In this document: piece by piece, positions 1-64,000 of the stretch | How the letters are laid out: the number at the start of each line of letters is the position of its first letter | Numbering within the stretch: the first letter of the stretch is position 1 | Origin: Noviluteimonas gilva | GTDB lineage: Bacteria > Pseudomonadota > Gammaproteobacteria > Xanthomonadales > Xanthomonadaceae | DNA: 64,000 bases | Assembly (NCBI RefSeq): GCF_009740395.1 | Contig: NZ_WOXT01000001.1 | Location: forward strand, 248,001-312,000 | Direction of reading: 5' to 3' | The notes under the pieces: generated by a model | Databases searched by the model: none | Told to the model about the DNA's origin: nothing | Seen by the model: the letters and a program-made list of their open reading frames with translations, nothing else | Position numbers and translations under genes: made by a program

Positions 1-288
1 CGTTGTGCTTGCCGAAACTTCCAATCGACACAGCTGGAGAATTGCGGACTTCGTCGCCGTTGTGAAGGGTGGTGGCGGGCGTGAAACGGTGCAGGTTGGT
101 AGCTAAAACCAGCATTTACAGGCTGTGTTCCAGATTCCTGCTGGCGCCCGCTACCAAAAGTAGACAGGTTGCTGCCATTATCATTCACGGGGTGACTGGC
201 GGTAACATTGTCCCTTCATACCGGCAGTTGGCGTGTGTAACGTGCGGACTCGCCTTCACATGGCACGGATTTTTCTACGTAGCCCATC
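1..288. other. Non-coding stretch upstream of the Xre gene
   Basis: No convincing coding region is seen. Open frames here are short or run on out of frame through the downstream regulator. The base composition is visibly less GC-rich than the flanking genes, with phrases such as tttttctacgta just before the regulator start. It probably holds the promoter of the 289-717 gene and the 3' flank of a gene outside the window. I found no clear promoter hexamers or strong palindromes. Confidence 0.4.
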
Positions 289-717
289 ATGACTTCCCAG
301 CAACGCATCCGGCTAGCGCGCCGTCACGCCGCCATGTCACAAACGCAACTCGCCCAGGCCGTGGGCGTGCAGCGCAGTGCCGTGAGCCATTGGGAGGCCC
401 CGCAAGGGAAGAACCCGAGCGTCAAACACCTGCGCGAAATCGCGATGACCACGGGCGTGCAGTTCGAATGGCTCGCGACCGGTCGCGGCCAGATGGCGCC
501 ATCGCGCGAAACGGTGCTCGACTCCGTATCGGCCGTCGATGCCTTGCTGGTCGACGACTCGCTCGAGCAACGATTACTCGTGGCCTTCCGCGAAGCCCCG
601 GTGCGCGCGCGCCTGGCGCTGGTGGAGCTGATGGAAGAACTCGCCAGCCAGCGCACGGGCCGTCCGCGCGGGAAATCGCTGATGACCAGCGACGCGTATT
701 ACGACAGCCTGGACTGA
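289..717 (+). CDS. Xre-family helix-turn-helix transcriptional regulator
   Basis: A 142-residue DNA-binding protein. Residues about 5-65 form a Cro/C1-type HTH: RLARRHAAMSQTQLAQAVGV is the first helix plus start of the HTH, and QRSAVSHWE is the recognition helix. It is followed by GVQFEWLATGRG, the usual end of a phage-repressor-like HTH domain. The C-terminal half is mostly helical and acidic, with no peptidase (LexA/CI) signature, so it is not a self-cleaving repressor. The region upstream is AT-richer than its surroundings. Its target is unknown. It stands alone, with cutA 80 bases downstream behind a separate start. The family assignment is clear; the role is inferred only as transcriptional regulation. 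Confidence 0.85.
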   Translation: MTSQQRIRLARRHAAMSQTQLAQAVGVQRSAVSHWEAPQGKNPSVKHLREIAMTTGVQFEWLATGRGQMAPSRETVLDSVSAVDALLVDDSLEQRLLVAFREAPVRARLALVELMEELASQRTGRPRGKSLMTSDAYYDSLD

Positions 718-796
718 AGTTGCCCGTCTAAGCGGCGGCACTTAGCCCCGACCGGGGACGCGAGTACGCTATGGCGCCCCCGTTCGGCGCCTTGTC

Positions 797-1123
797 GTGA
801 CCGCACTGCTCTGCCTCACCACCTGCCCCGACTTCGATACCGCGCAACGCATCGCGAACGCGCTGGTCGAAGCGCGCCTGGCCGCGTGCGTGAATTTCGT
901 GCCGGGCATGCATTCGACGTATCGCTGGCAGGGCAAGGTCGAACACGCCGGCGAAGTGCTGCTCCTGGTCAAGACCACGCGCGTGCGCATGCCCGCGGTG
1001 CAGGAACGCATCGTGGCGCTGCATCCCTACGAACTGCCCGAAGTGCTGACGATCGAAGCCGGCGGCCTGCCCGCGTACCTGCAATGGATCGCGCAAGAAA
1101 CCGATCCTTCCGCTCAAGACTGA
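797..1123 (+). CDS. cutA: Divalent-cation tolerance protein CutA
   Basis: 108 residues, the usual CutA1 length. The family fold is recognisable: an N-terminal strand (ALLCLTTCPDFDTAQRIAN), then ALVEARLAACVNFVPG with the conserved ACVN motif, STYRWQGKVE, EVLLLVKTTR, and the C-terminal LHPYELPEVLTIEA block that packs the trimer. CutA is a small cytoplasmic trimer linked to copper and other divalent-cation tolerance, with an unclear mechanism. The start is GTG; a Shine-Dalgarno sequence is not evident. The gene sits 13 bases before dsbD, so it is probably cotranscribed with the dsbD/thioredoxin pair. This cutA-dsbD adjacency is common in proteobacteria and supports both calls. Confidence 0.9.
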   Translation: MTALLCLTTCPDFDTAQRIANALVEARLAACVNFVPGMHSTYRWQGKVEHAGEVLLLVKTTRVRMPAVQERIVALHPYELPEVLTIEAGGLPAYLQWIAQETDPSAQD

Positions 1124-1136
1124 CGACCCCCACTTC

Positions 1137-3329
1137 ATGACGATGTACTTCCGACGCGCCGCGACGGCCCTGCTCGCCCTGCTCATGGGCACCGTTTCGT
1201 TCGCGGCGAACGCGGTCGACGAGAAAGACTTGTTGCCGGTCGACCAGGCGTTCGCGTTCGAGGCGAAGGCGACGTCGCGCGATGCGATCGCGCTGACCTG
1301 GCACGTCGCGCCGGGCTACTACCTGTATCGCCATCGCACGAAGATCCAGTCGGCCGACTTCACCGGCGCCGCGTTGCAGATGCCGCCGGGCAAGCACAAG
1401 CGCGACGAATTCTTCGGCGATGTCGAAACCTATCGGACGCTGCTGGAAGCGAAAGTCGTCGGTACGCCTGCGCCGGATGCACGTTCGGTGACGCTGAAAG
1501 TGATGTACCAGGGCTGCGCGGACGTCGGCGTGTGTTATCCGCCGCAGACGCGGAGCGTGCAGGTCGCGCTGCCTTCGACGGTCGGCGGCTTGCTCGGTGC
1601 GCCCGCGCCGGCCGGGCCGTTGCAGTTCGGCGTCGCGAAAGGCGAGCCGCTGCCGGAAACGCAGGCCTTCCACATCGAAGCGATCGCCAACGGCGGCAAC
1701 GCGCTGCTCGTGCGCTTCGCGCCGGCGCCGGGCTATTACCTGTATCGCGACAAGACGCAGCTCAGCTTCGACGGCGAAGGCATCTCGCTGCGCGCGCCGG
1801 AATGGCCGCCGGGCAAGCAGCATCGCGATGAGCATTTCGGCGACGTCGTCGTGTATTTCGATCCGGTCGACGTCAACGTGCCGGTGCAGCGTTCACATGC
1901 GCGGGCAGTGGACGGCACCTTGCGCGTGACGTTCCAGGGCTGCCAGGACGGCGGCATCTGCTATCCGCTGATGACGCGCAGCTTGCCGGTGTCGTTGCCG
2001 GCGGGCGAGGTGTCGAGCGCGAAGGTCGACGACACCAGTGCGCTCGCGGAAGACCAGCGCCTCGCGCAAAGCCTCGGCGGCAAGCATCGCGCGTGGGCGC
2101 TCGTGTTGTTCTTCGCGTACGGGCTCGGCCTGGCGTTCACGCCGTGCGTGTTGCCGATGGTGCCGATTCTCTCCGGGCTCATCGCGGGGCGCGGCGAACG
2201 CGTCGGTGCGTGGCGCGGGTTCTCGCTGTCGACGGTGTACGTGCTTGCGAGCGCAGTCGTGTTCACGATCGCCGGCATCCTCGCCGGCTTGCTCGGCGCG
2301 GCGGCGAACCTGCAGGCGTGGATGCAGAACGTGTGGGTGCTCAGCGCATTCGCGTTGTTGTTCGTTGTGTTGTCGCTGTCGATGTTCGGACTTTACGAAT
2401 TGCAGCTGCCCGCGGCCTTGCGTGCGCGCCTGGGCGCGGCGAGCGATCGCCAGCGCGGCGGTTCGTGGGTCGGTGTCGCGGCGATGGGTGCGTTGTCTGC
2501 ATTGATCGTCGGTCCGTGCGTCGCGCCGCCGCTGATGGGCGCGGTGCTCTACATCGCACAGGCACGCGATCCGATCTTCGGCGGCGCGGCGCTGTTCCTG
2601 CTTGCGCTCGGCATGGGTGCGCCGCTGATTGCGTTCGGCATCGCCGCGGGGCGCGGGATGCCGACGAGCGGCCCGTGGATGCTCGCGGTGCAGCGCGTGT
2701 TCGGCTTCGTGTTCCTCGGGCTGGCGATCTGGATGTTGTCGCGCGTGTTGCCCGCGGCGTGGACGCTGGCGTTGTGGGGCCTGCTCGCGCTCGGCGCGGC
2801 GACGTGGGCGTTCACGCTCGGCAGTCGGCCGGGTTCGAAGATGGCGGCGCGTTTCGCCGGGCTCGTGCTCGCGATCGTGGGTGCGGCGCAGTTGCTCGGT
2901 GCGTTCGCGGGTTCGCACGATCCGCTGCGGCCGCTCGCGGGATTGCGCGCCGTGCGGGAGGAAGCGATCGCGTTCAAGCGCATCAAGTCGGTCGAAGACC
3001 TCGATCGCGAAATCGCCGCCGCAAACGCGGCCGGCAAGCCGCTGATGCTCGATTTCTATGCCGACTGGTGCGTGAGCTGCAAGGAGATGGAGAAGTACGT
3101 CTTCACCCAGCCGAAGGTGCACGCGGCGTTGCGCGATTACGTGTTGCTGCAGGCCGACGTCACCGCGAACGATGCACAGGACCAGGCGCTGATGCAGCGC
3201 TTCGGCATCATCGGACCGCCGATGTCGCTGTTCTTCCGCGATGGGGAAGAGCGCCGCGGCCTGCGGCTCACCGGGTTCGAAGAGGCCGACAAGTTCGTCG
3301 AACGCGCGCAGCGCGGCGCCGCGCCGTGA
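1137..3329 (+). CDS. dsbD: Thiol:disulfide interchange protein DsbD with two N-terminal alpha domains
   Basis: 730 residues. DsbD passes electrons from cytoplasmic thioredoxin across the inner membrane to periplasmic thiol proteins. Order: signal peptide 1-26; first DsbD-alpha-like domain with a Cys pair in GCADVGVC; a second alpha-like domain (about 160-290) with its own pair in GCQDGGIC; eight-helix membrane domain (about 320-590) carrying the two redox cysteines in FTPCVLPM and VGPCVAPP; and a C-terminal thioredoxin-like gamma domain with WCVSC. E. coli DsbD is about 565 residues with one alpha domain, so the excess length is the duplicated alpha domain. Both copies share the GYYLYR and PPGK...DE.FGDV blocks. 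Its end overlaps the start of the next gene (GTGA), showing translational coupling. Confidence 0.93.
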   Translation: MTMYFRRAATALLALLMGTVSFAANAVDEKDLLPVDQAFAFEAKATSRDAIALTWHVAPGYYLYRHRTKIQSADFTGAALQMPPGKHKRDEFFGDVETYRTLLEAKVVGTPAPDARSVTLKVMYQGCADVGVCYPPQTRSVQVALPSTVGGLLGAPAPAGPLQFGVAKGEPLPETQAFHIEAIANGGNALLVRFAPAPGYYLYRDKTQLSFDGEGISLRAPEWPPGKQHRDEHFGDVVVYFDPVDVNVPVQRSHARAVDGTLRVTFQGCQDGGICYPLMTRSLPVSLPAGEVSSAKVDDTSALAEDQRLAQSLGGKHRAWALVLFFAYGLGLAFTPCVLPMVPILSGLIAGRGERVGAWRGFSLSTVYVLASAVVFTIAGILAGLLGAAANLQAWMQNVWVLSAFALLFVVLSLSMFGLYELQLPAALRARLGAASDRQRGGSWVGVAAMGALSALIVGPCVAPPLMGAVLYIAQARDPIFGGAALFLLALGMGAPLIAFGIAAGRGMPTSGPWMLAVQRVFGFVFLGLAIWMLSRVLPAAWTLALWGLLALGAATWAFTLGSRPGSKMAARFAGLVLAIVGAAQLLGAFAGSHDPLRPLAGLRAVREEAIAFKRIKSVEDLDREIAAANAAGKPLMLDFYADWCVSCKEMEKYVFTQPKVHAALRDYVLLQADVTANDAQDQALMQRFGIIGPPMSLFFRDGEERRGLRLTGFEEADKFVERAQRGAAP

Positions 3330-3922
3330 ATGGCTCGACCAAGGTCGTGCTCGTCGCGATCGCTGCGGGAGCGCTGGGCGTCGTCGCGAGCCTGCTGACC
3401 TCCGGCCCGGGCCCGTTGTGGCGGACCGAAGTCGGCCAGCGCGCCCTGAACTCCGCGATGCAGGCCTCGGCACCTCCGGTTCCGAAAGGCGTGGTTGTCG
3501 CGAAACGCGGCGAACGCGTGCCGAACATGCAGCTTCGCGCGCTGGACCGCACCCGTGTGGAGCTCCCCGCGCAGTACTCCGGCCGCCCGGTCCTCATCAA
3601 CGTGTGGGCCAGCTGGTGCGGCCCGTGCGTGAAAGAGATGCCCGCGCTCGAAGCCTTCGCCCGGGAACAAGGGGCCAACGGCGTGCAAGTGGTCGGCATC
3701 GCGCTCGATGACGTCGATGCGGTGCGCGCCTTCGTCGAACGCACCGGCGTGACCTATCCGATCCTCATCGACGCCGCAGGCCCCGCCGATGCCGGCGTTC
3801 GCCTGGGCAATCCGAAGGGCGTCCTGCCCTACTCCGTCCTGCTCTCCGCCGACGGGCTGCTGCTGAAACAACGCATCGGGCCTTTCGAAGAAGGGGAAAT
3901 CGCAGGCTGGGCAAGGGATTAG
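3326..3922 (+). CDS. Membrane-anchored TlpA/ResA-like thioredoxin
   Basis: 198 residues from a GTG that overlaps the dsbD stop (GTGA). An N-terminal hydrophobic helix (VVLVAIAAGALGVVASLL) anchors it in the inner membrane facing the periplasm. A thioredoxin fold follows, with the active-site motif WASWCGPCVKEMP (CGPC), the TlpA-type block VVGIALDD and the cis-Pro region KGVLPYSVLL. This family reduces disulfides, for example of apocytochrome c or other periplasmic proteins, and receives electrons from DsbD. The direct coupling to dsbD makes it the probable partner. The specific substrate cannot be read from the sequence. Confidence 0.88.
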   Translation: MNGSTKVVLVAIAAGALGVVASLLTSGPGPLWRTEVGQRALNSAMQASAPPVPKGVVVAKRGERVPNMQLRALDRTRVELPAQYSGRPVLINVWASWCGPCVKEMPALEAFAREQGANGVQVVGIALDDVDAVRAFVERTGVTYPILIDAAGPADAGVRLGNPKGVLPYSVLLSADGLLLKQRIGPFEEGEIAGWARD

Positions 3923-4048
3923 AGGGCTTACTCAAAGGTCGGCATAAGTCCGGCTAACTTCTTCGATACGGTAGAGAACTGCGGCTTGCGTTCTGGACAC
4001 CCGGGGTCGGTTCGGCCAGACTGCGCGTCCGCATTCCCGGCCCCATCG

Positions 4049-4501
4049 ATGGCGAAGCTGCTGGTCCTGCATGGCCCCAACCTCAACCTGCTCGGCACGC
4101 GCGAGCCGGAGGTCTATGGCCGCACGACCCTCGCGCAGATCGACGCCGACCTCGCGCAGCGCGCGCAGGCCGCCGGCCACCAGCTCGAGAGCCTGCAGTC
4201 CAACGCCGAGCACGTGCTGGTCGATCGCATCCAGGCCACGCGCGAAGACGGCACCGCCTTCGCGCTCGTGAACCCCGCCGGGTTCACCCACACCTCGGTG
4301 GCGATCCGCGACGCCCTGGCCGCGGTCGCACTGCCCTTCATCGAAGTCCACCTGTCCAACCCGCACGCGCGGGAACCGTTCCGACGCACCAGCTACTTCA
4401 GCGATCTCGCCGTCGGCGTGGTCGCGGGGTTCGGCGCGGCGAGCTACCTGCTCGCGCTCGATGCCGCATTGCTGCGGCTTTCCAACAACACTGCTTCCTG
4501 A
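4049..4501 (+). CDS. aroQ: Type II 3-dehydroquinate dehydratase
   Basis: 150 residues, normal for the dodecameric type II enzyme that dehydrates 3-dehydroquinate to 3-dehydroshikimate in the shikimate pathway. The N-terminus has the conserved [20 protein letters not shown] block, including the catalytic Tyr and the Asn/Arg of the active-site lid. Later blocks are [22 protein letters not shown], and [15 protein letters not shown] with the catalytic His. I chose ATG 4049 because the conserved block starts right after it; the extra residues upstream are not family-like. It lies 8 bases before accB, an arrangement (aroQ-accB-accC) well known in proteobacteria. The 126-base gap before it probably holds the operon promoter, but no clear hexamers were seen. 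Confidence 0.96.
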
Positions 4502-4509
4502 GGCCCGCC

Positions 4510-4986
4510 ATGGACCTGCGCAAAATCAAGAAACTCATCGATCTCCTCGAAGAATCCAACCTGGCCGAGATCGAGATCAAGGAAGGCGAAGAGTCCGTCC
4601 GCCTGGCGCGCGTGCCGCGCGGCGGCGTGACCGTGGCCGCGCCGCAGGTCATGCCGATGCATGTCGAATCGCGCCCCGCGCCGGTGATGCCGATGGCGGG
4701 CCCGACCGAAGGCGTCAGCGGCGGCAGCGCCAAGTCCGCCGACCTGCCGGAAGGCCACGTCGTCCGCGCGCCGATGGTCGGGACGTTCTATGCCTCGCCC
4801 TCGCCGGACAAGCCTGCGTTCGTCACCGTCGGCCAGGCGGTCAAGGCCGGCGAGACGCTCGGCATCATCGAGGCGATGAAGATGTTCAACCCCATCGAGG
4901 CCGACGTGTCGGGCACGGTGCTGAAGGTCCTCGTGGAAAGCGGTCAGCCGATCGAATTCGACGAACCGCTCTTCGTGATCGGCTGA
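4510..4986 (+). CDS. accB: Biotin carboxyl carrier protein of acetyl-CoA carboxylase
   Basis: 158 residues. AccB carries the biotin that AccC carboxylates and from which carboxyl is passed to acetyl-CoA, giving malonyl-CoA for fatty acid synthesis. The N-terminal helix ([23 protein letters not shown]) and a Pro/Met/Gly-rich linker precede the biotinyl domain of about 80 residues. That domain carries the target lysine in EAMKM and the BCCP thumb region ([13 protein letters not shown]). It is followed by accC after 10 bases and is surely in the same transcript. Confidence 0.97.
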
Positions 4987-4996
4987 GGTCGCACTG

Positions 4997-6364
4997 ATGC
5001 TGGACAAAGTCGTCATCGCCAACCGCGGCGAAATCGCGCTGCGCATCCTGCGCGCGTGCCACGCGCTGGGCATCCGAACGGTCGCGGTGCATTCCACCGT
5101 CGACCGCAACCTCAAACACGTCGCCATGGCCGACGAATCGGTGTGCATCGGCCCCGCGCCGTCCACCGACAGTTACTTGAACATGGCCTCGATCATCGCC
5201 GCGGCCGAAGTCACCGACGCGCAGGCGATCCATCCGGGCTACGGCTTCCTCAGCGAGAACGCCGACTTCGCCGAACGCGTCGAGAACTCGGGCTTCGTGT
5301 TCATCGGCCCGAAGGCCGACACGATCCGCCTGATGGGCGACAAGGTCGAAGCGATTCGCGCGATGAAGGCCGCCGGCGTGCCGTGCGTGCCCGGCAGCGG
5401 CGGCCCGCTGGGCGACGACCCGGCGACCAACGTCAAGATCGCGCGCGAGATCGGTTATCCGGTGATTGTGAAGGCCGCTGGCGGCGGCGGTGGCCGCGGC
5501 ATGCGCGTGGTCCACACCGAAGCGCACCTGCACAACGCCATCCAGACCACGAAGACCGAGGCGAAGGCCGCGTTCTCCAACGACATGGTCTACATGGAGA
5601 AGTTCCTGGAGAACCCGCGCCACGTGGAGATCCAGGTGCTCGCCGACGGCCAGGGCAACGCGATCCACCTGGGCGAACGCGACTGTTCGATGCAGCGTCG
5701 CCACCAGAAGGTCGTCGAAGAAGCGCCTGCGCCGGGCATCACGCCCGAGCAGCGCGCGGAGATCGGCCGCGTGTGCGTGGAAGCGTGCATCCGCATCGGC
5801 TATCGCGGCGCGGGCACGTTCGAGTTCCTGTACGAAAACGGGCGCTTCTACTTCATCGAAATGAACACCCGCATCCAGGTCGAACACCCGGTGACCGAAA
5901 TGGTCACGGGCATCGATCTGGTGCGCGAGCAGTTGATGATCGCCGCCGGCCACAAGCTGTCGATCCGGCAGGAAGACATCGTGCTCAACGGGCACGCGAT
6001 CGAATGCCGCATCAACGCCGAGGACCCGGACACGTTTATGCCCTGCCCCGGCCTGATCCAGCACTTCCACGCACCGGGCGGCCCGGGCGTGCGCGTGGAC
6101 AGCCACATCTACGAGAGCTACCGCGTCCCGTCGAACTACGACTCGATGATCGGCAAGCTCATCGTGCACGGCCCCGACCGCGCGACCGCGATCGCGCGCA
6201 TGCGCGTGGCGTTGAGCGAGATGGTCGTCGACGGCATCAAGACGAACATCCCGTTGCAGCAGCGCATCCTGGCCGACGGCGGCTTCCAGCAAGGCGGACA
6301 GAACATCCACTACCTGGAAAAGCGGCTGGCGGAACGGAAAGAGAAGTCGCTGTCGATCGTTTGA
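4997..6364 (+). CDS. accC: Biotin carboxylase subunit of acetyl-CoA carboxylase
   Basis: 455 residues, within the usual 445-455. ATP-dependent carboxylation of AccB-biotin. The N-terminal domain starts [18 protein letters not shown]; the ATP-grasp domain contains the Gly-rich loop [12 protein letters not shown], the block [18 protein letters not shown], and the [16 protein letters not shown] and [18 protein letters not shown] active-site segments; the biotin carboxylase C-terminal domain starts at about residue 335. The gene ends the aroQ-accB-accC unit: a strong UUCG-loop terminator follows 8 bases after the stop. Confidence 0.97.
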
Positions 6365-6372
6365 TCCACACA

Positions 6373-6398
6373 ACACCCCCGCTTCGGCGGGGGTGTTT
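6373..6398 (+). terminator. Rho-independent terminator after accC
   Basis: A ten-base-pair stem (acacccccgc / gcgggggtgt) closed by a ttcg tetraloop and followed by a short T run. It lies just after the accC stop and ends the aroQ-accBC unit before the next gene, which has its own strong ribosome site (aaggagg). Confidence 0.85.
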
Positions 6399-6416
6399 CG
6401 TTTCAAGGAGGCGTCG

Positions 6417-7103
6417 ATGAACGACTTCCGCCGCGAAGCAAAAGCCGAACTCGACAAGACCGTCGTCGGCATCGAGCTGACGCTGATCTCGATCATCCAG
6501 GGCCTCGCGCTTGCGGTGCTCGCCACCGCCTCGGTGCCACCGCTGCTGCAACTGCAATTCGCGACGTGGCCTTACATCTTCACCGGTCTGCTGGTGATCC
6601 TGATCTTCTGGTCGCGTTCGCTCATCCATACGTTGAGCTTCATCGGTTGGCCGCTGGAGTTCGGACACACGTTCGGTTACTTCGGCGCGACCTTGATCGA
6701 AGCGGCGGCGTTGACGCAGGTGGCCGATCCGCGTGCGTGGTTCGCGCTCAACGCGTGCTACGCGGCCGCGGTGTGGGGCCTGTATGCGTGGGACCTGCGC
6801 GTGGTGCAACAACAGGCGCACGACTTCGCGACCGATGAAGAGCGGCTCCTCCATGAAGACATCGTGCGCGACCAGCGCACGAACATCCTGGTGCTGATGC
6901 CTGCGGCGGTCGCGTTCCAGGGGATCGCGTGGTGGCTCGTGCATCGCTTCCCCGATGCGATGCTGCGCGGCCACTGGCACCTGTTGCTCATCGGGCTGAC
7001 GATCGCCTTCAGCCTGCACTACCTGCACGGTGGCGTGCGCCTGCTGCAGCGCCGACGCGACTGGATCCTCGCGCGCCAGGCGCAGGAACGCCGCGAAGGC
7101 TGA
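6417..7103 (+). CDS. Multi-pass membrane protein of unknown function
   Basis: 228 residues from ATG 6417, which sits 6-7 bases after a strong aaggagg. The protein has a short charged N-terminus and about six hydrophobic helices: ELTLISIIQGLALAVLA, WPYIFTGLLVILIFW, a block near residues 75-110, WFALNACYAAAVWGLYAW, ILVLMPAAVAFQGIAWW and HLLLIGLTIAFSLHYL. The charged loop between the fourth and fifth helices is rich in D, E, Q and R. I do not recognise a family or a catalytic motif. It lies between two terminators, so it is probably a single-gene unit. Confidence 0.75.
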   Translation: MNDFRREAKAELDKTVVGIELTLISIIQGLALAVLATASVPPLLQLQFATWPYIFTGLLVILIFWSRSLIHTLSFIGWPLEFGHTFGYFGATLIEAAALTQVADPRAWFALNACYAAAVWGLYAWDLRVVQQQAHDFATDEERLLHEDIVRDQRTNILVLMPAAVAFQGIAWWLVHRFPDAMLRGHWHLLLIGLTIAFSLHYLHGGVRLLQRRRDWILARQAQERREG

Positions 7104-7169
7104 ACGAACACCGAAACTCGGCCGCGCCGGCAATGGCCGGTTCCCCGGCGAACGCGCGTTCCCTTGATC

Positions 7170-7193
7170 ACACCCGCCCGCTGCGGGTGTTTT
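7170..7193 (+). terminator. Rho-independent terminator
   Basis: An eight-base-pair stem (acacccgc / gcgggtgt) with a five-base loop and a run of T (tttt then cg). It follows the membrane-protein gene by about 65 bases and precedes the start of the secreted-protein gene at 7224. Confidence 0.75.
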
Positions 7194-7223
7194 CGTTCCC
7201 GTTCCGCATCCGAGGTCGTTCGC

Positions 7224-8501
7224 ATGTCCCGCTCTTCGATCGTTCGCAACACCAAACGCGCATTGCTCGCCACGGCGCTCGTCGGCGCGTTGCTCGCCCT
7301 GCCCGCCGCCAGCCAGTCGGGCAAGTTGCCGAAGACGCAACTGTGGATGGACGTGGCCACGCACACGATGTCCGGCATTCCCGGCATGTCGGAAACCGGC
7401 GGCGGGGTCAGTGGATTCGCGATGCGCATGATGGGCGGCGATGCCGCGCAGAATCATTACGGCGCCGCGCAGACGCCGGGCATGCCCGGCCGTTATCTCG
7501 ATGTCGCGCTGCTCAATCAATTGAACCCGGGCGCCGAAGCCGAAGACCTGATTCCCACCGGCATGCAGCTCGGCAAGACCTTGCCGCTCGTGCCGCCGAA
7601 GGCGCTCGAACCTTCGCAACCCGGCGGCAAGTCGACGCCCGGAATGAACGACGGCAACGCCAAGGCGCGCATCCTCATCTATTGGGGCTGCGGCACCGAA
7701 GTGCGCGCGGGACAGCCGCGCGAGATCAAGTTCGAAATGAACAACGGCAAGGTCACGACCAGCGGCACGCAGTACGCGAGCGCGATGTCGGGCCGTTACG
7801 CGCCCAATCGCGACGCGAAGGTCGATCCGCGTTACGCGCTGTGGCCCAACGAAAAGATGCGCAAGATGGTGCCGGCCGGCGCTTCGCTCGTCGGCAACCA
7901 CGACATCGAGGGCGCGAAGATCCCCGAGTCGATGAAGTTCGACCTGACCCAGCAGCAGGATTTCATGCCCGCGATCGCGCTCAGCAGCACGGGCTCGCTG
8001 GCGACGGGCCAGACCTGGAACTGGAAGCCGGTGGATCGCGCGAAGGGTTACTTCCTCGCGGCCTTCGGCACGCAGGACGATGCGATGGTGCTGTGGAGTT
8101 CGTCGGAAGTGCCGGATGCCGGCATGCAGATCATCGATTACGTCGCGCCGAACACCGTCGAAAAGTGGATCAAGGAAAAGGTCGTCCTCGCGCCGACCGT
8201 GACCTCGTGTGCGATGCCCAAGGGCATCTTCGCCGGCAAGGAAGGCCAGCCCGGCGGCGGCATGATGTCGATGATCGCCTACGGCCCGGAAACCAACATC
8301 GTGTATCCGCCGAAGCCGGCGGATGCCAAGACGCCGTGGAATCCGGAATGGAACGTGCGCGTGCGCAACAAGTCCACGACGATGGCGATGCTCGGCATGT
8401 CGATCGACGCCAGCCAGTCGGCGCAGCAGCAGGACGGCCAACAGCAACAGCCGCAAGAGTCGAAGGGCAAGAAATTCCTCAAGGGCCTGCTCGGCCGCTG
8501 A
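7224..8501 (+). CDS. Secreted protein of unknown function, Gln-rich C-terminus
   Basis: 425 residues from ATG 7224. The N-terminus is a signal peptide (positively charged, then LLATALVGALLALPAASQ), so the protein is exported. The body has no enzyme motif I know. It has repeated sandwich-like strands (for example ILIYWGCGTEVRAGQPREIK and ALSSTGSLATGQTWNWKPV) and a Cys in YWGCG. The last 35 residues carry a Gln-rich stretch (QQQDGQQQQPQ) followed by a basic tail KGKKFLKGLLGR. I have seen similar proteins annotated as hypothetical in Xanthomonadaceae; this is a memory, not a search. It starts after a terminator and is followed by prmA after 27 bases. Confidence 0.75.
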   Translation: MSRSSIVRNTKRALLATALVGALLALPAASQSGKLPKTQLWMDVATHTMSGIPGMSETGGGVSGFAMRMMGGDAAQNHYGAAQTPGMPGRYLDVALLNQLNPGAEAEDLIPTGMQLGKTLPLVPPKALEPSQPGGKSTPGMNDGNAKARILIYWGCGTEVRAGQPREIKFEMNNGKVTTSGTQYASAMSGRYAPNRDAKVDPRYALWPNEKMRKMVPAGASLVGNHDIEGAKIPESMKFDLTQQQDFMPAIALSSTGSLATGQTWNWKPVDRAKGYFLAAFGTQDDAMVLWSSSEVPDAGMQIIDYVAPNTVEKWIKEKVVLAPTVTSCAMPKGIFAGKEGQPGGGMMSMIAYGPETNIVYPPKPADAKTPWNPEWNVRVRNKSTTMAMLGMSIDASQSAQQQDGQQQQPQESKGKKFLKGLLGR

Positions 8502-8528
8502 TCGGCACGGGCGGTTAAACTGCCGCCC

Positions 8529-9449
8529 ATGCCCTGGCTCGAACTCACGCTGCGCTGCCGCGAAGACGAACAACCGCGTTACGAACGCGCGCTCGACGAT
8601 GTCGGCGCGCTCGCGGTGACGCTGCTCGACGCCGACGTCGACACCCCCAACGAACACGCGATCCTCGAACCCGGCGTCGGTGAGACGCCCTTGTGGGGCG
8701 AGATCAGTTTGTCGGCGTTGTTCGACGCGGAGACCGATGCGCTCGTGCTGCTTGCTGCGCTCGAATCCTTCGACCCGGAGCTGGATTGGTCGAACGCGAG
8801 CTTCCGCAAGGTCGAAGACCAGGATTGGGAACGCGCGTGGATGGATCAGTACGTGCCGCTCGCTTTCGGCGCGCGCACGTGGATCGTGCCGTGGAATCGC
8901 GAATTGCCGGTCGAGGCGCAGGCGCATGACGCGGCGGTCGTTCGGCTGGATCCGGGCCTGGCATTCGGCTCGGGCACGCATCCGACGACGTCCCTGTGCC
9001 TGCAGTGGCTCGACGCGCTCGCCGAGGCCGGGCAACTCGACGGCCTGACGGTGCTCGACTTCGGTTGCGGTTCGGGGATCCTCGCGCTCGCGGCGTTGAA
9101 GCTCGGCGCGGCGCGCGCGGTGGGCGTCGACAACGATCCGCAGGCCTTGATCGCCACGGCCGACAACGCGCAGCGCAACGGGGTCGATGATCGGATGAAC
9201 GTGTTCCTGCCCGACGACGAACCCGCGGCGCAGTACCCGGTCGTCGTCGCCAACATCCTCGCCTCCGCGCTCGACGCGCTCGCCGATACGCTGGCTTCGC
9301 GCGTCGCGCCGGGCGGGCGGATCGCGCTGTCGGGCATTCTCGCCGGGCAGGAAGACGCGTTGCTCGATCGCTACGGGGAATGGTTCGACGCCCTGGCCGT
9401 CGCGCAGGAAGGTGACTGGATTCGCATCGACGGCGTGCGCGCGGCCTGA
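8529..9449 (+). CDS. prmA: Ribosomal protein L11 methyltransferase
   Basis: 306 residues. PrmA trimethylates ribosomal protein L11 using S-adenosylmethionine. The N-terminal substrate-binding domain starts [11 protein letters not shown] linker contains [18 protein letters not shown]. The class I methyltransferase domain has [22 protein letters not shown] (characteristic of PrmA), the SAM-binding [28 protein letters not shown], and the [10 protein letters not shown] motif equivalent to the N-I-L-A catalytic block. Position just before the DUF3426 gene and fis matches the common xanthomonad order. Confidence 0.96.
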
Positions 9450-9482
9450 GCCGGTTGCGTTGCGGCGTGCTTGAATAGCCGC

Positions 9483-11000
9483 ATGTTCGTCCTGTGCCCC
9501 CATTGCCAGTTCCTGGTCACCCTCGATCCGCGCAGCGGTCGGGCGCCGGAGGTGTGTCCGAGTTGCGGGAAGCCGCTTGACGCGCAATCGCAGGAAACGG
9601 TTGAAAGCACCGACGTGCCGGTGGAGGCGACACCGGAACCGGAAGCGCCCGTCGCACCGCCCGAGCCGACGCCCGAGCCAACGCCCGAGCCACCGCCGGC
9701 GGAACCGGACGCCGAACCCGCGCCGCAGCCAGCCCAACTCAACGCGGACGCCGTCATCGCGCTGATGGCGCAAAAACCGCCACGCAAGGCGCGCGCCGAA
9801 AAGCCGGTCGAGAAGCCTGCGAAACGCAAGCGCGAACCCGCACCCAAGCCTGCGCCCGTCGTCAAACCGCCGGCGCCGCCGAAGGTCGAACGCCCCGCGG
9901 GTCCGCCGATGTCTGTGCGCATTGCGGCGTGGTGGGCGTCGGTGAAGCCCAAGGCGAAGCCGAAGGTCGAAAAACCCGTCGCCGACAAGAAGCCCGCGGC
10001 GGACGAAACGAAGAAGAGAGCCACCGTCAGGCCCGTGTCCTCGTTGCGCGAGCGCGCCGCGAAGCGTGCGGAAGACGCGCGAGTCGCACCCGCCGTGCAA
10101 GTGGAAGCGCCCGTTGTCGAGACGCAGGTCGTGGTGTCGCCTGTCGTCGATGCACCTGTGGTTGAGACGCCTGTCGTTGAGACGCCTGTCGTTGAGACGC
10201 CTGTCGTCGCAACGCCAATCGAACCCGCGCGCGTCGAAACCGCGCCCATCGAATTCATTCCGCTCGCGCTGACGCCCGTCGAAGCGGCACTCGCGGTCGA
10301 AGCCTTGCGCACATCGACGCCGCCTGCCGTCGAACCTGCGCCTGCACCCGAATCCGAACCCGATCTCGTCGCCGCACCCCCCATCGCGGTCGAAGACACC
10401 CCCCCATCACGCGAACCCGCGTTACCGCCCGTCGCCCCTCAGCCACCCACGCTCTCCCCGGCACCAAAACCGCGCGTGGCCACCGCCGCGCCGAGCTTCG
10501 CGCGCACGCGCGCAGGCTTGCGCGGTGCGATGCCGACGCGTTGGCAGTCGTTCGCGACCATCGGCGCGTTGTCGGTGTTGCTCGTCCTGCAATTGTTGCT
10601 CGCGCAACGCGACGCGCTCGCGCAAACCGCGCGCTGGCGCCCGACGATGTCGGCGCTCTGCGCCGTCGTGCGATGCACGTTGCCTGCGTGGCGCGACCCT
10701 GAAGCCTTCACGATGCTCAGCCGCGACGTGCGCCCGCATCCGAGCGCGGCGGGGACGTTGCAGATCGATGCGAACTTCCGCAACGACGCGCGCTGGGCGC
10801 AGGCCTGGCCGCGCCTGGTGGTGAGCCTGTCGGACATCGACGGACGCGTGCTCGGTACGCGTGCGTTCACCGCGCGCGAGTACCTGGGCGACGCCGCGGC
10901 GACGCAAGCGACCCTCGCACCCGGCCAGACCGCGGCGATCAGCCTGTCCGTCGTCGAGCCCGCGCCGGGTGTCGTGGCCTTCAGTTTCGAATTCCGCTGA
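9483..11000 (+). CDS. DUF3426 zinc-ribbon membrane protein with long Pro/Glu linker
   Basis: 505 residues from ATG 9483. The N-terminus is an MJ0042-type zinc finger with two Cys pairs (CPHC and CPSC). A low-complexity linker of about 310 residues, rich in P, E, A and V, follows. It contains a Lys-rich portion and the repeat VVETP. One membrane helix (FATIGALSVLLVLQLLLA, about residue 355) precedes the DUF3426 domain, a periplasmic all-beta domain ending in PGVVAFSFEFR. The function of the family is unknown. It lies between prmA and fis, the usual place in this family of bacteria. The linker is long for the family and may vary in length by repeat slippage. Confidence 0.85.
   Translation: MFVLCPHCQFLVTLDPRSGRAPEVCPSCGKPLDAQSQETVESTDVPVEATPEPEAPVAPPEPTPEPTPEPPPAEPDAEPAPQPAQLNADAVIALMAQKPPRKARAEKPVEKPAKRKREPAPKPAPVVKPPAPPKVERPAGPPMSVRIAAWWASVKPKAKPKVEKPVADKKPAADETKKRATVRPVSSLRERAAKRAEDARVAPAVQVEAPVVETQVVVSPVVDAPVVETPVVETPVVETPVVATPIEPARVETAPIEFIPLALTPVEAALAVEALRTSTPPAVEPAPAPESEPDLVAAPPIAVEDTPPSREPALPPVAPQPPTLSPAPKPRVATAAPSFARTRAGLRGAMPTRWQSFATIGALSVLLVLQLLLAQRDALAQTARWRPTMSALCAVVRCTLPAWRDPEAFTMLSRDVRPHPSAAGTLQIDANFRNDARWAQAWPRLVVSLSDIDGRVLGTRAFTAREYLGDAAATQATLAPGQTAAISLSVVEPAPGVVAFSFEFR
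10155..10210 (+). repeat. 15-base tandem repeat inside the DUF3426 gene
   Basis: The unit gttgagacgcctgtc occurs three times head to tail, with further diverged units on both sides. It encodes the repeated residues VVETP. Being a multiple of three bases, gain or loss of units changes linker length without breaking the frame. Confidence 0.8.
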
Positions 11001-11097
11001 GCGGTCGTTCGCGGGTCGTGCACGTGCCCCATCGCCGCGCTAGACTCGCCCTCCCGTTCGGCTCGAGCGGGCGCGCCATCGCAGCAGGGGATTTCGT

Positions 11098-11367
11098 TTG
11101 AACGCCGCCGCCGACCGACAAGACAACCGCGCCGGCCCGCGTCCGCCGCTGCGCGAGCACGTCGCCAATTCCGTACGTCGCTACCTGCGCGACATGGACG
11201 GTTGCGAAACCGAAGACCTGTACAACATCGCGCTGCGCGAGCTCGAGATTCCGCTGTTCGCCGAAGTGCTGAACCATTGCGAAGGCAACCAGAGCCGCGC
11301 CGCCACGATGCTCGGCATCCATCGCGCCACGCTGCGCAAGAAACTGCGGGATTACGGGCTCGGCTGA
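11098..11367 (+). CDS. fis: DNA-binding protein Fis
   Basis: 89 residues. Fis is a nucleoid-associated homodimer that bends DNA. The N-terminal region ([20 protein letters not shown]) matches the dimerisation helices, and the C-terminal helix-turn-helix [21 protein letters not shown] is diagnostic. The start codon appears to be TTG at 11098, 10 bases after an agggg ribosome site; there is no ATG that would keep the N-terminal helices. A -10-like tagact lies 50 bases upstream. It is placed between the DUF3426 gene and purH. Confidence 0.93.
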
Positions 11368-11398
11368 GCCCCGTAAACGGGCCGCGCGCCCACGCCGC

Positions 11399-11404
11399 TA
11401 TAAT
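11399..11404 (+). promoter_or_regulatory. Perfect -10 hexamer upstream of purH
   Basis: TATAAT in the 65-base gap between fis and purH, 28 bases before the purH start. A convincing -35 at normal spacing is not visible, so the promoter may depend on an activator or be an extended form. Confidence 0.4.
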
Positions 11405-11432
11405 TCGCGGCCCCACATCCCGGTTTCCCCCG

Positions 11433-13004
11433 ATGTCCGCCGATCGACTGCCCGTTCGCCGGGCCCTGCTGTCCGTTTCCGACAAGACCGGCCTGGTCGA
11501 CCTGGCGCGCGCGCTGGCCGCGCTGAACGTCGAACTGGTGTCCACCGGCGGCACGTCCAAGGCCTTGCGCGATGCGGGCCTGGCGGTGCGCGACGTGAGC
11601 GAACTCACGCAGTTCCCCGAAATGATGGACGGCCGCGTCAAGACGCTGCACCCGCTGGTGCATGGCGGCCTGCTGGGTCGCAGTGGCACGGATGATGCGG
11701 TCATGCGCGAGCACGGCATCGCGCCGATCGACCTGCTGGTGCTGAACCTGTATCCGTTCGAAAAAGTGTCGGTCGATCCGAACAGCACGATGGAAGACAT
11801 CGTGGAGAACATCGACATCGGCGGCCCGGCCATGCTGCGCTCTGCCGCGAAGAACTTCGCGCGCGTGGCGGTGGCGACCGACCCGATGCAGTACGCCGGC
11901 CTCATCGAAGAATTGACGGGCAACGACGGCACGCTGTCGGCGCGCACGCGTTTTGCGATGTCGGTGGCCGCGTTCAATCGCGTCGCGCAGTACGACGCAT
12001 TCATCAGCGACTATCTGTCCTCGATCAACGAAGACGGCACGCGCGCGCACTTCCCGGCGCAGCAGAACAGCAACTTCGTGAAGGTCATGGACCTGCGCTA
12101 CGGCGAGAACCCGCACCAGCAGGCCGCGTTCTATCGCGACCTGTGGCCGGTGCCCGGTACGCTGGCGACGTTCACGCAGTTGCAGGGCAAGGAACTGTCG
12201 TTCAACAACTTGGCCGACGCCGATGCAGCGTGGGAATGCGTGCGCCAGTTCGACCAGCCCGCGTGCGTGATCGTCAAACACGCCAACCCGTGCGGCGTGG
12301 CCGAAGCGGTCGATGTCGGCACCGCGTATGAATTGGCCTACGTCACGGACCCGACGTCGGCATTCGGCGGCATCATCGCGTTCAACCGCGCGCTCGATGG
12401 CGCCACGGCGAAGGCGATCCTCGACCGACAGTTCGTCGAAGTGCTGATCGCGCCGGAGTTCGACGACGCCGCGCTCGCCTATGCGAAGAAGAAGGCGAAC
12501 GTGCGCGTGCTGCGCATCCCGCACGGTTGGGGCCGCAACAACGCCGACGTCAAGCGCGTGGGTTCGGGCCTGCTGATGCAGACCAGCGACATCCGCGAAG
12601 TGACGCGCGACGAACTCAAGGTCGTCACCAAGCGCGCGCCGACGCCGCAGGAGCTCGAAGACCTGCTGTTCGCCTGGCGCGTGGCGAAGTACGTGAAATC
12701 CAACGCGATCGTCTATGCGCGCGAAGGCCGCACCATCGGCATCGGCGCGGGCCAGATGAGCCGCGTGGTGTCGGCGAAGATCGCCGCGCTCAAGGCCGAA
12801 GAAGCCGGGCTCACGGTGCCGGGTTCGGCGATGGCCTCCGATGCGTTCTTCCCGTTCCGCGACGGCATCGACGCGGCGGCCCTCGCCGGCATCCGCACCG
12901 TGATCCAGCCGGGTGGTTCGATGCGCGACAACGAAGTGATCGCCGCCGCGGATGAGCACGACATCGCGATGGTGTTCACCGGTATTCGCCACTTCCGCCA
13001 CTGA
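11433..13004 (+). CDS. purH: Bifunctional AICAR transformylase / IMP cyclohydrolase
   Basis: 523 residues. PurH carries out the last two steps of IMP synthesis. The N-terminal cyclohydrolase (MGS-like) domain begins [19 protein letters not shown] and contains [13 protein letters not shown] and NLYPFE. The transformylase domain has [46 protein letters not shown], the PTSAFGGI segment and the C-terminal [19 protein letters not shown] ... QPGGSMRD...[16 protein letters not shown]. The length matches the family. purD follows after 22 bases, forming a purHD unit. Regulation is probably at a promoter in the short gap after fis. Confidence 0.97.
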
Positions 13005-13026
13005 TTCGCCCCGCCAGGAGCAACGC

Positions 13027-14319
13027 ATGAAGATCCTCGTCATCGGTTCCGGCGGTCGCGAGCACGCGCTCGCGTGGAAGCTCGCGCAACCCACGCGCGT
13101 GACCGAAGTGCTGGTCGCGCCGGGCAACGCGGGCACGGCGATGGAGGACAAGTGCCGCAACGTCGGCGTGGACGCGAAGGACATCGACGGATTGCTGGCG
13201 CTGGTGGAACGCGAGAGTGTTTCGCTCACCGTCGTCGGGCCTGAGCAGCCGTTGGTGGCGGGCGTCGTCGATCGCTTCCGCGCCGCGGGCCATCGCGTGT
13301 TCGGGCCGACGGCCGCCGCGGCGCAGCTCGAAGGCAGCAAGGCCTTCGCGAAGGATTTCCTCGCTCGCCACGGAATTCCCACCGCGCATTACGCGGTGCA
13401 CACGAAGGTCGACGAAGCGCTCGCCTACGTGCGTTCGAAAGGCGCGCCCATTGTTGTGAAGGCCGACGGCCTCGCCGCGGGCAAGGGCGTGATCGTCGCG
13501 ATGACCCTGGAAGAAGCCGAGCACGCGATCGAAGACATGCTGTCCGGGGACGCCTTCGGCGCCGCGGGCGCGCGCGTGGTGATCGAGGAATTCCTCGACG
13601 GCGAAGAAGCGAGCTTCATCTCGATGGTCGACGGCGCGCACGCGCTGCCGATGGCGACCTCGCAGGATCACAAGCGCGCGCACGACGGCGACACCGGTCC
13701 GAACACCGGCGGCATGGGTGCGTATTCGCCCGCGCCCGTGGTGACGCCCGAAGTGCATGCGCGCGTGATGCGCGAAGTGGTCGAACCCACGGTGCGCGGC
13801 ATGATCGCCGACGGCGTGCCGTTCACCGGCTTCCTCTATGCGGGGCTGATGATCGACAAGGCCGGCGCGCCCAAGGTGATCGAATACAACGTCCGCTTCG
13901 GCGACCCGGAAACGCAGCCGGTGATGATGCGACTGCGCTCGGATCTCGTGGACCTGGTCGAAGCGGCGATCGACGGAAAACTTTCGACGACGCAGGCCGA
14001 ATGGGACACGCGCAAGTCGCTGGGCGTCGTGATGGCGGCCGAGCACTACCCTGCCACGCCGCGCTTGGGCGACATCATCAACTCGATCGATGCGCCCGAT
14101 GTCGAAGACACGAAGGTCTTCCACGCCGGCACGCGTTTTGAAGGCGACCACGTCGTGACCTCCGGCGGCCGCGTGCTGTGCGTGTGCGCATTGGGCGATA
14201 CGGTGGCGGAGGCGCAGCAACGCGCTTACGCGGAGATCGCCGGGATCTCGTGGCCGGGGGAATTCCATCGCCACGACATCGGTTGGCGGGCGATTGCGCG
14301 GGAGCGTGGCGAGGGGTGA
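13027..14319 (+). CDS. purD: Phosphoribosylamine-glycine ligase
   Basis: 430 residues. PurD joins glycine to phosphoribosylamine with ATP. It opens [20 protein letters not shown] and has the ATP-grasp features [48 protein letters not shown] and [13 protein letters not shown], and the metal-binding region [18 protein letters not shown] chose ATG 13027, preceded by aggagcaac, over an in-frame start inside purH. It ends 3 bases before the convergent brnA gene. Confidence 0.97.
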
Positions 14320-14322
14320 GGC

Positions 14323-14667
14323 TCAGCGCTTCCTGGGTTTTGTCGCCTTTGTAACCGCGCCACCACGCGGCGAGCGCTTGGTCACCGGCCGCGGTTTGGG
14401 CGCATCGACGATCCTGACGCCTTCCAGCACGCCCGCGATTGCGCTCTGCAGCCGGGCCAGCAACGCTTCATGCTTCGATGCGCTCGCCACGAGCGAACGA
14501 CGCAATGCCTCGTTCATGGCGGTTTGATAGCCGCGCCCTTCCGCTTCCGCGCGATCGCGGAACGCATCGAGCACGTCGTCGTCGATGTAGATAGTGATGC
14601 GGGTTTTGCCCGGCGTGGCGATGACTGCGCCGCGCCGCGCATTGGACCAATCAAGTTCGCGTGCCAT
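14323..14667 (-). CDS. brnA: BrnA-like antitoxin of a BrnT/BrnA toxin-antitoxin pair
   Basis: 114 residues from ATG 14667. The core TRITIYIDDDVLDAFRDRAE followed by GRGYQTAMNEALRRSL is the ribbon-helix-helix fold of BrnA/CopG antitoxins. The family is usually about 80-100 residues. This copy has a C-terminal extension of about 40 residues ending in a Pro/Lys/Arg-rich tail (VTKRSPRGG...KATKPRKR). The start overlaps the end of the toxin gene by 17 bases, in the toxin-first order typical of BrnTA. BrnA neutralises BrnT and, as a dimer-bound complex, represses the shared promoter. Confidence 0.88.
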   Translation of the reverse strand: MARELDWSNARRGAVIATPGKTRITIYIDDDVLDAFRDRAEAEGRGYQTAMNEALRRSLVASASKHEALLARLQSAIAGVLEGVRIVDAPKPRPVTKRSPRGGAVTKATKPRKR

Positions 14668-14920
14668 GGTATTTCCTTCGTTCGCGCGCATCTGCCTTGC
14701 GTGCCGAAATGATTCGGATGTCGTGACTGCGCTCCGTCCATGTCACGACAAGCAATTTTCCCAGGGCATCCATTCCTATCGTGTTGAACCGATGCTCGCC
14801 TTCGGACCAGTCTTCTTGCGTCACTGCGCGCGGGTCCAACAAAACCGCTTCACAGTCGGCGAACGCCATCCCGTGCTTACGGACGTTGCTCCTGGATTTC
14901 CTGGCGTCGAACTCGACCAT
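14651..14920 (-). CDS. brnT: BrnT-like ribonuclease toxin
   Basis: 89 residues, typical for BrnT, a RelE-fold ribonuclease. Family landmarks are visible: EFDARKSRSNVRKHGMAFADC at the N-terminus (matching the W/F-D-x-x-K-x-x-x-N-x-x-KH-x-x-xF pattern), the DP.A block LLDPRAV, EHRFNTIGM, LLVVTWTER, and the C-terminal IRIISARKADARERRKY with the basic catalytic-site residues R...SAR.A...ER. All appear intact, so the toxin is probably active. The gene starts directly beside a perfect inverted repeat (14921-14939). Confidence 0.9.
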   Translation of the reverse strand: MVEFDARKSRSNVRKHGMAFADCEAVLLDPRAVTQEDWSEGEHRFNTIGMDALGKLLVVTWTERSHDIRIISARKADARERRKYHGTRT

Positions 14921-14939
14921 ATATGCACATCGTGCATAT
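14921..14939. promoter_or_regulatory. Perfect palindrome, probable BrnTA operator
   Basis: Perfect inverted repeat atatgcac-atc-gtgcatat immediately upstream of the brnT start codon. Its AT-rich centre and position make it a good binding site for the BrnA ribbon-helix-helix dimer or the BrnTA complex, which would give autoregulation. No other gene starts close by. Confidence 0.7.
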
Positions 14940-14995
14940 GTCGACCCATCCTCCGATAGACGGCTTTTCCGCGACTGTCGCGGAAAAGCGGACGC

Positions 14996-16855
14996 TTACG
15001 CCGCGTCCCCTCTCAACTCCCGCACCTTCGCTTCCAGCAACTCGGCCGTCGCGATCTGCCCTTCCATCGGCGGCGCGGCAACGACTTCGACATGCGCGCG
15101 GAAGCGCCTCGGCACACGCATCCGCTTCAGGCGGCCGTCGCGCCTGCTCCACATGCTGGTCCACATGCCGCGCAGGGCCATCGGGACGACGGGGACGTCG
15201 CGGCGCGCGAGGATTTTCTCGACGCCCGACTTGAACGCGGTCATCTCGCCATCCTTCGTCAGCGCGCCTTCGGGGAAGATGCCCACGAGTTCGCCTTCGG
15301 CAAGGGCCGCGTCGATTTCGTCGAACGCGCGTTGCATCAATTCCGGGTTTTCGCGCGCGCCGGCGATCGGGATCGCTTTCGCCGTGCGGAAGATCCAGCG
15401 CATCACCGGGATGTTGAAGATCTTGTAGTACATGACGAAGCGCACGGGGCGCGGGATCGTCGCGGCCAGGATCAGCGCGTCCATGTAGCTGACGTGGTTG
15501 CACACCAGCAGCGCGGGGCCTTCGTCGGGCACGTTGTCCTCGATGCCGCGGGCGCGCAGGCGATACAGCGCGCGCACCAGCACCCAGCTGAGGAAGCGCA
15601 TCAGGAATTCGGGGACGACGGTGAAGATCCACAGCGCGACGAGTGTGTTGGCGATCGCGAGCGCGAGGAACAACTGCGGAATCGTGAGGTGCGCGTACTG
15701 CAGGCCGACGATGCCCAGCACGGCGGCGAGCACGATGAAGCCGGCGTTCTGGATGTTCATGCCCGCGATCACGCGCGAGAGCTCGCCCTTCGGCGTGCGG
15801 CTCTGGATCAGCGCGAACAACGGCACCACGTAGAAGCCCGCGAACAAACCGATGCCGCTCAGGGCGACGATGGTGTGCATCAGGCCGTGTGCGTATGTCG
15901 CGCCGCCCTCCGGCAGCCACAACGACAGCACGAACAGGAACACGCTCATGCCGAACGCGCCGAGCGGCACCAGGCCGATTTCGACCGTGCGCGCGGAGAG
16001 CCTTTCGCAGAGGATCGAACCCACGCCCGTCGCGATCGAGAACACCGCCAGCAGCACGGTGTAGGTCGACACGTCGCCGCCGAGGTTTTCGTCGCCGTAG
16101 GTCGGCAGCTGCGCGGTCAGCATCGTGCCGACGAACCAGAACCACGACACGCCGAGCACGCCGTTGCGCACCGCCGGCTGTTTGCGCACCAGGCGCAACA
16201 CGCGGATGGATTCGGGAATCGGATTCCAGCCGACCTTGAGGTCCGGCGCGCCGGCTTCGGTCGGCGGAATCGCGCGACTGACGAGGTTGCCCGCGACCGC
16301 GAACAGGATCACGGCAGTCGCCGCAACGATCGGGCCGTTGCTGCCTGCGACCTGGAAGATCATGCCGCCGAGCAGCATGCCGACGAGGATCGACACCGAC
16401 GTGCCCATCTCGACCAGGCCGTTGCCGCCGGTGAGTTCTTCCGGCTTCAGCACCGAAGGCAGGATCGAATACTTCACCGGGCCGAACAGCGCCGATTGCA
16501 CGCCGGTCGAAAACAGCGCGATGAGCAGCACCACCATGTTCTGCGTCATGAAGCCGATCGCAGCGCCGGTCATGATGGCGATTTCCATCATCGTGGTGAT
16601 GCGGATCAGCCGCGACTTCTCCAGCTTTTCCGCGATCTGCCCCGCGGTGGCGGAGAAAAGGAAGTACGGCAGGATGAAGATCGCCGGCGCAAGGTTCGTA
16701 TAGAAACTGCGCTCGTCGCTCGCAACGCCCATGAAGAACAGCAAGCCGATGATGGCTTGCCGGAAGACGTTGTCGTTGAAGGCGCCGAGCGACTGGGTCG
16801 CGAAGAACGGCAGGAAGCGCCGCTGGCGGAGGAGTTCGAACTGGTTGTGCGCCAT
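14996..16855 (-). CDS. Fused MFS lysophospholipid transporter and acyltransferase (LplT-Aas type)
   Basis: 619 residues from ATG 16855. Residues 1 to about 405 form a 12-helix MFS transporter that begins QFELLRQRRFLPFFATQSLGA and FNDNVFRQA, a motif strongly associated with LplT/YgeD. Residues about 425-600 are a PlsC-type acyltransferase with the block NHVSYMDAL (HxxxxD motif), GARENPE and FPEGALT (the PEG substrate motif). LplT flips lysophospholipids inward and the acyltransferase re-acylates them, so this is a phospholipid repair protein of the inner membrane. The third domain of E. coli Aas (acyl-ACP synthetase) is absent. Confidence 0.88.
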   Translation of the reverse strand: MAHNQFELLRQRRFLPFFATQSLGAFNDNVFRQAIIGLLFFMGVASDERSFYTNLAPAIFILPYFLFSATAGQIAEKLEKSRLIRITTMMEIAIMTGAAIGFMTQNMVVLLIALFSTGVQSALFGPVKYSILPSVLKPEELTGGNGLVEMGTSVSILVGMLLGGMIFQVAGSNGPIVAATAVILFAVAGNLVSRAIPPTEAGAPDLKVGWNPIPESIRVLRLVRKQPAVRNGVLGVSWFWFVGTMLTAQLPTYGDENLGGDVSTYTVLLAVFSIATGVGSILCERLSARTVEIGLVPLGAFGMSVFLFVLSLWLPEGGATYAHGLMHTIVALSGIGLFAGFYVVPLFALIQSRTPKGELSRVIAGMNIQNAGFIVLAAVLGIVGLQYAHLTIPQLFLALAIANTLVALWIFTVVPEFLMRFLSWVLVRALYRLRARGIEDNVPDEGPALLVCNHVSYMDALILAATIPRPVRFVMYYKIFNIPVMRWIFRTAKAIPIAGARENPELMQRAFDEIDAALAEGELVGIFPEGALTKDGEMTAFKSGVEKILARRDVPVVPMALRGMWTSMWSRRDGRLKRMRVPRRFRAHVEVVAAPPMEGQIATAELLEAKVRELRGDAA

Positions 16856-16888
16856 TCCGTGCAACCGCCGCAGGGGATGGCGCGGAGC

Positions 16889-18313
16889 CTAGCAGAGCGC
16901 TTCGACCTGCGCGCTGGCCGGTGCCCGCGCGGGGATGGCATGCGGTTGCGCCGGCCCGCCGGCCTGTTGCGCGTGAACGACGAACAGCAGCTCGCTTGCG
17001 CGACCCTGCGCATCCAGCGCGCGAATGCACACGCGGCGCGGCGCGGCCTGCCAGGGCAGGCGCAGGCGGACGGTACGCACGCCGGCATGTGCGTCGCGCA
17101 AGGCATGCCACCCACCGCGGAAGACCAGGCCGTCGTGGTCGGCATCGACCGCCCAATCCTGGGGCGGCTCGCCGCGTGTTTCGCCGAGTTGGACCACGAG
17201 CCATTCGACATCGGGCGCGCTGCGCGAGCGTTCGCGTTCCACCCATGCCTGCGACAGCCCGCCGACGGGGGCGAAGCCCTTCGGATCGACCCGCAGCGAT
17301 GGCCCGCGTTCGCCGCGCGGCAGGCAGGCGATAGCGCGGACATCGATGCGGGAATCGCAGCGCATCGCGAGGTGCTGCGACAACGTGGCCCTGAAGTGCC
17401 ACCCCAGCACTATCACGCGCGAATAGTGGCCGTGCTCGCAGCGCGTGATCGCGCGGCTGAGCGTGGATTCGCCGGTGCGGCGATCGGGCGCGTCCACCCA
17501 CACCAGCGTGCGTTCGCCTTCGCGCACGATTTCGCCGAGCAGCACGTCGCCGCCTGCGCGACGGCGCCCCGCGGCCGTCGTGCACACGGCCGACATCGAG
17601 AGCGGCCTTGCACCGAACGCCGCGAGCGCGGCGTGCATCGCGTTGACCGGTTGTGCGGCGGCATGGCGGCGCGTCCACTCGGCGGGCGTGGCGCCGACGT
17701 CCTCGATGCGGAAGCTCGTGTCGCCGCGCAGCAGCAGCGTGCGACGCAACGCCGCGCAACCGGCGGACTCGCGGACACACGCGATCCACGCCGTATGCGC
17801 GAGCGCGAGCGCCGGCAATCGCGACGCATCGTCGGCGATCAGCAACACCGTGCCGTCGCGACCGCTGGCGTTGCGCCGCACTTCCGGCCAACCGAACGCG
17901 TCGAGCACGAGTTGCACGGGACCGTGTTCGTTGGCGGGAATCTCGACGACGAGCGCCGCCTCCGGCGCGAGCGTGCGCAGCAACGCGAAGCAAGGCGTCC
18001 AACGCGCCAGACGTGTTGCGAGCGTGTCGTCGTCGCCCGCGGGATGCAGGTCGAGCACGATGCGCCCCGGCGGCGCGCCGAGGCCCTGGCGTTGTTCGGC
18101 GATCAGGGCGGCGACGCACAATGCCGGTGCACCGCACAGTACGCGGCGTGCGGGCGCGCGATGCTGTTGCACGGGATCGTCGGGCGCGAGCACGAGTTCC
18201 ACCGGCACCGCGCGTTCGCGGTTCCGTCCGGTGGACGATTCCATGAGCCGTTGAGCCTGCCGGCGCCCGTTTGCGACCAGGCGCGGCAGCCGTTCCAGAA
18301 GCGAGGTGGCCAT
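16889..18313 (-). CDS. Mod-like DNA methyltransferase homologue lacking catalytic motifs (putative)
   Basis: 474 residues. Composition is balanced and protein-like, unlike the Arg-rich shadow frames opposite. I cannot give a firm family, but the order of blocks resembles the large Mod-type N6-adenine methyltransferases of type III systems. RRVLCGAPALCVAALI corresponds to the N-R-L-I-x-G-D-N-L entry block. GRIVLDLHPAG sits where Mod has its IDPPYNTG catalytic motif. LVVEIPANEHGPVQLVLDAFGW matches the D-x-x-x-x-x-x-LL-D-E-V-F-G block. RVIVLGWHF and DWAVDADHDGLVFRGGW match C-terminal Mod blocks. The D-P-P-Y catalytic tetrad is replaced and no F-x-G-x-G SAM loop is seen, so it would be inactive. 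Divergent from the HTH gene at 18404. Homology is inferred from memory of the family. Confidence 0.5.
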   Translation of the reverse strand: MATSLLERLPRLVANGRRQAQRLMESSTGRNRERAVPVELVLAPDDPVQQHRAPARRVLCGAPALCVAALIAEQRQGLGAPPGRIVLDLHPAGDDDTLATRLARWTPCFALLRTLAPEAALVVEIPANEHGPVQLVLDAFGWPEVRRNASGRDGTVLLIADDASRLPALALAHTAWIACVRESAGCAALRRTLLLRGDTSFRIEDVGATPAEWTRRHAAAQPVNAMHAALAAFGARPLSMSAVCTTAAGRRRAGGDVLLGEIVREGERTLVWVDAPDRRTGESTLSRAITRCEHGHYSRVIVLGWHFRATLSQHLAMRCDSRIDVRAIACLPRGERGPSLRVDPKGFAPVGGLSQAWVERERSRSAPDVEWLVVQLGETRGEPPQDWAVDADHDGLVFRGGWHALRDAHAGVRTVRLRLPWQAAPRRVCIRALDAQGRASELLFVVHAQQAGGPAQPHAIPARAPASAQVEALC

Positions 18314-18403
18314 CGCGAATTACCTGCCATGAACCCGATTGGTTCAATGAGAATAACGCGATAATTGCAAGGCGTTCGCGCGCCAGCGCCTAAGGTCGGC
18401 GCC

Positions 18404-18799
18404 ATGAAAAGCGAACAGGCGATGTTCGGCGAGCGCTTGCGAAATGCGTTGAAGGCCGCTGGTTATGCGGAGAGTGCGACGGAAATCTGCGATGCCCTTC
18501 CGCGGCATGAGGGTGATCCCACGACGCCGCAAGCGGTTTCGCGCTGGTTGCACGGAAAGAGCATCCCGCGTCAGCGCAATCTCATCGCGTTGGCGAAACT
18601 GCTCCGCATCGAACCTACCGCGTTGCAGTACGGAACGGTGCCGACTTCCCGCGTTCGCGAGACGCGCGTCGAATTTCGCATTCCGGCGACGGATCAGCAC
18701 GCGATCGATGCGTTCATCGCGTTGCCGGCCAAGTCGCGCAAGATCGTGCGGGAATTGATCGAGACGCTGCGCGAGAACGATCAGAAGAAGAAACGCTGA
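18404..18799 (+). CDS. Helix-turn-helix regulator, CI-like
   Basis: 131 residues from ATG 18404, the last in-frame ATG before the conserved region; upstream residues are not HTH-like. Residues about 5-65 form a helix-turn-helix: FGERLRNALKAAGYAESATE, then TPQAVSRWLHGKSIPRQRNL as recognition segment, and LAKLLRIEPTALQYG as the closing helix. The C-terminal half (RETRVEFRIPATDQ ... IVRELIETLRENDQKKKR) is charged and helical. It is divergent from the Mod-like gene, with about 90 bases between the starts. That gap contains an AT-rich run including gataat and ttggtt that could serve promoters in both directions. A role in regulating its neighbour is plausible but unproven. Confidence 0.8.
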   Translation: MKSEQAMFGERLRNALKAAGYAESATEICDALPRHEGDPTTPQAVSRWLHGKSIPRQRNLIALAKLLRIEPTALQYGTVPTSRVRETRVEFRIPATDQHAIDAFIALPAKSRKIVRELIETLRENDQKKKR

Positions 18800-18826
18800 G
18801 CGCGTAGCGCGCCCACGGTTCGAGGA

Positions 18827-19741
18827 TCAGGCGACCCAGCCCGCGATCACGAACAACGCCAGCACCGCCAGCCACAGCAGCAGGATCCGCCACACCAGGC
18901 TCATGGCATCGCGCAGTTCGGGCAGGCCCGGCACGCCGCGCGAGACGGCCACGCCGCCGTCGGCGACGTATTCGGTGTCGATGTCGTCGAGCGCTTCTTC
19001 CGCCAGTTCGCTGCGCACGCTGGCGCGCGCCGCGGCCGCGAGGAAGCGCGTGTCGCCCGAGTAACCCGCGCCACCGGCGGCCTTCCAGGCCTGGAAGACG
19101 CTGTCGAAATTGCCGACGAGCGCCAGCGACAGGGTCATCAACTGGGCGACCGGCCAATCGAGGAATGCGAGCACGGTGCGCGCGGCCTGCGATGCGCCTT
19201 CGGGCAGGCGCTTCTGTGCTTCGCCCTGTGCGCACAGCGACACCAGGCGATAGAGCAACGCGCCGAACGCACCGAGCAGCAGGAACCAGAACAGCACGCC
19301 GAACCACCGCCACAACGCGCAACGGAACACCGCTTCGACGAGCGAGCCGCCATCGAGCGTGGGTTCCACTTGATCCGGGAACAGGCGCGCGGCGGCCTCG
19401 CGGCGGGCGGCGGGATCGGCGGCGTTGACCACCGATTCGACATCGTGGTCCAGGTCGCGCGGGCCCCACGCATAGAACAACGCGGCGAGCGCGAACACGA
19501 AGGCCGGGAATCCGTAGAAGTCCCCGCGCAAGGCGATCTGCAACAACGCGACGAGCAACAGCGGCGGGCCAATGGCGAACAACATCCCGCCCGCGCCGCG
19601 CCACGCCGGATTGTCGCCGAGCTGCGCGGCGAGCCATTCGAGCCAGCGGATGAACCAATCGTAGCGGCGCAACGCGACCAGCGCCGGCATCGAGTGGCCG
19701 ACGAGGAGCGCGATGACGACGGCGATCAGCGTAATGGACAT
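18827..19741 (-). CDS. ampE: AmpE-like inner-membrane protein
   Basis: 304 residues. AmpE is an inner-membrane protein of the CobD/CbiB-like group, associated with AmpD in regulation of beta-lactamase induction in enterobacteria. The N-terminus ITLIAVVIALLVGHSMPALV is a membrane helix followed by YDWFIRWLEWLAAQLG. Further helices occur at about 45-65, 75-95 and 145-175 (GVLFWFLLLGAFGALLYRLV), and the protein ends in a helix (LAVLALFVIAGWVA). The block DWPVAQLMTLSLALVGNFDSVFQAWK is typical of AmpE. There is no ampD beside it here. Confidence 0.85.
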   Translation of the reverse strand: MSITLIAVVIALLVGHSMPALVALRRYDWFIRWLEWLAAQLGDNPAWRGAGGMLFAIGPPLLLVALLQIALRGDFYGFPAFVFALAALFYAWGPRDLDHDVESVVNAADPAARREAAARLFPDQVEPTLDGGSLVEAVFRCALWRWFGVLFWFLLLGAFGALLYRLVSLCAQGEAQKRLPEGASQAARTVLAFLDWPVAQLMTLSLALVGNFDSVFQAWKAAGGAGYSGDTRFLAAAARASVRSELAEEALDDIDTEYVADGGVAVSRGVPGLPELRDAMSLVWRILLLWLAVLALFVIAGWVA

Positions 19742-19814
19742 CGACGACCTCGATCGAGCGGGACCGTGACATCGGACCCGTCAGCGGGATGATACGGAAT
19801 CATCCCATGCGCAA

Positions 19815-20723
19815 TCAGCGCGTGACGGATGCCAACCAGGACTGGATCAACCAACGTGCGATGGAAATCGGCGCGGACAGCGCGATGCCGCCTTCCTCTT
19901 CTTCGGGCCCGACGGCCCAGTCGCGCGCCAATCCGGCGCGGATGGTGTCGGCATCGAACCAGCGCGCGTCGTCCAGTTCCTCCCCCACCACGGGGACGTC
20001 GGGGCCGGCTTCGGCAAGGAATCCGAGCATCAGCGAACCGGGAAACGGCCACGGTTGCGAGGCGACGTAACGGCACGAGCGCACGATCACGCCGGTTTCC
20101 TCGAGCACTTCGCGGGCGACGGTTTGTTCGAGCGATTCGCCCGGCTCGACGAAACCGGCGATCACCGACCAGCGCCGCGGCGGCCAGTTGCGCTGGCGCC
20201 CGAGCAACAGGCGTTGTCCGTCGGTGACCGCGGTGATGATCGCCTGATCGGTGCGCGGGTAGTGCTCGCTGCCGCAGCGCGCGCACTGGCCCAGCCAGCC
20301 GGCGCGCACGAATCCGAGTTCGCCACCGCACACGCCGCAGAACTTGTGGCGCGCATGCCAATGCAACATCGCGCGCGCCTGCGCGAACACGGTGGCCTCG
20401 AAGGTGGGCCATTGCGTGGCCGCGGTGCGCAGTTCGATGCGCGCCGGTGCGTCGTACGCCACGAGCTTGGCCGATTGCGCGAACCACGCCTGCCCTTCGC
20501 GCAAGCCGAGGAAGATCGCGGTGCCGGGGCCACCGCCGAGGGTTGCGCCTTCGGGGGCGAGCAAGGCGTCGTTACGGTCGGCGTACGCGCGGCCGTCGTC
20601 TTCCAGCACGACGATGCGTGCCTGCGGCCACAACGATGCGAGGGTTTCAGGGTCGTCGCGAAGATGGTCGGCGCGATCGAGCGCGCCGTCGACGAAGGCG
20701 AAAGGCGATGGGTTGTTCGTCAC
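19815..20723 (-). CDS. nudC: NAD-capped RNA hydrolase / NADH pyrophosphatase NudC
   Basis: 302 residues from GTG 20723, chosen because it overlaps the erpA stop in a GTGTGA arrangement. NudC hydrolyses NAD(H) and NAD-capped RNA 5' ends. A central C4 zinc ribbon (CGVCGGELG and [10 protein letters not shown]) is followed by the Nudix domain. The Nudix box [20 protein letters not shown] fits G-x5-E-x7-R-E-x-x-E-E. The [14 protein letters not shown] segment is the NudC signature (SQPWPFPxS). All catalytic residues appear intact. The N-terminal domain is divergent, as is usual. Confidence 0.93.
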
Positions 20724-21085
20724 ACGGTGAAGCTGCTGCCGCAGCCGCACGTGGTCTTCGCGTTGGGATTGCGGATGACGAACTGCGCGCCCTGCAGGCT
20801 TTCGCTGTAGTCCACTTCCGCGCCCATCAGGTATTGCAGGCTGAGCGGATCGACGAGCAGCGTGACGCCGTCGGTTTCCACCGCCACGTCATCCTCGCCG
20901 CGCGATTCGTCGAATTCGAACCCGTACTGGAACCCCGAGCACCCGCCGCCCTGGATGTACACGCGCAGCTTGAGGTCGGCGTTGCCCTCCTCGGCGATGA
21001 GTTCGCGGACCTTCGCGGCCGCGGCCGGCGAGAACTGCACGGGGGCGTCCAGCTGCTGCCAGGTGGGGAAATCGATCAGTTCCAT
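20720..21085 (-). CDS. erpA: Iron-sulfur cluster insertion protein ErpA
   Basis: 121 residues from ATG 21085. ErpA is an A-type carrier that delivers Fe-S clusters to target enzymes. [18 protein letters not shown] leads into [21 protein letters not shown], with the first conserved Cys in GGGCSGF. The C-terminal [16 protein letters not shown] carries the other two (CGCGSSF), all diagnostic of A-type carriers. The length is slightly above that of E. coli ErpA. It is cotranscribed with nudC by an overlap of 4 bases. The next gene on this strand upstream is the bactofilin gene at 21157. Confidence 0.96.
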
Positions 21086-21156
21086 GCGCGACAAGATGCG
21101 GGCCGACGGCGCCGCAATCAAGCGGCGCGGGGCCAAAGGCGAGGAAACCGCCTGAC

Positions 21157-21582
21157 TCAGGCGGCGTTGACCGCCACCAGCGTCGGACCTTCGTGCACGG
21201 CGGCCGTGGTGGCATCGGCGTGGACCAGGCGGCCCGTCAGCTGGGCGCCGGCGTGCATTTCGACCATGCGGTAGTGCACGTTGCCCTGCACGCGGGCCTT
21301 GGCGGCCAGTTCGATGCGCTCGGCGGCGTGGACGTCGCCTTCCAGGCGGCCATCGATCATCACGACCGGCGCGCGCACTTCGCCCTCGATGCACCCGTGT
21401 TCGGAGAGCATCAGCACGGCCTGCGTGCCTTCGGTGGCGGTGACGCGGCCGATGATGCGGCCTTCGACGTAGAGCCCGCCGCTGAATTCGATATCGCCGC
21501 GGATGGTGACCTGCGGACCGATGAGCGTGTCGACGGCCTGGCCGTCGCGCGAAGAAGGCTTTGCTTGTGAACCCTTGAACAT
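21157..21582 (-). CDS. Bactofilin
   Basis: 141 residues from ATG 21582. Bactofilins polymerise into cytoplasmic filaments that organise the cell envelope, often in cell shape or polarity. The DUF583 beta-helix core is visible as repeated short strands: [69 protein letters not shown] and [10 protein letters not shown]. The short N-terminal tail ([10 protein letters not shown]) may bind membrane. In Xanthomonadaceae a bactofilin gene near erpA is common as far as I recall. It lies 5 bases downstream of the membrane-protein gene 21588-22322, so the two are coupled. Confidence 0.9.
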
Positions 21583-21587
21583 CCCCA

Positions 21588-22322
21588 CTACTCCCCGGGT
21601 GACGACATCGATGACCACGCGAGCGCCGTGTCGACGTTCGCGCCCTTGCCGCGCAGCGCCACCTTGACGCGCTGCGGCGTGAATCCGGCGGGCAACACGA
21701 TGCTGCCGCCAAGCCGCTGGAAATAGCGGAATTCGTATTGTTGCCCCGCGGCCGCCGGCTTTTGTTGCATCTCGTCCCACTTCACCGTCGTCAGGCGCCC
21801 GTCCCTCACCCCTTCGACGTCGAACTTCATTTCGCCCTGGCTCACCGCGCCGCGATTGAGGCTTTGCGTGAGCACGACCTGGTAGCGCCAGCTGCCGCCG
21901 GCTTCGCGTTCGAATTCCGCCGAATGCACGGTCAGGCCCTTGCGCTCGGCACCGCTGCCGACGAAACGTTCGTAGAAGGCGACGTCGGCGCGCAGGCTCG
22001 CGATCTGCTCGTCCTTGTCGGCCAGCATCGCCTGCACGTCGCGGTTGGCGTCGCGGGTGATCTGGTCGGAGCGCGTGAGCGTGGAGACGCGTTGCTGGAG
22101 TTCGGAGACCTGGGCCTGCGAGGCCTTCAGGCGGCGATCGCTCTCGGCGATGCGGGCTTCGGGCGAACCGACCGTGGGTTTGGCGAGCCACCAGGCCAGG
22201 CCACCGCCGACCAGCAGGCCGAACACCACGGCGCCCACGAGCCAGCCCCAGGCCGGCACGCGGCCGCGGCCTTCACGGGGGACGATCTCGAATTGCGGGC
22301 TGGGCCTCGGGGTCGGCTCCAT
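21588..22322 (-). CDS. Single-pass membrane protein with coiled coil (DUF6776-like)
   Basis: 244 residues. I chose ATG 22322 because a ggag sits 6 bases before it; an in-frame GTG exists four codons upstream. One membrane helix ([20 protein letters not shown]) is followed by a long coiled coil ([20 protein letters not shown] ... [21 protein letters not shown]) and then a beta-rich C-terminal domain ([21 protein letters not shown] ... ILP-like [13 protein letters not shown]). This matches an uncharacterised proteobacterial family that I recall as DUF6776. It probably works with the bactofilin encoded 5 bases downstream, for example as a membrane partner; this is inferred from the gene pair only. 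Confidence 0.78.
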
Positions 22323-22415
22323 CGCGGGCTCCACGGGACGACGCGAGGGCCGCGCCTATACTCGGGCCGGCGAGTGTACGGCCTTTGCCCGCCGGCCGAT
22401 TGGAGGAACGTTCCC

Positions 22416-23021
22416 ATGTCCGAAGCCCATCTTTTCGCGATCGGGATATTGCTGGCCTGGCTGGCGGGGATCCGCGTGTACCTCACGGTGTTCGGCATCG
22501 GTCTTGCCGGCGCGATGGGCTGGCTCGACCTGCCGACCGCGCTGGAACCCACGACCTCGCCCTGGGTGCTCGGCGTCTCGGGCCTGCTGGCGGCGGCGGA
22601 GTTCTTCGCCGACAAGATTCCCGGCGTCGACTCGGGCTGGGACCTGCTGCACACGGTGCTGCGCGTGCCGGTCGGTGCATTCCTCGCGGCGGCGACCCTT
22701 TCGCCCGACGGGAGCCTCGGCCCCGGCATGCTCGCCACCGGTGCGGGCGTGGCCCTCACCAGCCACGTGCTGAAGGCGGGAAGCCGCGCGTTGCTGAATA
22801 CTTCCCCGGAACCGGTGAGCAACTGGACCGCCTCGGTGACCGAGGACGTGGCGGTGGTCGGCGGACTCGCGCTCGCCTTCGCGCATCCCTGGATCGCGCT
22901 GGCGATCGTCATCGTGATCAGCGTGCTGATGGCGACCGCGGTGTGGTGGCTGTGGCGGAGCATCCGCCGCGCGCTTTTCGGGCCCCGCACGGTGCCGGCG
23001 ACCACGAATGTGCCGCAGTGA
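22416..23021 (+). CDS. DUF4126 membrane protein
   Basis: 201 residues from ATG 22416, 9 bases after ggagg. The protein has about five membrane helices and the features of DUF4126: LLAWLAGIRVYLTVFGIGLAG, the short motif AAEFFADKIPGVDSGWDLLHT, the block GAGVALTSHVLKAGSRALLNTSPEPVSNW and a C-terminal helix (IVIVISVLMATAVWWLW). The function of the family is unknown; charged residues in the AEFFADKIP block are conserved. It is divergent from the membrane-protein gene at 21588-22322, with about 90 bases between the starts. Confidence 0.85.
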   Translation: MSEAHLFAIGILLAWLAGIRVYLTVFGIGLAGAMGWLDLPTALEPTTSPWVLGVSGLLAAAEFFADKIPGVDSGWDLLHTVLRVPVGAFLAAATLSPDGSLGPGMLATGAGVALTSHVLKAGSRALLNTSPEPVSNWTASVTEDVAVVGGLALAFAHPWIALAIVIVISVLMATAVWWLWRSIRRALFGPRTVPATTNVPQ

Positions 23022-23127
23022 GGAACACGTCACGTCTTGCAAGCGGCTGGCCGAAGGCGTATCCAGTTTCCGTGCTCTTCCCTTGATGGGGAGCAGGGGA
23101 TAATGGCGGCACACGCCGGGGGAGCCG

Positions 23128-25317
23128 ATGCCCGCCACCAAAAAACGCCAACAGGCGTCGACCGATCCGCTGTCGCAATTCCGCGGCGGCGTGGATGGCC
23201 TTGCGCAACATTTGCGCAATCGTCGCGCGATGGGCTGGGATCCCGGCTCGTTCGAGCAGATCGCCCATGAAGTCGACCGCCTCCACGGACAGGCCGTGCG
23301 CCTCGACCAGCGCTGGGCGGGCATGCTCGCGCAGTTGCACGGGCAGATTTCGGCCGCGCGCGTCGCGCAGCACATGCCGGATGCCGCTTCGACCGCGCAG
23401 CTGATCTCGGTCGCCGAAAATCTCCTGCTGCAGTTGCCGACCGCCGCGAAAGCCGCCGACGACGAGCCTGCCGCGCGCGCCGAAACCCCGCCGCAGGGTT
23501 ACTGGCGCCGCTGGAGCGAAGACGCACCGGCGGTCGACGCCGCCCCCGACGCGACCGCGCAGGACGCCACGCCCGGCGAACCCGTGCCGACGTCCGCATC
23601 CGCTTCGACCGGATCGTCCCCGACGCCCGCAACGGCCGACAACGTCCCCCTGCCCCCGCTGGGCACGGGCGAAGAACCGCCGTATCGCGTGCTCATCGTC
23701 GAAGACGACCGCGCGCAGGCGATGTTCGCCGAGGGTGTGTTGAACGGCGCCGGCATCGAAGCCGTCGTCGCCGCCGAATCGCGCGACGTGCTGGACATGA
23801 TGGAGCGCGTCAAGCCGGACCTGGTGCTGATGGACCTGCACATGCCCGGCATGTCGGGCACCGAACTGACGACGATGATCCGCGCGCACGAGTCGTTCCT
23901 GCACACGCCGATCGTCTTCCTCACCGGCGATCCGGATCCGGAAAAGCAATACGAAGTGCTCGAAGTCGGCGCCGACGATTTCCTGCAGAAGCCCATCCGC
24001 CCGCGGCACCTGATCGCCGCGATCGAAAGCCGCGTCAAGCGCGCACGCGCCCTGGGCAAGCAGCGCATGACCGAAGCCAGCCGCCACCCGGCGACCGGCC
24101 TGATGGCGCGCCCGGTGTTGTTGCAGCAGTTGAGCACCGCGTTGCCGGTGAACGCCGGCGGCGTGTACTTCCTCGAAATCGAAGGCACCTCGACGCTGCG
24201 CGAACGCTTCGGCTACGCCGCGCTCGAACGCCTGATGACCGAAGCCGGCCGCCGCCTGGGCGCGCTCGCCGGCGCGCATCCGGCCACGCGACTAAACGAT
24301 CACTCGTTCCTGATCTACACGCCGAACCTCGAAGACCTCGCGCTCGATCGCCAGGCGCGCGTATGGCGCGACGGGCTGTCGCAGAAGCCCTTCGATGTCG
24401 ACGGGCACTCGATCAAGTTGCGCGTCACCGTCGGATACACGGCGCTGCGCCACGGCTTCACCGATGCGGGTAGCGCGCTGGAAGCCGCGGAACAGGCGTC
24501 GCGCCACGCGCGGTCGCAGGCGCTGGGCATCTTCGCGTACGAACCGCCGAACCACGGCCAGACGAGCGACTTGTCCGACTATCTGCGCGACGCGCTCGCG
24601 GACGATCGCTTCGAATTGATCTACCAGCCGATCGTCGCGGTCGCCGGCGGCGACGAAGCGCAATACCAGACGCTGCTGCGCATGCAGGCGGCCGACGGCA
24701 CCCTGCACAACGCCGCCGAAATCGTGCCCGCCGCCGAACAGGCCGGGATGATCCACGACATCGATCGCTGGGTGCTGGAACGCGCGCTCGACGTGTTGCA
24801 ACAACGTCGTGCGCAGAGTCGACCGGTGCGTTTGTTCGTGCCGCAGTCTTCGCGCACGCTCGCACGCGATGCGTATGCCGAATGGCTCGCCTCCGCGATC
24901 GCGGTGCGTGGCCTGGAAGGCCCATCGCTGGTCATCGACATTCGCCTGGCCGACGCGCTGATCCACGCGGTGACGCTGAAATCCTTCTGCGATCAGCTCG
25001 TGCCGGTGGGCGTGCAGTTCTGCCTGAGCCAGTACGAGCATTCGCCGGACGCCGATTCGCTGCTCACACAGTTGCCGCTCGGCTACATCCGCCTGTCGGC
25101 GCGTTACGCGCATGCCGATGGCGGCGCGTTGCGCGATGCGATGCGCACGTCGATCGACCGCGCGCATCGCCAGGGCCTGCAAGTGATCGGACACAGTGTC
25201 GAAGATCCGCAAGCCGCAGCGACTTTGTGGATGAGCGGCATCGACTTCATCCAGGGCAACCTCGTCCAGCAGGCGGCGAGCGAGCTCGATTTCGACTTCA
25301 AGAACGCGGTGCTCTGA
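23128..25317 (+). CDS. REC-GGDEF-EAL protein with degenerate output motifs (FimX-like)
   Basis: 729 residues. Order: N-terminal helical region 1-110; Ala/Pro linker to 185; receiver domain 187-305 with phospho-acceptor Asp236 (VLMDLHMPG) and Lys in QKP; GGDEF-like domain about 318-475, in which the active-site loop reads RLNDHSF at 388-394 instead of GGDEF; EAL-like domain about 482-720, in which YQPIV is kept but the EAL position reads QTL. Both enzymatic sites therefore look inactive. Such proteins bind cyclic di-GMP as effectors; FimX, which controls type IV pili in Xanthomonas and Pseudomonas, is the best-known model. The stop overlaps the next gene (TGATG), so it is coupled to a hybrid kinase that could phosphorylate Asp236. 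Confidence 0.85.
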   Translation: MPATKKRQQASTDPLSQFRGGVDGLAQHLRNRRAMGWDPGSFEQIAHEVDRLHGQAVRLDQRWAGMLAQLHGQISAARVAQHMPDAASTAQLISVAENLLLQLPTAAKAADDEPAARAETPPQGYWRRWSEDAPAVDAAPDATAQDATPGEPVPTSASASTGSSPTPATADNVPLPPLGTGEEPPYRVLIVEDDRAQAMFAEGVLNGAGIEAVVAAESRDVLDMMERVKPDLVLMDLHMPGMSGTELTTMIRAHESFLHTPIVFLTGDPDPEKQYEVLEVGADDFLQKPIRPRHLIAAIESRVKRARALGKQRMTEASRHPATGLMARPVLLQQLSTALPVNAGGVYFLEIEGTSTLRERFGYAALERLMTEAGRRLGALAGAHPATRLNDHSFLIYTPNLEDLALDRQARVWRDGLSQKPFDVDGHSIKLRVTVGYTALRHGFTDAGSALEAAEQASRHARSQALGIFAYEPPNHGQTSDLSDYLRDALADDRFELIYQPIVAVAGGDEAQYQTLLRMQAADGTLHNAAEIVPAAEQAGMIHDIDRWVLERALDVLQQRRAQSRPVRLFVPQSSRTLARDAYAEWLASAIAVRGLEGPSLVIDIRLADALIHAVTLKSFCDQLVPVGVQFCLSQYEHSPDADSLLTQLPLGYIRLSARYAHADGGALRDAMRTSIDRAHRQGLQVIGHSVEDPQAAATLWMSGIDFIQGNLVQQAASELDFDFKNAVL

Positions 25318-27767
25318 TGCCCGAACGCCAGGCCACGAGCCGCTGGCTCACGATGCGGTGGCTGGCGCTCGGCGCGGCCGCCGGTGCAGCGGTTTCGCTC
25401 GCGCTGGAAGCGGGCGGGATCGAAGGTCCCTGGCAATTCGCCGCGCTGCTCTTCGTGCTGACCGCACTGATCGCGCTGATGGCGATCGTCTACGTGCTGC
25501 ATCGTCGCGACCAGCAGATGGCGGCGATGGAAGAGAAGGCGCAGAAGGACCAGTTCCAGGTCGACCAGTTGCAGCGCGAAATCCAGCGCCACCACGAACT
25601 CGAACAGCAATTGACGAAGGCCAAGCAGGCGGCCGAATCGGCGGTGCTGGCCAAGGGCGAGTTCCTCGCCACGATGAGCCACGAAATCCGCACGCCGCTC
25701 AACGGCATCGTGCCGATGCTCGATCTTCTGTTGCACGCGCGCTTGCTGCCCGATCAGCACGAGCTCGTGCGCACGGCGTACACCTCGTCGCAGCAGTTGC
25801 TGCGCATCGTCGACGACATCCTCGACTACTCCAAGCTCGAAGCGAACAAGCTCGAACTGGAAACCACGACCTTCAACCTGCGCGACCTGCTCGAAGCGGT
25901 CATGCAGTTGATGGAGCGTCCTGCCGAATCCAAGGGCCTGCGCCTGCACCTGCACCTGGATCCCGGCGTGCGCCTGCCGGTGCGCGGCGATCCGGTGCGC
26001 CTGCGCCAGGTGCTGACGAATCTGATCAGCAATGCGGTGAAGTTCACCGAGCGCGGTTCGATTTCGGTCAGCGTGCGCCGCGTGGGCGAAACCACGGCGC
26101 AGCACCAGTTGCGTTTCGAAGTGCGCGACACCGGCATCGGCATCGCGACCGATGCGCAGTCGCGCCTGTTCCATGCCTTCACGCAAGCCGACGCGTCGAC
26201 CACGCGTTTGTACGGCGGCACGGGCCTGGGCCTGGCGATCTGCCACCGCATCGTGGATTTGATGGGCGGCCGCATCGGCGTGCAATCCGAACCCGGGCAC
26301 GGGGCGACCTTCCATTTCGAAATCCCGCTGCTCAAGGTGCTCGGCGACATGCCGACGCGCGAATCCGACCTCAGCGGCCAGCGCCTGCTGCTGCTCACGT
26401 CGGACGCGCGCCTGCGCACGCGCCTGAGCATGTTGATGCCGAATTGGGGGTTGCGCGTCACGACGGTGGAGACGACGCAGGAAGCGCTCGATCGCCTGCG
26501 CGCCGCCGCGACGCAAGGCCCGCCGTGGACCTACGGCGTCGTGCTCGCCGATCTGGGAAGCATGCGAAACACGGCGATCGCACTGCATCGCAACGTCGGC
26601 CGGCACGCGAGTTTCGGCGACGTGCGCCTGGTCTATCTGTATTCCGACGAAGAAGTGCCGCAGGAACTGCACACCGGCGCGACGCTGCTGCCGCGCCAGG
26701 CGCCCGACGCGGAACTGCGCGCGGCGCTCGCGCAACGCGCCCCGCGCGGCGAAACGACCGAAGAACGCAAGGCGTACGACAGCGACAAGCCCGCCAAGCA
26801 TTGGCAGGCGCGCGTGCTGCTGGTCGAAGACAACCCGGTCAACCTGCTCGTCGCGCAGCGCCTGTTGAGCGTGCTCGGCCTGGAATGCGACACGGCCACC
26901 AACGGCGAAGCGGCGTTGATGCGGATGCGCGATGGCAACTACGACCTCGTGCTCATGGATTGCCAGATGCCGGTGCTCGATGGCTACAGCGCCGCGCGCA
27001 AGTGGCGCGAAATCGAAGGCGCCGATCCGACCGGTCCGCACCTGCCGATCGTCGCGATGACGGCGAACGCGATGGCCGGCGATCGCCAGCGCTGCCTCGA
27101 AGCGGGCATGGACGACTACCTCGCCAAGCCCGTGACGCGCGGACAACTCGAACATTGCCTGCGCCGCTGGCTGCAGGACACGCCGCGTGCGCGCGGTCCG
27201 TCGGCGGAAGCGTTCGCCGATGCGACCGCCGGCCCGTCGATGCCCGCCAGGCCTGCAACGCCCGTGCCGCCGGTCGCGCCGACGTCGTCGCGTCCGCCTT
27301 CCTTCGCGATGCCGACCGTGGAGTCCGCCGACATGCCTGTTGCGCCGCCGAAGCCGCCTGCCGCACCGTCGCCGGAGCCGACGCCGACCGTGATGCAAAC
27401 CGCGCCGGTCGATCCGATCATCGACGACGGCGCGCTCGACGAGCTCTACGCCGTCATCGGCGCGGACGCCTCGCGCATCGTGCAGGTCTTCCTCGAAGAT
27501 GCGCCGCACTTGCTCGCGCAACTCGAACGCGCGGCGCTGGCGCCGGACTACAACGCATTGCGCGAAGCGGCGCACTCGCTGAAATCCTCCAGCGCGAACC
27601 TCGGCGCGATGGCGCTGTCAGCCGCCGCCAAGCGCATCGAACTCGGCGCGCGCATGGAAACGCTGGACCGTCCCGCGGTCGCGGTGACGATGCTGACGGA
27701 CGAATTCGAACGCGCGCGCGCGGCGTTGCAGCTCAGGCTGCGCAAGCGCCGCACGGCGGAGGTTTGA
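25317..27767 (+). CDS. Hybrid histidine kinase: 2 TM - HisKA - HATPase - REC - REC - Hpt
   Basis: 816 residues from ATG 25317, which overlaps the preceding stop. Two membrane helices (about 13-30 and 38-60) enclose almost no periplasmic loop, then a coiled coil leads into HisKA (FLATMSHEIRTPLNG). HATPase boxes are LISNAVKFTERG, DTGIGI and YGGTGLGLAI. A pseudo-receiver (about 350-470, LLLLTSDARLR) lacks the Asp. A true receiver has VLLVEDNPVN, VLMDCQMPV and AKP. A Pro-rich linker ends in an Hpt domain with the phospho-His in REAAHSLKSSSANLGA. This BarA-like phosphorelay chain probably signals to the coupled REC-GGDEF-EAL protein; this is inferred from the overlap. Confidence 0.92.
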   Translation: MPERQATSRWLTMRWLALGAAAGAAVSLALEAGGIEGPWQFAALLFVLTALIALMAIVYVLHRRDQQMAAMEEKAQKDQFQVDQLQREIQRHHELEQQLTKAKQAAESAVLAKGEFLATMSHEIRTPLNGIVPMLDLLLHARLLPDQHELVRTAYTSSQQLLRIVDDILDYSKLEANKLELETTTFNLRDLLEAVMQLMERPAESKGLRLHLHLDPGVRLPVRGDPVRLRQVLTNLISNAVKFTERGSISVSVRRVGETTAQHQLRFEVRDTGIGIATDAQSRLFHAFTQADASTTRLYGGTGLGLAICHRIVDLMGGRIGVQSEPGHGATFHFEIPLLKVLGDMPTRESDLSGQRLLLLTSDARLRTRLSMLMPNWGLRVTTVETTQEALDRLRAAATQGPPWTYGVVLADLGSMRNTAIALHRNVGRHASFGDVRLVYLYSDEEVPQELHTGATLLPRQAPDAELRAALAQRAPRGETTEERKAYDSDKPAKHWQARVLLVEDNPVNLLVAQRLLSVLGLECDTATNGEAALMRMRDGNYDLVLMDCQMPVLDGYSAARKWREIEGADPTGPHLPIVAMTANAMAGDRQRCLEAGMDDYLAKPVTRGQLEHCLRRWLQDTPRARGPSAEAFADATAGPSMPARPATPVPPVAPTSSRPPSFAMPTVESADMPVAPPKPPAAPSPEPTPTVMQTAPVDPIIDDGALDELYAVIGADASRIVQVFLEDAPHLLAQLERAALAPDYNALREAAHSLKSSSANLGAMALSAAAKRIELGARMETLDRPAVAVTMLTDEFERARAALQLRLRKRRTAEV

Positions 27768-27773
27768 CGCTGA

Positions 27774-28244
27774 CTACTCTTCGATCTTCGTGATCAGGTA
27801 GTTCGCTTCACCGACGCGTCCGATCAAGTCGAGCTGCGTTTCGATCCAGTCGATGTGTTCCTCTTCCGAATCGAGGATGTCGGTGAACAAGCGGCGGCTT
27901 ACCGAGTCGCGGATGCTCTCGCAGTAGGAGATCGCATCGCGCAGCACCGGCAGGGCTTCGAGTTCCAGCGCGAGGTCGGCCTTGAGCACTTCGACCGGGT
28001 TCTCGCCGATGCGAATCTTGCCGAGCGCCTGGAAGTTCGGCAGGCCTTCGAGGAACAGGATGCGCTCGGCCAGTCGATCGGCGTGCTTCATCTCGTCGAT
28101 CGATTCCTTGTATTCGTGCTCGGCCAGTTCCTTCAGGCCCCAGTTCTTCAGCATCTTGGCGTGCAGGAAGTACTGGTTGATCGCGGTCAGCTCGTTGTAG
28201 AGCGCCTTGTTGAGATGTTCGATGACCTTGGGGTCGCCCTTCAT
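27774..28244 (-). CDS. bfr: Bacterioferritin
   Basis: 156 residues, the normal Bfr length. Iron-storage protein forming a 24-subunit shell with ferroxidase centres and haem b. The N-terminus [30 protein letters not shown] contains the ferroxidase Glu18 region. Next come [21 protein letters not shown] (Glu51, His54 and the haem Met52 in DEMKHAD) and the C-terminal [17 protein letters not shown] with the remaining Glu and His ligands. The haem-ligand Met is present. bfd lies upstream on the same strand, giving a bfd-bfr pair. Confidence 0.97.
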
Positions 28245-28366
28245 ATCCGTGCTCCGTGCGGGAATGCGCGGATGCTAGCGCTCCTGCGCAAGGCACGACG
28301 AAACGCGATGCGTTTGCATTCAACGCACCGCGGTCGGTTGGAGTTGGGTCGAAACGAAGGGCCGCC

Positions 28367-28573
28367 TCAGGCGGCTTGCAGCACCGGCAGTTCGGCGAAG
28401 CCCGGCTCGGCGGGCGCGTGGCGCGCCAGCAGGTCCGCGGCCATGTCCATGCAGCTGCCGCAGGTGGAGCCGGCGCCGGTGCGCATCGTCAGCTCGGTCA
28501 CGCTCGTGACGCCGCTTTCCGCGGCCTCGCGAATGGTGCTGTCGGTGATGCCGTGGCAGATGCAGACGAACAT
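28367..28573 (-). CDS. bfd: Bacterioferritin-associated ferredoxin
   Basis: 68 residues from ATG 28573. Bfd is a [2Fe-2S] protein that reduces bacterioferritin iron for release. The four cysteines fit the BFD domain: CIC near the N-terminus (MFVCICHGITDSTIREA) and the pair in GSTCGSCM. The length is normal. The gene lies 122 bases upstream of bfr on the same strand. The sequence upstream contains an imperfect AT-rich phrase (aaatgcgaatcattgtcaatt) with similarity to Fur boxes. Iron regulation is expected for this pair but is inferred. Confidence 0.93.
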   Translation of the reverse strand: MFVCICHGITDSTIREAAESGVTSVTELTMRTGAGSTCGSCMDMAADLLARHAPAEPGFAELPVLQAA

Positions 28574-28632
28574 GGGGGAGGAACCGCAGGCCGGGGAGGA
28601 CGGCGCCATTTCCCCATAAATGCGAATCATTG

Positions 28633-29229
28633 TCAATTCGTTTCGGGTGCGGATCCGCCGCTCCGTTCACCCGCCGCTGCCCGGCGGCGCGGGCGCTGGC
28701 TGTGGCCGCTGGGCCGCAGGTCCTTGCCCGGGTGCGGAACCGCCGTTGCGCCGGCCACCTGTCGCGCAAACGGCGCCAGATGCCCCAGGGCGCTGGCATA
28801 CACGCTGCGCTTGAAGTTCACGACGTGCTCGACCGGGTACCAGAAGTCCACCCAGCGCCAATTGTCGAATTCAGGTTTCTCGGTGCCGTCCAGGCACAGA
28901 TCGCACTCCTGCCCGGTGAACTGCAGCAGGTACCAGACCTGCTTCTGCCCGATGCAGACCAGCTTGTCGTTGCGGCGGATGGCCCGTTGCGGCAGCCGAT
29001 AACGCAGCCAGCCCGGCGTGACGCCCAGGACGGCGACGTGGTCCGGCAGCAGGCCGGTTTCCTCGCGCAGCTCGCGATACATGGCCTCGAGCGGCGTCTC
29101 GTCCGTATTCATCCCGCCTTGCGGGAACTGCCAGCCGTCGCGGTGGACACGGCGCGCCCAGAACACCCGTCCATCCGGGTGCATGAGGACGATGCCCACG
29201 TTGGGGCGGTAACCGTCCGGATCGATCAC
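28633..29229 (-). CDS. rppH: RNA pyrophosphohydrolase RppH
   Basis: 198 residues from GTG 29229. I chose that start because the ggag 9 bases upstream and the conserved opening [19 protein letters not shown] fit it. RppH removes pyrophosphate from the 5' end of mRNA to trigger decay. The Nudix box is [20 protein letters not shown], within FPQGG...TG. Other family blocks are [27 protein letters not shown] and [12 protein letters not shown]. The last 45 residues are a Pro/Arg/Ser-rich tail, longer than in E. coli and of unknown role. Confidence 0.93.
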
Positions 29230-29314
29230 GATGCGGACTCCGAAATGCACTGCGACCGACTCTGCCACGCCCCCGGCAGACCCACAAGCGGACATTGGTG
29301 AAGGCCGGCGAGCA

Positions 29315-29344
29315 TTGACGCCACAGCCCCCCGCCGTGAATAAT
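29315..29344 (+). promoter_or_regulatory. Promoter of the tRNA-Met gene
   Basis: TTGACG (29315-29320), an 18-base spacer and AATAAT (29339-29344). Transcription would start about 7 bases further, a few bases before the tRNA. Both hexamers match the sigma-70 consensus at five of six positions. Confidence 0.6.
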
Positions 29345-29358
29345 TCGCGGCTCTCCGT

Positions 29359-29435
29359 GGCTATGTAGCTCAGCCGGTTAGAGCACAGCACTCATAATGC
29401 TGGGGTCGGTGGTTCGAGTCCACCCATAGCCACCA
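29359..29435 (+). tRNA. metT: Elongator tRNA-Met (anticodon CAT), CCA encoded
   Basis: 77 bases. The acceptor stem ggctatg pairs with catagcc. The D arm is agctcagccggttagagc. The anticodon stem-loop cagcactcataatgctg has a CAT anticodon. The T arm is ggtggttcgagtccacc, with the invariant ttcga. The encoded CCA end is present. The sequence closely resembles the E. coli elongator tRNA-Met rather than initiator tRNA, because its first pair is G-C and no run of three G-C pairs in the anticodon stem is seen. A lysidine-modified tRNA-Ile (CAT) is a less likely alternative. It follows its own promoter and is ended by the hairpin at 29442-29467. Confidence 0.95.
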
Positions 29436-29441
29436 CAGTCG

Positions 29442-29467
29442 AAAGGCCGGCCTTGCGCCGGCCTTTT
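29442..29467. terminator. Bidirectional terminator after tRNA-Met
   Basis: A ten-base-pair stem (aaaggccggc / gccggccttt) with a five-base loop. The A run on one side and T run on the other let it end both the tRNA transcript and the convergent lipoprotein gene (29478-30584, - strand). Confidence 0.85.
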
Positions 29468-29477
29468 GCTTTTCCGG

Positions 29478-30584
29478 TCAGCCCTGCACGGGCGTGGCCT
29501 CCGGGAATTTCCACGTGCCGTCGAGCACTGCCTTGTGCGGCCGATACAGGCGCACGAGGTAATTCCAGCCCGGCGTGATCGGCAGGCAATTGGGCACCTT
29601 GCCGTCGCAACCACCGAACTGGATCGCGATCGAACCATCCGGCGATTTCTGCCCGGTGATGTTGTTGAACGAGTACGCGTTCTGCGGATTGGCCTGGAAG
29701 AACCCATCCTTGTCGTACACCGTGACCGACCAGAAGCCCTCGACCGGCACGTCCTTCACGACGAGGCGGTGCACGGTCTTGCCGTCGTTCTGCGCCGGCG
29801 TGAAGTTCAGATAGGTCGCTTCCTTTTCCGGATTGCCGCCCCAGGCCGTCGCCACGCCGATGAGGCGACGCACGGGGTCGACGTCGGCCTTCATGCCGAA
29901 CATGTGGTTCTTGTCGGGCAAGGTATCGCCGAGCACGGTCAGTGCATCGGTGAGTTTCTTGTAATCGGCGAGGTTCCATTTCGGAACGTCGAACTTGCCC
30001 GGCCCGCCGGGTTGCTCGACTTTCGCTTCGTCCTGCTTGGCGTGCACCGCGGCGAGATCGTCGGACTTGTTCGGATCCACCAGCATGCGCAGTGCGACGA
30101 GGGCGTAGCGCGTACCGATGTCCTTGCGCGTGATCGTGTATTTGCCTGGCTTGTAGGCGACCTGGTGCGAGTACTGGTCTTCGTCGAAGACCTGCATCGA
30201 CATGAAGCGATCGCCGACGTCGGGCAAGGTCACGGTCACCGGCCCGGCATCCAGATCGACCACCACGGCCGAATACAGCGTGTCGCGGTTCTGGCGGACG
30301 ACCCGCTGCTTGTCGATCGGCGTGAGTTCGCGGTTGTGGTTGAACTTGCCGAACCCGCCATCCTTCACGACGTTCGCGAACGCCAGGTCGGTCGCGGCGC
30401 GCCCGTAGTTGTCGGCCGTGACGGGCGTCGAGCCCGGTTCGGGTGCCGCGGTGGCCGCCGGCGTCGCGGCTTCCGCACTCGGCGCGGCGGCGTGGGTGGT
30501 GGTCGACGCAGGCGCAACGGGCGTTTCCGCGCGCTGGCAACCCGCGAGGGCGAAGGCGATGGACGAGATCAGGATCAGGCGCAT
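29478..30584 (-). CDS. DUF1254/DUF1214-type lipoprotein
   Basis: 368 residues from ATG 30584, 9 bases after aggga. The N-terminus is a lipoprotein signal: hydrophobic ILISSIAFALAG then Cys (lipobox LAGC). A Thr/Pro/Ala-rich spacer leads into a DUF1254-like half (RAATDLAFANVVKDGGFGKFNHNREL ... QNRDTLYSAVVVDLDAGPV and RFMSMQVFDEDQYS) and a DUF1214-like half ending GYY-type WNYLVRLYRPHKAVLDGTWKFPE, with VKDVPVEGFWSVTVYDKDG. The family function is unknown. It is probably anchored to a cell membrane and periplasmic. Confidence 0.85.
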   Translation of the reverse strand: MRLILISSIAFALAGCQRAETPVAPASTTTHAAAPSAEAATPAATAAPEPGSTPVTADNYGRAATDLAFANVVKDGGFGKFNHNRELTPIDKQRVVRQNRDTLYSAVVVDLDAGPVTVTLPDVGDRFMSMQVFDEDQYSHQVAYKPGKYTITRKDIGTRYALVALRMLVDPNKSDDLAAVHAKQDEAKVEQPGGPGKFDVPKWNLADYKKLTDALTVLGDTLPDKNHMFGMKADVDPVRRLIGVATAWGGNPEKEATYLNFTPAQNDGKTVHRLVVKDVPVEGFWSVTVYDKDGFFQANPQNAYSFNNITGQKSPDGSIAIQFGGCDGKVPNCLPITPGWNYLVRLYRPHKAVLDGTWKFPEATPVQG

Positions 30585-30675
30585 GGCGGGCAATCCCTGG
30601 TGGAAACGATCGGGAGGATGCCTCCACCGGTCCGCGTTGCGCGTCAGTAGTTCTACGGAGCGATAGAATCAGCAA

Positions 30676-31032
30676 ATGGACATTTTCAAATCCTTCACGC
30701 TCGAAGCCGCGCACCGGTTGCCGAACGTTCCGCCGGGGCACAAGTGCGCGCGGCTGCACGGGCATTCGTTCCGCGTGGAGATCCACGTCTCGGGCGAGCC
30801 CGGCGCGGACACGGGCTGGGTGATGGATTTCGCCGACATCAAGTCCGCGTTCCGACCGCTCTACGACCAGCTCGACCACCACTATCTCAACGACATCGAA
30901 GGCCTGGACAACCCGACGAGCGAAGTGCTCGCCAAGTGGATCTGGACGCGCCTGAAGCCGGCGCTGCCGTTGTTGTCGGAAATCGTGGTGAACGAAACCT
31001 GCACGTCCGGCTGCCGCTACCGCGGCGATTGA
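30676..31032 (+). CDS. queD: 6-carboxy-5,6,7,8-tetrahydropterin synthase QueD
   Basis: 118 residues, normal for QueD, which makes the queuosine/deazapurine precursor from dihydroneopterin triphosphate. It has zinc ligands His13, His28 and His30 ([20 protein letters not shown]), catalytic Cys24, [29 protein letters not shown] and a C-terminal Glu ([12 protein letters not shown]). A -10-like tagaat ends only 6 bases before the ATG, and no Shine-Dalgarno is visible, so the mRNA may be almost leaderless. It is divergent from the lipoprotein gene. Confidence 0.94.
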
Positions 31033-31059
31033 GCCGGAAGCGCGCGCGTTCGAAGCGCG

Positions 31060-31659
31060 TCAGATCCGCAGGCGCGGATCGACTTTGAGCGGCGTCAGGT
31101 GATCCAGGTGCAGCTTCGCAAAATCCGGATGCTGCGGATTGAGCACGACGTTGCACTCGCCCTCGCACACCGCGCTCGGCACGCGCAGCGCGAGTGAATC
31201 CTGCGCCTTCGCCCATCGGTCGCCGATCTGGCGCACGGTGTCGCGATACGGACGTTCCTTCCAATCGCTCGGCAGATCGAGCTGCGCGAGCACGGTGCTC
31301 ATCGGCACCGTGGCCTGCGCGAGCAGGAGTTTGTCGGGCGTCTCGCCTTCCAGGTGCACGAGGTATTCGAGGATCGCCGCGGCCGGCGTCAGCGATGCAT
31401 ACACGCCCGGCGTGCGCGGCGACGTCCAACGTCCACCTGCATCCGCGCCCGAGCCCGAAAACGGCTCCGCGGCCTTGCGCGGTTCGATGACGCGATACAC
31501 GTGCAACTCATCGCCCGTGAGTCCCGTTTCGTGCAAGGGCACGCGCGATTGCGTCGGCGTTGCGGTGACGGGCGTGGTTCGCGACGGCGGATCGCTCGCG
31601 GGAAACGAATCGGCGATGGATTTGTCCAGCGCGAGTTCTTCGGACTTTGTCGTGCTCAT
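31060..31659 (-). CDS. RES-domain protein with stress-type N-terminal motif
   Basis: 199 residues from ATG 31659. The start is uncertain, as the ribosome site is weak. Residues about 60-195 are a RES domain: VYRVIEPRK, then GGRWTSPRTPGVYASLTPAAAILEYLVHLEG (the Arg and Glu of the RES triad), CNVVLNPQHPDF and the C-terminal DPRL. RES toxins degrade NAD+ and normally pair with an Xre-type antitoxin; no such gene lies beside it. The N-terminus carries SIADSFPASDPPS, a motif known from small stress proteins, and appears fused to the RES domain. Neighbours are queD (convergent) and the KGG gene upstream. Confidence 0.75.
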   Translation of the reverse strand: MSTTKSEELALDKSIADSFPASDPPSRTTPVTATPTQSRVPLHETGLTGDELHVYRVIEPRKAAEPFSGSGADAGGRWTSPRTPGVYASLTPAAAILEYLVHLEGETPDKLLLAQATVPMSTVLAQLDLPSDWKERPYRDTVRQIGDRWAKAQDSLALRVPSAVCEGECNVVLNPQHPDFAKLHLDHLTPLKVDPRLRI

Positions 31660-31713
31660 GCACGTAGCGTCGTCGCGCGTGCGTTGCGCACGCGTGAATG
31701 ATGGAGTGCGGGA

Positions 31714-31746
31714 GAAAAATGGGGGCGGCGACATCGGTCGCCGCCC
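31714..31746 (-). terminator. Terminator after the KGG-repeat gene
   Basis: On the - strand a perfect ten-base-pair stem (gggcggcgac / gtcgccgccc) with an atcg-type loop, followed after two bases by a run of five T. It lies 7 bases after the KGG stop and separates it from the RES gene. Confidence 0.8.
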
Positions 31747-31752
31747 GCCCCA

Positions 31753-32049
31753 TCAGACGTGGCCGCCCCTTGGCACCTCGTCGGACATCGCGTGCATCGG
31801 GCTGACCGGCGGTGCTTCCTGGATGTCGCGATCGGCGCTGGCCAGATTGGCCGCGCGCGATGCAGCGCTCCGGCTGCTGCGTGCCTGGCCGCCCTTGCGC
31901 CCCGCGGCGCGTGCTTCTTCCGAATCGAACTCGTGGGCCACGCCTTGCGCGTGGGCGGCACGCCCGCCTTGTGCGGCGATGCTGCGTTGCTTCTCGGGAT
32001 CCATCGATGCGAAGCCGCGATTGCTGGTCCCTGTTCCTCGTGTTGCCAT
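31753..32049 (-). CDS. KGG-repeat (GsiB-like) stress protein
   Basis: 98 residues. It has two copies of the KGG-type motif: RGFASMDPEKQRSIAAQGGR and EEARAAGRKGGQA. The motif (G-F-A-S-M-D-x-x-K-x-x-x-I-A-x-x-GG) is known from general-stress, hydrophilic, disorder-prone proteins such as B. subtilis GsiB and E. coli YciG. The remainder is rich in Ala, Arg and Ser and is probably disordered. A near copy of the CGGAA-N5-TTCCG palindrome lies 99 bases upstream. It is probably general-stress regulated. The start ATG follows aaggagaac. Confidence 0.88.
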   Translation of the reverse strand: MATRGTGTSNRGFASMDPEKQRSIAAQGGRAAHAQGVAHEFDSEEARAAGRKGGQARSSRSAASRAANLASADRDIQEAPPVSPMHAMSDEVPRGGHV

Positions 32050-32147
32050 TGACGTTCTCCTTCACGCGCCCGGGGGATGGAGCGGCTCTTCAGTGACGCA
32101 CGAACCGGGCCATTCATCCGGTCCTGACCGAAGGCGCGCGCCGACGC

Positions 32148-32162
32148 GGGAATTTCATTCCG
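32148..32162. promoter_or_regulatory. Near copy of the CGGAA-N5-TTCCG palindrome
   Basis: gggaa-tttca-ttccg, one mismatch from the motif found exactly at 32841, 35454 and 61224. It overlaps the 3' end of the DUF4142 gene and lies 99 bases upstream of the KGG start. Confidence 0.35.
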
Positions 32163-32772
32163 GTGCGCCGGCGGCCTGGACCGCCGTCAGATGGCTCCTG
32201 AGCTTGGGAAGGGCGTCGCTGGCAAGCAGGCGGACCGATTCGCTGAGCGTGGTGTCGGTGCTGGCGGAGGTGAACATCGCGATCGCTGCTTCGTGTTGTT
32301 CGCGATAGGTCGCGAGCAAGCGAGCGTCGAATGCTTCGCCTTGCAGATCGGAGAGTTCCTTCGCCACCTCGACCGTGGGCGGCGTCCCGAGCGTCGGCGC
32401 GAGCGAGGTGATCTCATCGCGCAGCGCCACGTGGTCGCCGTTTAACATGCGCGAAAGCTGCTTGTTTTTCGCGTTGCCGCGCGACATGCCGAGTTCGGTC
32501 GTCGCGATCTCCGCTTCATTGCCGCGCGCGGCCGCCGACAGGAACGAGAGGTCGCCGGGATTGAGCTGCGCAGTGCCCGGTGTCGCGGCGCCCGGCGCTG
32601 CAGGCGCGATCGTCGATGCCGTCGCGATCGTCGAAGGCGATACGGCGACGGTGCTCGCCGCGCTCGTGCCGCGGTCTGCGTACGCGTCCTGCTTGCCGCG
32701 ATCGCAACCGCTGGTCGCCGCGATCGCCGCAAGCGACAGCCACATCAAGTTGTGAGGAATGTGAAGACGCAT
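32155..32772 (-). CDS. DUF4142 lipoprotein
   Basis: 205 residues from ATG 32772, 8 bases after aggagg. The N-terminus is a lipoprotein signal (WLSLAAIAATSG then Cys at CDRGKQ). An Ala/Ser/Thr/Pro spacer of about 40 residues leads into a ferritin-like four-helix DUF4142 domain: LSFLSAAARGNEAEIATTELG, KNKQLSRMLNGDHVALRDEI, FDARLLATYREQHEAAIAMF and LRSHLTAVQA. The role of the family is unknown; copies are often stress-induced. It is divergent from the NtrC-like gene, and the gap holds an exact CGGAA-N5-TTCCG palindrome 69 bases upstream of this start. Confidence 0.87.
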   Translation of the reverse strand: MRLHIPHNLMWLSLAAIAATSGCDRGKQDAYADRGTSAASTVAVSPSTIATASTIAPAAPGAATPGTAQLNPGDLSFLSAAARGNEAEIATTELGMSRGNAKNKQLSRMLNGDHVALRDEITSLAPTLGTPPTVEVAKELSDLQGEAFDARLLATYREQHEAAIAMFTSASTDTTLSESVRLLASDALPKLRSHLTAVQAAGAPE

Positions 32773-32840
32773 CGGCCTGCCTCCTGCCACTCGGGGGACG
32801 CCTGAGTGACGCAATCGGCATGCCCACCGCGTGAATGCGC

Positions 32841-32868
32841 CGGAAAATCCTTCCGGTTGCGGAAAATC
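32841..32868. promoter_or_regulatory. CGGAA-N5-TTCCG palindrome with flanking direct repeat
   Basis: cggaa-aatcc-ttccg at 32841-32855, followed by gttg and then cggaa again, so ttccg-gttg-cggaa is a second inverted repeat. The nonamer cggaaaatc occurs twice, 19 bases apart. A further short inverted repeat (ttact-gcgg-agtaa) lies at 32895-32908. The gap is between the divergent DUF4142 and NtrC-like genes. These are candidate operators. Confidence 0.55.
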
Positions 32869-32939
32869 TAGCTCGGCCTTCACCCCGGGATCGCTTACTG
32901 CGGAGTAAACCGCAACGCGTCCCCCGCGCCGAGCCCGAC

Positions 32940-34325
32940 ATGGATGCCTCCCAGTCGTCCGAGAAGACGACGAGCGACCCCAATACGATCCGCGCGCCGA
33001 CGCTGCTCATCGTCGACGACGATGTCGGCTTCGTGCACGCGACAGCGGAAGTCGCGCGACTGGAGGGATTCGAAATCACCATCGCGAGCGAACTCGGCCA
33101 GGCGCTGCATCGCATGCGCCAGCACGATTACGATCTCGCGCTCGTCGACCTCGACCTGCCCGACGGCAGTGGGCTGCAGTTGCTCGAGGACATCGATGTG
33201 CAACGCACGCACGCCGTGATCGTCACCGGTCGCCCCACGGTCGAGTCGGCGCTGCAATCGCTGCGCAGTTCGGTGGTCGACTACCTGGTCAAACCCATCT
33301 GTCCCGATCGCTTGCGCGAACTGCTGCATGCCGCCGCCACCGATCGTCGCATCGCACCGCCGGTTGCGCCGACGCCGAACCACGGCATGGTCGGTGCATC
33401 GCGCGGGTTCCAGACGGTGTGCCGGATGATCGAGAAAGTCGCGCCGACCGACGCGGCCGTCCTCGTGCACGGCGAAAGCGGCGTCGGCAAGGAACTCGTC
33501 GCGCGCGCGATCCATGAAGCGAGCGGACGCACGGGACCGTTCGTTGCGGTGAACTGCGGCGCGGTCGCAGGCGAGTTGCTTTCGAGTCAATTGTTCGGCC
33601 ACGAGAAAGGCAGCTTCACCGGCGCGTTCTCGCGGCACCTGGGGTTCCTCGAACAAGCGGCGCACGGCACCCTGTTCCTCGACGAGATCACCGAAATGGC
33701 GCCGGTGCTGCAGACGCACCTGCTGCGCGTGCTCGACTTCGGTTGCTATCGCCGCGTCGGCGGACATGCGGACCTGCCGGTGGAAGTGCGCATCGTGTCG
33801 GCCACCAATCGCGATCCGCGCGAGGCCGTCGCCAGCGGTCGCTTGCGCGAAGACCTCTATTACCGCCTCAGCGGTTTCGACATTCCCGTCCCGCCGCTGC
33901 GCGAACGCGACGGCGATGCGTTGCGCCTGGCCAATGCGTTCCTCGCCGAACTCAACACGCGCGGCGGCACGCGCCATGCCTTCGCGCCCGACACGATCGA
34001 CGCGATCGCCCGCGCGGCCTGGCCCGGCAACGTGCGCGAATTGCGCAACGCGGTGCAGCGCAGCTACATCCTCGCCGAGGACGGTGTGGTGCGCATCGCG
34101 CCGCAATCGTTCCCGAAACCGGCGGACGAGTCCTCGCACACGATCACCTTCACCATCGGCACGTCGTTTGAGGAAATGGAACGACGGATCCTGCGCAAGA
34201 CGCTGCAGCATTACGGCAACAACCGCAGGCGTGCGGCGGCGGCGCTGGGGATCACGGCGCGGACGATTCGGAATCGATTGGCGCGCGAACGCGGTGGCGC
34301 GGCGACGGATGACGACGAGGGTTGA
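32940..34325 (+). CDS. NtrC-family sigma-54-dependent response regulator
   Basis: 461 residues from ATG 32940; upstream in-frame codons look non-coding. Domains: receiver 15-130 with phospho-acceptor Asp70 (VDLDLPD) and Lys in VKP; AAA+ domain about 150-380 with Walker A GESGVGKE at about 178, the sigma-54 contact loop GSFTGA at 224-229, and Walker B GTLFLDEI; C-terminal Fis-type HTH (HYGNNRRRAAAALGITARTIRNRL). It activates sigma-54 promoters once phosphorylated. No kinase is adjacent in the same operon, but hybrid kinases follow at 36.1 and 41.6 kb. The start is divergent from DUF4142. Confidence 0.95.
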   Translation: MDASQSSEKTTSDPNTIRAPTLLIVDDDVGFVHATAEVARLEGFEITIASELGQALHRMRQHDYDLALVDLDLPDGSGLQLLEDIDVQRTHAVIVTGRPTVESALQSLRSSVVDYLVKPICPDRLRELLHAAATDRRIAPPVAPTPNHGMVGASRGFQTVCRMIEKVAPTDAAVLVHGESGVGKELVARAIHEASGRTGPFVAVNCGAVAGELLSSQLFGHEKGSFTGAFSRHLGFLEQAAHGTLFLDEITEMAPVLQTHLLRVLDFGCYRRVGGHADLPVEVRIVSATNRDPREAVASGRLREDLYYRLSGFDIPVPPLRERDGDALRLANAFLAELNTRGGTRHAFAPDTIDAIARAAWPGNVRELRNAVQRSYILAEDGVVRIAPQSFPKPADESSHTITFTIGTSFEEMERRILRKTLQHYGNNRRRAAAALGITARTIRNRLARERGGAATDDDEG

Positions 34326-34358
34326 TCGAATGCGCCACCCGACTGAACCCCTCCCCGG

Positions 34359-34384
34359 CCCTCCCCTGCTTCTGCAGGGGAGGG
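34359..34384. repeat. Perfect 11-bp inverted repeat between convergent genes
   Basis: ccctcccctgc-ttct-gcaggggaggg, with a further related ctccccgg just before it. It lies between the stops of the NtrC-like and BON genes. There is no T run, so it is not a textbook terminator. The phrase resembles a dispersed intergenic repeat that I recall from Xanthomonadaceae genomes; only one copy is seen here. Confidence 0.65.
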
Positions 34385-34394
34385 AGTACTTCGA

Positions 34395-35357
34395 TCAATG
34401 ACGCTTGTCGTCCAGCTTCGTCTTCTCGATCGATGACGACGGCTGCTGCAGCGTGGTTTCCTGCGCCTGCACGCGCAACTGGTTGTTGATGTTCGCCACG
34501 CCGCCGACGCGTTCGACGAGATCCTCGGCGGCATAACGCATGCGGCGTTCGTTGACGGTGCCCGTCAGCGTGACGTTGCCTTCGTTGACGTCGACCGTGA
34601 TCGAACGTGCGTCGATGACATGGCTGTCGGTCAGGCGTTCGTAGATGTCGTCGCGGATGCGTTCGTCGGCACGCTTGTAATGGCTCGGCCCCATGCCGCG
34701 GAAGGACTGCCGCGACGACGAGCCGCCGATGTCGCGCTGGTGCGTGCCGAGATCCCAGCCACCGTGGCCGCCGTAACCCGATGCGTGTCCGTAGCTCTGG
34801 CCGAACTCGCGCTCACGTCCGTACTGGCTGTCCGTGCCCAATCCCATGCCGGTGCCGACGTGGAAGGGTTCGTAGCGACGTTGCCCGGTCTCCAGGTTGT
34901 CGTCCCAACCCGAGGTCTCGTAACCGGGCCTGTCATCCTGCTGCGCTTCGCGCGACGGCGCGTTGCGTCCGCTACCGAAGCTGCGTTGTTGATACTCGCG
35001 TTCTTCGCGCATGCGCTGCTGATCGCGTTGGCCGTAATCGCGTCCGCCGAAATCGCGGTTGGTGCCCGCGCCCTGCGTGTTGTAACTCTGCGTGTTGTAG
35101 CCCTGCGCGTTGTAACCCTGGGCGTTCTCGCCCCACTCGCGTCCGCTGCCCGCGTAACTTCCGCGGCCGCTGCCGCCGTACCCGTATTCGCTGCCGCCGT
35201 ACTGGCTGCCGCCGATGCCCGATTCGAACTCTTCGTCGCGCTGGCTGCCCCACGTGCGGTTTTCGCGGTCCTGCCGCAGCCATTGCGGTTCGGGGTTGTA
35301 GGTATCGCGCAGGCTGCGCGCGTAACGATGGTCTCGATCTCGATCTTTGTGGTTCAT
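34395..35357 (-). CDS. BON-domain protein with Gly/Tyr/Arg/Gln-rich N-terminus
   Basis: 320 residues from ATG 35357, 9 bases after aggag. No signal peptide is evident. The first 240 residues are highly polar low-complexity sequence rich in G, Y, R, Q, D and S, with the short repeat QGYN repeated (GYNAQGYNTQSYNTQG) and SQYGGSEYGYGGSGRGSY. A single BON domain follows (about 245-300): DDIYERLTDSHVIDARSITV, then GNVTLTGTVNERRMRYAAED and GVANINNQLRV. BON domains bind membranes; the N-terminus resembles DNA-binding or phase-separating low-complexity regions. The function is unknown, with a stress role guessed from its neighbours. An exact CGGAA-N5-TTCCG lies 97 bases upstream. Confidence 0.85.
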   Translation of the reverse strand: MNHKDRDRDHRYARSLRDTYNPEPQWLRQDRENRTWGSQRDEEFESGIGGSQYGGSEYGYGGSGRGSYAGSGREWGENAQGYNAQGYNTQSYNTQGAGTNRDFGGRDYGQRDQQRMREEREYQQRSFGSGRNAPSREAQQDDRPGYETSGWDDNLETGQRRYEPFHVGTGMGLGTDSQYGREREFGQSYGHASGYGGHGGWDLGTHQRDIGGSSSRQSFRGMGPSHYKRADERIRDDIYERLTDSHVIDARSITVDVNEGNVTLTGTVNERRMRYAAEDLVERVGGVANINNQLRVQAQETTLQQPSSSIEKTKLDDKRH

Positions 35358-35453
35358 GCAACTCTCCTGCTTGGCGTTGTCCTGGACTCCGCCGCCCGAA
35401 AATACGAGCGAAACGGTTACGTGCCGATGAGAGGCCACATGAATGCACGGGGC

Positions 35454-35468
35454 CGGAAACGGGTTCCG
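35454..35468. promoter_or_regulatory. CGGAA-N5-TTCCG palindrome
   Basis: cggaa-acggg-ttccg in the gap between the divergent BON gene (start 35357, 97 bases away) and the mini-kinase gene (start 35530, 62 bases away). Same arms and spacing as 32841 and 61224. Confidence 0.5.
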
Positions 35469-35529
35469 CCTCACGCCGGTTAAACACGTCTTTGGCGACA
35501 GTGCGCGCTCCTCGGCGAGAGGGAACGCC

Positions 35530-36069
35530 GTGACCGAACTCCCCCATGAACACGACGCCACGCCGCACTCTTTGCGCGAAGGTGTCCACGACCTGCGCAA
35601 TGTCTTGAACGCCGTCCAGATCAATGCTTTCGCCGCGCGCCAACTCGTCGACGAGCCCGCGCGCACCCTCGCCTGCCTCACGCGCATCGAAGCCGCGGTC
35701 GAACGCGGCAACGGCGTGCTGGCGCACATGCCCACCGACGAAACCTTGTCGACCGCCGCGCTGATCCTGCGCGACCGTTTGCAGGGCGAGGTCGACGTCT
35801 CCTGCGATGGTGACGCGTCCGCGCCGGTGCCCGGCCTGTTGCGCCAGGCGCTCTGCGTGGTCGCCGTCGAAAGCCATGCGCTCGGCGCCCACGCCTTCCG
35901 CCTGCGCGCCGGCGACGGCGGTGCACTCACGTGCGATGCGCAGGGCCTGGATGCGCCCGGACCGATCGCAACCGCGCTCGCCGGATCCCGGGTGGCCGAG
36001 CTCCGGGTGTCGGCGAAACGCGTGGACGGGGGATGGTCGTTCCGATGGTCCCTTCCTTCCCCAGAGTGA
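35530..36069 (+). CDS. Small degenerate histidine-kinase-like protein (ChpT-like?)
   Basis: 179 residues from GTG 35530, 8 bases after gagagg. It has an H-box-like motif HSLREGVHDLRNVLNAVQINAFAA, followed by a helix. A compact C-terminal half has no HATPase N, G1 or G2 box that I can see. This is the shape of a HisKA dimerisation domain plus a reduced, non-ATP-binding domain, as in the phosphotransferase ChpT. It is cytoplasmic with no membrane helix. It is the first gene of a block of four signalling genes in the same direction, 81 bases before the poly-HAMP kinase. Confidence 0.6.
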   Translation: MTELPHEHDATPHSLREGVHDLRNVLNAVQINAFAARQLVDEPARTLACLTRIEAAVERGNGVLAHMPTDETLSTAALILRDRLQGEVDVSCDGDASAPVPGLLRQALCVVAVESHALGAHAFRLRAGDGGALTCDAQGLDAPGPIATALAGSRVAELRVSAKRVDGGWSFRWSLPSPE

Positions 36070-36150
36070 ACGCCGCCTTCACATGGCCCCTACCCGCGTA
36101 AACGTAGCGTGCGCACCAGTTTGCCCGTGGGGACGGGTACCGGAGGTTCA

Positions 36151-41627
<5,477 letters not shown>

Positions 41628-41643
<16 letters not shown>

Positions 41644-43346
41644 CGCCCCAGCCGCTCGGGCCGGGCCATACGCCCGTCAACATCCTGCTGGTCGACGACC
41701 AGCCGGGACGCTTGCTGACGTATCGCGCAATCCTCGAACCGCTCGGCGAGCGGCTCGTGGATGCGAGTTCGGGGCCCGAGGCGCTGCAGAAGCTGATGCA
41801 GGACGAGTTCGCGGTGATCCTGCTCGACGTCAACATGCCCGGCATGGATGGCTTCGAGACCGCGAGCCTGATCCACCAGCATCCGCGCTTCGAGCGCACG
41901 CCGATCATCTTCGTCACCGCCGTCAACGTCTCCGACCTGGACCGCATGCGCGGTTACAAGCTCGGCGCCGTGGACTACGTGATGGTGCCGGTGATCCCGG
42001 AGATCCTGCGTTCCAAGGTCGTCGTGCTGGCGGAGTTGTTCCGCAAGCGCCGCGAACTGCAACTGGCCAACGAACGCCTGGCCGCCGCGAACGAAGCGCT
42101 GCGCAACGAGAAAGCGCGCGAGCTCGAATTGCTCAACGAATCGCTGCGCCTGGCGAACGTCGAACTCGCGCAGCGCAACGTCGACTTGCAATCGCAGATC
42201 GGCGAACGCACGCGCGCCGAAACGCAGTTGCGCGAACTCGACCGCCGGAAGGATGAATTCCTCGCCACGCTCGCGCACGAGTTGCGCAATCCGCTCGCGC
42301 CGCTGCGCAACGCAGTCAGCATCCGCAAGCTCACCGGCAGCGACGATCCCTTCCAGGACATGATGGAGCGCCAGCTCGGCCTGCTGGTGCGCTTGATCGA
42401 CGATCTGCTCGACGTCGCGCGCATCAGCCGCGGCAAGCTCGTGCTCAAGCCAGAGCCCACGACGCTGCAACAGATCCTGCACGCCGCGATCGAAACGGCC
42501 TCGCCCGTGCTCGAAGCCGGCGCGCATCCGCTGCAACTGGCGGTGCCGGAAATGCCTTTGCCGATGCTCGCCGATGGCGAGCGCCTGTCGCAGGTGTTTT
42601 CGAACCTGCTCAGCAACGCGGCGAAATATTCCGATGCCGGGCGCACGATCGAGGTCGTCGCGCAACGCGACGGCCAGCTCGTTACCGTCAGCGTGCACGA
42701 TCGCGGCATCGGCTTGACGCAGCAGCAGATCGAGGAAGTGTTCGAACTGTTCGCGCAGGTCGATACGTCGGTCGAGCGCGCACGCGGCGGCCTGGGCATC
42801 GGCCTGACGCTGGTGAAGCAGCTGGTCGAGATGCACGGCGGCACGATTCGCTGCGAAAGCCCGGGCCTCGGGCATGGCAGCGTGTTCGTTGTCACCCTCC
42901 CCTTGCGCGAAGTCGGGTTCCAGCCCGCGCACGCACCGCCGCCGGCGGCGTTGTCGCGCAGCACCAAATCGCGCTCGCGCCGCATCCTCGTGCTCGACGA
43001 CAACCGCGACGCCGCCGACACGCTGGCGATGATGCTGGAGATCCTCGGCCACGAAGTGACGCGCCTCTACGATCCGCACGCGGCGGTGGCCGAAGTCGAA
43101 CGCTTCGATCCCGACCTGGTGTTCCTCGACATCGGCATGCCGAGCCTCAGCGGTTACGAACTCGCGCGGCAACTGCGCGCGCAACCGGATGGCGGACGCC
43201 GCGTGCTCGTGGCCGTCACCGGTTGGGGCCAACCCGACGATCGGCGCCGCACCGCCGAGGCCGGCTTCGACCACCATCTGGTCAAGCCGCCGGACCTGGA
43301 TATCGTGCGCAGCATCTGCGACGAAACCCAACCCAGGACGGTGTGA
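41628..43346 (+). CDS. REC-HisKA-HATPase-REC hybrid sensor kinase
   Basis: 572 residues from ATG 41628, 16 bases inside the previous gene. N-terminal receiver with Asp67 (LLDVNMPGMDG), coiled coil about 140-205 (LQLANERLAAANEALRNEKA), HisKA with His217 (LAHELRNPLAPL), HATPase boxes LLSNAAKYSDAG, VHDRGIGL and GLGIGLTL, and C-terminal receiver with Asp501 (FLDIGMPSLSG). No membrane segment is present. Translational overlap on both sides suggests it works with the poly-HAMP kinase and the mini-kinase after it as one phosphorelay module. Confidence 0.93.
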
Positions 43347-44008
43347 TGGCCAACGACGGCTCCAGCGGCAACAGTCCGTGGTTCAACCGGCTCGCGCACG
43401 ATCTGCGCAGTCCGCTGTCGTCGCTGCAGACCGCGGCCTATCTGTTGCGGACCGACCCCGGCGGCGAGACGGCGAAGGAGTTGTCGGACATCGTCGTGCG
43501 CCAATCGCAGCGCATGGCGCGGATGATCGACGAGCTCGATGATTGGTCTCGCGCGCAACAGGGTCGTCTGGTGGATCGCAGCGAACGCCTGGAACTCGGC
43601 GGGATTCTCGACATGGCCGTCGGATCGATCCATGGCGTCAGCGTGGATCCGCATTACGGCACCGGCGCGGCGGATGCCCTGATCCTGGGTGACTCGTCCC
43701 GCCTCGCGCAGATGTTCCGCACGTTGCTGGAACAAACCTTGGCGCGCGATGCGCAGGGCGCGCGCGTGGATGTCGCGTTGCACGGCGACAACGTCGAGAT
43801 CGTCTTCGCGGACAACGGACCGGCGGTGGACGAAGCGGTACGTTCGAAGTTGCTGGAATGTCCGCAAATCCCGCCGCTCGACGAAGGCCTGGGCCTGCGG
43901 CTGCTGATCGCCAAGGCGATCATCGATGCGCATGCGGGCATGCTCAGCATCGAAGGGCCGAACGTCGGTGCGATGCAACGCATTCGTGTCGCCCTGCCGG
44001 TGGCCTAA
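43346..44008 (+). CDS. Small kinase-like protein, HisKA plus reduced ATPase domain
   Basis: 220 residues from ATG 43346 (TGATG overlap with the previous stop). The H-box is clear: NRLAHDLRSPLSSLQTAAYLL. The C-terminal half has a weak G1-like box (IVFADNGPAVDEA) and GLGLRLLIAKAI, a G2-like helix, but the N box is not convincing (SRLAQMFRTLLEQTLA). It may be a minimal histidine kinase or a ChpT-like phosphotransfer protein. No membrane helix is seen. It closes the operon and runs 3-4 bases into the convergent LigD-polymerase gene. Confidence 0.7.
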   Translation: MANDGSSGNSPWFNRLAHDLRSPLSSLQTAAYLLRTDPGGETAKELSDIVVRQSQRMARMIDELDDWSRAQQGRLVDRSERLELGGILDMAVGSIHGVSVDPHYGTGAADALILGDSSRLAQMFRTLLEQTLARDAQGARVDVALHGDNVEIVFADNGPAVDEAVRSKLLECPQIPPLDEGLGLRLLIAKAIIDAHAGMLSIEGPNVGAMQRIRVALPVA

Positions 44009-44874
44009 AGCTTCGGCAATTTCTGGTCTTTCGCGATCGAAAGGTCCCAGATCGGCGCATCCACCCGCTTCACCGCATCCTTCAACTTGAAGCGATCCGG
44101 CGCGCGCACACTCGCGAACTCATCCCACGTCACCGGCATCGCCACGGGCGCACCGGGTCGCGCCCGCAGCGAGAAGCTCGACACCGCCGTCGCGCCGCGC
44201 CCGTTGCGCAGCCAGTCGATGAACACCCGCCCTTCGCGCTTGGCCTTGCTCATCGTCGCGACGTACCGCTGCGGCGCGCGTGCTTCCATCGCATGCGCGA
44301 AGCGATCGCAGAAGTCGCGCGACTGATCCCACGTGTAGCGCTTTGCGATCGGCACGACGAGGTGCACGCCCTTGCCGCCGCTCAGGCGCGGGAAGGACGT
44401 GAGTCCGAGCGCTTGAAGTTCATCGCGCAACTCGCGCGCCGCCGCCTTGATCTTCGGCCAGCCGATGCCGGGATCCGGGTCGAGGTCGAAGATCAGACGG
44501 TCGGGTTTTTCGAGCGTCTTGACCTTCGAACCCCACGGGTGGAATTCGATGACGTTCATCTGCGCGAGCGACAACACGCCCGCGAGATCGTCGAGCCACG
44601 CGTATTCGGCCAGCTTGCCGTCGTTCTCGGCGATCTCGACGCGATGCACGGCCTTGCCGAACGCAGGCCCGAGGTGTTTCTGGAAGAAGCGCTCGCCCTG
44701 GATGCCGTCGGGGCAACGCACGACGGACATCAGGCGCTCGCCGGAATCCTCCAGCAAGCGCTCGGCGACGGCGGCGTAGTAGTCGAACACCTGCTTCTTG
44801 GTGATGCCGACATCGGGATATACGACGCGGTCCGGCGAGGACAGCGTCGGCAACGCCGGCTTCGCCGCGGCCAC
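44005..44874 (-). CDS. Stand-alone LigD polymerase (primase-type) domain
   Basis: 289 residues from GTG 44874, three bases after the Ku stop. This is the polymerase domain of LigD, an archaeo-eukaryotic primase-type enzyme that fills gaps at DNA breaks. Motifs: VVYPDVGITKKQVFDYY; GERFFQKHLG; EFHPWGS; the metal-binding FDLDPDPG with Asp130 and Asp132; SGGKGVHLVVP; and VFIDWLRNGRG with the third Asp. All look intact. Full LigD proteins also have ligase and phosphoesterase domains; neither is encoded in the adjacent sequence. The gene is paired with Ku, so NHEJ is its likely role, with the ligase supplied from elsewhere. Confidence 0.9.
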   Translation of the reverse strand: MAAAKPALPTLSSPDRVVYPDVGITKKQVFDYYAAVAERLLEDSGERLMSVVRCPDGIQGERFFQKHLGPAFGKAVHRVEIAENDGKLAEYAWLDDLAGVLSLAQMNVIEFHPWGSKVKTLEKPDRLIFDLDPDPGIGWPKIKAAARELRDELQALGLTSFPRLSGGKGVHLVVPIAKRYTWDQSRDFCDRFAHAMEARAPQRYVATMSKAKREGRVFIDWLRNGRGATAVSSFSLRARPGAPVAMPVTWDEFASVRAPDRFKLKDAVKRVDAPIWDLSIAKDQKLPKL

Positions 44875-44877
44875 GCG

Positions 44878-45774
44878 TCAGGCGCTCTTCTTGCTCTTGC
44901 TCGTGGCCTTCGCCGGCGCCTTCTTGGTGGCGGGTTTCTTCGAGGCCTTGCGCGCGGTCGCCTTGGCCGGCGCCTCGCCCTTCTTCTCCAGGCTCTTCTT
45001 GAGCAGGGACATGAAGTCGACGACGTTGGTCGTCGCCTCCGGCGCGGCCGCCTCTTCCTCGACGGTCGTCGTCGCGCCCTTCTGCTTCAGGCGCTTCTTG
45101 ATCGCCGCGGTCAGGCGTTCCTTGAACTCGTCCTTGTAGTCTTCCGGATTGAAATCGCTCGCCATCGATTCGAGCAGCGTCGTCGCCATTTCCATTTCCT
45201 TCGGCGTGACTTTCCACTTCGCGGCGTCGCCTTCGGGGATGTTGTATTCCTCGAGCGAGACGACCTCTTCCGGGAAGCGCAGCAGCATCAGCAGCAAGGC
45301 GTCTTCCTGCGGAAGCACCATCGACAGGTACTCCTTGGTGCGGATCACCACGCGCCCGATGCCGACCTTGCCGGTTTTCTTCAGCACTTCGCGCAGCAGC
45401 ACGTAACCCTTCTCGGCTTTCTTGCCGGGCACGAGGACGTAGGGTTTCTCGATGTAGGCCGGCGTGATCTGTTCGCGGTCGACGAAGGCTTCGATGTCGA
45501 TCACCTCGCGGTTTTCGCTCGCGGCGTTCGCGAGGTCCTCGGGTTCGAGCACCACGTAGTTGCCCTTGGAGTATTCGAACGCCTTGACGATTTCCTTCCA
45601 GGGCACCTCCTCGCCCGTCTCGGCATTCACGCGCTCGTACTTCACCGGCGCCTTGTTGCGCGCATCCATCATCCGGAAGTGCAGCTCGGTGCGTTTTTCG
45701 CCCGTCATCAGCTGGATCGGGATGTTGAGGAGGCCGAACGAGAGGGTGCCGTTCCAGATCGGGCGGGCTGCCAT
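44878..45774 (-). CDS. ku: Ku protein, bacterial NHEJ
   Basis: 298 residues. Homodimeric ring that binds DNA ends and recruits LigD. The N-terminal beta barrel starts ARPIWNGTLSFGLLNIPIQLM, followed by KRTELHFRMMDARNKAPVKY, with GETGEEVPWKEIVKAFEY and KGNYVVLEPEDL as characteristic blocks, then SYIEKPYVLVP-type and FPEEVVSLEEY. The C-terminal 45 residues are an Ala/Lys-rich tail (KKAPAKATSKSKKSA), which binds DNA and is common in this family. It lies directly before the LigD polymerase domain. The promoter would be in the 215 bases shared with the phasin gene. Confidence 0.96.
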   Translation of the reverse strand: MAARPIWNGTLSFGLLNIPIQLMTGEKRTELHFRMMDARNKAPVKYERVNAETGEEVPWKEIVKAFEYSKGNYVVLEPEDLANAASENREVIDIEAFVDREQITPAYIEKPYVLVPGKKAEKGYVLLREVLKKTGKVGIGRVVIRTKEYLSMVLPQEDALLLMLLRFPEEVVSLEEYNIPEGDAAKWKVTPKEMEMATTLLESMASDFNPEDYKDEFKERLTAAIKKRLKQKGATTTVEEEAAAPEATTNVVDFMSLLKKSLEKKGEAPAKATARKASKKPATKKAPAKATSKSKKSA

Positions 45775-45904
45775 GACCGCGAACTCCAGCGGGAGGGCCC
45801 TGCAGCGTCGCGCTGCTCAGGTGGGCGCCGCGTGAACGGGGCGTGGACGTAACACGCTGATTTCACGCAGATTACGGTTTACCGAACGAGGCGACGAGCG
45901 GTTG

Positions 45905-45933
45905 TTGCACTGCACCATGGAGGCGACTATGCT
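45905..45933 (+). promoter_or_regulatory. Candidate promoter of the phasin gene
   Basis: TTGCAC (45905-45910), a 17-base spacer and TATGCT (45928-45933), 57 bases before the phasin ATG. The leader contains a small inverted repeat (ggtgg-ac-ccacc) at 45961-45972, just before the ribosome site. Confidence 0.4.
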
Positions 45934-45989
45934 GCACCGCACCATCCAGCACTTCCGCCGGGTGGACCCACCGTGGAGTTCCCCCTGCC

Positions 45990-46373
45990 ATGTACCAGCA
46001 GATCAACGAACAGTTCGCCGCCGCCTCGCGCCAGTTCGCGGACACCGCGGCCCAGATCAACCGCCTCGCCCTCGACAACGCCACCCAGGTCTTCGGCCTG
46101 CAGATGGCCGCCCTCGAAGCCGGCGCCAACGCGACGTTCGCGTTCTTCGGCGAAGTCGCCGAAGCCCGCAACCCGGAGCAGTTCAAGGCCGTTTTCCCGA
46201 AGGGCCTGCAGGTTGCCCGTGAGAACGTCGAGCGTTCGATCGCCACCGGCCAGGACGTCATCGGCCGCACCGTGAAGACCCAGGAAGCCATCGGCCAGAT
46301 CGCCAAGTCGCAGTTCGAAGCGCAGGCGAAGCAGGCGACGGACCAGGTCGCGCAGGCCACCAAGGCCAAGTAA
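45990..46373 (+). CDS. Phasin-family protein
   Basis: 127 residues. A single amphipathic helical protein, rich in Ala, Gln and Glu, beginning YQQINEQFAAASRQFADTAAQ and containing FGLQMAALEAGANATFAFFGEVAEARNPEQF. This matches the proteobacterial phasin family (PF09361-like) found on polyhydroxyalkanoate granules and also used as a stress-related protein. The start is 12-16 bases after ggag. Its own promoter and a strong terminator make it a single-gene unit. No PHA synthase is in the window. Confidence 0.88.
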   Translation: MYQQINEQFAAASRQFADTAAQINRLALDNATQVFGLQMAALEAGANATFAFFGEVAEARNPEQFKAVFPKGLQVARENVERSIATGQDVIGRTVKTQEAIGQIAKSQFEAQAKQATDQVAQATKAK

Positions 46374-46419
46374 GACTCGGTCTTCTCTCCGCGAAAGCGG
46401 GGATTTGAGACCAACGAAA

Positions 46420-46447
46420 GCCTCCCCCGAAACGGGGAGGCTTTTTT
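46420..46447 (+). terminator. Rho-independent terminator after the phasin gene
   Basis: An eight-base-pair stem (gcctcccc / ggggaggc) with the loop cgaaac and a run of six T. Confidence 0.9.
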
Positions 46448-46450
46448 CTG

Positions 46451-46479
46451 TTGACATACTGTGTGCCGCAATGTACCGT
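46451..46479 (+). promoter_or_regulatory. Promoter and possible operator of the PadR gene
   Basis: TTGACA (46451-46456), a 17-base spacer and TACCGT (46474-46479). ACAT and ATGT form an inverted pair 13 bases apart across the spacer, as seen in PadR-type operators. Autorepression is likely but is inferred. Confidence 0.5.
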
Positions 46480-46506
46480 GCGCCGCAAGTCACAAGGCGA
46501 AGCACC

Positions 46507-46848
46507 GTGGACATCCGAGAGAACCCCGGACCGAAGCTGGAAGGCGAACTCCGCCGCGGCGCGCTCGTGCTCGCAGTCCTCTCGCAACTGCGCGAGGTGC
46601 AGTACGGCTATTCGCTGCGGCAGGCATTGGCCCAGCGGGGCATGCCGATCGAGGAAGGCACGCTCTACCCGTTGCTGCGCAGGCTCGAGGCGCAGGGCGT
46701 GCTCGCGTCGGAATGGCGGATCGAGGACGGCCCGCCCCGCCGCTACTACCGTTTGAACGACGCAGGCGAGGCGTTGCTCGCCGAACTGACCGGCACCTGG
46801 AACGCCCTGGTGCACACCATGGCCGGCCTGATTGGGAGCGGGAAATGA
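46507..46848 (+). CDS. PadR-family transcriptional regulator
   Basis: 113 residues from GTG 46507. I prefer this to the ATG at 46471, which lies beside the -10 box. Winged-helix PadR fold: LEGELRRGALVLAVLSQLRE, VQYGYSLRQALAQRGMPIEEGTLYPLLRRLEAQG, then SEWRIEDGPPRRYYRLNDAG. YGY and GTLYPLL are PadR signatures. It is a ligand-responsive repressor whose stop overlaps the next gene (ATGA). PadR plus a HAAS-domain membrane protein is a frequent two-gene unit. Confidence 0.93.
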   Translation: MDIRENPGPKLEGELRRGALVLAVLSQLREVQYGYSLRQALAQRGMPIEEGTLYPLLRRLEAQGVLASEWRIEDGPPRRYYRLNDAGEALLAELTGTWNALVHTMAGLIGSGK

Positions 46849-47762
46849 ACCCGAACGACGTCATCGAATCCTACGTGGCCGACGTCATCCGCCGCGTGCC
46901 GCTCAAGGAACGCAACGACATCGGCGTCGAGCTGCGCACGTTGCTCTCGGAAATGCTGGACGAGCGCGCGGAAGCGGCCGGCCGCGCGCCCGACGATGCG
47001 ATGGTGCTCGCGATGCTGCGCGAATTCGGCGCGCCCGCCGACATCGCCGCGCGCTATCGCGCACCGGGCTTCGTCATCCTGCCGCCCGAGCAGACGCGCA
47101 CCTTCGCATGGTTGTCGCTCGGCGGCATCGCGCTGCAATGGGCGCTCACCCTGCCCCGCGTCGCGGAAGGCCAGTCGATCACCGCGTGGTGGCTGACGTG
47201 GGGCCTGGGCGCGTTCTGGTGGCCGGGCTTCCTGTCGATGATGGCCTTGTTCGGCGCATGGATCCGCCAGTGGCGCACGACGCCGCCGGCGTTCTCGCCG
47301 CGCGACGTCGATCCCGATCGCGTGCATCGCGGCGCGATGGCCTTCGGTTTGACGTGGTACGCCATCGGCGTCGCGCTGATGGTCTGCCTGCCGTGGATCG
47401 CCGCGCAGTTGCCCGAGCCCTTTCCGCGCCTGTTCGTCTACGACCCCGACTTCCTGCGCACGCGCGCCTGGCTGATCGTCGTCCTGTGGGTCGCGGGCTT
47501 CGCAGTGATGGTGAACGTGCTGGCGAAGGGCCGATGGACGCATGCAACGCGTCGCCTCGAATTCGCCTTCAGCATCGCGTGGCTTGCGCTGATCGGCTGG
47601 CTCATCGCGGACGGCCCGATCTTCGTGTCGCAGGCGACCACCGACGGCGCGCGCTTCGGGCTCGGCATCCTGTTCCTGATCCTGCTGATCGACCTGGGCG
47701 TCAGGCTGGTCCGCGGGGCACGGCCGCGATTGCACGAACCCAAGATCGCCACGCGTCATTGA
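46845..47762 (+). CDS. HAAS-domain (DUF1700-like) membrane protein
   Basis: 305 residues from ATG 46845, overlapping the PadR stop (ATGA). Residues 1-80 are a helical HAAS-type domain (IESYVADVIRRVPLKERNDIG ... MVLAMLREFGAPADIAARYR). About six membrane helices follow (for example AWLSLGGIALQWALTLP, MALFGAWIRQW and WYAIGVALMVCLPWIAA). The family is always associated with PadR-type regulators and may sense the envelope. The function is unproven. Confidence 0.85.
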   Translation: MNPNDVIESYVADVIRRVPLKERNDIGVELRTLLSEMLDERAEAAGRAPDDAMVLAMLREFGAPADIAARYRAPGFVILPPEQTRTFAWLSLGGIALQWALTLPRVAEGQSITAWWLTWGLGAFWWPGFLSMMALFGAWIRQWRTTPPAFSPRDVDPDRVHRGAMAFGLTWYAIGVALMVCLPWIAAQLPEPFPRLFVYDPDFLRTRAWLIVVLWVAGFAVMVNVLAKGRWTHATRRLEFAFSIAWLALIGWLIADGPIFVSQATTDGARFGLGILFLILLIDLGVRLVRGARPRLHEPKIATRH

Positions 47763-47769
47763 CCCCAAG

Positions 47770-47797
47770 AAAAACCCCGGCATCTGCCGGGGTTTTT
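47770..47797. terminator. Bidirectional terminator between convergent genes
   Basis: aaaaaccccggca paired with tgccggggttttt, with A and T runs on the two sides. It ends both the HAAS gene (+) and the RND pump gene (-). Confidence 0.92.
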
Positions 47798-47804
47798 CGT
47801 TGCA

Positions 47805-50800
47805 TCAGACGTCGTCGAGGTGCTGGGTGATCTTCGGCGGTTCGTCCAGCTTGTCGCCGAGTGCGCGCCGCACGATCGCGTAGAACACCGGGATGAAGAG
47901 CAGGCCGAGGAACGTGGCCGCGAGCATGCCGCCGATGACGCCGGTACCGATCGCGTGGCGTGCATTCGCGCCTGCGCCGGTCGAGATCGCCAGCGGCAAC
48001 ACGCCCATGATGAAGGCCAGCGACGTCATCAGGATCGGCCGCAGTCGCAGCTTCGCCGCTTCCACGACGGCCTGGCCGAGCGGCTTGCCTTCGTTGCGCT
48101 CCTGGATCGCGAACTCGACGATCAGGATCGCGTTCTTCGCCGCAAGACCAATGACCGTGATCAGGCCGATCTTGAAATAGATGTCGTTGGGCAGGCCGCG
48201 CAGCATCGACAGCGCCACCGCGCCGAGCACGCCGACGGGCACCACCAGCAACACCGCCACCGGCACCGACCAGCTTTCGTACAACGCGGCCAGGCACAGG
48301 AACACCACGACGATCGACAGGACCATCAACATCGTGGTCTGGTTGCCGGAGAGGATTTCCTGGTGCGACTGGCCCGCCCAGTCGTAACCGAAGCCCGGCG
48401 GCAACTGCGTGTCGACGATTTTCTGCATCACGCTCATCGCTTCGCCGGAGCTGTGGCCCGCCGACTGCGAACCGACGATCTCCACCGCCGCGAAGCCGTT
48501 GTAACGCGTGAGCGTGGGCTCGGCGACTTCCCACGTCGACTTCACCACGTTGTTGAGCGGGATCATCGTCGGCAAGCCGTTCGCCTGTTTCTCCGGCGAG
48601 GGCGTGTAGAAGTGCGAGAGCGAGTCCGCGCCCGTGCGATACGCCGCATCGGCCTGCATGTGCACGCGCTTGACGCGGCCGCCCTGCACGAAGTCGTTGA
48701 CGTACACCGGCGCCAGCATCAGCTGGATCGCGCTGTAGATATCGCCGACCGACAAGCCCATCGCTTCGGCCTGCACGCGATCCACGTCCAGCTTCAACTG
48801 CGGCGAAGGCGCCAGCGCATTCGGACGCACGCCCATCAACGCCTTGTCCTCGCCGGCCTTCTGCAACAGCGTGCCCATCGCCGCGTTGAGGGCATCGCGG
48901 CCCTGGCCCGCGCGATCCTGCAGGTACATGTCGAAGCCGCCGAACTGGCCCAGGCCCTGCACCGTCGGCAGGTTGATCACGAAGATCTGCGCGTCGCGGA
49001 TCGGATACAGCGCGCCGTTGGCCTGTTCGATGAACTTCGTCGCATTGATCTTGCGTTCGTCCCACGGCTTGAGCTTGATGAACGCCATGCCGACGTTCTC
49101 GCCCTGGCCGATGAAGCTGAAGCCCGACACCTGCATCATGCCGTCGAAGCCTTCCAGCTTCGAGATCGCCGGCCGCATCTGGTCGAACACTTCATTCGTG
49201 CGACGCAGCGTGGAGCCCGGCGGCAACTGCACGACCGCCAGCGCGTAACCCTGGTCTTCTTCCGGCAGGAAGCTGCCCGGCATCCGCCAGAACAGGAAGG
49301 CGCACAGGCCCGCAAGCACGAGGAACACCACCATCCACCGCGACGCATGGCGCACCGCGCTGCCGATGTGGCCGACGTAGGTGTTCGCCATCTTCCCGTA
49401 GTACTTGTTGAAGATGCGGAAGATCGGATTGCGGGCTTCGTGTTCCGCGCTCGGCTTGAGCAGGCTCGCGCACAACGCCGGCGTGAAGCCCAGCGCGAGG
49501 AACGCGGAGAACAACATCGCCATCGCGATGGTCAGCGCAAACTGCTTGTACACCGCGCCGGCCGAACCGGCCTGCAGCGCACTGGGAATGAACACCGCCG
49601 CCAGCACGATGGTGATCGCGATGACCGCGCCGGTGATCTGTTGCATCGCCTTGCGCGTGGCCATCTTCGGCGACAGGCCTTCCTCGGTCATGATGCGTTC
49701 GACGTTCTCGATCACCACGATCGCGTCGTCGACCACGATGCCGATCGCCAGCACCATGCCGAACAGACTCAACTGGTTGATCGTGAAGCCGAGCACGTAC
49801 ATGCCCAGGAACGTGCCGAGCAGCGCGACGGGAATGACGAGCGTCGGGATGAGCGTGGCGCGGAAGTTCTGGAGGAACAGCAGCATCACCAGGAACACCA
49901 GCACCATCGCTTCGGCGAGCGTCTTGACGACCTCCTCGACCGAGATGCGCACGAAGTCGGACGTGTCGTAGGGCGTGAACCACTCCACGCCCTTCGGGAA
50001 GCTCGGCTGCAACTGCGCCATGCGGTCCTTGACCAAGGCCGCGACCGAGAGCGCGTTCTCGCCCGGGCCCAGCAGCACGGCGAAACCGGCGGCGGGCTGG
50101 TCGTTCCACTTCAGGTCGAAGCTATGCGCTTCACCGGACACCTCGACGCGCGCGACATCCTTCAGGCGCACGGCCGCGCCATCTGGCGTGGTGCGCAACA
50201 GGATCCGTTCGAACTCTTCCGGTTGCGAGAAGCGGCCTTCGGCCGACACCGGCGCGGTGAACATCTGCGTGTCCGGCGAGGGCTCGCCGCCGATCTGGCC
50301 GGCGGAGAACTGCACGTTCTGCCCACGCACCGCGGCCAGGACGTCGGTCGCCGACAAGCCGTAGGCATGCAGCTTGTCCGGGTTGAGCCAGATGTTCATC
50401 GCGTACTGGCCGCCGAACAACTGCGTGCTGCCCACGCCCGGCACGCGCGCGATCTGGTCGAGCACGTTGGACGCGATGAGATCGGACAGCTCGTCGCGGC
50501 CGATCGCCGGATCGCTGGACTTCAATGCGATGACGAGCAGGAAGCCGCTGTTGGACTTCGACACCGTGATGCCTTGCTGCACGACGTCTTCCGGCAAACG
50601 CGGCTGCGCCTGCGAGACCTTGTTCTGCACCTGCATCTGCGCGGTGTCGGGATCGGTGCCCGGCTTGAACGTCAGGTTGATCGACGCACTGCCGTCGGAA
50701 CCCGACGAGGCACTGAAGTAGTCGAGGTTGTCGATGCCGGTGAGCTGTTGCTCGATGATCTGCGTGACCGCGCGCTCGACGGTTTCGGCGTTGGCGCCCG

Positions 50801-50948
50801 GGTAGAACGCGTTGACGCCGACTTGCGGCGGCGCGATGTTCGGATACGACTCGACACCGAGGCCGCGAATCGCGAGCACGCCGGAGATCACGATCATGAT
50901 CGCGATCACCCAGGCGAAGACCGGATGGTTGATGAAATAACGGGACAT
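47805..50948 (-). CDS. RND efflux pump inner-membrane transporter (AcrB/MexB type)
   Basis: 1047 residues, exactly the AcrB size. Proton-driven drug efflux transporter of the HAE1 class. The opening MSRYFINHPVFAWVIAIMIVISG with GLGVESYPNIAPPQV is typical, as are GTDPDTAQMQVQNK, FPKGVEWFTPYDTS, the TM4 DD motif AIGIVVDDAIVVIENVERIM, DWAGQS and FKIGLITVIGLAAKNAILIVEFA. It is translated after the adaptor gene with a 6-base gap. The outer-membrane channel is not encoded here; a TolC-like protein from elsewhere would be used. Confidence 0.97.
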   Translation of the reverse strand: MSRYFINHPVFAWVIAIMIVISGVLAIRGLGVESYPNIAPPQVGVNAFYPGANAETVERAVTQIIEQQLTGIDNLDYFSASSGSDGSASINLTFKPGTDPDTAQMQVQNKVSQAQPRLPEDVVQQGITVSKSNSGFLLVIALKSSDPAIGRDELSDLIASNVLDQIARVPGVGSTQLFGGQYAMNIWLNPDKLHAYGLSATDVLAAVRGQNVQFSAGQIGGEPSPDTQMFTAPVSAEGRFSQPEEFERILLRTTPDGAAVRLKDVARVEVSGEAHSFDLKWNDQPAAGFAVLLGPGENALSVAALVKDRMAQLQPSFPKGVEWFTPYDTSDFVRISVEEVVKTLAEAMVLVFLVMLLFLQNFRATLIPTLVIPVALLGTFLGMYVLGFTINQLSLFGMVLAIGIVVDDAIVVIENVERIMTEEGLSPKMATRKAMQQITGAVIAITIVLAAVFIPSALQAGSAGAVYKQFALTIAMAMLFSAFLALGFTPALCASLLKPSAEHEARNPIFRIFNKYYGKMANTYVGHIGSAVRHASRWMVVFLVLAGLCAFLFWRMPGSFLPEEDQGYALAVVQLPPGSTLRRTNEVFDQMRPAISKLEGFDGMMQVSGFSFIGQGENVGMAFIKLKPWDERKINATKFIEQANGALYPIRDAQIFVINLPTVQGLGQFGGFDMYLQDRAGQGRDALNAAMGTLLQKAGEDKALMGVRPNALAPSPQLKLDVDRVQAEAMGLSVGDIYSAIQLMLAPVYVNDFVQGGRVKRVHMQADAAYRTGADSLSHFYTPSPEKQANGLPTMIPLNNVVKSTWEVAEPTLTRYNGFAAVEIVGSQSAGHSSGEAMSVMQKIVDTQLPPGFGYDWAGQSHQEILSGNQTTMLMVLSIVVVFLCLAALYESWSVPVAVLLVVPVGVLGAVALSMLRGLPNDIYFKIGLITVIGLAAKNAILIVEFAIQERNEGKPLGQAVVEAAKLRLRPILMTSLAFIMGVLPLAISTGAGANARHAIGTGVIGGMLAATFLGLLFIPVFYAIVRRALGDKLDEPPKITQHLDDV

Positions 50949-50954
50949 GGTCGG

Positions 50955-52133
50955 TCAGCCCTGCGGTTGCGCGGCGGGGGCGGCGTTGTCGGCGGCCTTC
51001 TTTTCCGGCGTCCACGGCACGGCCTTCGCGGGCGCGCCGGGCTGCACGCGTTGCAGGCCCGAGACGATCACCTGGTCCCCCGGCGCAACGCCGGAACCGA
51101 CGACCCAATCCGCGCCTTCCTGGCGTTGCGTCGCGACGTTCTTGCGCGCGACCTTGCCGTCCTTGCCGACGACCATCACGTAAGAACCCTGCACGTCGCG
51201 CTGCACGGCGAGCGCCGGCACGCGGAAGGCGTTGTTCTGCATGCCGAGCGTGGCGCGCACGGTGACGAACGTGCCCGGCAACAGCAGGTGTTCGGGATTC
51301 GGCACGATGGCGCGCAGAGCGACCGCACCGGTCAAGGGATCGACGGTATCGGCGCTGAAATCCAGCGAACCGTCGTGCTTGTACGGCGAGCCGTCGGGCA
51401 GCAGCACCTGCACCCTGCGCTTGCCCGACGTGTTGGCCTGGCGCACCTGCGTGAGCTCGTCGACGCTCATCGAGAAATTGACGTACATCTCGTCGATCTG
51501 GTCGACGGTGGTGAGCAAGGTGGCATCCCCCTGGCCGACGAGCGCGCCTTCGGTCACCTGCTGCTTGCCCGCGCGGCCGTTGATCGGCGAGCGCACCGAG
51601 GCATAGCCCAGGTTGATGCGTGCGGCATCGACGGCCGCCTTCGCCGCCTGCAACGCGGCCGCGGCCGAGCGTTCGGTCGCCAGTGCGTTGTCGAGATCGG
51701 ACTGCGAGATGAATTTCTGCGGCGCGAGATTACGCGCGCGTTCGGCGGCGGTGCGCGCGTTCACGTAGTTGGCCTGCGCGGAGGCCTGCGACGCCATGGC
51801 CTGCCCGAGCGCGGCCTGGAGCGGCGCCGGATCGATGACGAACAGCAGCTGGCCTTCCTTCACGTCGCTGCCTTCTTCGTACACGCGACGCTGCAACACG
51901 CCCGGCACGCGCGCGCGCACGTCGGCGCTGCGATACGCGGCGAGGCGGCCGACGAGCTCCTTCACCAGTGGCACCGTGGTCGGGCGCACCGTGACCACGC
52001 CGACTTCCGGCGGCGGCATCTGCCCACCCGCTGCATTCGCGTCGTCCTTTCCGCATGCCGCGACCATGATCGCGACCGCGAACACCGTTGCGATGCGAGC
52101 GTTCGTGCCGTTGCTTCCAAGCTTGCGGGCCAT
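50955..52133 (-). CDS. RND efflux periplasmic adaptor (AcrA/MexA type)
   Basis: 392 residues from ATG 52133. Lipoprotein signal with Cys in MVAACGKDD. The membrane-fusion layout is present: beta-barrel segment VVTVRPTTVPLVKELVGRLAA, lipoyl half-motifs ADVRARVPGVLQRRVYEEGSDVKEGQLLFVIDPAP and YASVRSPINGRAGKQQVTEG, helical hairpin about 100-160, and the C-terminal barrel. It links AcrB to the outer-membrane channel. The 134 bases upstream contain an inverted repeat gttgc-gaat-gcaac (52239-52252). No TetR-type repressor gene is adjacent, unlike many acrAB loci. Confidence 0.96.
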   Translation of the reverse strand: MARKLGSNGTNARIATVFAVAIMVAACGKDDANAAGGQMPPPEVGVVTVRPTTVPLVKELVGRLAAYRSADVRARVPGVLQRRVYEEGSDVKEGQLLFVIDPAPLQAALGQAMASQASAQANYVNARTAAERARNLAPQKFISQSDLDNALATERSAAAALQAAKAAVDAARINLGYASVRSPINGRAGKQQVTEGALVGQGDATLLTTVDQIDEMYVNFSMSVDELTQVRQANTSGKRRVQVLLPDGSPYKHDGSLDFSADTVDPLTGAVALRAIVPNPEHLLLPGTFVTVRATLGMQNNAFRVPALAVQRDVQGSYVMVVGKDGKVARKNVATQRQEGADWVVGSGVAPGDQVIVSGLQRVQPGAPAKAVPWTPEKKAADNAAPAAQPQG

Positions 52134-52267
52134 GCGCGATGCCTCTTCTTCCGTTTTCTGTACGCGGGAGTTTACCTTGCGCACCGGGGCGCGGAACCCC
52201 TGTCGTTGGTCACGCGTCTGCTCGTCGCACGGGAATTGGTTGCGAATGCAACGGGATTGCGAACGCT

Positions 52268-52960
52268 TCAGGGCACCAGCGGCGGCCATTGAAGGTGCCG
52301 CGCCATGCGTGAAGGCACCGGCACCGTCACATGCGGCAGCACGCCCCAGCACGGTGCCGGCAGGCGCGCGGTGAGCAAGGCGAGGTTGTCGTCGGCGCGC
52401 AGCATGTCGGGATCGATCGCCGTGCCGATCCAACCGGCAAGGCGGCAGCCATCGGCCGCGATCGCGCGCGCGGTGAGGTACGCATGGTTCAGGCACCCCA
52501 GGCGCAGGCCGACGACGAGCACGACGGGAATCTCGAGCGCACGCACCAGATCGGCCTGCATCAGATCGGTCGCGAGCGGCGCCATCCAGCCGCCGACGCC
52601 TTCGACGACGACGCAATCGGCCTGGGCGCGCAAGCGTTCGTGTGCATCGAGGATCGGCTGCAGCGTGACCTCGATGCCCGCATCGCGTGCGGCGAGCTCG
52701 GGCGCGAGCGGATGTTCGAGCGCGAATGGATTGACGTCTTCGTAAGGCACGTCGATGCCGCCGGCCCGCTGCAACGCCAGCGCATCTTCGTTGCGCCACC
52801 GACCGTCGATGCGTTCGCAACCGCTGGCCAACGGCTTCATTCCAAGCGCGCGCGTGCCGACATCGCGCATCGCATGCAACAGCGTGGTGCTCGCGAGCGT
52901 CTTGCCGACGCCCGTGTCGGTGCCGGTGACGAACAGTCCCGTCCACGCCGCAACGTTCAC
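52268..52960 (-). CDS. bioD: Dethiobiotin synthetase
   Basis: 230 residues from GTG 52960, overlapping the stop of the TMEM175-like gene (GTGA). BioD closes the ureido ring of dethiobiotin using ATP and CO2 in biotin synthesis. P-loop GTDTGVGKT at about 12-20 with FVTGTDTGVGKTLAS; KPLASGCE; DVNPFALEHPLAPELAA; and VVEGVGGWMAPL, the typical BioD active-site block, followed by VVLVVGLRLGCLNHA. All conserved residues seem intact. It is not with other bio genes here. Confidence 0.95.
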   Translation of the reverse strand: MNVAAWTGLFVTGTDTGVGKTLASTTLLHAMRDVGTRALGMKPLASGCERIDGRWRNEDALALQRAGGIDVPYEDVNPFALEHPLAPELAARDAGIEVTLQPILDAHERLRAQADCVVVEGVGGWMAPLATDLMQADLVRALEIPVVLVVGLRLGCLNHAYLTARAIAADGCRLAGWIGTAIDPDMLRADDNLALLTARLPAPCWGVLPHVTVPVPSRMARHLQWPPLVP

Positions 52961-53703
52961 GCCGTCGCCCCCTTGGGTCCCACGCGCTCGCGCCGCGCGC
53001 GATACGCCCACAACAGCATGCCCATCGCCGAATACAGCCACATCGGCAGGCCGACGGTGAAGTTGTTCAACCACGCGACGGGCGCTGCGAGCATGACGAA
53101 ACTCACCATCACGCTGCCGAACGCGGACGCCGTCATCAACGCATAGACGCCGGATTCACTCTGTGTGTTGAAGCGCTCGGTCGCATCGAGCGCGAGCACG
53201 TCGGCGCGTCGCAAGGCATGCACGTTCATCCGCCACAACAGCCACGACAGCGCGCCGAACCCCAGGCCGTAGACGATGAACGCGGTCTGCAAATCGAGCA
53301 TCCATTGCGAGCGATCCATGCCGAGTTCGCTCGGAACGAAGCCACCGGTGAGCAACGACAGTCCGCTCGAAGTCACCATGCGCAGCGGATAGACGTACAC
53401 GAGCACGACGAGCACGAAGGCCAGGCTCAGCACCGTCGACTTCGCATCCTCCATTCCGAAGCGCCGGCTCCAGCGGTTGTGCGAGGCCCAGAACATGCTC
53501 AGCAACACGAAGCACACCGCGAAGGTCGGCACGCGCCGCAAGGCGTCGCGCAATTCGGCCACCGTGTCGGGCAATTCGTTGTAGAAGATCACCAGCAGCG
53601 TCAGCGAGAAGGCGAATGCCGCGTCGACGAACGTCTCCACGCGCGTGACCTGCTGCCCGCGCATGCGAAAGCCTTGCTCGACCGGCAATTGCGACAGATC
53701 CAT
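52957..53703 (-). CDS. TMEM175-like (DUF1211) potassium channel family protein
   Basis: 248 residues from ATG 53703. About six membrane helices. The N-terminal helix RVETFVDAAFAFSLTLLVI corresponds to the R-x-x-x-F-x-D-x-x-x-A-x-x-x-T-L-L filter motif of TMEM175/DUF1211. The second helix region contains FAVCFVLLSMFWASHNRWSRR, also family-like (W-x-x-H-N/H). Bacterial members form potassium-selective tetrameric or dimeric channels. The stop overlaps bioD by 4 bases, which may be incidental. Confidence 0.82.
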   Translation of the reverse strand: MDLSQLPVEQGFRMRGQQVTRVETFVDAAFAFSLTLLVIFYNELPDTVAELRDALRRVPTFAVCFVLLSMFWASHNRWSRRFGMEDAKSTVLSLAFVLVVLVYVYPLRMVTSSGLSLLTGGFVPSELGMDRSQWMLDLQTAFIVYGLGFGALSWLLWRMNVHALRRADVLALDATERFNTQSESGVYALMTASAFGSVMVSFVMLAAPVAWLNNFTVGLPMWLYSAMGMLLWAYRARRERVGPKGATA

Positions 53704-53779
53704 GACGGGCCCCTTCGTCGCGACGCAGCGTCGCGGCCACGGGACCATGGTAACGCCGGCGCGCTGGTAGACTCCGGGG

Positions 53780-54262
53780 ATGTTCACCGCCTCCACGCTG
53801 TCCGGCAGCAAGCCGGAGCAATACGCCCAGCTCGTTGAACAGGCGCGCGCCCTGCTCCACGGCGAGCCCGACCGCATCGCGAACGCGGCCAACCTTTCGG
53901 CGCTGGTCTACAACGCGTTGCCGCAGCTGAACTGGGCGGGCTTCTACTTCTTCGACGGCACCGAACTCGTGGTCGGCCCCTTCCAGGGCCTGCCCGCGTG
54001 CGTGCGCATCCCGCTCGACAAGGGCGTGTGCGGCGCGGCCGCGAGCACGCGCAAGACGCAGCTGGTCGAGGACGTGCATGCGTTCCCGGGCCACATCGCG
54101 TGCGATGCGGCGTCGCGTTCGGAAATCGTCGTGCCCCTGGTGCGCAACGGCGCGCTCGTCGGCGTTCTCGACCTCGATAGTCCGGTTCCCGCGCGCTTCG
54201 ACGTTGAAGATCAGATGGGGATCGAAGCGATTGCCCGCCTGTTCGAGGAGTCCTTGGCTTGA
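53780..54262 (+). CDS. msrC: Free methionine-(R)-sulfoxide reductase (GAF type)
   Basis: 160 residues. fRMsr enzymes reduce free methionine-R-sulfoxide. GAF fold with NWAGFYFFDGTELVVGPFQGLPACVRIP and GVCG and FPGHIACDAASRSEIVVPL. Cys74, Cys84 and Cys108 have the same spacing (10 and 24 residues) as Cys84, Cys94 and Cys118 of the E. coli enzyme, so the catalytic set is complete. A -10-like tagact lies 16 bases before the ATG. The stop overlaps the next gene start. Confidence 0.94.
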   Translation: MFTASTLSGSKPEQYAQLVEQARALLHGEPDRIANAANLSALVYNALPQLNWAGFYFFDGTELVVGPFQGLPACVRIPLDKGVCGAAASTRKTQLVEDVHAFPGHIACDAASRSEIVVPLVRNGALVGVLDLDSPVPARFDVEDQMGIEAIARLFEESLA

Positions 54263-54636
54263 GCACCGTCAAGCTGCGCAACATCGGCCCGAAATCCGCC
54301 GCCTGGCTGCGCCAGGTGGGCTTGCGCTCGCGCGAGGATCTCGAAGCCGTGGGCGCCGTCGACGCGTTCATGCGCGTGAAGCGCGCGGGCTTCCGGCCCA
54401 GCCTCAACCTGCTCTACGCGCTGGAAGGCGCGTTGCTCGATTGCCATTGGCAGGAAGTGCCCGAGGCGCGCCGCAGCGAACTGGTGAATGCAGCAGAAGC
54501 TGCCACGGCCCTGCTTCCGCCGCCGCGCAACCGCCCCGCCGCCTCGCCCGTCACCACCACGCAAGTGGCCGACACCGAGGACGCCGCGCCGGCGTTCAAC
54601 CTGTTCGACGAGCCCGCCGGGCACGATGCGGACTGA
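54259..54636 (+). CDS. TfoX C-terminal-domain (helix-hairpin-helix-like) protein
   Basis: 125 residues. The start codon would be TTG 54259 (TTGA overlap with msrC). Residues 3-75 match the TfoX C-terminal domain: LRNIGPKSAAWLRQVGLRSREDLEAVGAVDAFMRVK, with LNLLYALEGALLDCHWQEVP. Pairs of short helices in this domain resemble DNA-binding HhH motifs. The C-terminal tail is Pro/Ala/Thr-rich. The N-terminal TfoX domain is absent, as is common in xanthomonads; a competence role is not implied. Confidence 0.85.
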   Translation: MSTVKLRNIGPKSAAWLRQVGLRSREDLEAVGAVDAFMRVKRAGFRPSLNLLYALEGALLDCHWQEVPEARRSELVNAAEAATALLPPPRNRPAASPVTTTQVADTEDAAPAFNLFDEPAGHDAD

Positions 54637-54685
54637 CGCGCGGTCCTTCCGCGCCCGTGGCACCCCAGTTACACTCCCCGCCGCT

Positions 54686-54889
54686 TGAGGTGACCCGCGG
54701 ACTCTCGTCCAAGGGTTGAAACGGGAAGCCGGTGACCGATCGCCTACGTGCGACGCATTCCGGCGCTGCCCCCGCAACGGTAAGCACGCAAGGCCAACGC
54801 ATCCGCCACTGTGCGCAAGCACGGGAAGGCGCCGCGGCCGGGATCGCCTCTTCGAAGACGACCAGCGCGCAAGCCCGGAGACCGGCCTT
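54686..54889 (+). promoter_or_regulatory. Cobalamin riboswitch upstream of btuB
   Basis: The typical B12 element order is seen: gaggtgacc and gggaagccggtg, the near-invariant ggcgctgcccccgcaacggtaa block, the core gccactgtg, then gggaaggcg, and the closing aagcccggagaccggcc. A promoter with TTCCGC (54647) and TACACT (54670) lies just upstream. Between the element and the btuB ATG an inverted repeat gcggagg / cctccgc (54910-54952) may be part of the expression platform. Control is repression by adenosyl- or other cobalamin, probably at translation initiation. Confidence 0.92.
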
Positions 54890-55028
54890 GATGCAGACCT
54901 GGTTGCGATGCGGAGGGCATCGTGGCGGCAGCGCCGTCGCAAGCGCCTCCGCTGTGCGTTTCCTCCGTCTTCCGCGACTTCCTTGCTGACCCAAGGCGCG
55001 CGGGCGTGCGCGCCGGAGAGCTGAATCC

Positions 55029-56915
55029 ATGTCGCGCAATACCCTGTCCGCCGCCGTCGCGGTGGCGCTGAGCTTTACGTCCTCGTTCGCGCTTGCGCAA
55101 TCGCGGGACGCCGAACAACTCGACGAAGTCCTCGTCACCGGCACGCGCACCGCGGTGACCGTCGATGACTCGCTGTCTGCGGTCGAAGTCATCGACCGCG
55201 CCGAAATCGAACGCACGCAAGCGCAATCCGTGCAGGACGTGCTGCGCGGCCGCGCGGGCATCAACCTCGTCAACCAGGGCGGCGCGGGCAAGCTCACCAC
55301 CTTGTTCCTGCGCGGCACCGAATCGGATCAAACGCTGATCCTCATCGACGGCGTGCGCGTGGGCTCGTCCACCTCGGGCCTCACCGCGCTGCAGGATTTG
55401 CCGGTGGAATTGATCGAACGCATCGAGATCGTGCGCGGCCCGCGTTCGAGCCTCTACGGCTCCGACGCGATCGGCGGCGTCATCCAGATCTTCACCCGCC
55501 AGCCGAGAACCGGCGGCGTGCGTCCGCGATTCAAGCTCGGCGCCGGCAGCAACGATTCGCGCGAATTGAGCGCGGGCGTCGACTTCGGATTCGATCGCGC
55601 GTGGTTCGGGGCCGATTACAGCCATCAGTCGACGGAAGGGTACAACTCGTGCACGGGCGCGACGACGCCGGAATTCGCGGGCTGCTTCATGGACAACCCG
55701 GATCCGGATGACGACGGTTACGAAAGCAACGCGGTGTCGGTGCGCGGTGGCGTGCGACCGGTCGATGGGCTGACCATCGACCTGCATGCGCTGCGCAACG
55801 AAGGGCGCAACGAATTCGATGCCGATCCGATGTTCGGGCTGGGCGATGTGTCGGATACGACGCAGCAAGTGGTCGGCGGCAAGGCGCGTTGGGAACTCGG
55901 CCGCACGACGTTGACGCTCTCGGGCGGCAGCAACCTGGATCGTTCGCTGCAGACGCGCGACGGCGCGTTCGCCGATTTCTTCGAGAGCCATCGCGACAGT
56001 GCGTCGCTGCAGGCGGACTTCAAGGTCGCCGACAAGCAACTCGCGACAGTCGGTTACGACTGGTCGCGCGACAAGGCGTTCGCGGAAGACAACTTCGGCA
56101 CGCTGGTGTCGCCGGAAGCCGGCGCGCTGCGACAGAATCGTGCGGTGTTCGCGCAGTACCAGGGCGCGTTCGGCGCGCATGACGTTCAGGCGAGCGTTCG
56201 CCGTGACGACAACGAACAGTTCGGCGGCCACACGACGGGCAGCCTCGCATGGGGCATGGACCTCGGCGCGGGCTTCCGCATCACCGCGAACGCGGGTTCC
56301 GCGTTCAAGGCGCCGACGTTCAACGAGTTGTACTTCCCGTTCTACGGCAATCCGGACCTGATGCCCGAAGAGTCGGACACGTTCGAACTCGGCATCGGCC
56401 AGCGCCGCGAAACGTGGCACTGGGACGTGCACGCCTACCAGACGCGCGTCGACGATCTGATCGTGTACGACTCCAACATTTTCACGGCGAACAACCTGGA
56501 AGAAGCCCGCATCCGCGGCGGTGAATTGACCGGCGGATTCTCGCTCGATGGTTGGAACGTCACGGGCGCTGCGAGCTACGTCGATCCGCGCAACCGCAGC
56601 AACGGCACCAACTTCGACAAGGTGTTGCCGCGTCGCGCGCGTTCGAGCGGGCGCGTGGAGGTCGATCGCGCGTTCGGCGATTTCTCGGTCGGTGCAACGT
56701 GGGTGGCGGAAGGCCGTCGCTTCGAGAACGTGGCCAATTCGCTGGAGCTCGGCGGGTATTCGACGTTCGATCTGCGCGCGCAGTGGTCGATCACCGACAC
56801 CTGGACCGTGCAGGCGCGGGCGAGCAACGTGTTCGACCACGCCTACGAAACCGCGGCGTACTACCCGCAGCCGGGGCGCGAGTTCGGCGTCACGGTGCGC
56901 TATTCGGCGAAGTGA
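55029..56915 (+). CDS. btuB: TonB-dependent vitamin B12 receptor BtuB
   Basis: 628 residues. Signal peptide to about residue 24 (SFTSSFALAQ); TonB box VLVTGTRT near residue 37; plug domain with IDGVRVGSS and ELIERIEIVRGPRSSLYGSDAIGGVI; then a 22-strand beta barrel ending in VTVRYSAK with a C-terminal lysine instead of the common Phe. Acidic loops DPDPDDDGYE may bind calcium and cobalamin. The riboswitch upstream makes the substrate assignment firm. The stop abuts the stop of the convergent fapF-like gene with no intervening base. Confidence 0.95.
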   Translation: MSRNTLSAAVAVALSFTSSFALAQSRDAEQLDEVLVTGTRTAVTVDDSLSAVEVIDRAEIERTQAQSVQDVLRGRAGINLVNQGGAGKLTTLFLRGTESDQTLILIDGVRVGSSTSGLTALQDLPVELIERIEIVRGPRSSLYGSDAIGGVIQIFTRQPRTGGVRPRFKLGAGSNDSRELSAGVDFGFDRAWFGADYSHQSTEGYNSCTGATTPEFAGCFMDNPDPDDDGYESNAVSVRGGVRPVDGLTIDLHALRNEGRNEFDADPMFGLGDVSDTTQQVVGGKARWELGRTTLTLSGGSNLDRSLQTRDGAFADFFESHRDSASLQADFKVADKQLATVGYDWSRDKAFAEDNFGTLVSPEAGALRQNRAVFAQYQGAFGAHDVQASVRRDDNEQFGGHTTGSLAWGMDLGAGFRITANAGSAFKAPTFNELYFPFYGNPDLMPEESDTFELGIGQRRETWHWDVHAYQTRVDDLIVYDSNIFTANNLEEARIRGGELTGGFSLDGWNVTGAASYVDPRNRSNGTNFDKVLPRRARSSGRVEVDRAFGDFSVGATWVAEGRRFENVANSLELGGYSTFDLRAQWSITDTWTVQARASNVFDHAYETAAYYPQPGREFGVTVRYSAK

Positions 56916-58217
56916 TCAACGCACGGAGAACGGCGTCCGCACGGTGAGCGTGACGTCGGGCGTGTCGCGCGTGGTCCCCACACCGAGCGACACGTTCAAC
57001 ATGCGCGCATCGCTGAAGCGATAGCTCGCACCGAGCAGCAGTGTGCCTGTCACCAGGCGCACTGCCCCCGGCAGATCCTGGCCGTTCTGCTGCGTCTTGC
57101 CGATGAAGTTCTGTTCGTAGCCCAGGCTGATCGAGGCTTTCTCGTTCAACGCCAGGCCGATGCCGACGTTGAGGCCGAAGACATCGCCAACGTCGATTTC
57201 CCCGAGGTTTTCCTTCGCGCCGCCCAGCACCTGCCGCTGCACGTTGTCGCGCGGGAAGTTGTGCAGATAGCTGAGATTGCCGAAGAACACCGCCGGGTCC
57301 GACGCGTAGAGCCAGGTCACGCCGGCCTGCAATGCGTTGAAGCCCGTGCCGGTCGGCAGTTCGAGTGGCAGGCCTGTCCCGGTCGCATTGCCCAGGCATC
57401 GCGTCACGCAATCGGCGGGCACTTCGAAAGGATCCTTGCCGGTGCGGCTCTTGTAGCGCAGCCAGCCGACGTAGAAGGGTTTGTCGGGACCGGAATGGGA
57501 AAACTGATAGCGCGCGGTGAGTTCGACATCGCCGATGCCCTTGCCGTCGGCGTTGAACACGCGGTCGACCGCGGTACCGGTGAAGATCTCGCGACTGACG
57601 GTGTCGGTGTTCGTGTAGACGTAGGGCACGCGCGCTTCGAGTTCGAAGCCTTTCGTCACGCCCCAGCGCGCGGCGATGGCGGCGGTGGCGCTGGTGATCT
57701 TCACTTGGCGCACGTCGATCAGGCCGATGAGTAACGCGGGAATCACCGAGTAGCCGACGAGCGCGACGCGGTCGTTCGCCCAATAGCCGACCTGCAGCGA
57801 CGGTTCGAACACGAACGAGCCGGCAGGCGTCAGCACGCTCGGCTGGTCGAAGATTTGCGCGACTTGCGGTGGTGTTTCGGGTTCCGGCGGTGCCTGGCCG
57901 ACCGGGGTTTGCCGCTGCTGCGTTTGCGCTTGTTGCGGTGTGGGTTGCGCAGCCGGGCGCGCCGCGGGATTGGCGACCACGCCGCGCGCGCGCATGTCAT
58001 CCAGTCCGACTGCCTGCTTGAGTTCGGCGATCTCGAACTCGCGCTCGGTCAACGTCTTTTCGAGTGTGTCGAGCCGCTGCGATTGCGACTGCACCTGCGC
58101 TTCGAGACGCTTGATGCGGGCCTCGGTACTTTCGGTTTGTGCATACGCCACGTTCGCGACGATCGCTGCTGCAACGGCGAGCGCCAGCCGCCCAAGCTTC
58201 CGTGCGCACCGGTCCAT
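56916..58217 (-). CDS. fapF: FapF-like outer-membrane pore
   Basis: 433 residues from ATG 58217, after gggagg. Signal peptide to about residue 26; coiled coil about 32-70 (IKRLEAQVQSQSQRLDTLEK); Pro/Gln-rich linker about 80-115; beta barrel 125-433 with alternating strands and a C-terminal R after SV. FapF of Pseudomonas is a trimeric barrel with the same N-terminal coiled coil and linker plug that exports amyloid subunits. Length and layout agree. Position last in the operon also agrees with fapABCDEF. A different coiled-coil transporter barrel is the alternative. Confidence 0.75.
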   Translation of the reverse strand: MDRCARKLGRLALAVAAAIVANVAYAQTESTEARIKRLEAQVQSQSQRLDTLEKTLTEREFEIAELKQAVGLDDMRARGVVANPAARPAAQPTPQQAQTQQRQTPVGQAPPEPETPPQVAQIFDQPSVLTPAGSFVFEPSLQVGYWANDRVALVGYSVIPALLIGLIDVRQVKITSATAAIAARWGVTKGFELEARVPYVYTNTDTVSREIFTGTAVDRVFNADGKGIGDVELTARYQFSHSGPDKPFYVGWLRYKSRTGKDPFEVPADCVTRCLGNATGTGLPLELPTGTGFNALQAGVTWLYASDPAVFFGNLSYLHNFPRDNVQRQVLGGAKENLGEIDVGDVFGLNVGIGLALNEKASISLGYEQNFIGKTQQNGQDLPGAVRLVTGTLLLGASYRFSDARMLNVSLGVGTTRDTPDVTLTVRTPFSVR

Positions 58218-58235
58218 GCGGCCTCCCTGTCGTGA

Positions 58236-58742
58236 TCAGCGGGTGGAGGAAAGTTGCAGCAACGCGTCCTGCAACGCGCCGTTCGCATTGAGCGTCTGGT
58301 ATTCGCCGAGCGAGCGGACGCCGACCGACAGCGCCGTCATGCCCGTGATGTGCTGGTTGTCCAGCGAGTTCTGCACGATGGTCAGCGTGCCGGCCGCACC
58401 GGGCGACACCACTGCCGTGTTGCCCGCCCCATTGCGGACGACCAGGGGCGCGATCGCTTTCGACAGCGCGTGCGCCTGGTCGGTGGTGATGCGTGCGAAG
58501 TCCGGCACGTAGGCGCGTGTTTCCACGACGAGTGCGCCGTTGATGTAGACGGCGCGTTCGATGCCGAAGGAAATGTTCGCGCCGCCGGGAATGTCGAAGC
58601 CGCCGCGCAACGCTGCCAGGCGCGCCGGCGCCACGGCCTGCCATTCGGTCGGAAGATTGCGCACATCGGGTGCGACGTCCTGCGCGATCGCCGGTGCGGC
58701 CGCGCAAGCGAGCATGGCGGCGAGTGTCAGGCGCTTACACAT
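58236..58742 (-). CDS. fapE: FapE-like secreted protein
   Basis: 168 residues with signal peptide to residue 20 (LACAAAPAIAQ). The C-terminal part contains the Fap-type motif GTLTIVQNSLDNQHITGMTALSV, also seen in the two upstream subunits as VIQNSG...LIQ.GM. In Pseudomonas FapE is a minor extracellular component of the amyloid. Its start overlaps the fapD stop by 8 bases. GGFDIPGGANISFGIERAVYI follows the family. Confidence rests on both motif and operon context. Confidence 0.7.
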   Translation of the reverse strand: MCKRLTLAAMLACAAAPAIAQDVAPDVRNLPTEWQAVAPARLAALRGGFDIPGGANISFGIERAVYINGALVVETRAYVPDFARITTDQAHALSKAIAPLVVRNGAGNTAVVSPGAAGTLTIVQNSLDNQHITGMTALSVGVRSLGEYQTLNANGALQDALLQLSSTR

Positions 58743-59430
58743 CGCCCGGCCCTCGGCGCGGCATGACCACGTGCTGCAAGCCGTCGCGTTGGATGGAGAG
58801 TTCGAGCGGGCCGGCCGGCGCGATGCGCCAGTCGCGCGGATTGTTGAACTGCGCCAGTTCGCGATGGTTGTGCACGACGAACAACACGCGCGATTCCCAC
58901 AACGTCTCGAAGCGGTCGCGCCGGATCGTGCGCAGCCCGGCCGCGGGATCGCCGACGAGCACGCGATTGCCGCGCATGCCCTTCACCACGACGAAATGCC
59001 GATAGCCGCGATCGTTGAGCAACACGATCGCCGGCACGCCTTCTTCCGCGAGCTTGTCGATCGGCAGCGAAAAGCCATCCGCGCGGAAGCCGTGCGACTG
59101 GAGGTAACGCCGCATGTCGAGCAGCGAGAACCCCAGCTTGCGGATGCGCGCCTGGTCGCCGTGCGCGTACATCTCGGCGAAGACATCTTCTTCGCGCACG
59201 GGGCGTCCGAAGTGGTGCGTCAGCAGCGTCGCGACCGCGGCCGATCCGCAACTGAAGTCGTAGCGTTGCCGCACGACGGTGGCGAAACGCGCTTCCTTCA
59301 GGCTGGTCACGCGCACCTTGTAGTCGCCGCTGCCGTCGTTCAACGCCAGCGAGCCCGCATGCGCGCAGCCGACGCCGAGCGCGAGCGCAAGCGCCGCGAT
59401 TTCGTGCCAGCGCGCGCGCCGCGTTGTCAT
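58735..59430 (-). CDS. fapD: FapD-like C39-family peptidase
   Basis: 231 residues with signal peptide (to about 26). The C39 catalytic set is complete: Cys61 in YDFSCGSAAVATLL, His145 in YRHFVVVKG and Asp161 in VGDPAAGL. FapD processes amyloid subunits or is needed for their export; C39 peptidases without an ABC domain are typical of Fap and related systems. The start overlaps the previous stop (ATGA) and its stop overlaps the fapE start, so translation is tightly coupled. Confidence 0.85.
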   Translation of the reverse strand: MTTRRARWHEIAALALALGVGCAHAGSLALNDGSGDYKVRVTSLKEARFATVVRQRYDFSCGSAAVATLLTHHFGRPVREEDVFAEMYAHGDQARIRKLGFSLLDMRRYLQSHGFRADGFSLPIDKLAEEGVPAIVLLNDRGYRHFVVVKGMRGNRVLVGDPAAGLRTIRRDRFETLWESRVLFVVHNHRELAQFNNPRDWRIAPAGPLELSIQRDGLQHVVMPRRGPGDV

Positions 59431-59816
59431 GGCGGCGAGGCGCTGGTCATGTCGATGAACTGCACGCTGACCGCCATGCCGTTCTGGATGAGCACGTTCG
59501 AGCCGGAGTTCTGGATCACCGTGGCGATGCCCGCGTTGTTCGCGAAGCTGCCGCCGTCGATCAGGTTCTGGCCCGAGACCAGGTTGTTCGCGGTGTTGTC
59601 GCTGACCTCGCCGTCGAGATCGATGTCGATGTCCACCGTGTTGACGAGCGTGCCGTCGCCGCCGCGTTGGGCGTCGAGCGCCGCGGCTTCGACGGGATGC
59701 GCGAATGTCGATTGCGCATCGACGGGCGCCTGTTGCGCGAACGCCGTCGGTGCGATCAGGGCGAACACCACCGCCGCGCGCGGCAGGCGTGTTCGCGCCT
59801 TGCGTTGAGTGTGCAT
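59427..59816 (-). CDS. FapB-like minor amyloid subunit (putative nucleator)
   Basis: 129 residues from ATG 59816, after aaggag. Signal peptide to about residue 27 (FALIAPTAFAQ). The mature part has VDIDIDLDGEVSDNTANNLVSGQNLIDGGSFANNAGIATVIQNSG with SNVLIQNGMAVSV. Asn/Gly/Gln-rich strands and the closing motif resemble FapB/FapC and curlin-type repeats. The small size and position before fapD suggest a nucleator or minor subunit. The assignment is inferred from composition, signal peptide and operon. Confidence 0.65.
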   Translation of the reverse strand: MHTQRKARTRLPRAAVVFALIAPTAFAQQAPVDAQSTFAHPVEAAALDAQRGGDGTLVNTVDIDIDLDGEVSDNTANNLVSGQNLIDGGSFANNAGIATVIQNSGSNVLIQNGMAVSVQFIDMTSASPP

Positions 59817-59878
59817 GGCGACTCCTTCGACCTGGCGCGCGCCTCCCTGCGCGCGCCTGGACAGATCGACGCTTTGCG

Positions 59879-60967
59879 TTACGGTGCGCCGACTTCGAGG
59901 TTGGCCTGCACGGTCATGCCCTGCTGGATCAGCGAGGCAGGTCCGCTGTTCTGCGCGGCCATCATCACGCCCGCGGCCGACTGGCCGACGCTGTCCATCG
60001 AGTTCGACGAATCGAAGGTGCCGGCATCGACCGTGATCGATCCGCCTGCACCACCGTCGCCACCCGCGGCTGCGTTGCCGTCGCCGCCGGCGCCGTCGCC
60101 ACCGGTGCCGTCACCACCGGAACCACCGGCGCCGCCGGTCGCGGCGACATCGCCGCTATTGCCGCCGGTTGCGCTGGAGTCGCCCGTGGTCGCGGTCGCC
60201 GAGGAATCGGCGTTGCCGCCGGTGCCCGAGCCGTCGCCGCCGGTTGCATCGGCTGTTCCGCTTCCGCCGGTGCCCGTGCCCGAAGCTTCGCCGCCCGTGC
60301 CCGTGCCGGTGCCGTCGCCACCGGTATCGGTGGTGTCGCCATCGCCGTTGGTGCTGGCGACCGAGCCGCCCGCGCCTGTGCCGGTGCCCGCGGCAACGCC
60401 GCCCGCACCCGTGCCCGGTGCACCCGCGCCTGTTGCTGCGCCGGTCCCGCCGGCGCCTGTGCCAGCGCCACCCGCCGCAGTGGATGTGCCGGTGGCACCA
60501 CTGCTGTCGGCGACGCCATCGCCGCCCGGGCCACTTGTCGCGGCCGCACTGCCACCGGCCGCACCTGCGCCACCGACGCCCGCGCCACCGACGCCTGCGC
60601 CGCCTGTTGCCGAACCACCGGCACCACCGGCGCCGGAGTTGTTGTTGCCCGCGTTGCTCGCGTTGTTGCCCCACGGCCCGATCGCGTTGCCGGTCACCGT
60701 GCCGTTGAGAGTCGTGTTCGCCACGACGCTGCTGGTGTTGAAAGAGTTGGAGAAGGTTGCGGTGGAGGTGCCGCCGTTGGTCGCGGCGGAGCTGCCGGGC
60801 GCGCCGGCCGTCGCATCACCGACGTTGTTGCGGTTGTCTCCTGTCGAGTTGTTGGCGTTGTTGTCGCTTGTGTTGTTGTCGCCTGTCACGTTGACGTCCT
60901 GTGCGTACGCCTGGCCGGCAAGGCCGCAGGCGAGCAACAGGAACGAGGCGAGGACTGTCTTGCGCAT
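59879..60967 (-). CDS. Low-complexity secreted protein, candidate Fap-like fibre subunit
   Basis: 362 residues from ATG 60967, after gggag. Signal peptide to about residue 22. The mature N-terminus is Asn/Asp-rich (VNVTGDNNTSDNNANNS), then VVANTTLNGTVTGNAIGPW, which resembles Fap repeat phrases. Residues about 105-300 are almost pure G, A, T, S and D, with GGAGVGGAG and GDGTGG-type repeats and no Cys. The C-terminal part has DSVGQSAAGVMMAAQNSGPASLIQQGMTVQ, matching the downstream subunit. It is the first gene of the five-gene unit, in the place of the fibre gene. No FapA-like gene is seen. Known FapC fibres have Gln/Asn repeats rather than this Gly-rich spacer. Confidence 0.65.
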   Translation of the reverse strand: MRKTVLASFLLLACGLAGQAYAQDVNVTGDNNTSDNNANNSTGDNRNNVGDATAGAPGSSAATNGGTSTATFSNSFNTSSVVANTTLNGTVTGNAIGPWGNNASNAGNNNSGAGGAGGSATGGAGVGGAGVGGAGAAGGSAAATSGPGGDGVADSSGATGTSTAAGGAGTGAGGTGAATGAGAPGTGAGGVAAGTGTGAGGSVASTNGDGDTTDTGGDGTGTGTGGEASGTGTGGSGTADATGGDGSGTGGNADSSATATTGDSSATGGNSGDVAATGGAGGSGGDGTGGDGAGGDGNAAAGGDGGAGGSITVDAGTFDSSNSMDSVGQSAAGVMMAAQNSGPASLIQQGMTVQANLEVGAP

Positions 60968-61034
60968 GGGGATCTCCCGTTTGTTGCTTTTATTGCCGAT
61001 CGCGCAACTGTTCCCCCGATGCAGCGGCCGGTGC

Positions 61035-61054
61035 CTGATCGAGCGCACGATCAG
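61035..61054. promoter_or_regulatory. Perfect inverted repeat near the Fap-like operon start
   Basis: ctgatcg-agcgca-cgatcag, with matching gc bases just outside. It lies about 70 bases upstream of the fibre-gene start and could be an operator or a leader hairpin. Confidence 0.45.
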
Positions 61055-61083
61055 TGCCAGACATGCGGTCCGTGATGTCTTGT

Positions 61084-61097
61084 GTTCACCGGTGAAC
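61084..61097. promoter_or_regulatory. Perfect 14-bp palindrome
   Basis: gttcaccggtgaac, 117 bases upstream of the fibre-gene start. Fully symmetric, the size of a dimeric regulator site. Confidence 0.45.
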
Positions 61098-61223
61098 GGG
61101 CCTCACGACGAACGGCGCGGCGGTCGCTTGACCAGCCATTGCTGCGGCCGCTGGCAACGTTCCCGGCGCCGTGGATTCGCATGCATCGGCGATGCCACGC
61201 GCACGCCTCGCGCGCGGGTTCCC

Positions 61224-61238
61224 CCGGAATTGCGTTCC
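61224..61238. promoter_or_regulatory. CGGAA-N5-TTCCG palindrome upstream of the Fap-like operon
   Basis: cggaa-ttgcg-ttccg, identical in arms and spacing to 32841 and 35454. It lies 257 bases upstream of the fibre-gene start, with a further half site attccgg at 61251. Confidence 0.45.
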
Positions 61239-61498
61239 GGATGCGTTCTGCATTCCGGCGCACGTCGATTCGAAGAACCTGTCCGCTATGCGCACGAACG
61301 CGCGTTGCTCCCGCCGCATCGCGCGACGGCGCAGACATGTGACCGAATGGGGGAATGCGCGGCGCTACGCGCATTGCATCTTGCAGGCGTCACCCGGAAT
61401 TCCGTACCGCGATGAGTCGCACGGCTCGGCAGTGGCGGCATCTCGCGCGTAGTGCGCGACTCGGCATTCGAGCCGCGCACTTGGGATGTTACGCCGAT

Positions 61499-63229
61499 TC
61501 ATTCCACCGTCGCGCGCAACTGCACGCCGGAGAACGCCTTCGCACCATGCACGGCGACGTGGAGTTCGCCCGCCGCCGGCGCATCGATCACGACGATGCC
61601 GTTGTTGCCCGGGCGCACCGAACTGACATCGTGCGATGCGGGCGATGCATGGCCGCCACGACGCACATACAGATCCGCATCTCCCGTGCCGCCGTAGCTG
61701 CGCAGTGTCAGGCGCGTCGCGCCATCCGGCACGTCGACGACGTAATGGCGTGACTGCGCCTGCTTCGCATAGATGTGCATCGCTGGCCCGTACAGGCCCA
61801 GCACCATCGGGACAGGCAGCGGCACGTGCCCGAGAATGGCAGCCTCGACCGCCACGCCCGCATCGACGATGCCCGTGCCGATGGGCTTGTCGATGGCCAC
61901 CGGGAACATGCGCGTCGTCTCGGCGAGCATCGTTGCGATCGTCGCTGGCGCATGGGGAACGGGCGCGGCGCCCTGCATCATCGCCACGACCGCGGCGACG
62001 TGCGGCGCGGCCATCGACGTGCCGATATTCGCCGCGAACGCCGGCGCTTCGGGCCCTTCCATGCCGAAGTTGAACGTCGACCAGATGAAGCCGTGCGGCA
62101 TCCATTCCGACCCGGTGGACTTGTCGTCGCGATAGAGGCCGCCGCCGGGCGCGGACACGGTGACACCGGCGCCATGGTTCGAATAGAACACGCGCTTGCC
62201 CGTGAATCCGTTCGCGCCGACGACGATGACGTTGCTGCAATTGGCGGGCGCGAAGTCCATCACGTCCTGGTTGCTGTTGCCGGCTGCAACGACAACGGTC
62301 GTGCCGCGCGACACCGCGCCATCGATCGCGTCCTGCATGTACGGTTCGCACACCGACCGCGCGCCGAGACTGATGTTGAGGACTTCCGCGGGCGTTGCGT
62401 TGTCCGGCACGCCGGCGACGGTGCCACCCGACGCCCACGTGACCGCATCGGCGACGTCCGACATGTACCCGCCGCAGTGGCCGAGCACGCGCACGGGCAA
62501 CAACTTCGCGCGATACGCCATGCCGGCCATGCCGAGTCCGTTGTTGGTGACCGCGGCGATCGTCCCCGCGACATGCGTGCCGTGCCAACTGCTGGGACCG
62601 GCGGGACACTGGCCCAGGTAGGGCGGCACGTGTGTCCAGTCGCCCGTATCCCAACCGCCCGGGCTTCGCGTGTCGTCTTCGCGCCCGGAGATGAAGGCAT
62701 CGGTGATGAAATCGTAGCCCGCGCCTGCGACGACGTTCGCATCGAGATCCGGATGCGCGGTGATGCCGGTGTCCAGCACGCCCACGACGATGCCCTCGCC
62801 CATCGCGCCCTGCGCCCAGGCGCCTGGCGCGTTCACGCCGCCGAGCGGATCGTACAGATCGGCCTGGACGCGGTTGTGCCACTGGCCGCCGACGTCGACG
62901 TAGTCCTCGTACCACGGATCGTCGACGACGGTGGTGTGCCGTACCAACGGATCCCGGCGCGCGTATTGCACGTCCGGATGCGCGGCCAGGCGCGCGATCA
63001 CTGCGTCGGCATCACCGCCCTCGACACGCAAGACCTGCGCGCCGTTGGCGAGCGTAGACACGGCGCGCGATTCGGGCGCGAGCGTGCGCAGTGCGATCGC
63101 AGGTTGCACGCGTGCCTGCGTGTGTTCGTGGAATTTCACGACGACGCGGCCTGCGGGATCGAAGGCGAGTGCGGTGCCGCTGATGCAGAAGCAGGCCAGC
63201 GCGATCGCGAGGCGAAGTTGTGTTTGCAT
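61499..63229 (-). CDS. Secreted subtilisin-family (S8) serine protease
   Basis: 576 residues. Signal peptide to about 22; inhibitor-like propeptide to about 120; catalytic domain with Asp153 (VLDTGIT), His216 (SSWHGTHVAGT), oxyanion Asn318 (AAGNSN) and Ser405 (NIGTSMAAPH). A C-terminal pre-peptidase-type beta domain follows, about 480-576 (GDADLYVRRGG). All four catalytic residues are present. Secreted S8 proteases with this layout are common in Lysobacter and Xanthomonas. Its position beside the amyloid operon could be functional (subunit or host processing) or incidental. The gene 3' end faces the palindrome-rich region. Confidence 0.93.
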   Translation of the reverse strand: MQTQLRLAIALACFCISGTALAFDPAGRVVVKFHEHTQARVQPAIALRTLAPESRAVSTLANGAQVLRVEGGDADAVIARLAAHPDVQYARRDPLVRHTTVVDDPWYEDYVDVGGQWHNRVQADLYDPLGGVNAPGAWAQGAMGEGIVVGVLDTGITAHPDLDANVVAGAGYDFITDAFISGREDDTRSPGGWDTGDWTHVPPYLGQCPAGPSSWHGTHVAGTIAAVTNNGLGMAGMAYRAKLLPVRVLGHCGGYMSDVADAVTWASGGTVAGVPDNATPAEVLNISLGARSVCEPYMQDAIDGAVSRGTTVVVAAGNSNQDVMDFAPANCSNVIVVGANGFTGKRVFYSNHGAGVTVSAPGGGLYRDDKSTGSEWMPHGFIWSTFNFGMEGPEAPAFAANIGTSMAAPHVAAVVAMMQGAAPVPHAPATIATMLAETTRMFPVAIDKPIGTGIVDAGVAVEAAILGHVPLPVPMVLGLYGPAMHIYAKQAQSRHYVVDVPDGATRLTLRSYGGTGDADLYVRRGGHASPASHDVSSVRPGNNGIVVIDAPAAGELHVAVHGAKAFSGVQLRATVE

Positions 63230-63241
63230 GTGTCGTCTCCT

Positions 63242-64000
63242 TTAGAGGTCGATGCCGAAACCGACGCCCGCCGAGCGTTCGTCGCTGCTGAATGCACCGC
63301 CGAGGCTGAGCGAGATGCGATCGGAAACATTGCGTGCGTAGCCGAAGGACAACGCGCTCTCTCCGTTCTGCCAGCCCGCGCCCGCGGCGAGCCGCCCGCG
63401 ATCGCTGCGGCCCTGCGCGGCGTTGATCGCCATGCTGCTCATCGCGGCGGACATCGCGCCGATGCGGTCGATGCGGTCGTCCTGCCGATTCACGCGATCG
63501 CGGAGATCGACGAACTGATCGGACAAGGCCTGCACGCGATGGTCGGTGTAGGCGCGCGCTTCGTTGAGCGTGGAGGCTTGCGCGGCCTGCATCTGCCGCA
63601 GGTTCACCGCGTCGGTTGCGGCGACCGCATCGTCGACGTGCACGACGCGACGTTCCGATCCCGCCGACCCCACGGAAACCGTGCCCGCCTCGTGTGCGAC
63701 CGAGCCCTGGCCCAATGCGGCCGCATCATTCACCGCGCTGCTGCCCGAACCCAATGCCGTGCCTTCGCCCGTGCCCATGCCGGGGACCGTGGGCGCGGCC
63801 GTGGGCAGTTGGCCGAATGCCGCTTCCAACGCATCCATGCGCGAGTGCAATCCGCCGAGGCCCGAACCGATCGAGCCATCCAGTCCCGCGATCGCCTCGT
63901 CGAGTTGCGCCTTGATCACGACATCGTTGGCTTCGGTGCCCGCCGCGACGTTGACGATCTGCCGGAAGTTCGGGCCGTGCTCGCCACCGTCTTCGTCCCA
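63242..64000 (-). CDS. Trimeric autotransporter adhesin, C-terminal part (runs off the window)
   Basis: At least 252 residues; the reading frame stays open to the window edge, so the start lies beyond 64000. The visible part has a YadA-type neck motif (RQIVNVAAGTEANDVVIK), a coiled coil (SRMDALEAAFGQ), a second head/neck repeat (VHVDDAVAATDAVNLRQM), a stalk (QALSDQFVDLRDRVNRQDDRIDRIG) and the 70-residue membrane anchor: MSSMAINAAQG then AAGAGWQNGESALSFGYAR and a C-terminal SAGVGFGIDL. This forms a trimeric outer-membrane adhesin. It lies 12 bases upstream of the protease gene, so the two may be cotranscribed. Confidence 0.9.
   Translation of the reverse strand, partial: WDEDGGEHGPNFRQIVNVAAGTEANDVVIKAQLDEAIAGLDGSIGSGLGGLHSRMDALEAAFGQLPTAAPTVPGMGTGEGTALGSGSSAVNDAAALGQGSVAHEAGTVSVGSAGSERRVVHVDDAVAATDAVNLRQMQAAQASTLNEARAYTDHRVQALSDQFVDLRDRVNRQDDRIDRIGAMSAAMSSMAINAAQGRSDRGRLAAGAGWQNGESALSFGYARNVSDRISLSLGGAFSSDERSAGVGFGIDL

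Follow-up and report, generated by a model that had tools for sequence, protein, structure and literature searches.

The window, by which we mean the whole stretch of 64,000 nucleotides analysed here from Noviluteimonas gilva, contains five verified open reading frames on one strand, which we call, in order of transcription, fib1 (the large subunit), fib2 (the small subunit), D, E, and F (Table 1). The first-pass annotation described them as five tightly coupled genes, and this was borne out, as were the spacings it gave (62 bases between fib1 and fib2, an ATGA overlap of 4 bases between fib2 and D, 8 bases shared by D and E, and 18 bases between E and F). Its observation that the fibre gene lies ahead of the small-subunit gene also applies beyond the window, as the order of all five genes is identical in 30/30 same-family loci examined (the window and 29 others; fib1 runs off the stretch or contig in L037 and L042). 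Among the named loci (the wider survey was restricted to the 80 best of 578 confirmed stretches), the fib2-D-E order is kept in 80/80, and fib1 precedes fib2 in 79/80, the 80th beginning within the cluster. Because the order is fixed in 30/30 family loci and 80/80 named loci, the arrangement is more than chance. The branch was found again in Alpha-, Beta-, and Gammaproteobacteria. Some contigs were common to both locus collections, so duplicates were removed by their last 100 residues; matches below set thresholds were left out of the homologue sets.

Table 1. Features of the fib1-fib2-D-E-F operon, with positions in the window.
Feature	Position	Strand	Basis or remark
sigma-54-type -24/-12 promoter-like site, TGGCACTGATCGTGCG	61044..61059	-	92 bases before fib1 start
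fib1, large secreted subunit, 362 aa	59879..60967	-	no Pfam/NCBIfam match
fib2, small secreted subunit, 129 aa	59427..59816	-	no Pfam/NCBIfam match
Predicted fib2 leader core LDAQRGG, with cleavage expected after residue 53	59658..59678	-	conserved motif
D, C39 cysteine peptidase, FapD relative, 231 aa	58735..59430	-	Pfam/NCBIfam, alignment, tree
E, FapE-like secreted protein with C39-type leader, 168 aa	58236..58742	-	hhalign; no Pfam/NCBIfam match
Predicted E leader core LAALRGG, with cleavage expected after residue 48	58599..58619	-	conserved motif
F, FapF-type outer-membrane barrel, 433 aa, N-terminal coiled-coil-like helix	56916..58217	-	NCBIfam, crystal chains, Foldseek
Long helix (coiled coil), predicted, F residues 31-70	58008..58127	-	F model
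LDDMRARG within F's disordered linker, a weaker candidate for a third peptidase site	57981..58004	-	motif

The NCBIfam FapF model matched F over its full length (E 7.7e-46, 156.7 bits). This score is below the curated FapF cut-off (700), which is not decisive because canonical loci, at 307-456 bits, fall short too. The FapF crystal chains match F by sequence (E 3.8e-26), and ranks 1-18 of a Foldseek search with F are all FapF. An identity as a COG4313 uptake channel or an unrelated transporter was rejected, the 4rl8 chains being found at ranks 19-20, behind the 18 FapF chains. The barrel with an N-terminal coiled coil that had been proposed was thus matched as a FapF-type barrel, with the coiled coil as a predicted helix at residues 31-70. 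The structure prediction suggested at the same time gave this long helix and FapF as the closest fold, but no plug helix is present in the model, although the FapF plug region aligns with the F sequence. E111 and R157 of FapF align with E138 and R184 of F (invariant in 29), the second PTG of FapF aligns with P288-T289-G290 (invariant or nearly so), and the E98-K401 pin of FapF corresponds to Q125-R427. F also matched the NCBIfam FilC model (E 2.9e-9, 36.7 bits), the cut-off of 630 not being reached.

D matched the NCBIfam FapD model (E 2.6e-42, 144.6 bits), under the curated cut-off (330), and is the only FapD-model match in the whole genome at E 1e-5. It also matched FilB (E 2.8e-35, 122 bits), without reaching the cut-off of 475. 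A signal peptide was recognized on D by eye. The Cys61, His145, and Asp161 residues that had been reported as the intact catalytic set of a C39 peptidase are invariant in 13/13 aligned window-type peptidases, as is Gln55. In a tree that included every second window-type row (55/108; rows picked by HMM), D belongs to a clade apart from canonical FapD (supports of 98/89 for the window type and 100/98 for the canonical type); this tree carried a long-row warning and is weakly rooted at its midpoint (79/61).

The E profile (97/120 rows used, those of >230 residues being left out) aligned to FapE (hhalign 90%, E 1.6e-6), while three controls with or against D stayed at <1%, so that the gene annotated as FapE-like encodes a remote FapE relative. 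The NCBIfam FapE model did not match E, and E showed no likeness to the repeat units of the subunits (0.2%, 0.1%). Its predicted structure is too poor for use (pLDDT 59). One E relative gave a weak RHIM match (PF12721, E 0.011), below the cut-off.

A C39-type leader ending in R-G-G sits behind the signal peptide in both E and fib2. Among distinct sequences, L...RGG was found in 106/108 E and 96/109 fib2 (the 13/109 others depart from RGG), and in 0/106 fib1, 1/108 D, and 17/102 F; L42, R46, G47, and G48 of E are invariant (29/29). The leader is hydrophobic at -4 (0.88), -12 (0.94), and -15 (0.82) in E and at -4 (0.71), -12 (0.84), and -16 (0.76) in fib2, positions that are free of the search pattern and C39-like, while L at -7 and R-G at -3/-2 were imposed by that pattern, their conservation resting on the other counts. 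Canonical FapE carried the leader in 25/25 examined (23 distinct segments), where its end is mostly R-G-R/K. Because the leader is conserved in both proteins and in canonical FapE, D would be expected to cut E and fib2 after R-G-G, giving a predicted mature E of 12.4 kDa and a predicted mature fib2 of 76 residues (7.7 kDa). According to the available text of one study, the catalytic Cys of FapD is required for FapC secretion, and FapE alone among Fap proteins undergoes complete N-terminal processing (PMC5557850); FapD's cleavage target is treated there as unsettled, and Fap proteins are said to lack canonical C39 sequences (PMC5557850; PMC6173800, in the portion available). Judging from the alignments, the shared leader predicts what FapD cuts, and because the comparison predicts the exact bond, the question of the FapD substrate is reducible to a one-peptide assay. 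A literature search, mostly without subscription papers, returned no report of this branch or of a FapE leader.

The fib2 protein consists of a signal peptide (by eye), the C39-type leader, and one QN module. fib1 consists of a signal peptide (by eye), a D/N/S-rich stretch, a putative half-module, a Gly-rich insert, and a second half-module at the C-terminus, so the window's subunits have one module each, not three repeats. The broad fib1 and fib2 units match one another (95%, E 3.1e-8), and the repeats of the fib1 homologues at L108 and L115 match those of canonical FapB/C (90.5%, E 1.4e-6, against E 1.1e-3 for the best among 50 column shuffles). Judging from these comparisons, the QN-rich module common to both subunits is linked, via relatives, to the Fap repeats. 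Direct comparisons gave less: whole fib2 matched FapB weakly (63.5%, E 6.8e-5), the FapB ends at 3.1%, FapC at 2.6%, and the canonical repeat units at 34% (E 4.3e-4), while the C-terminal unit of the window's fib1 was not significant against canonical repeats (0.15%, 0.5%, 4.9%). The NCBIfam FapB and FapC models matched neither fib1 nor fib2. Thus the profile searches against Fap families proposed in the first-pass annotation succeeded for D and F, but returned no Pfam/NCBIfam match for fib1, fib2, or E.

The Gly-rich insert of fib1 has 195 residues in the window (40% Gly, 95% G/A/S/T/D/N) and ranges from 25 to 310 residues across the 26 family fib1 measured. A Gly-rich stretch also lies ahead of the C-terminal unit in seven non-family fib1 (L110, L152, L164, L172, L174, L186, and L193), the insert being found in xanthomonads, Burkholderiales, and L110. 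Because nine other-family relatives, as well as Croceicoccus and Photobacterium, have an uninterrupted module with no long Gly-rich insert, we regard the module as the common part of the subunits. The fib1 N-terminal block matched the contiguous modules (36.7%, E 3.6e-4) and was not significant against fib2 (1.9%), which is suggestive only of a fib1 module split in two by the insert.

The best sigma-54-type site lies 75-95 bases before fib1 in 22/28 family loci versus 2.1 expected (28/30 loci were counted, those with too little upstream DNA being omitted). The window's site alone has a shuffle p of 0.02, and only 56 of 113 loci with less refined starts reach a shuffle p <=0.05. Expression is probably sigma-54 dependent, judging from these sites. 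The sigma-54 activator domain has six genome matches at 1e-10, one of them within the window (33387-33884), none of which stands out as the partner.

Like the Pseudomonas fapABCDEF and fapBCDEF systems, the window's operon is tight and encodes a FapD-type C39 peptidase, a FapE-type protein, QN-rich subunits, and a FapF-type barrel with a long N-terminal helix, and FapE also carries a C39-type leader. Unlike them, it has no FapA and places the large subunit first (not A-B-C-D-E-F or B-C-D-E-F), has two leader-bearing proteins with the leader end RGG rather than RG(R/K), has a peptidase outside the canonical FapD clade, and has single modules, whereas three imperfect repeats each in FapC and FapB are described as almost universal in the accessible part of a recent account (PMC12822426). 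The absence of fapA had been pointed out correctly: with the protein at the FapA position of a canonical locus (L098) as query, the best match in the window's genome (E 0.11) is not credible. In the passages available, loss of fapA is the commonest variant in print (PMC3792158, PMC6173800), so this absence alone is not new. What had been named as grounds against a Fap connection, a barrel of an unrelated transporter together with small proteins lacking Fap homology, is not what we found. On these comparisons, the operon and Pseudomonas Fap are homologous, but a reading as a fap operon minus fapA is not supported; the earlier assignment stands for the machinery (D, E, and F) and not for the description as a Fap operon with no FapA.

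Other systems share parts of this layout. The Fap systems of Vibrio and Acidithiobacillus are described, in the text available, as departing from the complete fapABCDEF arrangement, most often by loss of fapA or by a separate fapF, and Vibrio FapB and FapC as having one and 16 repeats, respectively (PMC3792158). The window-type profiles of E, fib2, D, and F match two such loci, one on a Vibrio plasmid (L223) and one in Photobacterium (L214); L223 has no 16-repeat array and has D in two pieces, the published Vibrio systems being compared by description. The Fil "putative pilus system" (NCBIfam FilB and FilC) likewise combines a C39 peptidase with a FapF-like barrel, but D and F are under both cut-offs and FilB-type rows fall outside the window-type peptidase clade. 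The Neisseria nap island (NapP, NapF, and NapA-C) is likened by description only, from the part of its report available, and has a C39 peptidase, a FapF-related channel, and GG-motif substrates; unlike in the window's operon, these substrates are small cationic autolysis peptides (PMC11798529).

We think it fairly probable that the operon serves the secretion and assembly of Fap-related fibres as a separate branch. All five proteins would enter the periplasm via Sec, as the signal peptides seen by eye suggest; D would trim the short leader off E and fib2 after R-G-G, in keeping with its conservation; and mature E, mature fib2, and fib1 would exit via F, whose homology to FapF is clear and whose transport role and trimer state are presumed. 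Outside the cell, fib1 and fib2 may assemble into surface fibres through their common QN-rich module, with E, by analogy with FapE, as a candidate anchor or starter, the whole being expressed, probably, under sigma-54.

The first-pass reading, namely a canonical Fap operon with fapA lost and the order of its subunit genes swapped, is very unlikely in our judgement. FapD, FapE, and FapF relatives do occur in the identical D-E-F order, and fapA loss is common in the available print (PMC3792158, PMC6173800), but the peptidases form separate clades, and the FapF-model scores of 149 same-family genomes are bimodal, 34 at 321-389 bits and 30 (including the window) at 125-162 with none between, 11 of the 149 having one canonical-score and one window-type match each. 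Our own canonical profiles (E 1e-3), moreover, match few of 124 window-type loci (fapB 19, fapC 0, fapE 5), and the window is absent from all three lists. It is also unlikely that the operon is a Nap-like exporter of double-glycine peptides, freeing E and fib2 as soluble bacteriocin-like or signalling peptides with no fibre. The Nap set likewise consists of a C39 peptidase, a FapF-related channel, and GG leaders, and mature fib2 would fall inside the <10 kDa Nap range (both from the accessible text of PMC11798529), but mature E would exceed it, the QN-rich module of fib1 and fib2 is tandem in some relatives and there related to Fap repeats, and fib1 is leaderless, yet keeps its place before fib2. 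An amyloid-free alternative, in which F exports a Gly-rich surface coat or adhesin whose working part is the fib1 insert, with E and fib2 as no more than its anchors, would fit the size and composition of the insert, its spread of lengths, and the seven Gly-rich fib1 outside the family; we hold it improbable, because the relatives mentioned above, including those of Croceicoccus and Photobacterium, have no long insert and the module is the common part.

Beyond the separate fibre branch that we favor, a wider proposal is quite possible, if somewhat short of probable, when its parts are taken jointly: that an old, widespread second C39/FapF fibre branch exists beside true Fap, with a single periplasmic peptidase that would mature two subunits via a double-glycine-type leader behind a Sec signal, that the R/K-ended leader of canonical FapE marks the FapD target, and that the Gly-rich insert of xanthomonads and Burkholderiales may loop out from an amyloid core as a tunable element, elastic or adhesive. 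Such a parallel fibre system, mostly missed by our canonical subunit profiles, contrasts with Fap as evolutionarily "fixed" in the available text of PMC12822426. With respect to the possible further peptidase site in F (Table 1), L...R[GA]xG was found in 81/122 F sequences (redundant set).

D, E and F of the window's operon, which reads fib1 (large subunit), fib2 (small subunit), D (C39 peptidase), E (FapE-like protein) and F (barrel), are homologous to FapD, FapE and FapF. The coordinates, gaps and overlaps of the five frames in the first-pass annotation were all correct when rechecked on the window sequence, and by eye the N-termini of all five proteins resemble Sec signal peptides with an A-x-A end. 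F, proposed there as a barrel with an N-terminal coiled coil, matched the NCBIfam FapF model over its full length (E-value 7.7e-46; 156.7 bits, model cut-off 700) and also matched the FapF crystal chains (E-value 3.8e-26). Its AlphaFold2 model (pLDDT 78) has an N-terminal helix (31-70), then a linker of low confidence, with the barrel occupying residues 135 onward; the plug helix was not seen in this model, and Foldseek placed FapF chains at ranks 1-18 and the COG4313 channel at ranks 19 and 20. As read off the alignment, with FapF numbering from the accessible portion of PMC5557850, E138 and R184 of F correspond to FapF E111 and R157 and do not vary across 29 sequences, the second PTG motif is retained while the first is RTG, and the E98-K401 pin becomes Q125-R427. 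D matched FapD (E-value 2.6e-42) and FilB of Fil, a related putative pilus system (E-value 2.8e-35), both under the NCBIfam cut-offs; the predicted active-site residues Cys61, His145 and Asp161 are indeed present, and these and Gln55 are each invariant in 13/13 aligned relatives. E, fib1 and fib2 matched no family in Pfam or NCBIfam.

Coordinates of features in the window and in stretches from other genomes (L numbers)
Feature	Stretch	Position	Strand	Remark
Five-gene operon	window	60967-56916	minus	
Sigma-54-type promoter-like site TGGCACTGATCGTGCG	window	61059-61044	minus	best site before fib1
S8 serine protease-like	window	61499-63229		upstream neighbour (by eye)
Resembles C-terminal end of trimeric autotransporter	window	63242-63919		upstream neighbour (by eye)
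TonB-dependent receptor-like gene	window	55029-56915		convergent with operon; end adjoins last gene's end base (by eye)
tRNA-Ala (ARAGORN)	window	53822-53918		within coding-looking frame; possibly false call
Sigma-54 activator domain	window	33387-33884		one of six genome matches
Third kind of C39-plus-FapF cluster	L121	1274-4271		other Gammaproteobacteria
Third kind of C39-plus-FapF cluster	L122	284-3253		other Gammaproteobacteria
Third kind of C39-plus-FapF cluster	L123			other Gammaproteobacteria
Extra small secreted protein, fib2-like	L093	9749-10168		upstream in canonical fap locus; leader-like LNDDQLGQVRGLF and short QN unit
E relative, weak RHIM amyloid motif match	L108	3624-4142		PF12721, E-value 0.011, below cut-off

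The operon had been read as a Fap operon without FapA. The machinery (D, E and F) is Fap-related, but the operon is distinct from canonical, Pseudomonas-type fap (fapABCDEF), judging from FapF scores, a peptidase tree and canonical profiles. The FapF model matched 53 of 149 genomes of the host's family with a bimodal distribution, 34 scores between 321 and 389 bits and 30 between 125 and 162 bits; 11 genomes hold one of each, and the low-set genomes are exactly the 30/149 matched by the E search. The label "canonical" for the high set is score-based, the locus read among the 11 double genomes being that of one genome, G010, with genes in the fapA, fapB and fapC places followed by D, E and F; the names FapB and FapC in canonical loci were NCBIfam-tested for L091 only. 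In a tree of 77 peptidases, 55 window-type rows lie on one side of a branch (support 98/89) and 11 canonical rows on another (100/98), with Fil-type rows outside both. Profiles of canonical fapB, fapC and fapE built here matched 19, 0 and 5 of 124 window-type loci, respectively. Across the host's class, FapF matched 39 of 369 genomes at 1e-10, and 33 stretches were sampled from these matches: window-type E was matched in 12 of the 15 with low FapF scores (L106-L120), while in the 15 with high scores (L091-L105) window-type E, fib1 and fib2 were unmatched save one weak match (L103, E-value 0.0032). L121-L123 represent a third kind. According to the portions of these papers available to us, fapA loss is common (PMC3792158; PMC6173800), fapD and fapF homologues occur together in five further phyla (PMC6173800), and the Fap systems of Vibrio and Acidithiobacillus are deviant (PMC3792158); therefore, earlier counts of Fap may already include parts of the branch. 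Our literature search found no account of this branch as such, nor of a FapE leader.

The operon is conserved. The order fib1-fib2-D-E-F was found in all of 29 same-family stretches and the window. A scan of named genomes yielded 578 confirmed stretches, the best 80 of which were analysed; these share some contigs with the same-family set and include Lysobacter, Pseudoxanthomonas, Luteimonas, Luteibacter, Cupriavidus, Burkholderia, Paraburkholderia, Oxalobacteraceae and others. Among these best 80, fib2-D-E occurs in order in 80/80, fib1 precedes it in 79 (the exception, L198, starts within the cluster), and F is present in 78, on the same strand in 61 and on the opposite strand in 17 (10 upstream, 7 downstream); the nearest peptidases to D come from Lysobacter dokdonensis (90%) and L. 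lactosilyticus (87%). Six plasmid-collection loci were profiled, and those of C. metallidurans, Polymorphobacter, Croceicoccus, Vibrio and Photobacterium are window type, fib1 being missed by profile in 3/5 and recognised there by eye; the sixth, from Aeromonas caviae, is canonical. The Polymorphobacter gene table reads hypothetical, hypothetical, C39 family peptidase, hypothetical, hypothetical, and the Croceicoccus barrel is annotated "transporter".

Profile comparisons and repeat-unit alignments make E a relative of FapE and indicate a Fap-like module in the subunits. Canonical FapE matched E (90%, E-value 1.6e-6), FapB matched fib2 (63.5%, E-value 6.8e-5, 35 columns), and fib2 matched E (97%, E-value 6.2e-11); FapB ends and FapC against fib2 (3.1% and 2.6%) and the ends of fib1 against those of FapB or FapC (0.15% and 0.5%) were weaker, the three negative controls with D all giving <1% and the positive control, FapB against FapC, 98.5%. 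Canonical FapB/C repeats matched the tandem units of the L108 and L115 fib1 homologues (90.5%, E-value 1.4e-6; best of 50 column shuffles 1.1e-3) and gave 34% with the broad fib2 unit (E-value 4.3e-4; best shuffle 3.9e-3); the value for the broad fib1 unit (4.9%, E-value 0.0081) was equalled by its own shuffles (best 0.005), and E showed no likeness to the Fap repeat units in profile comparison. The window's own fib1 is thus tied to Fap repeats solely via its relatives. A V/I-Q-x-G-x-G-N stretch seen in many E proteins is altered in the window's E.

A leader motif is common to E, fib2 and canonical FapE. The commonest E leader, behind the signal peptide, is W-x-x-V-x-x-x-x-L-x-x-[LM]-R-G-G-F, and L42, R46, G47 and G48 are among the 13 invariant columns of an E alignment (29 rows, 36% mean identity). 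In distinct sequences, L...RGG occurs in 106/108 E, 96/109 fib2, 0/106 fib1, 1/108 D and 17/102 F. Counting backward from the last Gly, positions outside the search pattern are hydrophobic in E at -4 (0.88), -12 (0.94) and -15 (0.82) and in fib2 at -4 (0.71), -12 (0.84) and -16 (0.76). Double-glycine leaders of C39 substrates have the spacing LSxxELxxIxGG, and these positions together with L at -7 give the same spacing. Canonical FapE (13 proteins above the NCBI FapE cut-off and 12 from canonical loci) carries [LIM]...RG[RKGSA] in 25/25, with a fuller leader form: its 23 distinct segments have D at -10 and E at -8 in 18 each, L/V/I at -12 in 22, L/M/I at -4 in 21, a final R (16), K (6) or A (1), and Tyr/Phe next in 22. 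The accessible text of PMC5557850 states that canonical C39 sequences are absent from Fap proteins, that the FapD target is unclear, and that FapE alone among Fap proteins undergoes complete N-terminal processing; a 2025 review, in the portion available, has FapE and FapF thought to be processed by FapD (PMC12822426). We propose that the leader would be the recognition element of FapD, with cleavage probably after RG(G/R/K), and that fib2 may be a second peptidase substrate in the window's branch. The FapF linker has been suspected in print of being cut, and a looser L...R[GA]xG in the F linker of 81/122 sequences would be in line with this. In proteins encoded upstream in L121, the signal peptide is followed by segments like LSDNQLDQMTAG and LNEQQLDSIYAGG; the C39-leader principle may therefore be general to FapF-type exporters.

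A C-terminal module of ~75 residues is contiguous in nine fib1 relatives from other families, and in the 26 family fib1 measured its halves are seemingly separated by a Gly-rich insert, 25-310 residues long (195 residues for the window's fib1), the first half having modest support (36.7%, E-value 3.6e-4; against fib2 1.9%). A Gly-rich stretch ahead of the C-terminal unit was also found in seven fib1 examined outside the family, including Burkholderiales. FapC linkers are highly variable and its repeats conserved (PMC3792158, portion available), so the insert would be an extreme case of the same theme. The subunits are probably exported through F and may form amyloid fibres, with E as a putative anchor or starter.

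A sigma-54-type promoter-like site lies upstream of the operon. In 22/28 family loci the best site falls 75-95 bases upstream of fib1 (2.1 expected, the binomial figure being optimistic because the loci are related), and 20 of these 22 score at least 12; ahead of fib2 (2/30), D (1/30), E (3/29) and F (2/30) such sites are at chance level. Of the 113 loci in a broader set, just 56 reached a shuffle p of 0.05. Among the six genome matches to the sigma-54 activator domain, nothing linked the one in the window to operon control. NtrC-type activator genes lie near window-type L107, L119 and L120 and canonical L092, L093 and L100, which fits shared sigma-54 control of the two locus types.
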